A stretch of DNA of 43,306 nt from assembly GCA_018894435.1 (NCBI GenBank), contig JAHIPI010000002.1:1-43306 (forward strand), given 5' to 3'. Below the pieces are notes generated by a model. It was not told where the DNA came from and did no database searches. It worked only from the letters and a program-made list of their open reading frames with translations. Below, piece after piece: positions 1 through 43,306 of the stretch. Each line of letters opens with the position of its first letter. Positions within the stretch are counted from its first letter, which is position 1. The DNA is from Candidatus Omnitrophota bacterium (GTDB lineage: Bacteria; Omnitrophota; Gorgyraeia; JAHIPI01). The translations under genes and the position numbers were made by a program.

Positions 1-1
1 A

Positions 2-409
2 AAATTAACCGACGCCTATTTGGAAAATTTGTTGAGTGAGGAACTATATAAACTGAAAAACGAGAACCTAAGACAAGAGGAAGAAGAACTGAAGAAACTC
101 ATTGCCTTACAAGAGGTTAGAGAGATTGAGAGGGAGCGTTCAAAGGACTATCTTAACCGGGTAGAGGAGTTTCTGGAAGGCTATGATCCAAACAAGAAAG
201 AGGTGGATTTAGAGACTAAAAAACTTATATTAAATCTGCTTTTTAAAAACATCAAAATCGCCCACAAAAAGATTTTTTCTTTTGAATTTTTTGCCCCCTT
301 TAATTTTTTATTTTTTGAGGAAAAACAAAAATGCCAAACCAAGAATCTAAAAAGAGTTACGAATTTTTTGCCCCCAAAGTCTTTATCCGGACTTTCGGCT
401 GCCAGATGA
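2..409 (+). CDS. C-terminal fragment of a large serine recombinase (cut by window edge)
   Basis: The reading frame is already open at base 2, so the start lies left of the window; 135 residues are visible. A charged Glu/Lys-rich helical stretch leads to NLLFKNIKI, then FEFFAPFNFL and CQTKN. I recognise this tail from large serine recombinases (resolvase, recombinase and coiled-coil domains in order) in candidate-phylum bacteria; the catalytic serine domain would be outside the window. The last 26 codons (331-408) overlap the start of miaB in another frame, so the native C-terminus has probably been altered at a junction. Family assignment is from motif recall and is fairly, not fully, secure. 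Confidence 0.65.
   Translation, partial: KLTDAYLENLLSEELYKLKNENLRQEEEELKKLIALQEVREIERERSKDYLNRVEEFLEGYDPNKKEVDLETKKLILNLLFKNIKIAHKKIFSFEFFAPFNFLFFEEKQKCQTKNLKRVTNFLPPKSLSGLSAAR
284..375. repeat. 15-bp direct repeat pair at the recombinase/miaB junction
   Basis: GAATTTTTTGCCCCC occurs exactly at 284-298 and again at 361-375. The first copy encodes the conserved EFFAP of the recombinase tail; the second encodes EFFAP near the N-terminus of MiaB, in the miaB frame. The two copies are 77 bp apart. They look like the trace of a recombination or duplication event that joined the two genes. Confidence 0.7.
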
Positions 410-1521
410 ACGAGAGGGATTCCGAGATCATTTACGGCCTTATGATGGACAGGGGCTGGAAGAAGGCGGAATCGGCGGATGAGGCGGACTGCGTACTTAT
501 TAATACGTGCTCGGTGAGGCATCACGCGGAGCAACGCGCATACAGCAATATGGGCATGCTCGCGAAACTCAAGAGGAGAAAACCGCATCTTGTGCTAGGA
601 TTTGTGGGGTGTACCGCCGAGAAAGATAAAGAGATAGTATTTAAACGCCTGCCGCACGTAGATCTGGTGGTCGGTCCGTCCAGCATTTACGAAATTCCGG
701 ATTGTATCGAAGAGGCGCTTGGGGGGCGAAAAAAAGCCCTTCGGATCGGAAGAAAAGTAAGGCCGGAACATGATAACCCGGTATATCATGAAGATAGTAA
801 CAGAGCTTATATTTCTATAAGCGAAGGATGCGACAATTTCTGTTCTTACTGCATAGTGCCTTATGTCAGGGGCAGGCAGCGCAGCAGGCCTGCCGATGCG
901 ATAATAAATGAGATCCGCCTCGCCGCCAAAACGGGCATATCGGAGATCACTCTTCTGGGCCAGAATGTAAATTCGTATGCCAAGGACATTGAAGCGGGCT
1001 ATAATTTTACGGATTTACTTAAAGATGTGGCAAAGATAGACGGCGTAAAAAGGATAAGATTCGTTACCTGCCATCCAAAGGACACAAAAGAAGAGCTTTT
1101 TCGCGCCATGCGCGATATGCCTAAGGTGCACAGGCATATCCATCTGCCGCTTCAGTCGGGATCGGCCGCAATATTAAAGGCGATGAAAAGAGGCTATACG
1201 TCGGAGCATTATTTGGATCTGGTCGAAAAACTACGCAAATATATGCCGGATTGCAACCTCACCACCGATATAATCGTCGGGTTTCCCGGAGAGAGCGACA
1301 AGGACTTCAAAGATACGTTGAATATAATGAAGAAGATAAAATTTGACAGCGCTTATATATTTAAATATTCCCCTCGGCCGCCCGCAGAATCGTGTGAATT
1401 AGAAGACGATGTTACGGAGGACGTAAAAAAGAAGCGCCACGCCGTTCTTCTGGACGAGCAGAAAATCATTTCAAAAATGAAGAGCGGGGAGCGGGAAAGC
1501 CACCCCTTACCGATGGCGTAG
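331..1521 (+). CDS. miaB: tRNA-2-methylthio-N6-dimethylallyladenosine synthase MiaB, lacking the TRAM domain
   Basis: Radical SAM methylthiotransferase that converts i6A37 to ms2i6A37 in tRNA; MiaA, encoded downstream at 3612, makes its substrate. The three N-terminal cluster cysteines are present (C24 in FGCQMN, C60 in INTCSV, C94 in VGCTAE), as is the radical SAM motif C167-x3-C171-x2-C174. The start at 331 has a GAGG ribosome-binding site at 317-320 inside the recombinase gene. The first about 15 residues (to EFFAP) precede the family's usual start (KVFIRTFGCQMN). The protein ends at residue 396, just after the radical SAM domain; the usual C-terminal TRAM domain of about 60 residues is absent and is not found in another frame. 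A GGGTCTGACCC palindrome follows the stop, suggesting loss by a repeat insertion. It may be partly functional or decaying. Confidence 0.9.
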   Translation: MPNQESKKSYEFFAPKVFIRTFGCQMNERDSEIIYGLMMDRGWKKAESADEADCVLINTCSVRHHAEQRAYSNMGMLAKLKRRKPHLVLGFVGCTAEKDKEIVFKRLPHVDLVVGPSSIYEIPDCIEEALGGRKKALRIGRKVRPEHDNPVYHEDSNRAYISISEGCDNFCSYCIVPYVRGRQRSRPADAIINEIRLAAKTGISEITLLGQNVNSYAKDIEAGYNFTDLLKDVAKIDGVKRIRFVTCHPKDTKEELFRAMRDMPKVHRHIHLPLQSGSAAILKAMKRGYTSEHYLDLVEKLRKYMPDCNLTTDIIVGFPGESDKDFKDTLNIMKKIKFDSAYIFKYSPRPPAESCELEDDVTEDVKKKRHAVLLDEQKIISKMKSGERESHPLPMA

Positions 1522-1533
1522 TTTACATAATGA

Positions 1534-1544
1534 GGGTCTGACCC
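1534..1544. repeat. GGGTCTGACCC palindrome after truncated miaB
   Basis: GGGTC-T-GACCC is a near-perfect palindrome 12 bp after the miaB stop. It resembles REP-like intergenic repeats I have met in other environmental genomes, but family membership is recall only. The following AAGGCAACT also ends the 65-bp repeat at 12121. Confidence 0.45.
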
Positions 1545-1554
1545 CAAAGGCAAC

Positions 1555-1583
1555 TTGAAGAAAATGGCAGCTTGTGATAAAAT
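1555..1583 (+). promoter_or_regulatory. Putative sigma-70 type promoter for the SPOR gene
   Basis: TTGAAG (1555-1560) and TAAAAT (1578-1583) are separated by 17 bp. Transcription would start near 1590, at or next to the ATG at 1591, predicting a leaderless mRNA. No Shine-Dalgarno sequence precedes that ATG, which is consistent with this. Confidence 0.45.
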
Positions 1584-1590
1584 AATGGAT

Positions 1591-2400
1591 ATGAAAAGGA
1601 TAATCATATTTTTATTAGCGCTTATACTGATAGTGCCGGCATATGCCGTACCCGCATACGCGGGGACTAGTGTATTTGACAGAGGCCCTGCCGAAGAAAA
1701 GGCGAGCAGCCGAACCAGCGCGCCCAACATTGAAGAGGCCTTTGTAAAAGGCGATTATAACGAGGTCGTGAGAATGGCGAGCTCATATCTTAACTACCGC
1801 CCCAAAAATGACGAAAAGATACAATGTCTTATGGGCAGGGCGCTTCTCAAATTGAACAGGCTTGATGAGGGGCGCAGCCGCTTTTTTAAAGTGGCCGAAG
1901 AGACGAAAGACAAAAAATTTCAGGCGGAAGCGACCATCGGTATAGCCGATTCATATTATCTTGACGAGGAATACAGGCAGGCGAGAGACTATTACGAAAA
2001 AGTGGCAAGATTGTATCCCGATCTTGATAACATGAACATAGTGTATTATGCACTCGGCAAGTGTTATTCAAAGCTGGACAATGCCGCGACAGCAAAAGAA
2101 TATTATGACAAACTCATGCGGCTTTATCCCAATAGCCTTGAAGCAAAGCTTCTTAAAGGAGAAGGTACCGATTCTGTGACTTACTGTGTGCAGGTGGGTT
2201 CGTTTAATAAACTCGAAAATGCGGAAAGGTTGCGCGCTGAACTTAAATCCAAGGGCTTTGACGCGTTTATTCAGACCGTGACGGTGGAAGGAACTTATTT
2301 TTACCGGGTAAGAGTGGGCAAATATTCGCGGATCGGAGATGTCGAAGATGTGGCGCGAAACCTGCGAAATAAGGGTTACACAACGAAGGTGTGCCCGTAA
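1591..2400 (+). CDS. Secreted TPR and SPOR-domain protein
   Basis: An N-terminal signal peptide (MKRIII followed by a hydrophobic core and a VPAYA cleavage-type sequence) directs export. The centre has tetratricopeptide-like repeats (EEAFVKGDYNEVVRMA; YYLDEEYRQARDYYEKVARLYP; YYALGKCYSKLDNAATAKEYYDKLMRLYP). The last about 75 residues form a SPOR domain (YCVQVGSFNKLENAERL to the end), a fold that binds denuded peptidoglycan at division septa. A periplasmic envelope or division role is therefore likely, but the exact job is unknown. ATGs at 1564 and 1585 are in frame; 1591 is chosen for the compact signal peptide and the promoter position. The VPAYA segment is duplicated in tandem. The stop overlaps the next start by one base. 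Confidence 0.85.
   Translation: MKRIIIFLLALILIVPAYAVPAYAGTSVFDRGPAEEKASSRTSAPNIEEAFVKGDYNEVVRMASSYLNYRPKNDEKIQCLMGRALLKLNRLDEGRSRFFKVAEETKDKKFQAEATIGIADSYYLDEEYRQARDYYEKVARLYPDLDNMNIVYYALGKCYSKLDNAATAKEYYDKLMRLYPNSLEAKLLKGEGTDSVTYCVQVGSFNKLENAERLRAELKSKGFDAFIQTVTVEGTYFYRVRVGKYSRIGDVEDVARNLRNKGYTTKVCP
1637..1664. repeat. Palindromes within the signal-peptide codons
   Basis: CGGCATATGCCG (1637-1648) is a perfect palindrome and CCCGC-ATAC-GCGGG (1651-1664) a perfect hairpin. Together they are two diverged copies of a 15-bp unit (4 differences) that each encode VPAYA. Confidence 0.5.
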
Positions 2401-3545
2401 TGGTTAATTTTTACATAGCGGCATTTTTGGCCGATTTCGCGGTAGGAGCGGCACTTCTGGCGTTGCCGCTCTTTCTTATTTACAGGTTTGCCGCCTCTTC
2501 GCTTTTACTGGGAATATTGGGCGCTGTCGGGGCGCTGGTTTATTCATCGGGAGTCGTGATAATCGGCAGGATGTCCGATAGATTTAACCGCAAAAAGATA
2601 ATTCTCTTCGGCTGCGGCCTCTTCGTGCTTGTCTATTCAACCGTCCCCTTTTTAAAAACGACAAACCAGATACTTATAGCTTATGCCTTCGGAAGTTTAT
2701 CCATGGCGGCATTTTGGCCAATACTGCAGTCATGGCTTTCTCAAGGACTAGGTAAGCGCGACCTCATGAGATCGCTTACCATTTTTAATATTTCGTGGAG
2801 CGCCGGCCTTATGCTGGGTTTTTTATCCGCCGGTTTTTTGTTTGCGCTTGGCCAAAAGATACCCTTTTTAATCGGTGTTATTTCTATTCTAGCTGCCACG
2901 GTCTTTCTCTATAGGCAGCCGCTTACGCCCGCGATAAAAAAAGACGCCGGCGGAAATATAGCTGTGGAAATATGGGCGGACAAACCGGCAAATTATACGC
3001 CTTTTGTGTACGCGGCCTGGATCGCCAATTTTGTAAGCTGGTTTAATCTAGGAGTTATGCGCAACCTTTTTCCGAAGCTGGGTACGGAGCTGGGGTTTTC
3101 TACTGCCATTGTCGGGACTCTTATTTTTATCATAACATTTGCCCAGACAGCCATGTTTTTCATTCTCGGCAAAACTCACAGATGGCATTATAGGCTGGGG
3201 CCGATGATCCTTTTTCAATTTTTCGCGTTTCTGTCTTTGTGGGTATTTGCTTTTTCATCCCGCACCGTTTACTTCGCGATTGCGGCGGTGTTTTTGGGGT
3301 TATCAGCGGGTGTAACTTACTTTTCAAGCATCTTTTACAGCCTGCACGGTTCAAAGGATAAAGGCAAAAAGAGCGGCCTTCACGAGGCAGTAATCGGTAC
3401 AGGCGCTTTATTTGGGCCGCTTGCCGGAGGATTTTTCGCGGCCGAATTCGGCATACGCGCGCCGTACATCGTCGCAGCGGTTGTGCTGGCAGCTGCAATG
3501 TTGGTAGAGGTAACAATAGTACGCAAACAGCCGTTGAAACACTAA
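2400..3545 (+). CDS. Major facilitator superfamily transporter
   Basis: About 381 residues with roughly 12 hydrophobic segments (for example ADFAVGAALLALPLFLIY at the N-terminus and APYIVAAVVLAAAMLV near the C-terminus). The loop GRMSDRFNRKKI after the second segment matches the MFS loop 2-3 signature G-x3-D-R-x-G-R-R/K. This is a secondary transporter of the inner membrane; the substrate cannot be told. ATG at 2400 overlaps the upstream stop codon by one base, so translation is probably coupled. The stop codon TAA lies at the first bases of the 65-bp repeat at 3543. Confidence 0.85.
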   Translation: MVNFYIAAFLADFAVGAALLALPLFLIYRFAASSLLLGILGAVGALVYSSGVVIIGRMSDRFNRKKIILFGCGLFVLVYSTVPFLKTTNQILIAYAFGSLSMAAFWPILQSWLSQGLGKRDLMRSLTIFNISWSAGLMLGFLSAGFLFALGQKIPFLIGVISILAATVFLYRQPLTPAIKKDAGGNIAVEIWADKPANYTPFVYAAWIANFVSWFNLGVMRNLFPKLGTELGFSTAIVGTLIFIITFAQTAMFFILGKTHRWHYRLGPMILFQFFAFLSLWVFAFSSRTVYFAIAAVFLGLSAGVTYFSSIFYSLHGSKDKGKKSGLHEAVIGTGALFGPLAGGFFAAEFGIRAPYIVAAVVLAAAMLVEVTIVRKQPLKH

Positions 3546-3607
3546 TCTGGCAATTCTAACCTGGTTAGATTTGCCAGGTTAGAATGAACATGTCCCGCGC
3601 CAAGGCC
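3543..3607 (+). repeat. 65-bp repeat element, copy 1 (hairpin-forming)
   Basis: About 90 percent identical to 12121-12185 (six differences by eye). It contains a perfect 12-bp inverted repeat, ATTCTAACCTGG (3553-3564) and its complement (3574-3585), with a 9-nt loop. It supplies the stop of the MFS gene at its left end and AAGG just before the miaA ATG at its right end. Confidence 0.8.
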
Positions 3608-3611
3608 AAAA

Positions 3612-4481
3612 ATGAGCAAAAAACCAAAAATAATATTCATATTAGGGCCGACGGGGGTAGGGAAGAGCGAATTTGCCGTAAAACTTGCCAAAAAAATAAA
3701 AGGCGAGATCATCTCCTCGGACTCCATGCAGGTATATAAAAACATGGGGATATTGAGCCAGTATCCGTCTTTAAAGTTGCGAAGACAGGTTCCGCATCAC
3801 CTCGTAGGTGTTTTGAGCCCTTCGAAAGAATGGAGCGCCGCAGATTTTGTGGCAACGGCCAAGAAGATCGCAGGCGACATAATACGCCGAAGAAGAACGC
3901 CCGTAATAGCGGGCGGAACAGGCTTGTACGCAAGGGCCTTTATAGAGGGGCTCTTTATAGCTCCGCCGAAAAACGAGGCCTTGCGCAGAAAATTATACAA
4001 AGAAGCGGAAGATAAGGGTAACGCGAAACTTTACGCGAAATTGAAAAAGATAGACCCGCTTTACGCGTCAAAGATACACCCGAACGACACGCGCAGAGTA
4101 GTGAGGGCCCTTGAAGTATATAAGCTGACCGGCAAGCCGTTTTCCGCTCATCACAAAGAGACCAAGGGACTTAAAGATAACTATGCGATATCGATCTTTA
4201 TATTGAATAGAAACCGCGAAAAATTATACGACAGAATAAACAAGCGCGTAGATAAGATGTTTCGCTGCGGCGTAACGAAAGAAGTCAAAAGGTTGCGGCG
4301 ATTCAGGCTCAGCAAAACGGCGAAGGCGGTTTTAGGATTCAGCGAAATAAGCGCTTATCTTAAAGGCGAAGCCACGCTCGAGGAAACAAAAGAACTTCTC
4401 AAAATGAATACGCGGCGTTACGCAAAGCGGCAATTAACATGGTTCAGGAGAGAAAAGGGCGCTTTATGGAAAAAGCTGTAA
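3612..4481 (+). CDS. miaA: tRNA dimethylallyltransferase MiaA
   Basis: Transfers the dimethylallyl group to A37 of tRNAs reading UNN codons; MiaB (331-1521) acts next. Evidence: P-loop GPTGVGKS at residues 12-19, [11 protein letters not shown], the VPHHLVGV segment, and [11 protein letters not shown], all MiaA hallmarks. The length of 289 residues is slightly below the usual 300-320. The start follows the 65-bp repeat, whose AAGG is the only ribosome-binding-like sequence. The 3' end overlaps hflX by 16 bp, matching the common miaA-hflX neighbourhood. Confidence 0.96.
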
Positions 4482-5722
4482 TAGTTACAGTAAGGCATGA
4501 AAAAGAAGACAGTAAGTGGAGTATTGAGGACCTTTCCGCCGAACTTCGCGAGCTTGTCGTCTCGAGCGGTGTCCGCATAGCCGGCGAAGCGCTTGCCAGG
4601 TGCTCCGAATTTTCACCCAAGTATCTCGTCGGAAAAGGCAAGGTGGAAGAGATACTCCAACTGGCGCAGGCCGAAAATGCGAATGTTGTAATATTTAATC
4701 ATGACCTGAGCGGCACCCAGCAGCGAAATCTTGAGGACGTATTTGAAATAAAGACGATAGACAGGACTCAGCTCATTCTTGATATATTTGCCCAAAGGGC
4801 TCATTCAAAAGAGGGCAAGCTTCAGGTAGAGTTGGCGCAGCTTGTATACCTGATGCCCCGCCTTGTCGGCGAAGGCGTAATGCTTTCAAGGCTCGGGGGC
4901 GGCATAGGGACGAGAGGCCCGGGCGAACAAAAACTTGAGATGGAGAGGCGAAACATACGCGATAGTATAGCCCAGCTCAAAAAAGACCTGGATGACATTA
5001 CGGCGCAAAGAGATGCGCGCAGAAAAAATAGAGAACGTTTTTTAGCATCAAGCATAGCCATGGTTGGCTATACAAATGCCGGCAAATCGACTCTGTTCAA
5101 TGCTCTTACTGAAGCCGGTGTCGCAGTAAAAGACAAATTATTCAGCACGCTTGACCCTACCATCAGAAGGTACGTCCTTCCGGACAATCAAAGAGTGCTT
5201 CTTTCGGACACCGTCGGGTTTATACACAACCTTCCGCACCACTTGGTGGAATCGTTCAAAGCCACCCTGGAAGAGACTGTCCATGCCGATATACTGCTTC
5301 ATGTTATAGACGCGAGCCACCCTAAGATACAAGAGTGCGTGCGGGCAGTGAAGGGCGTTCTGGAAGACCTGGAAATAGGGGACAAGCCCGTCATAAACGT
5401 CTTGAACAAAAAAGATAAGATAACCGATAATATTATTTTATCCAGCATTGAAAAGCAATTCGAACATCCTGTCCTAATATCTGCCCTTAAGCATGATGGC
5501 ATAGATGGCCTGATAGGAAGGATAGAGCGGGAAATATCGCAGTTGACCACTGAAATAAAGATAACGCTGTCGCATGCCGAGATGAAGAAATACAGCATGA
5601 TACGGGAGCACGGCAAGGTGCTTAAAGAGGAGTTCAGGGATGACGCCATATATATTGAGGCAAAAATCCCTAAAAGGCTAGTTCCGCTGGTTTCGCCTGA
5701 AAAAAGGGCCAAAATAACTTGA
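4466..5722 (+). CDS. hflX: Ribosome-associated GTPase HflX
   Basis: GTPase that binds the 50S subunit and rescues or splits stalled ribosomes under stress. The N-terminal HflX domain has [12 protein letters not shown] and the glycine-rich [12 protein letters not shown] region; a coiled linker follows; the G domain has G1 GYTNAGKS (residues 201-208), G3 DTVGF and G4 NKKD. 418 residues is usual. ATG at 4466, behind a purine-rich GAGAAAAGGG, is preferred to the in-frame ATG at 4439, which lies deeper in miaA. The stop codon TGA is part of the -35 box of the heat-shock promoter. Confidence 0.96.
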
Positions 5723-5746
5723 CAAAAGACAATAGAGTGCTAAAAT
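5719..5746 (+). promoter_or_regulatory. Sigma-70 type promoter of the hrcA heat-shock operon
   Basis: Perfect -35 TTGACA (5719-5724), 16-bp spacer, -10 TAAAAT (5741-5746). Transcription would start near 5753, the first base of the CIRCE operator. The -35 box includes the hflX stop codon. Confidence 0.85.
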
Positions 5747-5779
5747 ACCAGATTAGCACTCTATTTATCCGAGTGCTAA
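5735..5779 (+). promoter_or_regulatory. CIRCE operator with an additional third half-site
   Basis: TTAGCACTC (5753-5761), 9-bp spacer, GAGTGCTAA (5771-5779) is a perfect consensus CIRCE, the HrcA binding site. A further perfect GAGTGCTAA lies at 5735-5743, again exactly 9 bp from the central half-site, and overlaps the -10 box. The three half-sites are thus evenly spaced at 18-bp intervals. Confidence 0.97.
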
Positions 5780-5800
5780 TCCTGAAAATAGGGACCGGCC

Positions 5801-6544
5801 ATGCATAGCGCAAAAAGATTGAATAACAGGCAGGAAGATGTCTTAAGAATAGTGGTGAATTCTCATGTGCAGTCGGCCCTTCCGGTAGGTTCTGCCAAAG
5901 TAGCCGAGATGCTGGGGCTTTCAAGCGCGACTATCCGCAATGTAATGGTTGAGCTCGAAGAGATGGGATATATTGCGCATCCACATACATCAGCAGGCAG
6001 GATGCCTACGGACGAAGGCTACAGGTATTATATAGATTCGCTGATGCAAATAAGGGAACTTAGTGGCAACATAATAGATAGTATAGTAGAAAAGTATCGC
6101 CGCGATATATATTCAACGGAAGATGTTATGGAGAGGACATCCGGACTTATATCGGACCTCACCAGGTATGTCGGCATAACCGTGGAGCTCTGCTCAGAAA
6201 GGGTATACTTTGACGGAGCGAGCCATATTCTCGAACAGCCCGAATTCAGGGATTTCAAGAAACTTCAAAACATATTTAGGTGCCTGGAAGATAAGATCAG
6301 CATGCTCCATTTTTTATGCGATGATGTCGAAGACGGCAGACTAGCAATTTCTATTGGCAAGGAGAACAAGCTGAGTAATTTCAAAGATTGCACCGTAGTA
6401 AGTAGGGGATATAAAAGAAGAGGGAAAGCATCGGGCAGGCTGGGTGTTATAGGGCCGAAAAGGATGGTCTATGAAAAAGTCGTGCCGATGGTAGGATTTT
6501 TGGCCGATATGGTATCCAGGGTGATCGACGAAATAGATGATTAA
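5801..6544 (+). CDS. hrcA: Heat-inducible transcription repressor HrcA, short form
   Basis: Represses its own operon by binding CIRCE, and is kept active by GroE in studied bacteria. The N-terminal winged helix (RQEDVLRIVVNSHV, SSATIRNVMVELEEMGYIAHPHTSAGR) and the segment PTDEGYRYYIDSLM are well conserved. The C-terminal half matches the GAF-like core (QPEFRDFKKLQNIF, ISIGKENKLSNFKDCTVVS, GVIGPKRMVYEKVVPMV). At 247 residues it is about 90 shorter than the usual 340: the chain passes from LTRYVGITVEL straight to ERVYFDGASHILEQPEF, so the inserted domain of the family is missing. Both flanks stay in frame, so this is a clean deletion rather than a frameshift. Confidence 0.95.
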   Translation: MHSAKRLNNRQEDVLRIVVNSHVQSALPVGSAKVAEMLGLSSATIRNVMVELEEMGYIAHPHTSAGRMPTDEGYRYYIDSLMQIRELSGNIIDSIVEKYRRDIYSTEDVMERTSGLISDLTRYVGITVELCSERVYFDGASHILEQPEFRDFKKLQNIFRCLEDKISMLHFLCDDVEDGRLAISIGKENKLSNFKDCTVVSRGYKRRGKASGRLGVIGPKRMVYEKVVPMVGFLADMVSRVIDEIDD

Positions 6545-6556
6545 GGGAGTCAAGGG

Positions 6557-7075
6557 ATGAAAGACAAAGAGAACCAGGGCGAAAAGGATGAAGCGCTGAA
6601 CATCTCTAAGGCGGAATACGAGTCGCTTAAAGAGCGGGCGGAAGAAAAAGAGGCCTTTTACGACAAATATTTGCGCGCAAGCGCAGAATTGGAAAATACC
6701 AAGAAGCGCCTCGAAAAAGATAAGGCAGATTCAATAAAATATGCCAATACTGCCTTTATGCTGGAGTTTCTTCCTATATTGGATAATCTGGAGATAGCGG
6801 AAAGGCATATAAAAGAGGCAAAGGATTTCAAGGCAGTGCAGGAAGGCGTGGATATGATCCAGGTTCAGATACAGCGCTTTCTGAAGGATATAGGCGTAGA
6901 AAAGATAAAAGCAGTCGGGGAAAAATTTGACCCTCATCAGCATGAAGTAGTGGAGGTGGACGAAACCGGCGAGGGGAATGATGATGTAATAGTGGAAGAA
7001 CTGAAGCCGGGTTACAGATTGAATGGTGTACTTTTGAGGCCGGCACTGGTAAAGATTGCTAAAAAGAAAGGATAA
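6557..7075 (+). CDS. grpE: Nucleotide exchange factor GrpE
   Basis: Releases ADP from DnaK. The N-terminal part is acidic and helical ([31 protein letters not shown]), typical of the long dimerisation helices, followed by [14 protein letters not shown] and the C-terminal beta domain with [14 protein letters not shown] and [17 protein letters not shown], the GrpE signature. 172 residues is normal. A good AAGGGAGTCAAGGG ribosome-binding region precedes the ATG. It lies 12 bp after hrcA and 4 bp before dnaK, so it is in the same operon. Confidence 0.97.
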
Positions 7076-7079
7076 GACT

Positions 7080-8990
7080 ATGGCTAAGATAATAGGAATA
7101 GACTTAGGCACATCAAATTCCGCGGCAGCGTATATGGAGGGCGGCAAGCCTGTTATTATTCCCTCTGCCGAGGGCGCGGGTGTTGCTTCCGGTAAGGCAT
7201 TTCCGTCATATGTCGCGTTTACGAAAGACGGACAGCGTTTAGTGGGCGAGCCGGCGCGCCGGCAGGCGGCTATAAATGCCGAGGGAACCATTCAGGCAGC
7301 CAAGCGGAAGATGGGCACCGATTTCAAGTTTAAAGTCTATGGCAAGGAATATACGCCGCAGCAGATATCGGCCTTCATCCTGCAAAAGATAAAACAGGAC
7401 GCGGAGGCATATCTCGGAGATAAAATCGAGGAAGTAGTCATAACATGCCCTGCGTATTTTGACGACAATCAAAGGACGGCTACGAAAGACGCGGGCGAGA
7501 TCGCGGGTTTGAAAGTTTTAAGAATAATCAACGAGCCGACAGCCGCTTGTCTTGCCTATGGCCTTGAGAAGGCTCAAAAAGCGCAGAAGATCATGGTCTT
7601 CGATCTGGGCGGCGGGACATTGGATGTCACTATAATGGAAATGGACCAGGGCGTATTTCATGTGCAATCGACATCGGGCGACACTCAATTAGGCGGCACG
7701 GATATGGATAAGGTCCTGCTTGAATATATTGCCGGACAATTTAAGCGCGAAACCGGCATAGACATCACGAATGATAAGATGGCCGTCCAGAGACTGCGCG
7801 AAGGCGCTGAAAAGGCGAAGGTGGAATTGTCATCGACGCTTACTACCGATATTAATCTGCCGTTTATTACGGCCGATTCGACCGGCCCCAAACATCTGAC
7901 CATGGCGATCACCCGGGCGAAATTGGAAGACCTGATTTTACCTATAATAGAGCGATGCAAGCATCCTATGGAGCAGGCGATTTCCGACGCGAAATTATCG
8001 CCTAAGGACATAGACCGTATTATCATGGTGGGCGGCCCGACGAGGATGCCTATCATCCAAAAATTTGTTGAAGATTATATAGGTAAAAAGATCGAACGCG
8101 GTGTCGACCCAATGGAGTGCGTGGCGCTTGGCGCGGCTATTCAGGCGGCGATCATTAAAGGCGATGTGAAGGATGTGCTTCTTTTGGATGTCACGCCGCT
8201 TTCTTTGGGCATAGAGACTTTGGGCGGGGTAAACACTAAATTGATAGAAAGAAACGCCTCTATCCCCACACAAAAAAGCCAGATCTTTTCCACCGCAGCG
8301 GACAATCAGACCGCGGTTACGATTAGAGTTTTACAGGGCGAGCGGCAGATGGCGGACGGCAACGTGGAATTAGGCAGATTCGATCTTGTCGGGATACCTA
8401 GCGCGCCTCGCGGCGTGCCGCAGATCGAAGTAAAATTTGATATAGATAGAGATGGCATAGTCCACGTATCGGCAAAGGACCTGGGTACCGGTAAAGAGCA
8501 GTCAATACGCATCACGGCGCCGAAGAAACTTTCCAAGGAAGAGATAGATAAGATGGTCAAGAACGCGGAACAGTTTGCCGCCGAAGACGCGAAGAGAAAA
8601 GAAGAAGTTGAGATAATAAACCAGGCAGACACTCTGACGTACAGTACTGAAAAGTCCCTTAAAGATTACGGCGACAAAGTAAGCCCAGAGGAGCGCGCTG
8701 ATATAGAAGCGAAACTAAATGACCTTAAGAGCGCGGTAAAAGATAAAAATATTTCAAGGATAAAGACCTCCATGGAGGATCTGACCAAGGCGTCCCATAA
8801 ACTTGCCGAGGAGATATATAAACAGGCGTCTGCCAAACAGAAAGAGCAGGGCGGGCCCGAGCAGGCCTCCGGCGCCGGCAGTTCGCAAAAGCAGGCGGAA
8901 GACGGCCCGGCGGGAGCCGAAGGCGGCCCGGCATCCGGCGGGAAAAAGAAAGATGATGACATCATCGACGCGGAATACAAAGAAGAATAA
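7080..8990 (+). CDS. dnaK: Chaperone DnaK (Hsp70)
   Basis: ATP-dependent folding chaperone. ATPase motifs: [10 protein letters not shown] at the N-terminus, [13 protein letters not shown] and [14 protein letters not shown]; the interdomain linker [15 protein letters not shown] leads to the substrate domain; the acidic tail ends [12 protein letters not shown]. 636 residues is normal. Two details differ from common bacterial DnaK: GTSNS instead of GTTNS, and an [18 protein letters not shown] stretch where most have EGxRTTPSVVAF. I recall similar forms from some archaea and candidate phyla. ATG at 7080 is chosen over an upstream in-frame TTG inside grpE. Confidence 0.98.
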
Positions 8991-9030
8991 CCAACAACCA
9001 TTGCAGCTGGACCAATAACGTAGAAAAATT

Positions 9031-10140
9031 ATGCCAAGCACCAAACGCGATTATTACGAAATATTGGGCGCAAAAAAGAGCGCCACACTTGATGAGATAA
9101 AGAAGGCATATCGCCAGCTGGCCATGAGCCATCATCCCGATCGAGTTCCTTCTGACGAGAAGAAGGCAGCCGAAGAAAAGTTTAAGGAGATCTCAGAGGC
9201 GTATGCCGTATTGTCGGATGCCCAAAAGAGGGCCCTATATGATCAGCACGGACACGCCGGCATAGACCAAAAATACGCTTATGAGGATATCTTCAGGGGC
9301 GCCGACTTTAACAGCGTATTTCAGGATTTAGGCAACGCCGGTTTCAGCGGCAGTATCTTTGAAGATATTTTCAGCGATTTGGGGTTTAATATATCCGGGG
9401 GAAGAAGCAGCCGCGGCCAAAGAGTGCGCAGAGGGCGTGATTTGGAAATCACCGTCGAGATAACTCTTGAAGAAGCGGCTTCGGGTACGGAGAAGACCAT
9501 AACCGTACCGCGATATGATGTCTGCCCCGCCTGCTCCGGTACCGGAGTGAAATCGGGCACAAAAAAGACCGCCTGTTCCCAATGCAGGGGATCAGGTCAG
9601 GTGGTGACATCAAACGGCTTCTTTCAGCTAAGACAGACGTGTCCTCGATGCCGCGGCGAAGGAAACGTTATACAGACGCCTTGCCCCGGTTGCCGCGGAG
9701 AAGGCAGGGTCAAGCAGGTCCATAAAATAAAAGTCAAGATACCTCCCGGAGTTGATACCGGCTCGCATTTGAGAGTCAGGGGCGAGGGAGAAGAAGGCGC
9801 TGCGGGTAGGGGCGATCTATACGTTATTATAGAGATGCGCCAGCATCCGGTTTTCGAAAGGCACCATACCGATCTATTTATGGAGATAACAATAAACTTG
9901 CCTAAAGCGATATTGGGAGGGGAAACAGAGGTGCCTACGCTTGACGGCCACGTAATGATGAAGATACCGCCCGGCACGCAAAGCGGCAAAATATTCAGGA
10001 TTAAAGATAAGGGTATTCCGGATGTCCACACAAAGCGTTCGGGAGATGAATTGGTGAGAGTCAATATTGAAATTCCCAAACGCCTTACGTCCGAACAGCG
10101 AAGGCTGATAGAGGAATTCGCGAAGATATCAGGAAAATAG
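9031..10140 (+). CDS. dnaJ: Co-chaperone DnaJ (Hsp40)
   Basis: Stimulates DnaK ATPase and delivers clients. The J domain is at residues 1-70 with HPD at 35-37. A Gly/Phe-poor linker ([21 protein letters not shown]) follows. Four zinc-binding repeats are intact: [24 protein letters not shown] and CPGCRGEG. Two C-terminal beta domains follow, with [19 protein letters not shown]. 369 residues is normal. It starts 40 bp after dnaK, with no promoter-like sequence in the gap that I trust. Confidence 0.97.
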
Positions 10141-10141
10141 C

Positions 10142-10417
10142 ATGCCGACATATGAATACGAATGCAAAAAATGCGGGCATCGTTTTGAGATATTTCAACA
10201 GATGTCCGATAAGCCTCTTAAAAAATGCCCCGAATGTTCGTCCGCTGTCAAAAGATTGATGGGAACGGGCGGCGGCATCATATTTAAGGGCTCCGGGTTT
10301 TACGCGAACGATTACAAATCCAAAAAAGATAATGCCGCGCCCAAATCGTGCCCCAATGCCACCAAAGACAGTCCATCCTGCGGCTCGTGCGGGGCAAATA
10401 GTGGCGGCGGCAAATAA
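10142..10417 (+). CDS. FmdB-type zinc-ribbon protein
   Basis: A 91-residue protein opening with MPTYEYECKKCGHRFEIFQ, then a second knuckle KKCPECSSAVKRL: two CxxC pairs form a small zinc ribbon. FIFKGSGFY-like text (IIFKGSGFYANDYKSKK) is typical of the FmdB/CxxC_CXXC_SSSS family, whose role is mostly unknown and is guessed to be regulatory. The C-terminus adds another Cys-rich stretch (CPNATKDSPSCGSCG). It follows dnaJ by one base and overlaps the next start by one base, so it is likely read as part of the chaperone operon. Confidence 0.9.
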   Translation: MPTYEYECKKCGHRFEIFQQMSDKPLKKCPECSSAVKRLMGTGGGIIFKGSGFYANDYKSKKDNAAPKSCPNATKDSPSCGSCGANSGGGK

Positions 10418-10815
10418 TGGCAAACCAAAAAAAGTATTTTTTAAAATTTTGGTTTCCTGTTATAATATACGCTGTCTTGATTTTCTGGGGTTCCTCGCTG
10501 GAGAGCCCTTTTGAGGTAGGCTTTGAAATATACGGTCTCGATAAGATACTTCATGCGCTGGAATATGCCGTGCTGGGGATTCTTTTGGCAAGGGCTCTTG
10601 GCGCCTCCATGCCGGATATTTCATACGGCAGGCTGATATTTATAACTTTTATCATTGGTACTTTTTACGGGCTGACCGACGAATTTCATCAGCAGTTTAC
10701 TCCGGAAAGGACGGCAAGCCTTTTGGACTTAACGGCCGATGCTATAGGCAGTTTCTTAGGCGCTTTGGCATTTATATCATTCAGAAAAAGGTATAAGGCA
10801 ATAATAAATGGCTAA
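10417..10815 (+). CDS. VanZ-like membrane protein
   Basis: 132 residues with about four membrane segments (FWFPVIIYAVLIFWG, HALEYAVLGILLARALG, LIFITFIIGTFYGLTDEF and a final TADAIGSFLGALAFI). DKILHALEYAVLG and GLTDEFHQQFTPERTASLLDLTADAIG match the VanZ-like family (H-x2-EY and DE-x-HQ-x-F-x-P-x-R-x3-D-x3-D-x2-G). VanZ gives low-level teicoplanin resistance in enterococci, but most family members, including probably this one, are of unknown function. Its start overlaps the FmdB stop and its end overlaps the DUF1015 gene by 8 bp. Confidence 0.88.
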   Translation: MANQKKYFLKFWFPVIIYAVLIFWGSSLESPFEVGFEIYGLDKILHALEYAVLGILLARALGASMPDISYGRLIFITFIIGTFYGLTDEFHQQFTPERTASLLDLTADAIGSFLGALAFISFRKRYKAIING

Positions 10816-12100
10816 GATCTCACCTTTTAGGGGCGTATTATATAACAAAGAAAAGATAAAACACTTTGAAACGGTGATATCCCCTCCCTATGATGTTATA
10901 TCCTCTTCGATGCGCGATGAGCTTTACAAGGCAGATCAGTACAATATCGTCAGGATCATATTGGGAAAAGAGCTTACCACCGACAATAAATCATATAATA
11001 AATATACACGCGCCGCTAATTTTATCGATCAATGGCTCGAGATCGGCGCGCTCAAAAAAGATAAGTCGCCCGCCATATATGTATGTGAGCAAAAGTATCT
11101 TCATAAGGGAAAACCCAAAAGCCGCATTGGTTTTATTTCGCTTATGAGGATAGAAGACCCTAAAACAAGCCTCGTCCTTCCGCACGAATATACGTTCTCC
11201 AAGCCGAAAGAAGACAGACTTAATCTTATCCGCGCCGTAAAGGCCAATACGGAGCCCATCTTTTGCATATTTGAAGATGACGCCAATGTCGTTACCAATA
11301 CCTTAAGGGCATATTGCAAAAAGCACGCGCCTATCATAACCGTCCAATTCGAAGGAATAGAGAATAGGGTTTGGACCCTTGCGCAAAGCGCAATAATAAA
11401 AAAGATAGAGCATAGGCTGGACAAGAAACAGGTCTTCATAGCCGATGGCCACCACAGATACGAAGTTTCGCTGGCATTTAGGGATGAGATGCGCCGCAAG
11501 CTTGGGCCAAAAAGAGCGAAAGAATTTGAAAACATCATGGTCTATTTTTCCAGCCTGACCGATGATAATCTTACGATTTTTTCCACATATCGCGTAGTAA
11601 AGAGCCTGGGCAATATAAAATGGAGAGAGGCAGAATCGAAGTTGAAGAGGTATTTTTATATAGAAAATGTAAATACTAAAGACGAGATGTTCAATGCCCT
11701 TGAAACGGCCGGTTCCGATTACGCGTTCGGTGTTTTCTTTAAGGACGGCAGATTCCGCGTGTTGAAGCTGAAAGACGAATCCATGCTGAATGAGGTAATA
11801 AAGGAGAGGAAATCCCGCGAATGGAGGCGCCTCAACGTGACCGTTCTCCATTTTCTGGTGTTTGCCCATATATTTCATATCGAAAAATTTTCATCTAACG
11901 ATGAGAATATAACGTACACCAGAGACGAGGATTATGCTATACAGCAGGTCGCGAAAGGCGAATGCGAAATAGCTTTCTTCCAGCTGCCGACAAAGATGTC
12001 CGAGGTCCGAGATATAGCCAAAAAAGGTGACAGGATGCCGCATAAATCTACGTACTTTTATCCGAAGCCTTTAAGCGGGCTTGTAATGAATAGATTTTAG
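10808..12100 (+). CDS. DUF1015 family protein
   Basis: 430 residues. The N-terminus MAKISPFRGVLYN and the segment ISPPYDVISSSMRDELYKADQYNIVRIILGK are the characteristic opening of DUF1015 proteins, and VFIADGHHRYEVSLAFRDEM in the centre is the other strongly conserved block (GHHRYE). In other genomes this family often lies near serine or phosphoglycerate metabolism genes; here it does not. The biochemical function is unknown. The histidine pair in GHHRYE suggests a metal or phosphate site, which is inference. It shares an 8-bp overlap with the VanZ-like gene and is followed by the second 65-bp repeat. Confidence 0.9.
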   Translation: MAKISPFRGVLYNKEKIKHFETVISPPYDVISSSMRDELYKADQYNIVRIILGKELTTDNKSYNKYTRAANFIDQWLEIGALKKDKSPAIYVCEQKYLHKGKPKSRIGFISLMRIEDPKTSLVLPHEYTFSKPKEDRLNLIRAVKANTEPIFCIFEDDANVVTNTLRAYCKKHAPIITVQFEGIENRVWTLAQSAIIKKIEHRLDKKQVFIADGHHRYEVSLAFRDEMRRKLGPKRAKEFENIMVYFSSLTDDNLTIFSTYRVVKSLGNIKWREAESKLKRYFYIENVNTKDEMFNALETAGSDYAFGVFFKDGRFRVLKLKDESMLNEVIKERKSREWRRLNVTVLHFLVFAHIFHIEKFSSNDENITYTRDEDYAIQQVAKGECEIAFFQLPTKMSEVRDIAKKGDRMPHKSTYFYPKPLSGLVMNRF

Positions 12101-12120
12101 CGAAATAGCCATGGAAGCCG

Positions 12121-12185
12121 TAATCTGGCAATTCTAACCTGGTTAGATTTGTCAGGTTACGAGGAACGTGTCCCGCGTCAAGGCA
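12121..12185 (+). repeat. 65-bp repeat element, copy 2
   Basis: Matches 3543-3607 with six differences by eye. The first 31 bases are identical in both copies. The hairpin is degraded here: only AACCTG and CAGGTT still pair. Like copy 1, it ends in AAGGC a few bases before the next start codon, so it may supply the ribosome-binding site. Confidence 0.8.
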
Positions 12186-12188
12186 ACT

Positions 12189-12833
12189 ATGCATTTAGAT
12201 TCTATCAAAGAAGCGTTAAGGAACGGCGAGGTCAAGAAGGTGGCGGAACTGACCGGCGCCGCCATAAGCGCAAATATTCCGATCAGGGACATCCTTGATA
12301 CGCTTATAAAAGGGATGGACGAGATAGGAAAGAGATTCAAAAATAACGAAATATTTATCCCCGAAGTCCTTATTTCTGCCAAGGCCATGCACGCGGGGCT
12401 CAACATGCTTGAACCGCACTTTTCGAAAAGCGGCATAAAGCCGGTGGGGAAGATAGGCATAGGGACGGTAAAAGGCGATCTTCACGATATAGGGAAAAAT
12501 CTCGTGGCTATGATGTTCAGGGGCGCGGGGTTTGAAGTGCTGGATCTGGGCATAGATGTTCCGGCGGAAAAATTCATTGATACGGCAAAGAATAAAGACG
12601 TCAACATAATAGCGATGTCGTCACTATTGACAACCTCTATGGGCTCAATGAAAGCTGTGATCAGCGAGCTTAAAAAAGAGGGTCTTATGGGCAAAGTAAA
12701 GACAATGGTAGGAGGGGCCCCTGTGACGGAAGATTTTGCCGGATCTATAGGGGCTGACGGCTACGCAAAGGACGCTTCTTCCGCCGTTGACAAGGCAAGA
12801 GAACTTATCGGTTTACGCGCCCGAGACGAATAA
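12189..12833 (+). CDS. Corrinoid (B12-binding) methyl-carrier protein, orphan
   Basis: 214 residues with the two domains of methanol/methylamine/MetH-like corrinoid proteins: a helical cap (residues about 1-85) and a Rossmann-like B12 domain. The lower-axial-ligand motif D-x-H-x2-G is GDLHDIGKN with His at residue 99, followed by the S-x-L motif in MSSLLTTSM and the GGAPVTEDFAGSIGADGYAKDA end. Such proteins carry a methyl group between two methyltransferases, yet none is encoded nearby, so the substrate is unknown. ATG at 12189 is preferred to the GTG at 12168 inside the repeat. It precedes accD by 17 bp; a metabolic link is not obvious. Confidence 0.9.
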   Translation: MHLDSIKEALRNGEVKKVAELTGAAISANIPIRDILDTLIKGMDEIGKRFKNNEIFIPEVLISAKAMHAGLNMLEPHFSKSGIKPVGKIGIGTVKGDLHDIGKNLVAMMFRGAGFEVLDLGIDVPAEKFIDTAKNKDVNIIAMSSLLTTSMGSMKAVISELKKEGLMGKVKTMVGGAPVTEDFAGSIGADGYAKDASSAVDKARELIGLRARDE

Positions 12834-12850
12834 GGTATAATGGAGACAAT

Positions 12851-13696
12851 ATGGCATTATTCGGAAAGCCCAGATATACGATTGTAAAAGTAGCCAAGAA
12901 GAGGCAGGATATTCCCGAGGGGCTGTGGACTAAGTGCGGTGAATGCGGAGAGATAGCATACAACAAGAAACTTGAGGAGAACCTTAAGGTATGCCCCAAA
13001 TGCAATTATCATTTCAAAGTAGGCGCCTACGAAAGAATAGATATGCTGCTCGACAAGAATACCTTCAAGGAGATCGACAAGAATATCCAGTCGAAAGACC
13101 CGCTCAATTTCAAAGGCCCAAAAAAATATAAAGATAAGCTGGAACATGATAAAAAAGCGACGGGGCTGAAAGATGCGGTTGTTTGCGGCGAAGGTAAGAT
13201 AGAGGAAAAGAAACTCGTCCTGGCGGTTACTGATTCCCGATTCATAATGGGTAGTATGGGTTCCGTAGTCGGCGAAAAGATAACGAGGGCCATAGAGAAA
13301 GCGACGCGCGAAAAACTTCCCGTAGTCATATGTTCCGGATCCGGAGGGGGCGCAAGGATGTATGAGGGCATGTTTTCCCTTATGCAGATGGTAAAGACAA
13401 GCGCTGCGGTAAGCAAGCATAATAAAGCCGGACTCCTATTCATTTCATTACTTACAAATCCCACTATGGCGGGCGTAATGGCGAGCTTTGCGTCCTTGGG
13501 CGATGTGATAATGGCAGAGCCGAAGGCTCTTATAGGATTTACCGGCCCAAGGGTAATAGAGCAGACCATAAGGCAGAGATTGCCCCACGGTTTTCAGCAA
13601 TCAGAATTTATGCTTGAGCACGGTTTGATAGATATGGTTGTGCATCGCAAAGACCTGAGAAGCACCATATCAGGTCTTATGGATTATTTATCTTGA
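12851..13696 (+). CDS. accD: Acetyl-CoA carboxylase carboxyltransferase subunit beta
   Basis: With AccA it transfers CO2 from biotin to acetyl-CoA, the first step of fatty-acid synthesis. The N-terminal zinc ribbon has Cys at 29, 32, 48 and 51. The carboxyltransferase core follows: FIMGSMGSVVGEKITRAIE, VVICSGSGGGARMYEGMFSLMQMVKTSAA, LLTNPTMAGVMASFASLGDVIMAEPKALIGFTGPRVIEQTI. 281 residues is normal. GGAGA sits 5 bp before the ATG. A TATAAT at 12836-12841 just upstream might be a -10 box of a very-short-leader promoter, but its -35 (TTTACG) is weak. accA is not in the window. Confidence 0.97.
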   Translation: MALFGKPRYTIVKVAKKRQDIPEGLWTKCGECGEIAYNKKLEENLKVCPKCNYHFKVGAYERIDMLLDKNTFKEIDKNIQSKDPLNFKGPKKYKDKLEHDKKATGLKDAVVCGEGKIEEKKLVLAVTDSRFIMGSMGSVVGEKITRAIEKATREKLPVVICSGSGGGARMYEGMFSLMQMVKTSAAVSKHNKAGLLFISLLTNPTMAGVMASFASLGDVIMAEPKALIGFTGPRVIEQTIRQRLPHGFQQSEFMLEHGLIDMVVHRKDLRSTISGLMDYLS

Positions 13697-13721
13697 AAAT
13701 GATGCCGGTATAATTTATAAT
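13693..13721 (+). promoter_or_regulatory. Putative promoter for the ABC-ATPase gene
   Basis: TTGAAA (13693-13698, overlapping the accD stop), 17-bp spacer and TATAAT (13716-13721). This predicts a start near 13728 and a leader of about 70 nt that contains the tandem repeats at 13732-13797. Confidence 0.6.
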
Positions 13722-13731
13722 ATGTACAAAA

Positions 13732-13797
13732 AGCTATCAGTCATCAGCTATCAGCCATCAGCAGCTGAAAGCTGAAAGCTGAAAGCTGAAAGCTGAA
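13732..13797. repeat. Short direct repeats in the leader of the ABC-ATPase gene
   Basis: Five tandem copies of AGCTGAA occupy 13763-13797, ending three bases before the ATG at 13800. Just upstream, related units CTATCAG, TCATCAG, CTATCAG and CCATCAG alternate from about 13733. The copy number looks open to slippage and would change the spacing of the leader. Confidence 0.85.
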
Positions 13798-13799
13798 AA

Positions 13800-14903
13800 A
13801 TGTCACAAGTAAGCCTAAAAAATGTCACAAAGATATACGGTGAAGACGTAGAAGCGGTAAGAAAGATCTCTTTGGGTGTAGAAAGCAAGGAATTTCTCGT
13901 ACTTGTAGGCCCTTCCGGATGCGGTAAGTCGACTGTTTTAAGGATGATAGCGGGCCTGGAAGACGTTACGAAAGGCGATATATATATAGGCGACAAGCTG
14001 GTCAACGATGTCCCCGCCAAAGACAGGGACATAGCGATGGTATTTCAGAACTATGCGCTCTATCCGCACATGAACGTCTATAATAATATGGCGTTTGGCC
14101 TGAAATTGAGAAAGATCCCCGTAAGCGAGATAGACAACCGCGTGAAAGAAGCCGCGGCTATTTTGGGTATAGACAACCTTTTGAAGAGAAAACCCAAAGA
14201 ATTATCAGGCGGCCAGAAGCAGCGCGTTGCCGTCGGGCGCGCGATAGTGAGAAAACCCCTCGTATTTCTTTTTGACGAACCGCTTTCCAATCTGGACGCA
14301 AAATTTCGGGTGCAGATGAGGACCGAAATACATAAATTGCACAACCGCCTTAAGACCACAATGATATATGTTACGCATGACCAGGTAGAAGCGATGACAT
14401 TGGGCGACAGGGTGGCGGTGATGAGAGACGGCATAATACATCAATGCGATAAGCCCATGAGTATATATGACACTCCGGTGGACAAATTTGTTGCCGGTTT
14501 TATAGGAAGCCCGCCTATGAATTTTGTCAATGGCACAATAAATAAAAAGAACGGGCGGCTGTTTTTTGACGAAGGCAATTTTCAAGTTGGCATAGTGGAC
14601 CAGATGCGAGATGTCCTTTCGCCTTATGCGGGGAAAGACATAATATTCGGCATAAGGCCCGAAGATATATACGACAAGCTGTTTGTAACCAAGGCCCAGC
14701 CGGAGGATACCGTAAGCGTTGTAGTAGATGTCGTAGAGACGATGGGATCGGAAGTTTATCTTTATATCAATACACAAAAGCACTCCTTTATCGCAAGAGT
14801 AGGCAGTCGAAGCACTCCGGAGATGGGCAAGAAGCTGGATGTAGTCTTCGATATGACTAAAGTGCATTTCTTTGACAAAGATACCGAAAAAACGATTGTA
14901 TAA
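13800..14903 (+). CDS. ugpC: ABC transporter ATP-binding protein, UgpC/MsmK/MalK type
   Basis: ATPase subunit of a carbohydrate uptake ABC transporter. Walker A GPSGCGKST at residues 37-45, Q-loop VFQNYALYPHMNVYNNM, signature LSGGQKQRVAVGRAI, Walker B LVFLFDEPLSNLD and H-loop VTHDQVEAMTLGDR are all intact. The C-terminal regulatory TOBE-type domain (from about residue 235, with NFVNGTI and IFGIRPEDIYD) is typical of the MalK group. 367 residues is normal. No permease or binding-protein gene is nearby, so it probably serves transporters encoded elsewhere, as MsmK does. The ROK kinase downstream fits sugar uptake. Confidence 0.93.
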   Translation: MSQVSLKNVTKIYGEDVEAVRKISLGVESKEFLVLVGPSGCGKSTVLRMIAGLEDVTKGDIYIGDKLVNDVPAKDRDIAMVFQNYALYPHMNVYNNMAFGLKLRKIPVSEIDNRVKEAAAILGIDNLLKRKPKELSGGQKQRVAVGRAIVRKPLVFLFDEPLSNLDAKFRVQMRTEIHKLHNRLKTTMIYVTHDQVEAMTLGDRVAVMRDGIIHQCDKPMSIYDTPVDKFVAGFIGSPPMNFVNGTINKKNGRLFFDEGNFQVGIVDQMRDVLSPYAGKDIIFGIRPEDIYDKLFVTKAQPEDTVSVVVDVVETMGSEVYLYINTQKHSFIARVGSRSTPEMGKKLDVVFDMTKVHFFDKDTEKTIV

Positions 14904-14924
14904 TTAAATCATTCTATTATTATA

Positions 14925-15884
14925 ATGAAACGATATATCATAGGGGTGGATATCGGCGGTACGAACACCAAAGTCGCGCTTCTTGATTTCGGCGGGCACA
15001 TCCTTCACAAAAAAGATTTTCTCACCAAAAGTTACGGGAGCGACAGATTACTGGACGGAGTCGCGAAAGAATCTTCAGTTATCCTAAAAGATAAAAGCAT
15101 AAAAAAGACCGAACTTTTGGGGCTGGGAATCGGATTACCAGGCTTGGTAGATTTCAAAAGAGGCCTGGTTTTTTCTTTGACAAATATACCCCGCTGGAAA
15201 GATGTTAAGCTGAAAAGCATACTGGAGAGGAAGCTCCGCATTCCGGTTTTTGTGGATAATGATGTCAAGGTCATGGCGCTGGCGGAGATGAAATACGGCG
15301 CCGGCAAAGGATATAAAGACGCGGTATGCCTTACGCTCGGTACGGGCGTAGGGGGCGCCGTAATAATAAACGGCAGTTTATACAGGGGCGCGTCTCTGGT
15401 CGCCGGGGAAATAGGGCACGTGCCGCTAAACGAAAATGGACCCGCTTGTAATTGCGGCAGTTTTGGCTGCCTTGAAGCATATGTCGGCAGGGAATATTTT
15501 CTTAATAACGTGCGCAAAAAACTGGAACGCTCACCGGACAGCCTCGCCATGAAGATGGCTGAAGGAAATTTATTTTCAGTGACTCCCGAGCTTCTTCAAA
15601 AAGCGGCTTTGAAAGGCGATAGTATTGCCAAAGCGGCGTGGCGGGAGATGGGCACTCATATAGGAAACGCGCTGGCGGGCACAGTCAATCTTCTGAATCC
15701 CGAGATCATAATAATAGGCGGAGGGATTGCGGGGGCCGGAAAGATATTGTTTGATTCCATAAGATCCGCTGTGGATAAGAAGAGCATGAAAATACAGGCG
15801 AAGGCCGTTAGAATAGTTAAAGCAAAACTTGGGAATGATGCCGGTGTAATAGGCGCCGCCGAGATTGTGAAAAGGAACCTTTAG
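14925..15884 (+). CDS. ROK-family sugar kinase (glucokinase-like)
   Basis: Phosphorylates a hexose, probably glucose, with ATP. The phosphate-binding GVDIGGTNTK lies at the N-terminus; GLGIGLPGLVD, VFVDNDVKVMALAEMKYGAG and LTLGTGVGGAVIINGSLYRG follow; the ROK zinc motif E-x-GH-(x)n-CNCGSFGCLE has Cys at 175, 177 and 182. 319 residues is normal for bacterial ROK glucokinases, though N-acetylmannosamine or fructose kinases share these motifs. No Shine-Dalgarno is visible before the ATG at 14925. The lptD gene follows 4 bp later. Confidence 0.92.
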   Translation: MKRYIIGVDIGGTNTKVALLDFGGHILHKKDFLTKSYGSDRLLDGVAKESSVILKDKSIKKTELLGLGIGLPGLVDFKRGLVFSLTNIPRWKDVKLKSILERKLRIPVFVDNDVKVMALAEMKYGAGKGYKDAVCLTLGTGVGGAVIINGSLYRGASLVAGEIGHVPLNENGPACNCGSFGCLEAYVGREYFLNNVRKKLERSPDSLAMKMAEGNLFSVTPELLQKAALKGDSIAKAAWREMGTHIGNALAGTVNLLNPEIIIIGGGIAGAGKILFDSIRSAVDKKSMKIQAKAVRIVKAKLGNDAGVIGAAEIVKRNL

Positions 15885-15888
15885 CGTA

Positions 15889-18123
15889 ATGTTTAAAAAG
15901 TGTTTATTTGCCCTCATAATTTTCATATCTATCCCCGCAGGGCTTTATGCCATAGAGCCGTCGACGCGACCCCTTTATGATAATGAAAAAACCGGCCAAA
16001 AGACCATCCAGGAACTCCAGAAGTCCATATCGAGCATACAGCCTACCGCCGAAGAAACGGCAAGCGAGGAGAGAGCCACTCCGATAGTCGTAAATGGAGA
16101 CAAGGTCCAGTATGACTACGCAGAAAAGACTGTCAGCGGAACCGGAAATGTTTCCATAACCTACAAAGGCATAAAGCTTACCTGCGACAGCATTGTGATA
16201 AACGTAGATGAAAAAGAAGGTGTTGCCGAAGGCAACGTAACGCTTTACCAGGAAGGAAACACTTTTACATCCGATAAAGTTGTTTATAACTTTGCCACCC
16301 AAAAGGGCGAATTAATTAATGGCGCGATGAAAATGCCGCCGTGGTACGGAGAAGCGAAGCTTATACAAAAAACAGGAGATAAATTATATCAGCTTAACCG
16401 CAGCTACGTTACCACCTGCGACCTCGCAGAGCCGCATTACCGCATAGAAGCAAAGACCATAAAGGTCTACCTGGGAGAAAGGGTTACCATGTGGAATGCC
16501 TTCTTTTTGCTTGGCAACGTCCCCGTGATGTACATTCCGTATTATAACCACCCTCTCAAAGACAATATGCCTCAAATGGATATTGTCCCGGGTTATGATA
16601 AGGAATGGGGCGCTTACGCATTGACCTCCTGGAGGTATTTTTTCCATCCGGATTCCAAAGGGCATATCAACCTGGATTACAGGTCCAAAAGAGGCCTTGG
16701 GGAAGGCGCCGATTATAGCTATAAGCTGGACAAATTCGGAACCGGTTATGCGAGATTTTATTATACGCATGACCGCGAACCGCCGGATGCCGCCAAAAAA
16801 GACCGATGGCGCGCGCAATGGCGCCATCGCTGGCAAGTGGACCAAAACAGCTTAATGACTGCCGAGTACCACAAATTGAGCGACAAGGACCTGATAAAGG
16901 ACTTTTTCTATAAGGAAGAATACGAGGTGGATGAAGAGCCGCCTACATACCTGTCATATGTAGGCGCCAAGGATAATTATTCTTTTGAAATTTTGGCGGA
17001 TAAGAGAATTAACAGATTCTTCACAGTTACGGAAAAATTACCCGAAGCTAAGATGAAGATAGCGAAACTTAAATTGTTCAATTTTATGAATCTCTATTAT
17101 CAGGACTCCTCCAGTGTCGCCAGGCTTAATAAGAACTTCGCGGATGACTTGCCCGGATCGGCGTCGAACAATGATTACCAAGCCACGAGAATCGACTCAT
17201 ATAATGAACTCTCTTATCCGTTCCGGGTTTTAGGGTTTTTAAACTTGAATCCTTTTGTGGGCATAAGGGAGACCTATTATTCGGAAAATCCGCTGGACGA
17301 AAAAAATATAGTAAGAAATATGTTTACTAGCGGGGCCGAATTATACGCAAGGTTTTATAAGATATACGATATGGAGACAAATTGGCTTGGCCTTGATATA
17401 CACGACATAAGGCACCTCGTAATGCCATCGGCCAGGTATGAATATACAAATACGCCTAACTACGGTCCCGATGATTTGTACCAGTTTGACAGCATAGATG
17501 CCCTTTACGGAGAGAACGGCGTTAAGCTTATACTGGAGACCAAGCTTCAGACGAAAAGAAACGCGGATGGAGGCAACAAAAATACAGTGGACCTCGTGAC
17601 GTTTATAGCCGACACTAAGTATATGATAAAGGATGATATTGGGAACGAAAATGAACTCATGGATATAAACTTTGATCTTGAAATAAGGCCTTATGACTGG
17701 ATGTTTCTAAAGGCCGATGCGACTATAGATAAGAGTGAACACAGATTCAGTACTGTTAATGCGGATTTTTATTTTAATAAAGGAGAGGACATTGATTTTG
17801 GTTTGGGGTACCGCTATGAATGGGACGCGTTTTCGAATGAAGATAATACGCAAATCACGAGCCAGCTTACTTACAGGATAAACAAAGACTGGAAATTCCG
17901 CATATACGAACGGTATGAATTACATGATAAGAAGTTCCAGCAGCAGGAATATACGATATACAAAGACCTGCACTGCTGGACAGGGGAAGTTACCTGCCGC
18001 GTAAAAGATCAAAAGGATTATACTTTTTGGGTTGTTTTCAGGCTTAAGGCCTTCCCGGATATGCCGTTCCTGTTCCGTACGACCTACAAGGGCCCTGCGC
18101 CTGGCGAAGCTATGCAGCACTAA
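15889..18123 (+). CDS. lptD: LPS-assembly outer-membrane protein LptD (OstA)
   Basis: Inserts lipopolysaccharide into the outer leaflet of the outer membrane and is direct evidence for a diderm cell. A signal peptide spans residues 1 to about 21. The N-terminal OstA/LptA-like beta-jellyroll follows (VNGDKVQYDYAEKTVSGTGNVSI, AEGNVTLYQEGNTFTSDKVVYNF), then a long C-terminal region rich in alternating aromatic residues (from about residue 200) that forms the beta-barrel, beginning PVMYIPYYNHPLKD. 744 residues is normal. The partner LptE is not evident. It lies 4 bp after the ROK gene and ends at a strong bidirectional terminator. Confidence 0.93.
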   Translation: MFKKCLFALIIFISIPAGLYAIEPSTRPLYDNEKTGQKTIQELQKSISSIQPTAEETASEERATPIVVNGDKVQYDYAEKTVSGTGNVSITYKGIKLTCDSIVINVDEKEGVAEGNVTLYQEGNTFTSDKVVYNFATQKGELINGAMKMPPWYGEAKLIQKTGDKLYQLNRSYVTTCDLAEPHYRIEAKTIKVYLGERVTMWNAFFLLGNVPVMYIPYYNHPLKDNMPQMDIVPGYDKEWGAYALTSWRYFFHPDSKGHINLDYRSKRGLGEGADYSYKLDKFGTGYARFYYTHDREPPDAAKKDRWRAQWRHRWQVDQNSLMTAEYHKLSDKDLIKDFFYKEEYEVDEEPPTYLSYVGAKDNYSFEILADKRINRFFTVTEKLPEAKMKIAKLKLFNFMNLYYQDSSSVARLNKNFADDLPGSASNNDYQATRIDSYNELSYPFRVLGFLNLNPFVGIRETYYSENPLDEKNIVRNMFTSGAELYARFYKIYDMETNWLGLDIHDIRHLVMPSARYEYTNTPNYGPDDLYQFDSIDALYGENGVKLILETKLQTKRNADGGNKNTVDLVTFIADTKYMIKDDIGNENELMDINFDLEIRPYDWMFLKADATIDKSEHRFSTVNADFYFNKGEDIDFGLGYRYEWDAFSNEDNTQITSQLTYRINKDWKFRIYERYELHDKKFQQQEYTIYKDLHCWTGEVTCRVKDQKDYTFWVVFRLKAFPDMPFLFRTTYKGPAPGEAMQH

Positions 18124-18157
18124 AAAATGGGGACAGCTACCGCTGCCCCCATTTTTT
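18122..18157. terminator. Bidirectional intrinsic terminator
   Basis: A 16-bp stem with one A/C mismatch and a TACC loop, flanked by A6 on one side and T6 on the other (AAAAAATGGGG pairs with CCCCATTTTTT). It terminates lptD and, read on the other strand, the facing gene at 18137, whose last codons and stop lie inside the stem. Confidence 0.9.
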
Positions 18158-19300
18158 AATCTTTGAATATATAGCTATCCATCCGCTGGCGGCGAGGATG
18201 GAGATTAGGGGCATGATGGGGACCCTGAACCTTGAGCCGTTGCAGAGGCCCACGCCTACCACCGAGACGACGATAAAGTATATGATTGTAAGAAGTAGAA
18301 ATACCTTCGGAAGATTGTTATATCGGGCAAAAAATAATCCTATTATTAATGCTATTATCCACGGATAGCCGAATATTTTTGAAGCGACTTTAAGGGGTAT
18401 GTTTCTAAGATATTTCAGTGTTCCCGGCCTCGTCATAAAGTTTGTAAATGATTTAGTGGTATTTTTTATATAAAATAGAAGGGGCCCGGTTTCGGAACGC
18501 ACCGCTTCACTTTGCCGCGTATATCTGTGCAGAAGGCCCATATCCCGCAGGTCTATATTGTCTATGGTAGTGAAATCCGCTCTCCCCACTTTAAAATAAT
18601 TTCTACAATTCCATGCCCCTACTAATGCGTAGAAAATAAAAAGGAATATAAAGCCGTACCATAAGGCCCGTTTAGGCGCGCCGCGGAAAAACGCAAGTAT
18701 TACTCCTATGGCAATGCAAATACCCAGATAGTAGCTTATCGGCCTTATATAAGTGGCCGCGGCAAGTATTACCGCCGATACCGCAAGCAAATGTATTTTT
18801 TGTCCTTTAAGGAATTTTAGGAAAAAATAAATAAATATAGCCATAAAGACGGCATAAAGCGATTCGCTTAAGAGCATTAAGCTCGATATGGTAACGGGTA
18901 GGTCAAAAAGGAATATGAATGCGGAAAGAAGCGCGATCTTAGTATCCAGCTCATAAGCCGCTTTATAGACTATGTATCCGGCGAAAGTAGTAAGGAGGAT
19001 CTGGACGACTACTATACCATTGAACGGTATTTTTAGCGTTTGGTTTAAAAATCCTAGAAAAAGAGGGTAGCCCGGTGTCCTTCTCACCTCATATTTTACC
19101 CACCCGTATTTTTCGAAGGTGGCAAAAGTCCCTGTTTCAACCAAATTTACTCCGGGTTCGAGATAGGTAGGGGTATCCGGCATTGATATAAAAGACGGGA
19201 CATTAGCTATGCCATAGCCTAATAAGGCTAGCTTTATGCCTAAGGATACTGTTATTACCAATATTAAGATCTTATTATCCCTATTAAGCGCTGAAAGCAT
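18137..19300 (-). CDS. Integral-membrane glycosyltransferase, GT39/ArnT-like
   Basis: 387 residues with about ten hydrophobic segments. The first periplasmic loop contains SMPDTPTYLEPG and VRRTPGYPLFLG, which resemble the acidic and RTPGYP motifs of lipid-phosphate-sugar dependent transferases (PMT/ArnT, GT-C fold). Such enzymes move a sugar from a polyprenyl-phosphate donor to an extracytoplasmic acceptor. A good AGAGG ribosome-binding site precedes the ATG at 19300. It is the only minus-strand gene of the window and converges on lptD. The exact sugar and acceptor are unknown; the chain is shorter than ArnT (about 550). Confidence 0.75.
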   Translation of the reverse strand: MLSALNRDNKILILVITVSLGIKLALLGYGIANVPSFISMPDTPTYLEPGVNLVETGTFATFEKYGWVKYEVRRTPGYPLFLGFLNQTLKIPFNGIVVVQILLTTFAGYIVYKAAYELDTKIALLSAFIFLFDLPVTISSLMLLSESLYAVFMAIFIYFFLKFLKGQKIHLLAVSAVILAAATYIRPISYYLGICIAIGVILAFFRGAPKRALWYGFIFLFIFYALVGAWNCRNYFKVGRADFTTIDNIDLRDMGLLHRYTRQSEAVRSETGPLLFYIKNTTKSFTNFMTRPGTLKYLRNIPLKVASKIFGYPWIIALIIGLFFARYNNLPKVFLLLTIIYFIVVSVVGVGLCNGSRFRVPIMPLISILAASGWIAIYSKIKKWGQR

Positions 19301-19321
19301 GTTTTGCCTCTTTTAGGGTAG

Positions 19322-19366
19322 ATTATATATTTTCCACTATACAAAAACAAGGAAAAAGTGTATAAT
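19322..19366. promoter_or_regulatory. Divergent overlapping promoters
   Basis: On the plus strand, TATACA (19338-19343), 17-bp spacer and TATAAT (19361-19366) would start RNA about 3-4 nt before the ATG at 19377. On the minus strand, TATAAT reads from 19327 down to 19322, with TTGTTT at 19350-19345 after 17 bp. The two overlap, so the polymerases could compete. Confidence 0.5.
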
Positions 19367-19376
19367 AACCGCTTGT

Positions 19377-20138
19377 ATGTTTGCTGATAAGAAGATCGTA
19401 GTCGTTATGCCCGCATATAATGCGGAAAGGACCTTGGATAAGACCTATAAGGAGATCCCTAAAGAGGTAGTTGATGAGGTCCTTTTGGTTGACGATAGGA
19501 GCTGTGATTCCACGGTTCTTAAGGCAAAAGAATTAGGTATAGCGACTTATATACACGATATCAATAAAGGCTACGGCGGTAATCAGAAGACCTGTTACAG
19601 AGAGGCGTTAAAAAGCGGGGCGGATATCGTCATTATGCTTCACCCCGATTATCAGTATCCGCCAAAATTGATACCGACCCTGGCGGGGCTATTGACATCG
19701 GGTATGTTTGACGTAGCGCTTGGTTCGCGCATATTGGGCGGGATGGCGCTAAAAGGCGGTATGCCGCTGTATAAATATATATCAAACCGCGCGTTGACAT
19801 TTTTTGATAATTTAATAACCGGCCAGAAGCTTTCCGAATACCACACGGGCTACAGGGCGTTTACGAGAGAAATACTGCTCGATCTGCCGCTATTGGAAAA
19901 TTCAGACGATTTTATTTTCGATAACGAAATGTTGATGCAGGCGGCATATTTCGGATACCGGATAGGCGAAGTCACTTGTCCGACGAATTATAACAAAGAG
20001 GCATCATCCATATCGTTTGGCCGCTCCGTCGTATACGGTATTGGAATATTACTGATCGGGGTGAAATTTATACTACAGAAGATGAAGCTCGCGAAGTTCA
20101 GCATATTTAATCCCCATGGAAAGAAGATAAAAATATGA
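19377..20138 (+). CDS. Family 2 glycosyltransferase, polyprenyl-phosphate type
   Basis: 253 residues, GT-A fold. VVVMPAYNAERTLDKTYKEIP, VDEVLLVDDRSCDSTV (first acidic motif), NKGYGGNQKTCYREAL and the ADIVIMLHPDYQYPPKLIPTL motif resemble the DPM1/GT2 group that loads sugars on to polyprenyl phosphate or extends a lipid-linked chain. The hydrophobic end VVYGIGILLIGVKFIL could associate with the membrane. It is the first gene of the plus-strand glycan run; no Shine-Dalgarno precedes the ATG and the promoter is very close, so the mRNA may be leaderless. It overlaps the next gene by 4 bp. Confidence 0.85.
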   Translation: MFADKKIVVVMPAYNAERTLDKTYKEIPKEVVDEVLLVDDRSCDSTVLKAKELGIATYIHDINKGYGGNQKTCYREALKSGADIVIMLHPDYQYPPKLIPTLAGLLTSGMFDVALGSRILGGMALKGGMPLYKYISNRALTFFDNLITGQKLSEYHTGYRAFTREILLDLPLLENSDDFIFDNEMLMQAAYFGYRIGEVTCPTNYNKEASSISFGRSVVYGIGILLIGVKFILQKMKLAKFSIFNPHGKKIKI

Positions 20139-21226
20139 TAACGATGTTTAAACCCTATGTTTCCGAGAAAGTCGCGCCCGCTCTTACCGAGATACTTAAG
20201 ACGAGTTGGATAGGGCAAGGGCCTCACGTTGATAAGGTGGAGGAGAAGTTTGAAAAGATGTTCGATACATTCGGCGCCCTGACTTTGAATTCATGCACTT
20301 CGGCCCTGCACCTTGCGCTTATTCTTTCCGATCTGGGAGAAGGCGACGAAGTGATAACAACCCCCATGACCTGCTCGGCGACGAATATGCCGATACTCTA
20401 CGAAAAGGCCAGACCCGTTTTCGCGGATATACAAAAGTCATCGCTTAATATCGATCCTAAAGACATAAAAAAGAAACTTACCTCGAAGACAAAAGCCATT
20501 ATGGTGGTGCATTGGGGCGGTGAGCCGTGCGATATGGACGAGATATTGGCTATAGCGAAAGAAGCGAAAGTCCCGGTCATAGAGGATGCCGCACATGCTT
20601 TGGGCGCAAAGTATAAGGCGAAATACATAGGGGCGGTAAGCGATTTTACGTGTTTCTCTTTTCAGGCGATAAAGCAGATCACAACGGTGGACGGCGGTAT
20701 TTTGACCTGCAAAGACGATGCTCACTACAAGCGCGGAAAACTACTACGCTGGTACGGCATAGACAGGGACTTCAAGGGCGACATATACTGGAAATTTAAA
20801 GTGGAGGAAGCGGGGTTTAAGTACCATATGAATGACGTTACCGCTACGATGCTTTCCATACAGCTGGATGACCTTGAGAAGGTAAATTCGAGAAGGCGGG
20901 AGATAGTAAAACGTTATCGCGAGGCACTAAAAGATGTGAAAGGCCTGACATTGCTTGAAAAGAAGCCCGACAGAGAAAGCGGCAACTGGCTCTTTACAAC
21001 TTTAGTGGAACGCCGCGACGATTTTACAAAAATGCTGAAAGCAAGCGACATAGAGACACATATGGTTCACGTAAGATGTGACGTCTATCCTATTTTCGGC
21101 GGCAAGCGATTAGATCTTCCGGCCATGAATGAAGTGGAGCCGAAATACGTATCAATACCCCTTCATCAGGGGCTTACCGACGATGATGTAGATAAAGTGG
21201 TAAAGACGATAAAGAAGGGCTGGTAG
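20135..21226 (+). CDS. DegT/DnrJ/EryC1/StrS-family sugar aminotransferase (first)
   Basis: PLP-dependent transaminase of nucleotide-sugar keto groups. LNSCTSALHLALILSDLGEGDEVITTPMTCSATNMPI is the family opening, PVIEDAAHALGAKYKAK carries the PLP-ring Asp, and FSFQAIKQITTVDGG has the Schiff-base lysine at residue 180. 363 residues is normal. Most relatives have a keto-sugar source nearby; here RmlB (24750) makes dTDP-4-keto-6-deoxyglucose and is a possible supplier, as inference. Some DegT proteins lacking the lysine are dehydrases, but this one keeps it. ATG overlaps the upstream stop; only 2 bp separate it from the next gene. Confidence 0.9.
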   Translation: MITMFKPYVSEKVAPALTEILKTSWIGQGPHVDKVEEKFEKMFDTFGALTLNSCTSALHLALILSDLGEGDEVITTPMTCSATNMPILYEKARPVFADIQKSSLNIDPKDIKKKLTSKTKAIMVVHWGGEPCDMDEILAIAKEAKVPVIEDAAHALGAKYKAKYIGAVSDFTCFSFQAIKQITTVDGGILTCKDDAHYKRGKLLRWYGIDRDFKGDIYWKFKVEEAGFKYHMNDVTATMLSIQLDDLEKVNSRRREIVKRYREALKDVKGLTLLEKKPDRESGNWLFTTLVERRDDFTKMLKASDIETHMVHVRCDVYPIFGGKRLDLPAMNEVEPKYVSIPLHQGLTDDDVDKVVKTIKKGW

Positions 21227-21228
21227 AG

Positions 21229-22248
21229 ATGCGCTGCGATATAGTCATACCGGTCTGGAACATGAAGGAGCTTACCCAGCAGTGCGTAAATAGCGTCATA
21301 CGCCACACGGATTTTCCTTACCGGCTTATAATAGTGGACAATGCCAGCAACGAAGAGACAAAGGCCTACTTGGAGGATCTGGCTAAAAGAAAAGACGTAG
21401 AAGTTCGGCTTATCCGTAATGAAGAAAACCTTGGTAATTCCAAAGGCGCCAATCAGGGTATCCGCTCCTCCGATGCCGAATATGTATGCATATTAGATAA
21501 TGACACTATAGTGACGGACCATTGGCTTTCGGAAATGGTCAAGATAGCAGAGTCGGATGAAAAGATCGCGGTCGTTAATCCCTTAAGCAATTACGGCGCT
21601 AAAAAGCCGCTTGGCAGGTCATGGGATGATGTCGCGGCCGAAGCATATCAAAAGGGAAACGGGAAGTATCTGGAGACGGCGGCCGCGATAGGATTTTGTT
21701 TTCTTATAAAGAGAAAAGTCATAAACGATATAGGCGTTTGGTCTGAAGGTTACGGCCCCGGGTATTTTGAGGATACGGAATATTCTGTAAGGGCCATAAG
21801 GCGCGGGTACAAAATAGCGATAGCGCAAGGCGCTTATGTTGTTCATCTGGAACACTCCTCTTTTAAGCGGACCGGATTTTTCGACGAACTTTTCCAGAAG
21901 AACCAGAAGCTATTTTACGACGAATTTGGCAAATCCAAAAGGTTTCTTTATATACTTACGGGAAGCGAAAAGACCCTCGGCCTCGATAAAAACGCTTATC
22001 GGAACGCGCAGGAGAGAAACTGGATATGGGTCTTTATGCAAAAAGGCGCAAATATAAACTTACCGGTCCATGCGTATATAAAGTTGTTCTACCTAAATAA
22101 GCCGTTTTTCAGGACAAATTGCATTTTCAGGATACTAAAGAGAAAGAAGAAGTTCGACGCTATATATAGCGACTCCCTCCCAATTGCTGAGACATTGAGA
22201 TCGCTTAAGAATCTGCATGGGGCAGAAGTAGTTTACCCCGCATTGTAA
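21229..22248 (+). CDS. Family 2 glycosyltransferase
   Basis: 339 residues. CDIVIPVWNMKELTQQCVNSVIRHTDFPYRLIIVDNASNEET is a classic GT2 opening; YVCILDNDTIVTDHWLSEM holds the metal-binding D-x-D-like motif; PGYFEDTEYSVRAIRRGYKIAIAQGAYVVHLEHSSFKR matches the acceptor/base ED motif and the trailing His of rhamnosyl- and related transferases. A C-terminal extension of about 100 residues has no recognisable domain. The donor cannot be assigned, though rhamnose is plausible given the rml genes downstream. The gene ends in a GC hairpin at 22236-22258. Confidence 0.88.
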   Translation: MRCDIVIPVWNMKELTQQCVNSVIRHTDFPYRLIIVDNASNEETKAYLEDLAKRKDVEVRLIRNEENLGNSKGANQGIRSSDAEYVCILDNDTIVTDHWLSEMVKIAESDEKIAVVNPLSNYGAKKPLGRSWDDVAAEAYQKGNGKYLETAAAIGFCFLIKRKVINDIGVWSEGYGPGYFEDTEYSVRAIRRGYKIAIAQGAYVVHLEHSSFKRTGFFDELFQKNQKLFYDEFGKSKRFLYILTGSEKTLGLDKNAYRNAQERNWIWVFMQKGANINLPVHAYIKLFYLNKPFFRTNCIFRILKRKKKFDAIYSDSLPIAETLRSLKNLHGAEVVYPAL

Positions 22249-22258
22249 TGCTGCGGGG
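22236..22258 (+). terminator. GC-rich hairpin at the end of a GT2 gene, weak terminator or attenuator
   Basis: CCCCGCA (22236-22242) pairs perfectly with TGCGGGG (22252-22258) around the stop codon. No T-run follows, so full intrinsic termination is unlikely; it could protect the 3' end or lower read-through into ugd. Confidence 0.35.
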
Positions 22259-22276
22259 CAAGTACGGAAAGGTGAT

Positions 22277-23569
22277 ATGAAGATAGGAGTGGTAGGCGCG
22301 GGATATGTAGGACTTGTTACGGCGGCTTGCTTCGCCGATTTAGGCAACGACGTCGTATGCATGGATATAAGCGAAGAAAAGATAAAATCCTTAAAGAAGG
22401 GCATTATACCCATTTACGAACCGAAATTGGAAGGCATTGTAAAAGACGGCCTGAGGGAAGGCCGGCTTACTTTTACTACAGATATAGCCGCGCTTGTAAA
22501 AAAGACAGAGATAATATTTATAGCCGTAGGCACTCCGCCTAAAGAAAACGGCGACGCGGACCTCTCGCACATAGAAGACGTTTCGCGGAAAATCGCCGCT
22601 TGCATGAGCGCTTACAGGCTTATTGTGGAAAAGAGCACCGTTCCCGTCCATACAGGAAAGAGAATAGAAGAGATCATTACAGCCAACAATAAGAAAAAGA
22701 TAAAATTTGATGTCGCCTCAAACCCTGAATTTTTAAGGGAAGGCCAGGCAATAGATGATTTTATGCATCCCGATAGAATTGTCCTTGGCGTCAGGACCGA
22801 AAAGGCAAAACGCACGCTTACCGATTTATACTCAGCACTTAAAGCGCCGATGGTTGTGACGGATATAGAGAGCGCCGAGCTGATAAAGCACGCCTCCAAT
22901 TCATTTTTAGCGACTAAAATATCCTTTATAAATTCGTGCAGTAATATATGCGAGAAGAGCGGAGCCAACATATTGGATGTTGCGCGCGGCATGGGCATGG
23001 ACAAACGTATAGGCGAGAAATTTCTTAATGCCGGCGCCGGTTTCGGCGGTTCCTGCTTTCCAAAGGACCTCGACGCGTTTATCAGTATATCCGAAAAACT
23101 GGGATATGATTTTGGTATATTGCGAGAGGTAAAAAGAGTCAATGAAGAGCAAAAGATACTTTTCGCGAAAAAGATAAAACGCGCATTAGGTACCCTGAAG
23201 GCTAAAACCATCAGCATACTGGGCCTCTCTTTTAAGCCCGACACAGACGATATGAGGTGCGCGCCTTCCATTGATATAATAAATATGCTGAAGAAAGACG
23301 GGGCGAAGATAAGGGCATTTGACCCCAAGGCAATGGAGAATGCCAAAAAGCTTATCAATGGCGTAATCTTTTGCAATGACGCCTACAGTACCGTAAAAGG
23401 CGCTGACGCGCTCGTCATAATTACAGATTGGAATGAGTTTAAAGAGATGGACCTTGCGAAAGTCAAGAAGCTGATGAATAAACCGGTTATAATAGACGGC
23501 AGGAACATATACAATCCCGATATGGTTAAAAGATTGGGCTTCAAATATGTAGGAGTGGGGCGATTATGA
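22277..23569 (+). CDS. ugd: UDP-glucose 6-dehydrogenase
   Basis: Oxidises UDP-glucose to UDP-glucuronate with two NAD. The Rossmann motif GVVGAGYVGLVTAACFA is at the N-terminus; EKSTVPVHTG and NPEFLREGQAIDDFMHPDRIV follow; the catalytic cysteine is C260 in GFGGSCFPKDL; the C-terminal UDP-binding domain has LGLSFKPDTDDMR and a final Rossmann-like fold. 430 residues is normal. GGAAAGG precedes the ATG. UDP-glucuronate made here would feed UDP-xylose synthase at 28976. It overlaps rmlC by 4 bp. Confidence 0.95.
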   Translation: MKIGVVGAGYVGLVTAACFADLGNDVVCMDISEEKIKSLKKGIIPIYEPKLEGIVKDGLREGRLTFTTDIAALVKKTEIIFIAVGTPPKENGDADLSHIEDVSRKIAACMSAYRLIVEKSTVPVHTGKRIEEIITANNKKKIKFDVASNPEFLREGQAIDDFMHPDRIVLGVRTEKAKRTLTDLYSALKAPMVVTDIESAELIKHASNSFLATKISFINSCSNICEKSGANILDVARGMGMDKRIGEKFLNAGAGFGGSCFPKDLDAFISISEKLGYDFGILREVKRVNEEQKILFAKKIKRALGTLKAKTISILGLSFKPDTDDMRCAPSIDIINMLKKDGAKIRAFDPKAMENAKKLINGVIFCNDAYSTVKGADALVIITDWNEFKEMDLAKVKKLMNKPVIIDGRNIYNPDMVKRLGFKYVGVGRL

Positions 23570-24015
23570 TGATAGACGGCGTAAAGGTAAAAAAACTTAA
23601 GGTGAATGTGGATGATAGAGGCCGGCTTATGGAAATATTGAGGGCCGACGAGGACATCTTTCAGAAGTTCGGCCAGGTTTATATAACGACGGCCTATCCC
23701 GGCGTAGTAAAGGCGTGGCATCACCATAAAATTCAGACGGACAATTTTACCTGTGTAAACGGGAAAATGAAGCTTGCGCTCTACGACGCGAGGCCCGATT
23801 CGAAGACTTACAAGGAAGTGAATGAATTCGTAATAAGCCTTGATGACCCCATGTTGGTCCAGATCCCGCCTTCGGTGTATCATGGTTTTAAATGCGTAGG
23901 CAGCGGAGAAGCGTTGGTTATAAATATGGTGACAGAGCCGTATAATCACAAGGATCCGGATGAATACAGGACGGATGCGTACGATAATGATATTCCGTAC
24001 GATTGGAGGAAATAA
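23566..24015 (+). CDS. rmlC: dTDP-4-dehydrorhamnose 3,5-epimerase family protein
   Basis: 149 residues, cupin fold. DDRGRLMEILRADEDIFQKFGQVYITTAYPGVVKAWHHHKIQTDNF is the RmlC-type core with its histidines; GKMKLALYDARPDS and PMLVQIPPSVYHGFKCVGSGEALVINMVTEPYN complete the barrel. It is shorter than typical RmlC (about 180) and the His motif is WHHHKxQTD rather than GLHYQ, so it belongs to a divergent subgroup that may be an epimerase or an isomerase. Its position between ugd and rmlA, with rmlB and rmlD following, makes a rhamnose role likely. Confidence 0.8.
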   Translation: MMIDGVKVKKLKVNVDDRGRLMEILRADEDIFQKFGQVYITTAYPGVVKAWHHHKIQTDNFTCVNGKMKLALYDARPDSKTYKEVNEFVISLDDPMLVQIPPSVYHGFKCVGSGEALVINMVTEPYNHKDPDEYRTDAYDNDIPYDWRK

Positions 24016-24747
24016 ATGAAAGGCGTGATATTGGCAGGTGGATTGGGGACGCGTCTCAAGCCCCTTACTAAGATAACAAATAAGCACCTTCTTCCCATAT
24101 ACTCAAAACCGATGATCTATTATCCCATAGAGACTCTTGTGGAGGCCGGCATAAAGGATATACTGCTTGTGACCGGAGGAAATCACGCCGGGGAATTTTT
24201 AAGGCTTTTGGGCAACGGCCATCATTTCGGGTTAAAGCATATAAATTACACTTACCAGGAAGGGGAAGGCGGAATCGCCGATGCCCTTAAACTGGCGGAA
24301 CATTTTGCCGACGGCGAGAAAATTGTGGTCATACTCGGAGATAATATAGTAGAGAAGTCCATAAAGAAATACGTGGACAATTTCGCAAAGCAGGAATACG
24401 GCGCCAGGATACTTATCAAGAAAGTGGATGACCCGTGGCGGTTCGGCGTGGCCCAAATAAAGGATAAAAAGATAGTATCCATTAAAGAAAAGCCGAAAAA
24501 TCCAAAGTCAAAGTATGTAGTGGCGGGGATATATATGTACGATTCCAAGGTCTTCGAGATAACAAAACACCTTAAGCCGTCAAAGAGGAATGAGCTTGAG
24601 ATCACTGATGTGAATAACGCGTACCTCAAACTGGGCGAGCTTCATTACGATATATTAGACGGCTGGTGGACCGATTCCGGCACGTTTGACTCGCTGCTTA
24701 AAGCAAATGATCTTGTTGCGAAAAAAGAGAAGAGAAGGGGTAATTGA
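24016..24747 (+). CDS. rmlA: Glucose-1-phosphate thymidylyltransferase, short form
   Basis: Makes dTDP-glucose from dTTP and glucose-1-phosphate, the first step to dTDP-rhamnose. The nucleotide-binding GVILAGGLGTRLKPLTKITNKHLLPIYSKPMIYYPIETL is nearly textbook, with IVVILGDNIVEKS for metal binding and GWWTDSGTFDSLLKAN near the end. 243 residues corresponds to the short class lacking the C-terminal allosteric extension of the about 290-residue enzymes. It starts immediately after the rmlC stop and ends 2 bp before the rmlB start, so the genes are co-transcribed. Confidence 0.92.
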   Translation: MKGVILAGGLGTRLKPLTKITNKHLLPIYSKPMIYYPIETLVEAGIKDILLVTGGNHAGEFLRLLGNGHHFGLKHINYTYQEGEGGIADALKLAEHFADGEKIVVILGDNIVEKSIKKYVDNFAKQEYGARILIKKVDDPWRFGVAQIKDKKIVSIKEKPKNPKSKYVVAGIYMYDSKVFEITKHLKPSKRNELEITDVNNAYLKLGELHYDILDGWWTDSGTFDSLLKANDLVAKKEKRRGN

Positions 24748-24749
24748 GT

Positions 24750-25733
24750 ATGAAGATCCTTGTTACCGGCGGCGCCGGTTTTATCGGCTCCAATTTTATA
24801 AGGCATATGCTGAAGAAATATCCGGATTACCATATCACAAACCTTGATAAGCTTACTTATTGCGGGAATATTGAGAATTTAGCCGATATAAAGGATAACC
24901 CGCGTTATAAATCGATAAAAGGCGATATCGCCGACGCGGGGACAGTGAACGAAGCCATAAAAGAGTGCGATGCAGTAGTAAACTTTGCCGCAGAAAGCCA
25001 CGTGGACCGGTCTATTAAAGACCCTAACCGCTTCGTGAAGACTAATGTCCACGGCACTTTGACACTTTTAAAATGCGCGAGAGAACTGGGCGTCTCCAAA
25101 TTTGTCCAGATAGGTACCGACGAAGTATACGGCAGCATAGAGCGAGGCAGTTTTACCGAGCACAGCAACCTCAACCCTCGAAGCCCATATTCGGCAAGCA
25201 AGGCAGGGGCGGATCTCCTGGCGCTTTCGTTTTATTCTACATACGTACTTCCCGTAGTGGTAACCCGAAGTTCCAATAATTTCGGGCCGTATCAATATCC
25301 GGAAAAGATAATACCGCTTTTTATAACCAACGCGTTGGACAACAAAAAACTTCCTGTTTACGGCGACGGCATGAATGTGAGAGACTGGTTGTACGTAATG
25401 GATAACTGCGAGGCGATCGATGTAGTGCTTCATAAGGGCACAGTAGGGGAGGTTTATAACGTCTCGGGCAGCGCCGAAATATGCAACATAGACCTGACGC
25501 ATAAGATACTGGATTATCTTAAAAAACCGCACGACTTGATAGAATTTGTGGAAGACCGCCCCGGCCACGACAGGAGATATTCGCTCGAAAGCGCCAAAAT
25601 AAAGGGCCTTGGGTGGCAGCCTAAACATGATTTTGAAGACGCGTTAAAGAGCACCATAGACTGGTATACGGATAACAGGAAATGGTGGGAGCCGCTTAAG
25701 AAGAAACGCGCTGAAGTCAAGTGCGGGTCGTGA
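24750..25733 (+). CDS. rmlB: dTDP-glucose 4,6-dehydratase
   Basis: Converts dTDP-glucose to dTDP-4-keto-6-deoxyglucose. An extended short-chain dehydrogenase fold: GGAGFIG at residues 7-13; NFAAESHVDRSIKDP; the catalytic D-E pair in QIGTDEVYGSIERGSF; and PRSPYSASKAGAD with the catalytic Tyr-x3-Lys. The phosphate-binding RSSNNFGPYQYPEKIIPLF and DWLYV segments are also typical. 327 residues is normal. ATG at 24750 is preferred to the TTG two codons upstream. The product feeds RmlC/RmlD and possibly the DegT transaminases. Confidence 0.96.
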   Translation: MKILVTGGAGFIGSNFIRHMLKKYPDYHITNLDKLTYCGNIENLADIKDNPRYKSIKGDIADAGTVNEAIKECDAVVNFAAESHVDRSIKDPNRFVKTNVHGTLTLLKCARELGVSKFVQIGTDEVYGSIERGSFTEHSNLNPRSPYSASKAGADLLALSFYSTYVLPVVVTRSSNNFGPYQYPEKIIPLFITNALDNKKLPVYGDGMNVRDWLYVMDNCEAIDVVLHKGTVGEVYNVSGSAEICNIDLTHKILDYLKKPHDLIEFVEDRPGHDRRYSLESAKIKGLGWQPKHDFEDALKSTIDWYTDNRKWWEPLKKKRAEVKCGS

Positions 25734-25742
25734 GTTATAACC

Positions 25743-25776
25743 GTCATTGCGAGGCACGAAGTGCCGAAGCAATGAC
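25743..25776. repeat. GTCATTGC inverted-repeat element, copy 1
   Basis: GTCATTGC (25743-25750) and its complement (25769-25776) flank an inner GGCAC-GAA-GTGCC hairpin. It lies in the only sizeable gap of the rml genes. A related copy in the other orientation is at 42677-42702. This matches a type of short intergenic element found in many bacterial genomes. Confidence 0.75.
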
Positions 25777-25788
25777 AATACATTGACC

Positions 25789-26739
25789 ATGATTATGGAC
25801 AAAAAAAGAGTTCTTGTTACGGGTTCTAACGGAATGTTGGGCATGGATATGGTCTCTTTCATAGGTGATCTCTACGATGTCTACCGCACTGATCTTGAAG
25901 AGAAGAAAAATTTTCGGCATGACGGAAAGAGATTTTCAAAATGCGATATAACCGACGGGCCCACTACTATCCGTATGATAAAAGAGGCGAAGCCGGAGGT
26001 TATAATCCACACAGCGGCCTGGACCGATGTCGACGGCTGCGAGCTTGACCAGGAAAAGACGATGAAGATAAATGCCGAGGGTACTCACAATGTGGCACTG
26101 GGCGCAAAAGAAGTAAACAGTATCCTTATTTATATAAGCAGCGATTTTGTTTTTGACGGAGATAAGACGAGCCCCTACAAGGAAGACGATATGCCGCACC
26201 CCGTAAATACCTACGGATTATCCAAGTTAAAAGGCGAGACCTTTATAAGAAAAGAGCTTGATAAGTACTTTATAGTGAGGACCAGCTGGCTTTTCGGAAA
26301 ATACGGGAAAAATTTTGTAGATATTGTACTGGACAAAGCAGAGAGAAAGGAAGAACTCAAAATCGTCGTGGACCAATTTGGCTCGCCCACTTATACGCTG
26401 GATCTATGCAATGCCCTTATTAAGTTGATGGCTGTGCCTACCGAAGGCCATACTGCCGGAGGAGTGTACCATTTTTCAAATAGCGGCAGCTGCTCGTGGT
26501 ATAAATATGCCGAGGAGATTTTACGGCTCGGAAGAAAGCAAGATGCAAAGATAACGCCGATCACCTCGTTAGAGCTTGACAGGCCCGCAACAAGGCCCAA
26601 GGTGTCGATATTGGACATAGATAAATATGCCGCGTTTGCAGGCAAGACCCCCAGAAGCTGGGAGGCCGCTTTAGAAGAGTATCTTTTGGTAGATTTAAAG
26701 AAAGAGGCAAAAGACCATGTACAAAATTTTAAAAAATAA
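25789..26739 (+). CDS. rmlD: dTDP-4-dehydrorhamnose reductase
   Basis: Reduces dTDP-4-dehydrorhamnose to dTDP-L-rhamnose, the last step of the pathway. The Rossmann motif VLVTGSNGMLG is near the N-terminus; IIHTAAWTDVDGCELD and YISSDFVFDG are conserved RmlD blocks; YGLSKLKGE carries the Tyr-x3-Lys; IVRTSWLFGKYGKNFVD and HFSNSGSCSWYKYAEEIL follow. About 316 residues, usual size. The ATG at 25795 is an equally good start; neither has a clear Shine-Dalgarno sequence, because the repeat lies just upstream. The end overlaps the next gene by 23 bp. Confidence 0.93.
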   Translation: MIMDKKRVLVTGSNGMLGMDMVSFIGDLYDVYRTDLEEKKNFRHDGKRFSKCDITDGPTTIRMIKEAKPEVIIHTAAWTDVDGCELDQEKTMKINAEGTHNVALGAKEVNSILIYISSDFVFDGDKTSPYKEDDMPHPVNTYGLSKLKGETFIRKELDKYFIVRTSWLFGKYGKNFVDIVLDKAERKEELKIVVDQFGSPTYTLDLCNALIKLMAVPTEGHTAGGVYHFSNSGSCSWYKYAEEILRLGRKQDAKITPITSLELDRPATRPKVSILDIDKYAAFAGKTPRSWEAALEEYLLVDLKKEAKDHVQNFKK

Positions 26740-28024
26740 AATAGAAAATAAGACGGCAAAAATAGGTATTGTGGGATTGGGTTATGTCGGGCTGCCTCTC
26801 GCGGTGGCCTTTGCCGAAGAAGGATTCGAGGTCTTCGGGATAGACACCGGCCCAAAGAAGGTGAGTTCTATAAAAAAAGGAGAGTCTTATATAATAGACG
26901 TGCCCTCGGAAAAGGTTGAGAGGCTTGTGTCGAGCGGGCTTTTAAATGCTACCGACGATTATAAGGTGGTAAAAAAGCTGGACGCCGTAGTGATATGCGT
27001 GCCCACACCTCTCGGAAAGACCAGAGAACCCGACGTATCGTTTATAGTCTCGGCTATCGCGGGGATAATCAAAAATAGGCGCAAAAATCAACTTTACATA
27101 TTGGAGAGCACAACTTATCCCGGGACGACCGAGGAAATATTGCTGCCTAAATTTAAAGAGAAAAATTATAAAATTGACCGCGATTTTCTTTTGGCGTTTT
27201 CTCCGGAAAGAGTAGATCCCAGCAATCGAATATACACCACAAACAATATCCCTAAAGTAGTCGGCGGCGTGACAAGGGATTCAACTCAAGCCGCAAAGCT
27301 CCTTTATAATCAGATAGTGGACGAGGTGATACCTGTCTCTTCCAGCAAAGTAGCGGAGATGACAAAACTTCTTGAGAATACATTCAGAAGCGTTAACATA
27401 GGCCTGGTCAACGAACTCGCCCGGATGTGCGAAAGGATGCATATAAATGTGTGGGAGGTTATAAATGCGGCAAAGACAAAACCTTTCGGCTTTATGCCTT
27501 TTTATCCCGGGCCCGGTATCGGCGGCCATTGTATTAATATTGATCCCCTCTATCTTTCGTGGAAGGCAAAGCTTTACGGTTTTGACGCTAAGTTTATAGA
27601 GCTGGCGGATCATGTGAACTCAGATATGCCACGGTATGTCGTGCAGTGCGTTATGAACGCGCTTAACGATCGAGGAAAAGCGGTCATGGGGAGTAAAGTG
27701 CTGGTTTTGGGCGTTGCCTACAAAAAAGATGTGGATGATTTGAGGGAATCGCCGTCTCTCGAAATAATGAAGATCTTTTTGGAAAAAGGCGCTATCGTCA
27801 CGTATTCGGATCCGCACGCCTCGCGTATCATGCTGGATTCAAAACCGTTTAAGTCAGCGCCACTACAAGGCGGATTTATTAGAAAACAAGATTGTGTCGT
27901 ACTCGCTACAGACCACACAAGCTTTGATTACAAAAAGATACAGCATAACGCAAAACTTGTATTTGACACAAGAAATGCCTTTGCGGCAAGAGGCATAAAG
28001 GAAAAAAATATATTGGTACTTTAG
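26717..28024 (+). CDS. wbpA: UDP-N-acetyl-hexosamine 6-dehydrogenase, WbpA/WecC type
   Basis: Oxidises UDP-GlcNAc (or the ManNAc/GalNAc epimer) to the uronate. IGIVGLGYVGLPLAVAFAEEGFEV is the Rossmann motif; PTPLGKTREPD, LESTTYPGTTEEI and LAFSPERVDPSN are typical of the WbpA/TviB group rather than UDP-glucose dehydrogenase; the catalytic cysteine is C272 in PGPGIGGHCINIDP. The C-terminal VLGVAYKKDVDDLRESPSLEIM is also conserved. 435 residues is normal. The following 4-epimerase supports a GlcNAc/GalNAc uronate. Which sugar epimer it prefers is not decidable here. Confidence 0.88.
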   Translation: MYKILKNKIENKTAKIGIVGLGYVGLPLAVAFAEEGFEVFGIDTGPKKVSSIKKGESYIIDVPSEKVERLVSSGLLNATDDYKVVKKLDAVVICVPTPLGKTREPDVSFIVSAIAGIIKNRRKNQLYILESTTYPGTTEEILLPKFKEKNYKIDRDFLLAFSPERVDPSNRIYTTNNIPKVVGGVTRDSTQAAKLLYNQIVDEVIPVSSSKVAEMTKLLENTFRSVNIGLVNELARMCERMHINVWEVINAAKTKPFGFMPFYPGPGIGGHCINIDPLYLSWKAKLYGFDAKFIELADHVNSDMPRYVVQCVMNALNDRGKAVMGSKVLVLGVAYKKDVDDLRESPSLEIMKIFLEKGAIVTYSDPHASRIMLDSKPFKSAPLQGGFIRKQDCVVLATDHTSFDYKKIQHNAKLVFDTRNAFAARGIKEKNILVL

Positions 28025-28031
28025 GGGTAAA

Positions 28032-28979
28032 ATGGAAAAATATCTTGTAACCGGCGGCGCCGGATTCATAGGTTCAAATATAGTAGAAGAATTGGCGAAA
28101 AGAAATCACAAGGTCAGGGTTCTGGATAATTTTATAACGGGCAAGAGAGAGAATCTTGCGCCATTTTTAAAGAACATAGAACTTATAGAAGGCGATATAA
28201 GGGATATAAATGCCGTCAGAAAGTCTGTTAAGGGCATCGATTATGTGCTGCACCAGGCAGCCCTCAGGAGCGTGCCAAAATCCGTCGATAACCCCGTCCT
28301 TACTAATGACATAAACGTAAACGGCACCTTAAATATCTTTATAGCAGCGAAAGAAGCCGGCGTAAAGAGGGTCGTTTATGCCTCCAGTAGTTCCGTTTAC
28401 GGCGATTGTAAAATTTTCCCTGAAAAGGAAAATTTTATTCCACGGCCTATTTCACCTTATGCGGTTTCAAAGCTGACAGGCGAATATTACGGCTACACAT
28501 TTACAAAGACATTCAACCTTGAAGTTGTTTCGCTAAGATACTTTAATGTGTTTGGGCCCCGGCAGAACCCCGAGTCCAAATATTCGGCTGTAATCCCCGC
28601 TTTTATATCGCATATGCTTTCCAATAAAGCGCCCATAATTGAAGGCAGCGGCAAGCAATCGAGAGATTTTACTTACGTTGAAAATGTCGTTCTTGCCAAT
28701 TTGGCCGCTTGCAAGGCAAAAAATGCGGCGGGTGAAATATTTAATGTGGCGTGCAATAAATCGTATTCAGTTTTAGATATCATAAAATACCTTGATAAGT
28801 TTTTGGGGAAAAAGACCAAGCCGGAATATGTAAAGGCGCGGATGGGCGACGTCAGAAAGACGATAGCCGACATTACAAAGATGAAACGTATTTTGAAGCT
28901 TACGCCTAAAGTCCAGTTTGAAGAGGGGCTTAAAAGGACGCTGAATTGGTTCAGAGAGGATACGGGGAAAAAGCGATGA
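28032..28979 (+). CDS. NAD-dependent UDP-sugar 4-epimerase, WbpP/GalE-like
   Basis: 315 residues, extended SDR fold. [93 protein letters not shown] with the catalytic Tyr-x3-Lys; and [24 protein letters not shown]. The ALRSVPKSV and FGPRQNP blocks resemble WbpP-type epimerases acting on UDP-GlcNAc/UDP-GlcNAcA. Adjacent wbpA supports UDP-GalNAcA as product, as inference. AGGGG precedes the ATG. The stop overlaps the next start by 4 bp. Confidence 0.87.
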
Positions 28980-29914
28980 AAAAGAGAGTGCTTTTAACGG
29001 GTGGAGCAGGATTCATAGGATCGCACCTTTCAACTTTTTTGCTGGAGCGCGATTTTGAAATAATTTGTATGGATAATCTCATAACAGGCGTTATGGGAAA
29101 CATATCGCATCTTTCTAAGAATAAACATTTTGAATTTATAGAGCACGATGTCACAAAATATATAGATATAAAAGGCAATATCGATTACGTATTGCATTTT
29201 GCTTCTCCCGCAAGCCCCGTGGATTATCTGAAACTTCCTATTCAAACGTTAAAAGTGGGTTCTTTGGGCACGCATAATGCGCTGGGCGTCGCAAAAGAGA
29301 AGGGGGCAAAATTTCTCCTTGCATCGACAAGCGAAATCTACGGCGACCCGGCAGTGCATCCCCAACCCGAAAGCTATTGGGGCAATGTCAACAATGTCGG
29401 CCCGCGCGGAGTATATGACGAAAGTAAGCGCTTTGCCGAAGCCATAACCATGGCATATCACAGAACACACCGCCTAGACACTAAGATAGTCCGGATATTT
29501 AATACCTACGGGCCGAGGATGAGGAAAGTGGACGGCCGCGCCATACCGGCATTTATAGAAGAAGCACTGAATAATAAGCCTATAACTGTATTCGGCGACG
29601 GAAAACAGACCCGCAGCTTCTGCTATATCTCTGATCTTGTAGAAGGGGTATACCGGCTTATGAATTCAAGCGTCAATACTCCGGTAAACATTGGAAGTCC
29701 CGAGGAGATGACAATACTGAAGCTCGCGGATGTCATAATAGATTTAACGAAGTCAAAAAGCAAAATAATATTTGAATCTCTTCCCATAGATGACCCCAAG
29801 ACCCGCCAGCCGGAAATAACACTGGCAAGGATGCTTTTAAGTTGGAACCCGACCATAAAATTGGAAGAAGGGCTTGCGAAGACCATAGAGTGGTTTAAAG
29901 CGACTTATATGTAG
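28976..29914 (+). CDS. UDP-glucuronate decarboxylase (UDP-xylose synthase)
   Basis: Decarboxylates UDP-glucuronate, supplied by Ugd at 22277, to UDP-xylose. [52 protein letters not shown] is the diagnostic UXS block; [28 protein letters not shown] with the catalytic Tyr-x3-Lys; and [22 protein letters not shown]. 312 residues is the usual bacterial size. ATG at 28976 overlaps the upstream TGA and is preferred over an in-frame ATG at 28946. Xylose or a related pentose is thus a likely glycan component. Confidence 0.93.
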
Positions 29915-29923
29915 CAAAAAGAT

Positions 29924-30550
29924 ATGGATAACGACGGTTACTACGGAAGTGAGAGAGAAGATATTATCGCGCTGATACCTATGGAGGCAAAGCGTATACT
30001 TGACGTGGGCTGCGGTTTCGGGCTCATGGGCAAGCGCATTAAGGAAATAAGGGGCCCTGTCGAAGTAGTGGGATTTGAGGCCGAAGAGGCTGCTCTAGAA
30101 ATGGCGCGAAAGAATCTGGACGTGCTTATAGCGGGTGATGTCGAGAGCGTTAAACTTCCGTTTAAAGACGGTCATTTCGATTGCATTGTTTACGGCGAAA
30201 TACTGGAACACCTTAAGGACCCGTGGAAGGTGTTAAAAGAGCATAAGAGATATCTAAAAAAAGACGGACTGTGCATAGCGAGCATGCCCAATATCTCGCA
30301 TTACAGCGTTGTACAAGGGCTTCTTAATGACAGGTGGGATTATAAGGATTCGGGCATACTGGACAGGACGCATCTGAGGTTCTTTACCATTGAAGGGATG
30401 AGGAAGATGTTTTCTGACGCGGGATATGCGATTTCGGATGAGAAGAGATATATAAGGGCGTCGCGCGTTAAGAAATTTCTTGGAAAGATCTTCGGAAAGC
30501 GCGCCATACACTTATTGACGGAACAATATATAATAACAGGAAAGGCCTGA
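29924..30550 (+). CDS. Class I SAM-dependent methyltransferase
   Basis: 208 residues. ILDVGCGFGLMGKRI is the SAM-binding motif I, VVGFEAEEAALEMARKNL motif II with the acidic ribose contact, and FDCIVYGEILEHLKDPWKVLKEHKRYLKKDG the post-motif region of methyltransferase-11 type enzymes. PNISHYSVVQGLLNDRWDYKDSGILDRTHLRFFT is a block I recall from methyltransferases in polysaccharide loci. The target is probably a sugar or lipid-linked intermediate; the exact acceptor is unknown. Confidence 0.85.
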   Translation: MDNDGYYGSEREDIIALIPMEAKRILDVGCGFGLMGKRIKEIRGPVEVVGFEAEEAALEMARKNLDVLIAGDVESVKLPFKDGHFDCIVYGEILEHLKDPWKVLKEHKRYLKKDGLCIASMPNISHYSVVQGLLNDRWDYKDSGILDRTHLRFFTIEGMRKMFSDAGYAISDEKRYIRASRVKKFLGKIFGKRAIHLLTEQYIITGKA

Positions 30551-30558
30551 GGATTTAT

Positions 30559-31347
30559 ATGACAGAAAAAGGAACCAGCATAGTCATACCGGTTTGTAAT
30601 CTTTTAGGTTTTACGCGGATCTCGGTTGATTATATACGCAAAAATACCGATACGCCTTATGAATTGGTCATAGTGGACAACGGATCTACCGACGGGACAA
30701 AGGAGTATTGCGCAGAACTTGCAAATGAGATTGACCTGAAATATATTCCGAACGACACCAATCTCGGGCCAATACTGGCAATAAACCAGGGAATTCGGGC
30801 CGCCAAATACGAATACATATGCCAGATGCATAATGATGCGGTAATATTTGAGCCCGGTTGGCTCGGAAAGATAATATCTATAATGGAAAAGGATCCCAAA
30901 ATAGGCATAGTCTGCCTGGCCGGGCGTCAGTATATACGCAAAGACGCTGGCTGCGACGAAGATACACTTAAGCATAATCTCTTAAGCATAGGGCTCAACC
31001 CACCGATGAAGGAGACCGTGGCCGACGTTGCCGTAATAGACGGGCTATGTTTCGTCTTTACAAAAAGCCTGATCGAAAAGACGGGAGTGTTGGACGAAGT
31101 ATACGGCATGATGCATTTCTATGACATGGACTTTTCGCTTGCCAGCATAAAGGCAGGATACAGAAATGTCGCCGTTAATGTTCTGGCGTTTCACGTAGGG
31201 AACGGCGGAACCACGCGGCGCTCCGATTTCTATAAAAACCTTGTCCCGAACGACCTCAAGTTATATAACAAAAATAGCGCCATATTCCAGAAGAAGTGGA
31301 AAGGGATGCTCCCCTGCGACGTTCGCCGCCACGCCCTGGTGCTGTAA
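30559..31347 (+). CDS. Family 2 glycosyltransferase
   Basis: 262 residues. TSIVIPVCNLLGFTRISVDYIRKNTDTPYELVIVDNGSTDGTKEYC is a standard GT2 opening; YICQMHNDAVIFEPGWL is the D-x-D-like site (HND); FYDMDFSLASIKAGYRNVAVNVLAFHVGNGGTTRR matches the late acidic and His motifs. A GAGGA ribosome-binding site lies 8 bp after the methyltransferase gene. It is the last gene before the 715-bp gap and so probably ends this transcription unit, although no classical terminator follows directly. Confidence 0.88.
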   Translation: MTEKGTSIVIPVCNLLGFTRISVDYIRKNTDTPYELVIVDNGSTDGTKEYCAELANEIDLKYIPNDTNLGPILAINQGIRAAKYEYICQMHNDAVIFEPGWLGKIISIMEKDPKIGIVCLAGRQYIRKDAGCDEDTLKHNLLSIGLNPPMKETVADVAVIDGLCFVFTKSLIEKTGVLDEVYGMMHFYDMDFSLASIKAGYRNVAVNVLAFHVGNGGTTRRSDFYKNLVPNDLKLYNKNSAIFQKKWKGMLPCDVRRHALVL

Positions 31348-31410
31348 AACCCGCCATTTTGACATTTTCCGAGTTCCCTCTCAAGTGCTGCTCAACTTTG
31401 TGGTTGTCTT

Positions 31411-31652
31411 CATAATAATAGTGATACTCTCCGAGCTCAGGTAAAATTTCTTAACGCCTCTCGCTGGCGCCAAAAATCGGGGGCGCTTGAACTCGGCTGG
31501 CACTGCCGTGCCGCCTCATTTCGCCTCCTACGTATCATTGCCAGGTCGGCGAAATCGCCTTCGGCGAACAGCAAGCGCCCTTTTATAAACCGATTTTTGT
31601 CTGGCTCGAGGCTAAAATTTTATTCGCTCGGAGAGGTATCACCATTATTATG
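31411..31652. ncRNA. Structured domain A: nested inverted repeats, candidate RNA or palindromic element
   Basis: Terminal helix: 31411-31436 pairs with 31626-31652 with one mismatch and one bulged base. Inside it, in nested order: TAAAATTT (31442-31449) with 31615-31622; GCCTC (31456-31460) with 31608-31612; CAAAAATCGG (31471-31480) with 31590-31599; GGGCGCTTG (31481-31489) with 31572-31580. The apical part has ATTTCGCC (31518-31525) with 31548-31555, and small hairpins GGCAC/GTGCC (31499-31512) and CGCC-TTC-GGCG (31556-31566). All pairings were read directly from the sequence. No known RNA family was recognised. Confidence 0.55.
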
Positions 31653-31670
31653 GCACTAACGCTGCTTTAG

Positions 31671-31894
31671 AAAAGGAAGCCGGTGTTTTTCGGAGCGAGT
31701 GTCGATTTTAGGCGAAGCAGCTTGAGTAACGAGGGAATCCCGACGTCCCCCGAGAGGGGGACAATGTCGGAATGGCGAAGCTGTCTGAGCCCCGATGGAG
31801 AGCCCATCGGGGCGAGTTCTGAGCCACCGAGTTACGAAAGACCTTCGCCGTAAAGAAATCGACCCCGAGCGGAGAAAAATACCGGATTCCTTTT
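31671..31894 (+). ncRNA. Structured domain B: nested helices with a GNRA-capped hairpin, candidate RNA
   Basis: Terminal helix: AAAAGGAA, CCGG and TGTTTTTC (31671-31691) pair with 31874-31894, with one mismatch and one G-U. Then GTCGATTT (31701-31708) with 31856-31863, and GGCGAAG (31711-31717) with 31843-31849. Inner hairpins: CCGAC (31740-31744) and GTCCCCC (31745-31751) close on a GAGA loop with GGGGGAC (31756-31762) and GTCGG (31766-31770); CCCCGATGG (31790-31798) pairs with CCATCGGGG (31804-31812). CAGCTT (31718-31723) can pair with AAGCTG (31778-31783). GAGA is a GNRA loop only when read on the plus strand, which favours that strand. Confidence 0.55.
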
Positions 31895-32062
31895 ATTCGT
31901 CCAGTGGAAATGTCAATATTCCATATAATACATATTTCCTTGCCTTTCCCGCTCAAATATGGTAATATTTCCAATACTTGTCTACCTACTTATGTATACC
32001 CCACAGCAAGAACGTCATTGACAATATAATACTATAATCATAGTAATGGAGGGTGGCAAAAT

Positions 32063-32284
32063 ATGAAACAATACGCGCTTACCGAGAGACAGTCTACGGT
32101 ATATAACTACATAAGGGACTATTATGGCAAGCATAATATGAGCCCTTATGTCCGCGAAATACAGGAAGCCTGCGGCATAACTTCTTACAAAGTCGCGCTT
32201 GACAGGCTTTCTTCTCTGGAGAAGAAAGGTTATATCCGCCGCAAGCTAAATAAGCACAGAAGTATAATGCTAAACGGTAAATAA
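32063..32284 (+). CDS. Orphan LexA-type winged-helix DNA-binding protein
   Basis: 73 residues. ALTERQSTVYNYIRDYYGKHNMSPYVREIQEACGITSYKVALDRLSSLEKKGYIRRKLNKHRSIML aligns with the N-terminal DNA-binding domain of LexA (LTxRQxxVLxFI, PPSVREI, SxxTVxxHLxxLExKGYIRR). The C-terminal self-cleavage (S24) domain is absent, so it cannot act as a RecA-triggered LexA. It may be a small local repressor. GGAGGGTGG precedes the ATG. It lies directly after the structured 31411-31894 region and 19 bp before an aminotransferase gene, so a role in controlling this part of the glycan locus is plausible but unproven. Confidence 0.85.
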   Translation: MKQYALTERQSTVYNYIRDYYGKHNMSPYVREIQEACGITSYKVALDRLSSLEKKGYIRRKLNKHRSIMLNGK

Positions 32285-32303
32285 TTTAATAGAGAGGACA
32301 AGC

Positions 32304-33410
32304 ATGAAGATACCAATTATGAATTTGAGCCTTCAATATGAGGAGCTCAAGACCGATATAGACCGCGTTATGCGCAGAATTGCCGAAACGAGCAGTTTTA
32401 TACTCGGCAAAGAAACGGAAGAATTTGAAAAGGAAATAGCCGCATATTGCCAGACGAAATACGCTGTAGGAGTAAATTCAGGAACAGACGCCCTTATTCT
32501 CGCTCTCACCGCGCTCGGCATAAAAGAAGGCGACGAAGTTATAACTACGCCTTTTACATTTGTTGCTACAGCGGAGGCGATATCACGTGTCGGCGCAAGA
32601 CCGGTATTCGTTGATATAGAGCCGTTGACTTGCAATATAGATCCTGCAAAGATAGAAAAAGCCGTTACCAAAAATACAAAGGCGCTCGTTCCTGTACATC
32701 TTTTTGGCAATCCTTGCGATATGGATTCTATATCAAAAGTAGCCGGCAGATATAAGCTAAAAGTGATAGAAGATACCGCGCAGGCGATAGGCGCAATTTA
32801 TAAAGGCCGTAGAGTAGCGAGCTTCGGCGATGCCGGATGCTTGAGCTTTTTCCCCGGCAAAAACTTGGGCGCTTTCGGAGACGGCGGCATGGTCACTACC
32901 AATAGCCAGGATATTGCGGATAAGATACGGATATTAAGGGTCCACGGCACAGTAGCCAAATATCGCCATTCGATAATCGGCTTTAACAGCAGACTCGACA
33001 ATCTTCAGGCCGCCATTCTTTCCATTAAGCTTACTAAACTTGATGAATGGAACGAGAAGCGCAGGAGGGTGGCGGAAAAGTATGATAAGGCACTGAAAGA
33101 TCTGGTTGCCGTTCCTCGCATCCAAAAAGACGGAAAGCACGTTTATCATTTATATGTAATAGGAGTTGAAGCAAGAAGAAGGGACGGCCTTGTCGAGTTC
33201 CTGAATAAAAACGGCGTAGAGGCACGAGTCTACTACGGCCTTCCGCTCCATCTACAGGAATGCTATAAAGGCCTTGGATGCAAAAACGGCGATTTTCCCG
33301 AGGCAGAAAAGGCCGGACTTGAGACGCTAGCGCTGCCGCTTTTCCCGGAACTGCGCGAAAAAGACCAGGACTATATCATAGAGAAGATCAGGGCATTTAT
33401 CAGGCCTTAA
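32304..33410 (+). CDS. DegT/DnrJ/EryC1/StrS-family sugar aminotransferase (second)
   Basis: 368 residues. IPIMNLSLQYEELKTDIDRVMRRIAETSSFILGKETEEFEKEIAAY is typical of the WbpE/FdtB-like subgroup; VGVNSGTDALILALTALGIKEGDEVITTPFTFVATAEAI, VIEDTAQAIGAIYKGRRVASFGDAGCLSFFPGKNLGAFGDGG (Schiff-base lysine K186) and FNSRLDNLQAAIL are conserved. Substrates in this subgroup are 3-keto sugars, for example in 2,3-diacetamido uronates or 3-amino-6-deoxy sugars; no 3-keto-forming oxidase is seen here. It differs clearly from the transaminase at 20135, so two amination reactions are likely. AGAGAGGA precedes the ATG. Confidence 0.93.
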   Translation: MKIPIMNLSLQYEELKTDIDRVMRRIAETSSFILGKETEEFEKEIAAYCQTKYAVGVNSGTDALILALTALGIKEGDEVITTPFTFVATAEAISRVGARPVFVDIEPLTCNIDPAKIEKAVTKNTKALVPVHLFGNPCDMDSISKVAGRYKLKVIEDTAQAIGAIYKGRRVASFGDAGCLSFFPGKNLGAFGDGGMVTTNSQDIADKIRILRVHGTVAKYRHSIIGFNSRLDNLQAAILSIKLTKLDEWNEKRRRVAEKYDKALKDLVAVPRIQKDGKHVYHLYVIGVEARRRDGLVEFLNKNGVEARVYYGLPLHLQECYKGLGCKNGDFPEAEKAGLETLALPLFPELREKDQDYIIEKIRAFIRP

Positions 33411-33422
33411 TTCAGGTAAAAC

Positions 33423-35222
33423 ATGAGTATATATAGATTTAAAATTAGGCTTTCAAAAGATCGAAATACGGGAGAGTGGAGATTGGCTGTCGAAGAGGAA
33501 AATCTCCATCCGAAGCCTTTTATGTGCGAGGCAGAGAGTAAGACGCTCATAATACTCGGCTCACCCATATATCGCGAGAGGATGGATAGCGGCATAATCG
33601 CCGGCGAAATATTAAAACGGGGCATGGACAGGTCTTTTGTCTCCGAAATCGATGGTTCTTTCCTTTTTATATTATATGACAGAGCGACGGGTATCTTTAG
33701 TATAGCAAGCGACAGATTTGCGTCAATACCCGTTTATTACTTTTTTGATGAAACAGAATTTGTCGCTTCCGTAAATTATGCGGATATCTGGCGCGAGTTA
33801 TGCAAAAAGCGCGACTTTGCAATAAATCAGGAAGCCTTTTACGAGTTTATATATTTACAAAGACTTCTTGGGGATAAAACTTATGACTCCAGAACAAAAT
33901 ATTTGAATTCGGCTTCCATCCTAACTTTTAGCATGCAAACCGGCAGTTTGGATGTCGTCAGATACTGGCGGCCGGATTTCCAGAAACGCAAGGGAACGCC
34001 TACTGAGACTAGCCGGATGCTGGCCGATTTGACTCGCAAGGCCATTTTAAGAAGGACCAGCGACGGCAAGCGGTACGGTTTACTATTGAGCGGCGGCCTT
34101 GATTCAAGACTGGTCTTGGCAGCTTTAGACAAGAGAGTGGAGTGCATTACGCTGGGGCCGTATAAGAATAACGAATATCTTGTGGCAAAGGCGTTGGCAG
34201 ACGCAAAGAAATATCCCCACTCGTTTATAAAAAGAAAAGAGGGTCATTACGCAAGTATATTGGAAGAAGCTGTATTTCTGGGTGGCGGGATGAATATGTA
34301 TATACACGCCCACTTTTTGGATTTTGATGAAGAATTTAGGGCCAAGGCCGATGTACTTTTTCATGGCCACGGATTTGATTATATGTTTCAGGGTAAGTAT
34401 TTACCTTACGAGACCGTTAAGATCTTAAACAAGAAGACATATTTAAAAAAGAGGATACCCATTGAGAAGGACGTAACGAGCAAATTCCTTTCTAAAATAA
34501 GTTATCGCCTTAAGTCGGTAGATCCCCTATCGCTTGTGACTCATAAAGAAAAAGAGAGGATGCGTGGCTCACTTGTGGCATCAGCGGCAAAGGTCGTCGA
34601 AGGGGGGAACGACTGCGCTAACGATCCGCATGATCTGTGGGAATATCTCGTCATGCATAATCTCTCCAGACATTACACATTTCTTAATCTGTGCAGTATG
34701 CGAACCGCTGTCGAAGAAAGGACGGCTGCCTTTGACAACGAATTATTCGATTTTTATCTATCACTTCCTCCGGAAAGCCGCCTTAATAAGAAGATATTTA
34801 CCGACGCGATAAAGTTATTGAGCGAAGATTTCTACAGGATAAAGAGCGCGAATACGAACTTTAATATTTATGATTCTGATCTTATGCTAACGGCCAAACT
34901 TTCCGCCAATAAGATATTAAGGCAATTAGGCTTATCGGCATCCTTGCCGCCGAGTCAGGCCGATAGGTCATGGCCCGTTAAAGCGGATATAATAAAACAA
35001 AGTGGAAAGATAATGGCGATAGTAAGGGCGCTGACAGACTCAGAAGCACTCAATACGTTAGGATTCTTCGACATGGATGCGATAAAGCGCTATCTGGGGA
35101 GACACCTTGCAGGCAAGGCCGACCATTCTGATCTCATATTGACTCTGGTCACAATAGATACTTTTATAAAAAATAGCAGTAAAAAGGACATGGCATATGT
35201 CGTTTGCGCGAAAAATCAATAA
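33423..35222 (+). CDS. Asparagine-synthase-like ATP-dependent ligase without the glutaminase cysteine
   Basis: 599 residues. The C-terminal synthetase-like part has the PP-loop SGGLDS at 223-228 (GLLLSGGLDSRLVLAALD). The N-terminal Ntn-like fold is still recognisable (VSEIDGSFLFILYDRATGIFSIASDRFASIPVYYF), but residue 2 is Ser, not the nucleophile Cys, so glutamine is probably not hydrolysed by this chain. The GEGADE block of AsnB is replaced by GHGFDYMF. In polysaccharide loci such relatives amidate uronic acids (WbpS-, WbmI-like); that fits the uronate genes here but is inference. It overlaps the radical SAM gene by 26 bp. Confidence 0.85.
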   Translation: MSIYRFKIRLSKDRNTGEWRLAVEEENLHPKPFMCEAESKTLIILGSPIYRERMDSGIIAGEILKRGMDRSFVSEIDGSFLFILYDRATGIFSIASDRFASIPVYYFFDETEFVASVNYADIWRELCKKRDFAINQEAFYEFIYLQRLLGDKTYDSRTKYLNSASILTFSMQTGSLDVVRYWRPDFQKRKGTPTETSRMLADLTRKAILRRTSDGKRYGLLLSGGLDSRLVLAALDKRVECITLGPYKNNEYLVAKALADAKKYPHSFIKRKEGHYASILEEAVFLGGGMNMYIHAHFLDFDEEFRAKADVLFHGHGFDYMFQGKYLPYETVKILNKKTYLKKRIPIEKDVTSKFLSKISYRLKSVDPLSLVTHKEKERMRGSLVASAAKVVEGGNDCANDPHDLWEYLVMHNLSRHYTFLNLCSMRTAVEERTAAFDNELFDFYLSLPPESRLNKKIFTDAIKLLSEDFYRIKSANTNFNIYDSDLMLTAKLSANKILRQLGLSASLPPSQADRSWPVKADIIKQSGKIMAIVRALTDSEALNTLGFFDMDAIKRYLGRHLAGKADHSDLILTLVTIDTFIKNSSKKDMAYVVCAKNQ

Positions 35223-36243
35223 AGCGGTCCTAAAGACGGCTGATAAGCTGATACCGGTCACGAAGAAAGAACTTCGTTTTTTGGAATCAGTTCTAGAAAA
35301 GAGATTCTTAAATTTCGGAGTGGAGCCGACGAATCTGTGCAATGCCGCATGCCCTTTCTGCGCGTACAGGTTTTCGAAAACGGCGAAGAAGGTCATGCCT
35401 CTCGAGCTTTATAAAAAGGCGGTGGAGGAATACAGCTTTTTAGGCGGCGGCGGGATGGCCCTTACCCCGACGATAGGCGAGCCGCTCATGGATAAGACGA
35501 TAATAGAGAAGGTCAAAATAGCGCGGAACTACCCTAACATAGGAAATATATTCTTTTATACTAATCTTATTAATCTTGACCAATTTGATATAACGGAATT
35601 ACTGCTTTCCGGAATTAGCCGCATATCAGTATCCACTGCTATAGGTTCCAAGGAAATGTATGCCAGGCTTTTCGGGGCCGACAAATACGACATCGTGTTT
35701 AAGAACCTTATGAAATTACTAGAGACGAATAAGAAGCTCGCGAATCCTGTTAATATAATCCTGGCTCTGAGATTCGATAAAAATTTCGACTTATATAATT
35801 CTGCCGATTATAATAAGGTCTCAAAAATGATCGACAAAAAGAAGATAACCAAATTGCCGAATGACCGGGGCTACGATAATTGGGGCGGCGTCATAGAAGA
35901 AAAAGACCTGCCGAAGGATACAAAGTTTCGGGAAAGTAAAAAGGATAGGTCTGAGCCATGCGCCGAATTATACCGCAGGATAAACGTGCTTGCCAATGGC
36001 GATGTCAATTTCTGCGTCTGCAGGGACTTTGACTACGAAATGGTGATAGGGAATATAAGCGATAATGACTTAATAGGCCTCTGGCAAGGCGATAAATTAA
36101 GGAAATTGAGAGAGAACTGGAAGAAGGGCAACATGCCGGCCATTTGCAGAAATTGCTCCAACTACGCGCCTCTTAGTAATTTCCTCAAAAAGTCTAGGAT
36201 TGCGATATGGTCTTTGGCAAAGTGCATAAGGAGGGGGCATTAA
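35197..36243 (+). CDS. Radical SAM / SPASM-domain protein
   Basis: 348 residues. The radical SAM 4Fe-4S motif is C48-x3-C52-x2-C55 (PTNLCNAACPFCAYR). The barrel follows (LGGGGMALTPTIGEPLMDK; ISRISVSTAIGSKEMYARLFG). The C-terminal part has further cysteines in a SPASM-like order (SEPCAELYRRINVLANGDVNFCVCRDF; ICRNCSNYAP), binding an auxiliary cluster. Such proteins oxidise or epimerise sugars or modify peptides. The neighbours favour a sugar or lipid substrate, but the reaction cannot be assigned. AAGGA precedes the ATG at 35197, inside the end of the previous gene; the stop shares one base with the next start. Confidence 0.9.
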   Translation: MSFARKINKAVLKTADKLIPVTKKELRFLESVLEKRFLNFGVEPTNLCNAACPFCAYRFSKTAKKVMPLELYKKAVEEYSFLGGGGMALTPTIGEPLMDKTIIEKVKIARNYPNIGNIFFYTNLINLDQFDITELLLSGISRISVSTAIGSKEMYARLFGADKYDIVFKNLMKLLETNKKLANPVNIILALRFDKNFDLYNSADYNKVSKMIDKKKITKLPNDRGYDNWGGVIEEKDLPKDTKFRESKKDRSEPCAELYRRINVLANGDVNFCVCRDFDYEMVIGNISDNDLIGLWQGDKLRKLRENWKKGNMPAICRNCSNYAPLSNFLKKSRIAIWSLAKCIRRGH

Positions 36244-37082
36244 TGGGACCTTTAGCAAATTCAAAACTGGCCGATTTTATAAGAAGAAATTTTTTGCTGA
36301 AGTCCTTAGTAAGAGGGGTTTATCAGATTTTTATATTCCCCTTTACAAGGAAAGGCGTCGATGTGAATATAGGCGGGGCAGGTAAGTATAGATTGGACTA
36401 TATTTTTGCGTTACGCGGCTACGATGGTTTCGGCGATAAGCATAATGCGGGATTTAGAAAGTGGATCGACTGCTGCAGAGACAAAAAGATTGTATTCGAT
36501 GTGGGCGCGCATATAGGCCTTTACACGATACCTGCGGCAAAAGCCATCCGGCAGGACGGCCGGGTCTATGCCTTTGAGCCGGGAGCCGCGAACAGAAAGT
36601 ATCTCATGCGCCACTTCAAGTATAACAATGTTAGTAATGCGATTATAGCTCCGTATTTGGTAGGTGAAGAGAGTAAAAAAGAGCAGCTGTTTTACGAGAA
36701 TAAGAAGACGGACCCCATGAATTCGCTCCATCCCAAAAAGAATGTCTGGTTATACAAAAGAGTGTACAGAGAGCAGGTGACGCTGGACGATTTTGTTCGC
36801 TGGAATAATATTGAACCGCAGGTCATTAAGATAGACGTTGAAGGTGCGGAATACTGTGTATTAAAAGGAGCTTATGAAGCAATAAAAAGGTATTCGCCCG
36901 TGATATTTTTAAGCGTCCATCCTAAGCAGCTTGGCCTATTCGGCTCTTCTGCCGCTGAAGTTTTAGAGTTGATAAATAGCCTGCAATATACTGCCCATAA
37001 TTGCAACGGCGAAAAAGTATCGGAACTCGATTTTGGCGAATATATATTATCTAAGAAAACAGGGAGTATTGACAATGGCTAG
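36243..37082 (+). CDS. FkbM-family methyltransferase (first)
   Basis: 279 residues. VFDVGAHIGLYTIPAAKAIRQDGRVYAFEPGAANRKYLMRHF is the FkbM SAM-binding region, PQVIKIDVEGAEYCVLKGAYEAIKRYSPVIFLSVHP the second conserved block. FkbM enzymes O-methylate hydroxyls, commonly of sugars in glycan loci. The N-terminus carries about 75 extra residues including a hydrophobic VRGVYQIFIFPF segment. ATG at 36243 has a strong AAGGAGGGGG site, so it is preferred over an in-frame start at 36207. It overlaps the next FkbM gene by 8 bp. Confidence 0.9.
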   Translation: MGPLANSKLADFIRRNFLLKSLVRGVYQIFIFPFTRKGVDVNIGGAGKYRLDYIFALRGYDGFGDKHNAGFRKWIDCCRDKKIVFDVGAHIGLYTIPAAKAIRQDGRVYAFEPGAANRKYLMRHFKYNNVSNAIIAPYLVGEESKKEQLFYENKKTDPMNSLHPKKNVWLYKRVYREQVTLDDFVRWNNIEPQVIKIDVEGAEYCVLKGAYEAIKRYSPVIFLSVHPKQLGLFGSSAAEVLELINSLQYTAHNCNGEKVSELDFGEYILSKKTGSIDNG

Positions 37083-38058
37083 GGGCATTTTACGTAAAAA
37101 TCTGGATTTAGCTAAACATTACGGCCTAATTCGTACTTTCAGGATATATGCGAGGACGCTTGTATGGTACTTATACGGGATCATGTTTGGATGGACAAAA
37201 AGATACAAAAAGCTTGTGGTAAACGGCTATCCTATGTATGTCGACCTCAAAGATAAAGGCATATCCAAGGCACTTTTTGTCTACGGCAGCCGCGAGAAAG
37301 ACCAGATGCATCTTGTCAAAGATAATATAAAAAGGGGTTCAACGGTTCTAGATATAGGCGCTAACATAGGTTATTATGTTCTTCTGGAGGCAGGTATTAT
37401 CGGACCTTCCGGCAGGATAATCGCTTATGAACCATCAAGCGATAATTGTCTTTTATTAAACAGAAACATCGCGGCCAATGGCCTGACCGATAAAGTCGAA
37501 GTCAACAATGCCGCTCTTTCGAATAGGTCGGGGACGAGCCGTTTCTATTTATCATCGAAGTCCAATCTTCATACGCTTAATCCCGTTCATTACAAGGGAG
37601 GCGCCAAGAGATCTGCTGAAGAAAAGTTTATAGATGTCAGAACCGTGGACGTATACGCCGTACTTAATCAAAACAGAGATGTGAAGTTCATAAGGATGGA
37701 TATAGAAGGCCACGAAGTCGAGGTACTCGAGGGCATCTTGCGTGCAGTGCGGGATTTTAAAATCTATCCCGATATCTTATTCGAGACCCATTTTGCGAAA
37801 TACGACCCAAGTGGCCATGATATTGAAAGCAGGTTGAAGGCGTTGTTTGGCCTCGGATATATTCCGGCAGCCATAACCTCGACCGACGAAAGCGCGCCTA
37901 ATGTTAAAGAAATCAAAGAAAGAGGATATAAACCGAAGCTAGTAATCGATACCGATAGGGTGAACCGAGGCATCTACGAGAAGATTTCTCCGGATGATGC
38001 GGTCAATTTTATATGCAATACCGGCGGCGTCAGGGCAGTCCTCCTGAAGAAGGATTGA
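37075..38058 (+). CDS. FkbM-family methyltransferase (second)
   Basis: 327 residues. STVLDIGANIGYYVLLEAGIIGPSGRIIAYEPSSDNCLLLNRNI and VKFIRMDIEGHEVEVLEGILRAVRDFKIYPDILFETHF are the two FkbM blocks. It is only distantly similar to its neighbour, so the pair is not a recent tandem duplication and probably methylates a different position. AGGGAG precedes ATG 37075, which lies inside the end of the first FkbM gene. The stop is 1 bp from the next start. Confidence 0.9.
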   Translation: MARGILRKNLDLAKHYGLIRTFRIYARTLVWYLYGIMFGWTKRYKKLVVNGYPMYVDLKDKGISKALFVYGSREKDQMHLVKDNIKRGSTVLDIGANIGYYVLLEAGIIGPSGRIIAYEPSSDNCLLLNRNIAANGLTDKVEVNNAALSNRSGTSRFYLSSKSNLHTLNPVHYKGGAKRSAEEKFIDVRTVDVYAVLNQNRDVKFIRMDIEGHEVEVLEGILRAVRDFKIYPDILFETHFAKYDPSGHDIESRLKALFGLGYIPAAITSTDESAPNVKEIKERGYKPKLVIDTDRVNRGIYEKISPDDAVNFICNTGGVRAVLLKKD

Positions 38059-38059
38059 G

Positions 38060-39277
38060 ATGAAACCTATAAATGTCCTTGTTGTCAGTAGTAAGTATCC
38101 GCCTGAATATGCAGGTTCAGGCATAAGGGCGCGTACTACCTATAAGAGGCTAGCGGAAAAGTTTCCGATAGCCTTTGAGGTGCTGACAAGCTCAGTCACT
38201 TATAATAAGTCCGCCATATATGATATAGACGGCGTCCGGGTGACCAGGATAGCCCGAAAGCCTTTCCCACTGGCTACGGATGAGAAGAGGGGGGCAATTA
38301 CTTTTACGAATAAGCTGAAACTCGGGTGTGATTATCTTTCAGAAGCCGTGCTTACATGGAAATACCTTGCGTCTAATAGTAAAAGATTCGACCTTATTCA
38401 TATATTCGGGAAGAATTGGGTAACGGCGGCTACGGTAACGTTTGCGAAGGCATTCAAAAAGCCGTTTATAGTAGAACTTTGTAATGAGGTGGATACCCCG
38501 CACCACTACGAGCCATTCTTTTTGCGCGCCATATTGGGCGGCAGGTTTCCGGGAAAAACGCCCATCGTCTGCATATCGGATATGCTGAAAAATATGTGCG
38601 AAAGCTACGGCTATAAAGATAGCATATGGTGCAGGCCCAATCCGGTAGATGAATCAAGATTCTTCGTAGATGAAAAAAATAAGGCTGCTTTCCGCAAGAA
38701 ATATACGCATTTCGGGCCGGATGATATACTTTTGGTTTACGTGGCAAAATTCAGGCCGAGCAAAAACCAGATCTTACTTCTGGATGTCCTGAGAGAATTG
38801 CCCGAGAAGTTTAAACTTGTGTTGGCTGGTCCGGTGGTTGACAGCGGGCCGCTTTTTGAACGGGACAAGAATTGTCTCGGAAAAATAAAAGAAAAGATAA
38901 GAAAATACGGCCTTGAATCCAGAGTGGAATTAAAGTCCGAGTTTATAGAAAATGTGGATAAATATTTAAAGATGTCCGATATATATCTTTTTCCCACCAC
39001 CACCGAAGCGCTCGGGACCCCCATGCTGGAAGCGATGGCATGCGGCCTGCCAGTAGTGGCTAACCGTATAAAGGGCGTGACGGATTCCTGGATAGAAGAC
39101 GGCAAGAACGGGTATATTTCCAGCTTAAATGCCGGGGAATTTGCCGAAAAGATACAAAGGGCACTTGCTATAACTCCCGGCATATTGAGCAAAAAGCGCC
39201 AAGAGATTCTGTCCCAATGCTCGGCACGAGTCTTAGACGAACACTATTTCAGTTTATTAAAGGAGTTAGCCGGATAA
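38060..39277 (+). CDS. Family 4 (GT-B) glycosyltransferase
   Basis: 405 residues. NVLVVSSKYPPEYAGSGIRARTTYKRLAEKF is the N-terminal glycine-rich donor-side opening of GT4 enzymes; the acceptor-side domain is followed by LLVYVAKFRPSKNQILLLDVLREL and the C-terminal E-x7-E motif in TEALGTPMLEAMACGLPVVANRIKGVTDSWIEDGKNG. Retaining, nucleotide-sugar dependent; donor unknown. It starts one base after the second FkbM gene and ends 1 bp before the next gene. Confidence 0.9.
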   Translation: MKPINVLVVSSKYPPEYAGSGIRARTTYKRLAEKFPIAFEVLTSSVTYNKSAIYDIDGVRVTRIARKPFPLATDEKRGAITFTNKLKLGCDYLSEAVLTWKYLASNSKRFDLIHIFGKNWVTAATVTFAKAFKKPFIVELCNEVDTPHHYEPFFLRAILGGRFPGKTPIVCISDMLKNMCESYGYKDSIWCRPNPVDESRFFVDEKNKAAFRKKYTHFGPDDILLVYVAKFRPSKNQILLLDVLRELPEKFKLVLAGPVVDSGPLFERDKNCLGKIKEKIRKYGLESRVELKSEFIENVDKYLKMSDIYLFPTTTEALGTPMLEAMACGLPVVANRIKGVTDSWIEDGKNGYISSLNAGEFAEKIQRALAITPGILSKKRQEILSQCSARVLDEHYFSLLKELAG

Positions 39278-39278
39278 C

Positions 39279-40385
39279 ATGAAACGAAAAGTTCACATAT
39301 TGACTACTTATGCGTCGCCCAATTCTATTGCTTTTCTGTATCCCTTTTTGGCTAACAGACGTTTCTTCAGCTCGCACGGCATAGAGTTCTCTTTTTATGA
39401 AACGGTCAGCAAGAAGATTTATAGCTGCGACTGCCTTTTTATAAATAGCAAGTTTTTCAGGGAATGGTACCCCCGCCAGCAGAACGAGCTATACGATACG
39501 ATGTCTTTATTTAAAAAGAATATCGGTAGAGTAATCTGGTTTGACACGACCGATAGCACCGGGACTACGCAGTTTAATATTATGCCGTTCGTAGACAGAT
39601 ATTACAAAGGACAGCTTTTGCGGAATAGATCATTATACGAAAAAGCTTTTTACGGGCACAGAATTTTTACTGACTATTACCATGAAAGATTTGGGATAGA
39701 AGATGATCGAGCGGCCGGAGGGCAGGCAGATCTGACGGAGGCAACAGCCACAACACTCAAAAAGGAATATGCAGCCAAGCTGTACCTTTCGTGGAGCAGC
39801 GCCATGAATGAATGGGGCAGCTATAATTATACATATGGCGGCTTACTCGCAAAGATCAAATGCCATTTGCCATTTGAAATGCCTTATCGCGTCAAATTTG
39901 TCAAACCGGATAAGAGGCGCAGCAACGATGTTCTTGGCAGGATCGGATTGGCGCATAAGCGGGATACCGTTCGGTATCAGCGAGAGCTAATAACAAAGGC
40001 ACTGGATAAAAACTTCAAAACAAATACGGCAAAAATATCAAGGAAGGAATATCTTAGGGAAATAAAAAATTCTAAGATAGGCGTTAGCCCTTTCGGACTT
40101 GGCGAGATAAGCTGCCGCGACTTTGAGGTCATCATAAACGGCGCGCTACTTTATAAACAGGACATGTCGCATCTTGAGACATGGCCGCCTTTATATAAGG
40201 ACGAGAAGACATACGTGAGTTTTGCCTGGGACCTTTCGGATTTTGAGTATAAATTGAGAACACTTCTGAAAGACGAGGATAGGATAATAAGGATAAGCAA
40301 AGAGTCCCAGCGGACTTACGAATATTATCTATACGGCGACGGCAGGTTGGAGTTTTGTGATAAAGTGATGGACATTCTGAAATAG
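39279..40385 (+). CDS. Divergent GT-B glycosyltransferase-like protein
   Basis: 368 residues without a textbook motif at the N-terminus (MKRKVHILTTYASPNSIAFLYPFLANRRFF). The C-terminal part KISRKEYLREIKNSKIGVSPFGLGEISCRDFEVIINGALLYKQDMSHLETWPP followed by a YEYYLYG end resembles the group-1 glycosyltransferase C-terminal domain (Glyco_trans_1_2 type): conserved glycine, ER/SCRDFE acidic residues and a repeated-strand layout. Function is inferred from this and from the flanking glycosyltransferases; it might instead be an inactive homologue. AAGGAG lies at the end of the previous gene, about 15 bp before the ATG. Confidence 0.6.
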   Translation: MKRKVHILTTYASPNSIAFLYPFLANRRFFSSHGIEFSFYETVSKKIYSCDCLFINSKFFREWYPRQQNELYDTMSLFKKNIGRVIWFDTTDSTGTTQFNIMPFVDRYYKGQLLRNRSLYEKAFYGHRIFTDYYHERFGIEDDRAAGGQADLTEATATTLKKEYAAKLYLSWSSAMNEWGSYNYTYGGLLAKIKCHLPFEMPYRVKFVKPDKRRSNDVLGRIGLAHKRDTVRYQRELITKALDKNFKTNTAKISRKEYLREIKNSKIGVSPFGLGEISCRDFEVIINGALLYKQDMSHLETWPPLYKDEKTYVSFAWDLSDFEYKLRTLLKDEDRIIRISKESQRTYEYYLYGDGRLEFCDKVMDILK

Positions 40386-40399
40386 ACACAAGAGATTTT

Positions 40400-41581
40400 A
40401 TGAAGATAGGATATTTAATATCAAGTTATCTACCCAAAATAGGCGGCGCTGAGGCCTTTACGCACAACATGGCTACGGAGCTTACGAAACAGGGCCATTA
40501 CGTGGCGATCATTACGCCATCGCGCGGCAAAAAATTCGATAACCTTTTTAAATATAGGGTTGAAAGATTAAATCCGATGCTCACGAGGTTCTTATTGGCT
40601 AATTTTTCACTCGGGAAACTATATGTCGAAAGAAAGCTATCCAGCCTTCAGAAGAAATACGGTTTTGACCTCTGGCAGGTGACTATAGGGTACCCGCTTG
40701 GTGCTGCGGCGGTCGATTTTTTCAATAGAAATAAGATCCCATGCATCTTGCGCTGCGTTGGCGAAGACATACAGGTCTATCCATCACTTAGATATGGCTA
40801 CAGATTAAGAAGGGGTGTGGATAAAGTTGTGAGGGAGAAATACAAAGAATTCAGCGCCCTAATAGCCGCAAGCAGATCCATGAAAGAGGACTTTTTGTCG
40901 TTAGGGGTGCCCGCAGAGAAGATAAACGTCATACCTAACGGCGTAGATTGCGCGCAGTTTCAGAACACCAGAACGAGAGACGAAGTCAGGAAGGCATTAG
41001 GTATAGGCGATGGACAGAAATTGCTTTTGACCGTGGGCCGCAATCATCCTAAAAAAGGTTTTGATCAAATTTTGCCGGTAGCCCTGATACTGAGCCAAAG
41101 ATATGCGAATTTTAAATGGCTTTTGATCGGTAAAAACTGCAGCGAAATAAAAGAAGAAGCCCAGAAGGAAGGTTTAGGCGGCTATTTTATTGTTAAAGAA
41201 GTCAAGGCAAAGATTTCGCCGACAGGTGGACTTGAGATACCGAGCGAGGAATTGGTTGGTTATTACAAAGCGGCCGATATATTCGTTTTTCCGACATACA
41301 TAGAATTATTCGCCAAGGTCTTGATAGAAGCCATGGCGGCAGGTCTTGCGATCGTGACTACGGATGCTCCGGGAGTCAACGAAATGATAGACCACGGCAT
41401 AAACGGCTTGAAAAGCAAAGCAAAAGATGCCGCGGGCATAGCCGAATCGATCATGAAAGTGGTTTCCGATGAGACGCTCAAAAAGAAGCTTTCGGAAAAT
41501 GCGCTTTCAGCGTCAAAGGGATATGACTGGAATTTGGTAGTAGGCCGTTATACTGAATTATATAAAACACTTGCTAACTGA
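40400..41581 (+). CDS. Family 4 (GT-B) glycosyltransferase
   Basis: 393 residues. KIGYLISSYLPKIGGAEAFTHNMATEL is a GT4 opening with GGAE; VIPNGVDCAQFQ, LLLTVGRNHPKKGFDQILPVALIL and FVFPTYIELFAKVLIEAMAAGLAIVTTDAPGVNEMIDHGINGL are the C-terminal donor-binding blocks (E-x7-E with ELFAKVLIE). Retaining; donor unknown. The stop is 1 bp from the next ATG, so the two GT4 genes are likely co-translated. Confidence 0.92.
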   Translation: MKIGYLISSYLPKIGGAEAFTHNMATELTKQGHYVAIITPSRGKKFDNLFKYRVERLNPMLTRFLLANFSLGKLYVERKLSSLQKKYGFDLWQVTIGYPLGAAAVDFFNRNKIPCILRCVGEDIQVYPSLRYGYRLRRGVDKVVREKYKEFSALIAASRSMKEDFLSLGVPAEKINVIPNGVDCAQFQNTRTRDEVRKALGIGDGQKLLLTVGRNHPKKGFDQILPVALILSQRYANFKWLLIGKNCSEIKEEAQKEGLGGYFIVKEVKAKISPTGGLEIPSEELVGYYKAADIFVFPTYIELFAKVLIEAMAAGLAIVTTDAPGVNEMIDHGINGLKSKAKDAAGIAESIMKVVSDETLKKKLSENALSASKGYDWNLVVGRYTELYKTLAN

Positions 41582-41582
41582 T

Positions 41583-42701
41583 ATGAAAAGAATAAAAATC
41601 GCACACTTAATAACGGATCTTGATATAGGCGGAGCGGAGCTTATGCTTCTTAAGGTCCTGCGCAATTCTGATAGAAAGCTATATGACCATTTTGTCATTT
41701 CACTTAAGTCAAAAGGCAAAGTGGCAAAAGGGATAGAAGATATCGGGGTGTGGGTTATAAATCTTGATGTAAAATGGTACAACTTCCCTTTAGGCCTTAT
41801 AAAGCTATGTGCCATTCTCAAAAAGGAAAAACCGGCTATTTTGCATAATTATCTCTTTCATGCTGATCTTGCCGGTCGGATATGCGGCAGGATATCCGGG
41901 GTGCCGGCCATAGTCTCTTCTTTGAGAAGCGTTGACGTAGGAAGCGGCTTCCGCGAGATATTGCTAAGGACTACTGACGGCCTTGTGGATGCCGTTACGG
42001 CAGTATCTAAAAAAGTGGCGCAGGAACATATAAACAAACGGACGACAAAAGAAGCTAAGGTAAGAATCATATATAACGGACTTGAACTTGATAATAGTAA
42101 TAAGAGCGGCAGGAAAGATGAACTTAGAGGCAAAGAGGGCATAGCCCCCGGAGAATTTCTAATCCTGTCAGTCGGTAATCTCAGGCCCGTAAAAGGGTAT
42201 TCGTTTATTTTTGATGCGGTTAAGGTATTGCAGGAAAAGGGCAAGGATGTGAAACTGGTTATCGTCGGCGGAGGAGATTATAAAAAAGCGCTGGAGGCAG
42301 AAATCACGCATAAGGGCGTTTCCGGTAAAGTGATGTTCGCCGGCGAAAGGGAAGACGTATCGAATTTTTTAAGTATGGCAGATGCTTTCGTGATGGCATC
42401 TTTGTGGGAGGGAATGCCGAACGCGCTTCTCGAAGCTATGGCAGCGGGGTTGCCAGTAATAGCGACTAGAGTTGGCGGGATACCGGAAGTAGTGTGCGAT
42501 AATAAAAATGGTATTTTAGTAGAACCTAAAGACGGAAAGGCCTTGGCGGAGGCGATAGAGCGGATAATGAAAAATGAGGTATTACGGAAGCGGCTGGGTG
42601 AAAACGCTAAAAGTTACATTAAAGAAAACTTTGATATAAAAAGAACTGTAGCTGAAACTGAGAAGCTTTATAAAGAGATTGCTTCGCTCCGCTCGCAATG
42701 A
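41583..42701 (+). CDS. Family 4 (GT-B) glycosyltransferase with repeat-derived C-terminus
   Basis: 372 residues. KIAHLITDLDIGGAELMLLKVLRNSDRKLYDHFVISL is a GT4 opening; VIYNGLEL, LILSVGNLRPVKGYSFIFDAVKVL and FVMASLWEGMPNALLEAMAAGLPVIATRVGGIPEVV are the donor-binding blocks (E-x7-E). The last codons (IASLRSQ) and the stop come from the GTCATTGC-type repeat at 42677-42702, so the original end of the protein has been replaced; the change is downstream of all catalytic motifs. ATG 41583 is chosen over the TTG at 41571 in the previous gene. Confidence 0.92.
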   Translation: MKRIKIAHLITDLDIGGAELMLLKVLRNSDRKLYDHFVISLKSKGKVAKGIEDIGVWVINLDVKWYNFPLGLIKLCAILKKEKPAILHNYLFHADLAGRICGRISGVPAIVSSLRSVDVGSGFREILLRTTDGLVDAVTAVSKKVAQEHINKRTTKEAKVRIIYNGLELDNSNKSGRKDELRGKEGIAPGEFLILSVGNLRPVKGYSFIFDAVKVLQEKGKDVKLVIVGGGDYKKALEAEITHKGVSGKVMFAGEREDVSNFLSMADAFVMASLWEGMPNALLEAMAAGLPVIATRVGGIPEVVCDNKNGILVEPKDGKALAEAIERIMKNEVLRKRLGENAKSYIKENFDIKRTVAETEKLYKEIASLRSQ

Positions 42702-42702
42702 C
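42677..42702. repeat. GTCATTGC inverted-repeat element, copy 2
   Basis: ATTGCTTCG and CTCGCAATGAC arms with a short GC-rich centre. It matches the reverse complement of 25743-25776 in the outer arms, with a different centre. It supplies the last seven codons and the stop of the gene at 41583. Confidence 0.7.
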
Positions 42703-42717
42703 AGAAAATGAGATAAC

Positions 42718-43306
42718 GTGGCAAAAATAAAAGTATTGAGAATAATAACAAGATTGAATATAGGCGGGCCGGCAAGGCAGGCAGTACTCCTTAACTCGGA
42801 ACTGGCCAAAGAGAACTTTGATTGCGTTCTTATTACAGGGTCGTTATCCGAAGCGGAAGGCGATATGAGCTATATCGCCGCCGAAAGCAGCGTCAAACCG
42901 GTCATGATACCGGCAATAGGGAGGGAGCTGAGCATCTGGAATGACCTGGTAAGCTTCTGCAGGATCTATAGTATCATAAAAAAGGAAAAGCCGCATATTG
43001 TCCATACGCATATGGCAAAGGCCGGGACCGTGGGCAGGATTGCGGCAAAGGCGGCCGGAGCGCCCGTAATAATACATACTTTCCACGGCCATGTATTTCA
43101 CAGCTACTTCAGCGAGCAAAAGACAAGGTTTTTTATAGGCATAGAAAAGATATTGGCACGTTTTACCGATAAGATAATAACTGTAAGCGAAAGGCAGAAA
43201 AAGGAGATAAAGGACTATTTATCTATCAGTGATGATGGTAAAATCGCACTTATTCCTTTGGGATTTGATCTGGACAAATTCATAACCGATAAAGATTGCA
43301 CAGCAC
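42718..43306 (+). CDS. Family 4 (GT-B) glycosyltransferase, N-terminal part (cut by window edge)
   Basis: Starts with GTG at 42718 and runs off the right edge (196 codons visible). VLRIITRLNIGGPARQAVLLNSEL is a GT4 opening with the GGP donor-domain loop; YSIIKKEKPHIVHTHMAKAGTVGRIAAKAAGAPVIIHTFHGHVF is the typical HTHMAKAG/HTFHGH acceptor-side block of GT4 enzymes acting on lipid-linked intermediates; DKIITVSERQKKEI precedes the start of the second domain. The catalytic E-x7-E lies outside the window. No strong ribosome-binding site is seen before the GTG; the repeat just upstream may have removed it. Confidence 0.85.
   Translation, partial: MAKIKVLRIITRLNIGGPARQAVLLNSELAKENFDCVLITGSLSEAEGDMSYIAAESSVKPVMIPAIGRELSIWNDLVSFCRIYSIIKKEKPHIVHTHMAKAGTVGRIAAKAAGAPVIIHTFHGHVFHSYFSEQKTRFFIGIEKILARFTDKIITVSERQKKEIKDYLSISDDGKIALIPLGFDLDKFITDKDCTA

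What the first reader, a model, noticed from the sequence alone, without database searches (positions are those of the whole stretch)
31671..31894. Large structured RNA candidate with nested helices and a GNRA hairpin (domain B)
Nearly every base lies in a nested set of complementary segments: an about 20-bp terminal helix, GTCGATTT and GGCGAAG helices, two strong inner hairpins (one with a GAGA tetraloop on the plus strand), and a possible CAGCTT/AAGCTG helix. GTAAC (31726-31730) inside the latter could pair with GTTAC (31831-31835) as a pseudoknot. Terminal helices alone occur in mobile elements, but this many ordered inner helices, with mismatches and a G-U pair, suggests RNA. I recognise no RNase P, tmRNA, 6S, group II intron or riboswitch core. 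It could be an undescribed ncRNA class.
Basis: partly seen in the sequence, partly recalled or inferred. Interest (0 to 1): 0.72.

Follow-up and report, generated by a model that had tools for sequence, protein, structure and literature searches.

The report
Dispersed branched-fold repeat, possibly mobile
A 224-base stretch of an uncultured Omnitrophota genome is one copy of an unrecorded family of non-coding repeats that fold into the same branched shape in many bacteria; the shape is kept by matched mutations, copies are scattered like a mobile element, and how they spread or what they do is not known.

Summary
The folded element is real and well supported. Window 31671-31894 (B) folds far better than shuffles (z -8.7). 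It is one of two full copies in its genome and belongs to a family found in 64 of 384 genomes of its class and in Elusimicrobia and Aminicenantes; divergent probable relatives occur in a cultured betaproteobacterium. Across 98 copies 43 of 50 base pairs show changes on both sides. A structure-blind alignment with the fold of this copy alone gives 777 double-changed cells, against at most 212 when partners are slid. Two tandem G.A sites swap to Watson-Crick pairs in step; a UGUYUGA/GAGUU internal loop is nearly invariant. No Rfam family matches. B is also dispersed: 4-16 copies per genome in 16 copy-rich genomes, both orientations, no shared neighbour gene, B-free orthologous spacers in relatives. 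The neighbouring palindrome A (31408-31656) is a divergent relative on the minus strand. The proposed pseudoknot is an ordinary nested helix. No promoter signal was found and most copies are antisense to their neighbours, so a simple cis-acting RNA is not favoured. Best reading: a non-autonomous mobile element working as a folded single strand (ssDNA or RNA), served by an unidentified enzyme.

The parts
31671..31894 (+). Element B: complete structured repeat unit
   Evidence: z -8.7; covariance-model core 31695-31871, E 7e-45 (this copy was in the model); second copy G000:C14:4291-4514, 95% identical
31671..31691 (+). 5' arm of terminal helix P1
   Evidence: pairs with 31874-31894; 97 of 97 copies tested have an outer helix scoring above a loose cut-off, median 20 bp, median score 16 versus 6 at random positions; G.T 70, A.C 15
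31874..31894 (+). 3' arm of terminal helix P1
   Evidence: as above; its sequence differs between families but stays complementary
31701..31709 (+). P2 5' arm GTCGATTTT (partner 31855-31863)
   Evidence: 7 of 9 pairs with changes on both sides
31711..31717 (+). P3 5' arm GGCGAAG (partner 31843-31849)
   Evidence: 6 of 7 pairs with changes on both sides
31721..31723 (+). P4 5' arm CTT (partner 31838-31840)
   Evidence: 3 of 3 pairs with changes on both sides
31724..31725 (+). tandem G.A site 1 (partner GA 31836-31837)
   Evidence: GA/GA in 72 of 98 copies; replaced together by TT/AA, TA/TA, AT/AT, AA/TT or GG/CC in 13
31726..31730 (+).
   Evidence: 5 of 5 pairs with changes on both sides; GCAAC/GTTGC in C14
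31731..31732 (+). tandem G.A site 2 (partner GA 31829-31830)
   Evidence: GA/GA in 47 copies; TT/AA 13, TC/GA 11, CC/GG 6
31740..31770 (+). P7 hairpin with GAGA loop (31752-31755)
   Evidence: 7 of 8 pairs of its lower stem with changes on both sides
31773..31776 (+). P8 5' arm TGGC (partner 31823-31826), second arm of the junction
31782..31788 (+). near-invariant internal loop, 5' side TGTCTGA (partner side GAGTT 31814-31818)
   Evidence: TGTNNGA / GAG in nearly all copies; also in the Candidimonas copies
31789..31813 (+). P10 apical hairpin
   Evidence: very variable in sequence but paired
31408..31656 (-). Element A: divergent relative of B on the minus strand, 5' end to 5' end with B
   Evidence: z -10.2 on the minus strand; R3 match 31434-31627 -, E 2.3e-5; its relatives match R2 at E 8e-12 to 0.002; copied together with B at G000:C14:4004-4514

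Best explanation
B is one member of a superfamily of non-autonomous, dispersed elements whose plus strand folds into a fixed branched shape: a long terminal helix, three stacked helices separated by tandem G.A steps, then a junction bearing a short hairpin and a longer arm with a near-invariant UGUYUGA/GAGUU internal loop. Shown: the fold, its covariation, the copy number, dispersal to unrelated intergenic sites, and B-free orthologous spacers. Inferred: the element copies or moves through this folded single strand (single-stranded DNA, or an RNA), recognised by shape and by the unpaired motifs rather than by the terminal-repeat sequence; the enzyme is encoded elsewhere and is not identified.
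For: Two near-identical copies in the own genome at unrelated loci; 64 of 384 class genomes; 4-16 copies in each of 16 copy-rich genomes. Covariation: 43 of 50 pairs, 887 double-changed cells versus 225 +/- 15 shuffled; structure-blind control 777 versus at most 212. Tandem G.A swaps. The unit ends with the terminal helix: L019 versus L021 are alike only over that span. Terminal-helix sequence differs completely between families but stays paired, as expected if shape rather than dsDNA sequence is read. B-free orthologous spacers: GT-LexA-DegT is about 185 bp in G002 and GT-DegT about 90 bp in G001, versus 716 bp here; folD-metF is 4 bp in G114, with B inserted in G297 and G053. Both orientations and no recurrent neighbour gene. 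No upstream promoter signal.
Against: No mobilising enzyme found: Y1 transposase is absent from copy-bearing G053 and G058 and is not among the positives for G331 and G372; reverse transcriptase in 4 of 16 and IS110 in 1 of 16 copy-rich genomes. No target-site duplication seen in the copies inspected. Copy numbers are modest. No excision or de novo insertion was observed; the B-free spacers could in part be losses. Template-switch repair of inverted repeats can also create matched changes without selection on a folded strand.
Confidence: 0.5

Rival explanations
1. B is a functional non-coding RNA (trans-acting or catalytic), present in several diverged copies; the dispersal is secondary.
For: Plus-strand fold with near-invariant unpaired motifs and tandem G.A modules; strand asymmetry in the outer helix, G.T 70 versus A.C 15; the plus strand folds better than the minus strand.
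Against: No promoter enrichment upstream; 44 of 69 copies between co-directional genes are antisense to both; G.T is scarce and barely exceeds A.C in well-paired core columns, 51 versus 35 of about 3,600 cells; absent from most genomes of the class.
Confidence: 0.22
2. B is a gene-end element: inserted behind stop codons, where its hairpin tunes mRNA 3' ends or transcription, like REP/BIME sequences.
For: When the right-hand gene converges on the element its stop codon lies a median 24 bp away; copies occur inside operons, e.g. folD-metF.
Against: Position is equally explained by survival of harmless insertions; the near-invariant loops and tandem G.A modules need a more specific binder; orthologous operons do without it.
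Confidence: 0.13
3. The covariation is mutational: imperfect inverted repeats are re-matched by template switching during replication, and nothing recognises the fold.
For: Long near-perfect terminal helices with freely changing sequence; G.T is scarce.
Against: Template switching would erase mismatches, but tandem G.A steps and the UGUYUGA/GAGUU loop are kept over very diverged copies, within Omnitrophota and beyond; G.T/A.C asymmetry in the outer helix.
Confidence: 0.1
4. B is a guide or bridge RNA of an RNA-guided element (IscB/TnpB omega RNA, IS110 bridge RNA) whose ORF has been lost.
For: Structured, about 200 nt, lies within dispersed units.
Against: No Rfam match at B in eight loci searched up to E 5; no recurrent ORF near 98 copies; IS110 in 1 of 16 copy-rich genomes; its internal loops are conserved, not variable as guides are. 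TnpB/IscB genes were not searched for.
Confidence: 0.03

Closest known systems
Mobile/repeat sequence candidates, e.g. MRSC-65-2 motif (PMC11109978)
   Same: Multi-copy, inconsistent orientation, strong covariation in a structured nucleic acid, many phyla; its authors also leave RNA versus DNA open
   Different: MRSC-65-2 is a single long stem with a UYCCGG repeat; B has a branched fold with conserved internal loops and tandem G.A modules. The paper's other motifs are in supplements that could not be opened here
REP/REPIN sequences and their Y1 transposases (PMC8266576, PMC3116915)
   Same: Dispersed intergenic palindromes with conserved mismatches, processed as folded ssDNA by a separate enzyme; often paired with a second element, as A is with B
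   Different: REPs are 20-50 nt with a GTAG head; B is about 220 nt, has no such head in its consensus, and occurs in genomes without a detected Y1 transposase
Miniature inverted-repeat transposable elements
   Same: Short, non-coding, terminal inverted repeats, dispersed
   Different: The terminal-repeat sequence is not conserved between families, no target duplication was seen, and the interior is a conserved fold
Integron attC sites (from general knowledge)
   Same: Folded-strand recognition with covarying stems and conserved unpaired bases
   Different: attC sites sit in cassette arrays and are usually shorter; no integron context was seen; not formally tested

Membership tests
Any Rfam 15 family | covariance-model match | tested here: not met
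   window at gathering score: none; 8 loci with B copies, E up to 5: only rRNA and one unrelated weak match; 12 further loci: no credible match at an element, only weak sub-threshold ones
REP/REPIN | 20-50 nt palindrome with GTAG head | tested here: not met
   element is about 220 nt and its ends are AATG...CATT or other, not GTAG
REP/REPIN | Y1 (RAYT) transposase in the genome | tested here: not met
   291 of 384 class genomes have Y1_Tnp, but copy-bearing G053 and G058 have none and G331 and G372 are not among the positives; draft genomes, so absence is not proof
MITE | sequence-conserved terminal inverted repeats shared with an autonomous transposon | tested here: not met
   terminal-helix sequence differs between families; no transposase recurs near the copies
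MITE | target-site duplication | tested here: inconclusive
   none seen by eye in the few copy pairs inspected
MRSC-65-2 motif | single long stem with UYCCGG repeat | tested here: not met
   branched fold; no UYCCGG in the consensus of A3
IS110 bridge RNA | IS110 transposase present | tested here: not met
   1 of 16 copy-rich genomes
Group II intron or retron RNA | reverse transcriptase present | tested here: not met
   4 of 16 copy-rich genomes
Integron attC | R box GTTRRRY and cassette context | not tested
   no scan made

The most novel reading that the evidence does not exclude
B and A belong to one ancient cross-phylum superfamily of structured mobile elements, in Omnitrophota, Elusimicrobiota, Aminicenantes and Betaproteobacteria, perhaps also Bacteroidota and Fusobacteriota, that share the UGUYUGA/GAGUU module. 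It is propagated by an unknown enzyme that reads the fold of one strand, or is itself an active RNA.
Probability: 0.3. Interest if true: 0.82.

Novelty: new variant of a known kind. Interest (0 to 1): 0.62.

Why it matters
It adds a large family with a branched, covarying fold to a poorly understood group of multi-copy structured sequences, and shows that compensatory change alone does not separate a functional RNA from a mobile DNA element. The near-invariant internal loop and swappable tandem G.A steps point to a specific binding partner, so the search for the enzyme is well defined. A cultured betaproteobacterium (Candidimonas sp. SYP-B2681) carries probable relatives and makes the question testable at the bench.

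Tried and rejected
Phage link: no blastn match in phages; a pattern scan of viral contigs gave 3 hits, none confirmed by the covariance model. Plasmid blastn with the Candidimonas element: none. A 36-base core-motif query hit Variovorax, Ilyobacter and Parabacteroides spacers that fold around the same motif, suggestive only. Literature search for the core motif as text: nothing. First model R1 had a poor automatic structure and was dropped for R2. A first count of the outer helix over-extended the alignment and was redone. Conserved neighbour protein: none. An IS200-type transposase ORF lies about 100 bp from one copy (G145, L125); a single case among 98, treated as chance. A base-by-base alignment of the empty spacers failed because they have diverged too far; only their lengths are used.

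Full report
What is there. The window is a whole 43.3-kb contig of a 1.57-Mb draft genome. No record names it; sequence relatives of the element are mostly labelled Candidatus Omnitrophota. B (31671-31894) lies between a family-2 glycosyltransferase gene (30559-31347) and a 73-aa LexA-type DNA-binding protein (32063-32284), followed by a DegT aminotransferase. It folds at -112.2 kcal/mol, z -8.7, and also strongly as DNA, z -8.3. No Rfam family matches.

Family. Blastn found a second copy in the own genome, 95% identical, between recG-like and rsmD-like genes (gene names from my reading of the sequence), and 67-73% identical full-length or near full-length copies in two other families of the class. 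A covariance model found copies in 64 of 384 class genomes, 61 of 285 in a phylum sample that overlaps the first, and 4-16 per genome in 16 copy-rich genomes. A pattern scan of named genomes, followed by the model, confirms Omnitrophota, Elusimicrobia (E 7.5e-21) and Aminicenantes (E 1.2e-20), and weakly Candidimonas (E 7e-6). These loci were preselected by the core motif, so the weak E-values are flattering. The Candidimonas genome gives 26 blastn matches, several of them full-length dispersed copies; five align with the same invariant core and changing but paired stems.

Structure. In the alignment of 98 copies, 92.6% of cells pair, 43 of 50 pairs have changes on both sides, and 887 cells are double-changed (225 +/- 15 shuffled, at most 164 slid). 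That alignment was fitted to the model, so I repeated the count on a structure-blind alignment with the fold of the window copy alone: 88.1% paired, 50 of 58 pairs, 777 cells, at most 212 slid. Two tandem G.A steps are replaced in step by Watson-Crick pairs, and the UGUYUGA/GAGUU loop hardly changes.

Which strand, which molecule. Tandem G.A would be T.C on the other strand, and G.T exceeds A.C in the outer helix 70 to 15, so the plus strand is the folded one. In well-paired core columns the excess is small, 51 to 35. No promoter signal precedes the copies. Flank GC skew on the element strand is negative in 66 of 98 and antisense placement dominates (44 versus 25); both tests ignore relatedness among copies. 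RNA and single-stranded DNA both remain possible.

Mobility. Copies lie in unrelated spacers with no shared neighbour. Near-identical copies in G053 are alike only over the element. Orthologous spacers in relatives lack it: about 185 bp (G002) and 90 bp (G001) against 716 bp in the window, and 4 bp between folD and metF in G114 where G297 and G053 carry B. In G362 the core is inverted relative to its flanks. A second structured module precedes B in 29 of 94 copies and follows it in 6 of 94 (p 2e-5). In the window that module is A, a divergent relative on the minus strand.

Mechanism. I favour a non-autonomous element read as a folded strand (0.5). The enzyme is unknown: Y1 transposases, reverse transcriptases and IS110 transposases are each missing from carriers.

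Known relatives. The nearest published kind is the mobile/repeat candidate group, e.g. MRSC-65-2, a single stem (PMC11109978). REPs are shorter and have a GTAG head (PMC8266576). I did not find this family described; supplementary files and subscription papers were not available.

Noticed in passing
window 31408-31656 (-): A second large palindrome, a divergent relative of B in opposite orientation, with further copies or pieces in the own genome (C14, C80, C40) and in family relatives G002 and G003.
   Followed up: partly
window 3525-3606 and 12103-12184: An 82-nt palindromic repeat, 85% identical between the two copies, with TAATCTGGCAATTCTAACCTGGTTAGATTTG exact in both; its ends resemble the AATCTGGCAA ends of some B copies.
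   Followed up: partly
window 13732-13798: Two adjacent short tandem repeats (AGCTATCAGCCATC x2.2, then AGCTGAA x5.1).
   Followed up: no
L094, L019, L066, L104: about 20-260 nt upstream of B, minus strand: Other very stable structured repeats (some with TTTTTTGGCAAAAGT ... GGCAAAAAAT arms), probably further families of dispersed structured elements in these genomes.
   Followed up: partly
L275, L276, L277 (Variovorax, Ilyobacter, Parabacteroides plasmids): Intergenic palindromes centred on TGTYTGAGCGAAGCGAGTT and followed by a TACTTT/AAAGTA-type hairpin; possible far relatives in Betaproteobacteria, Fusobacteriota and Bacteroidota.
   Followed up: partly
L042 versus L076 (G362): The element core is inverted relative to its shared flanks, as if flipped between its inverted repeats.
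   Followed up: no
L125 2503-2874 (-) (G145): An IS200-type Y1 transposase ORF lies about 100 bp from one B copy; a single case.
   Followed up: partly
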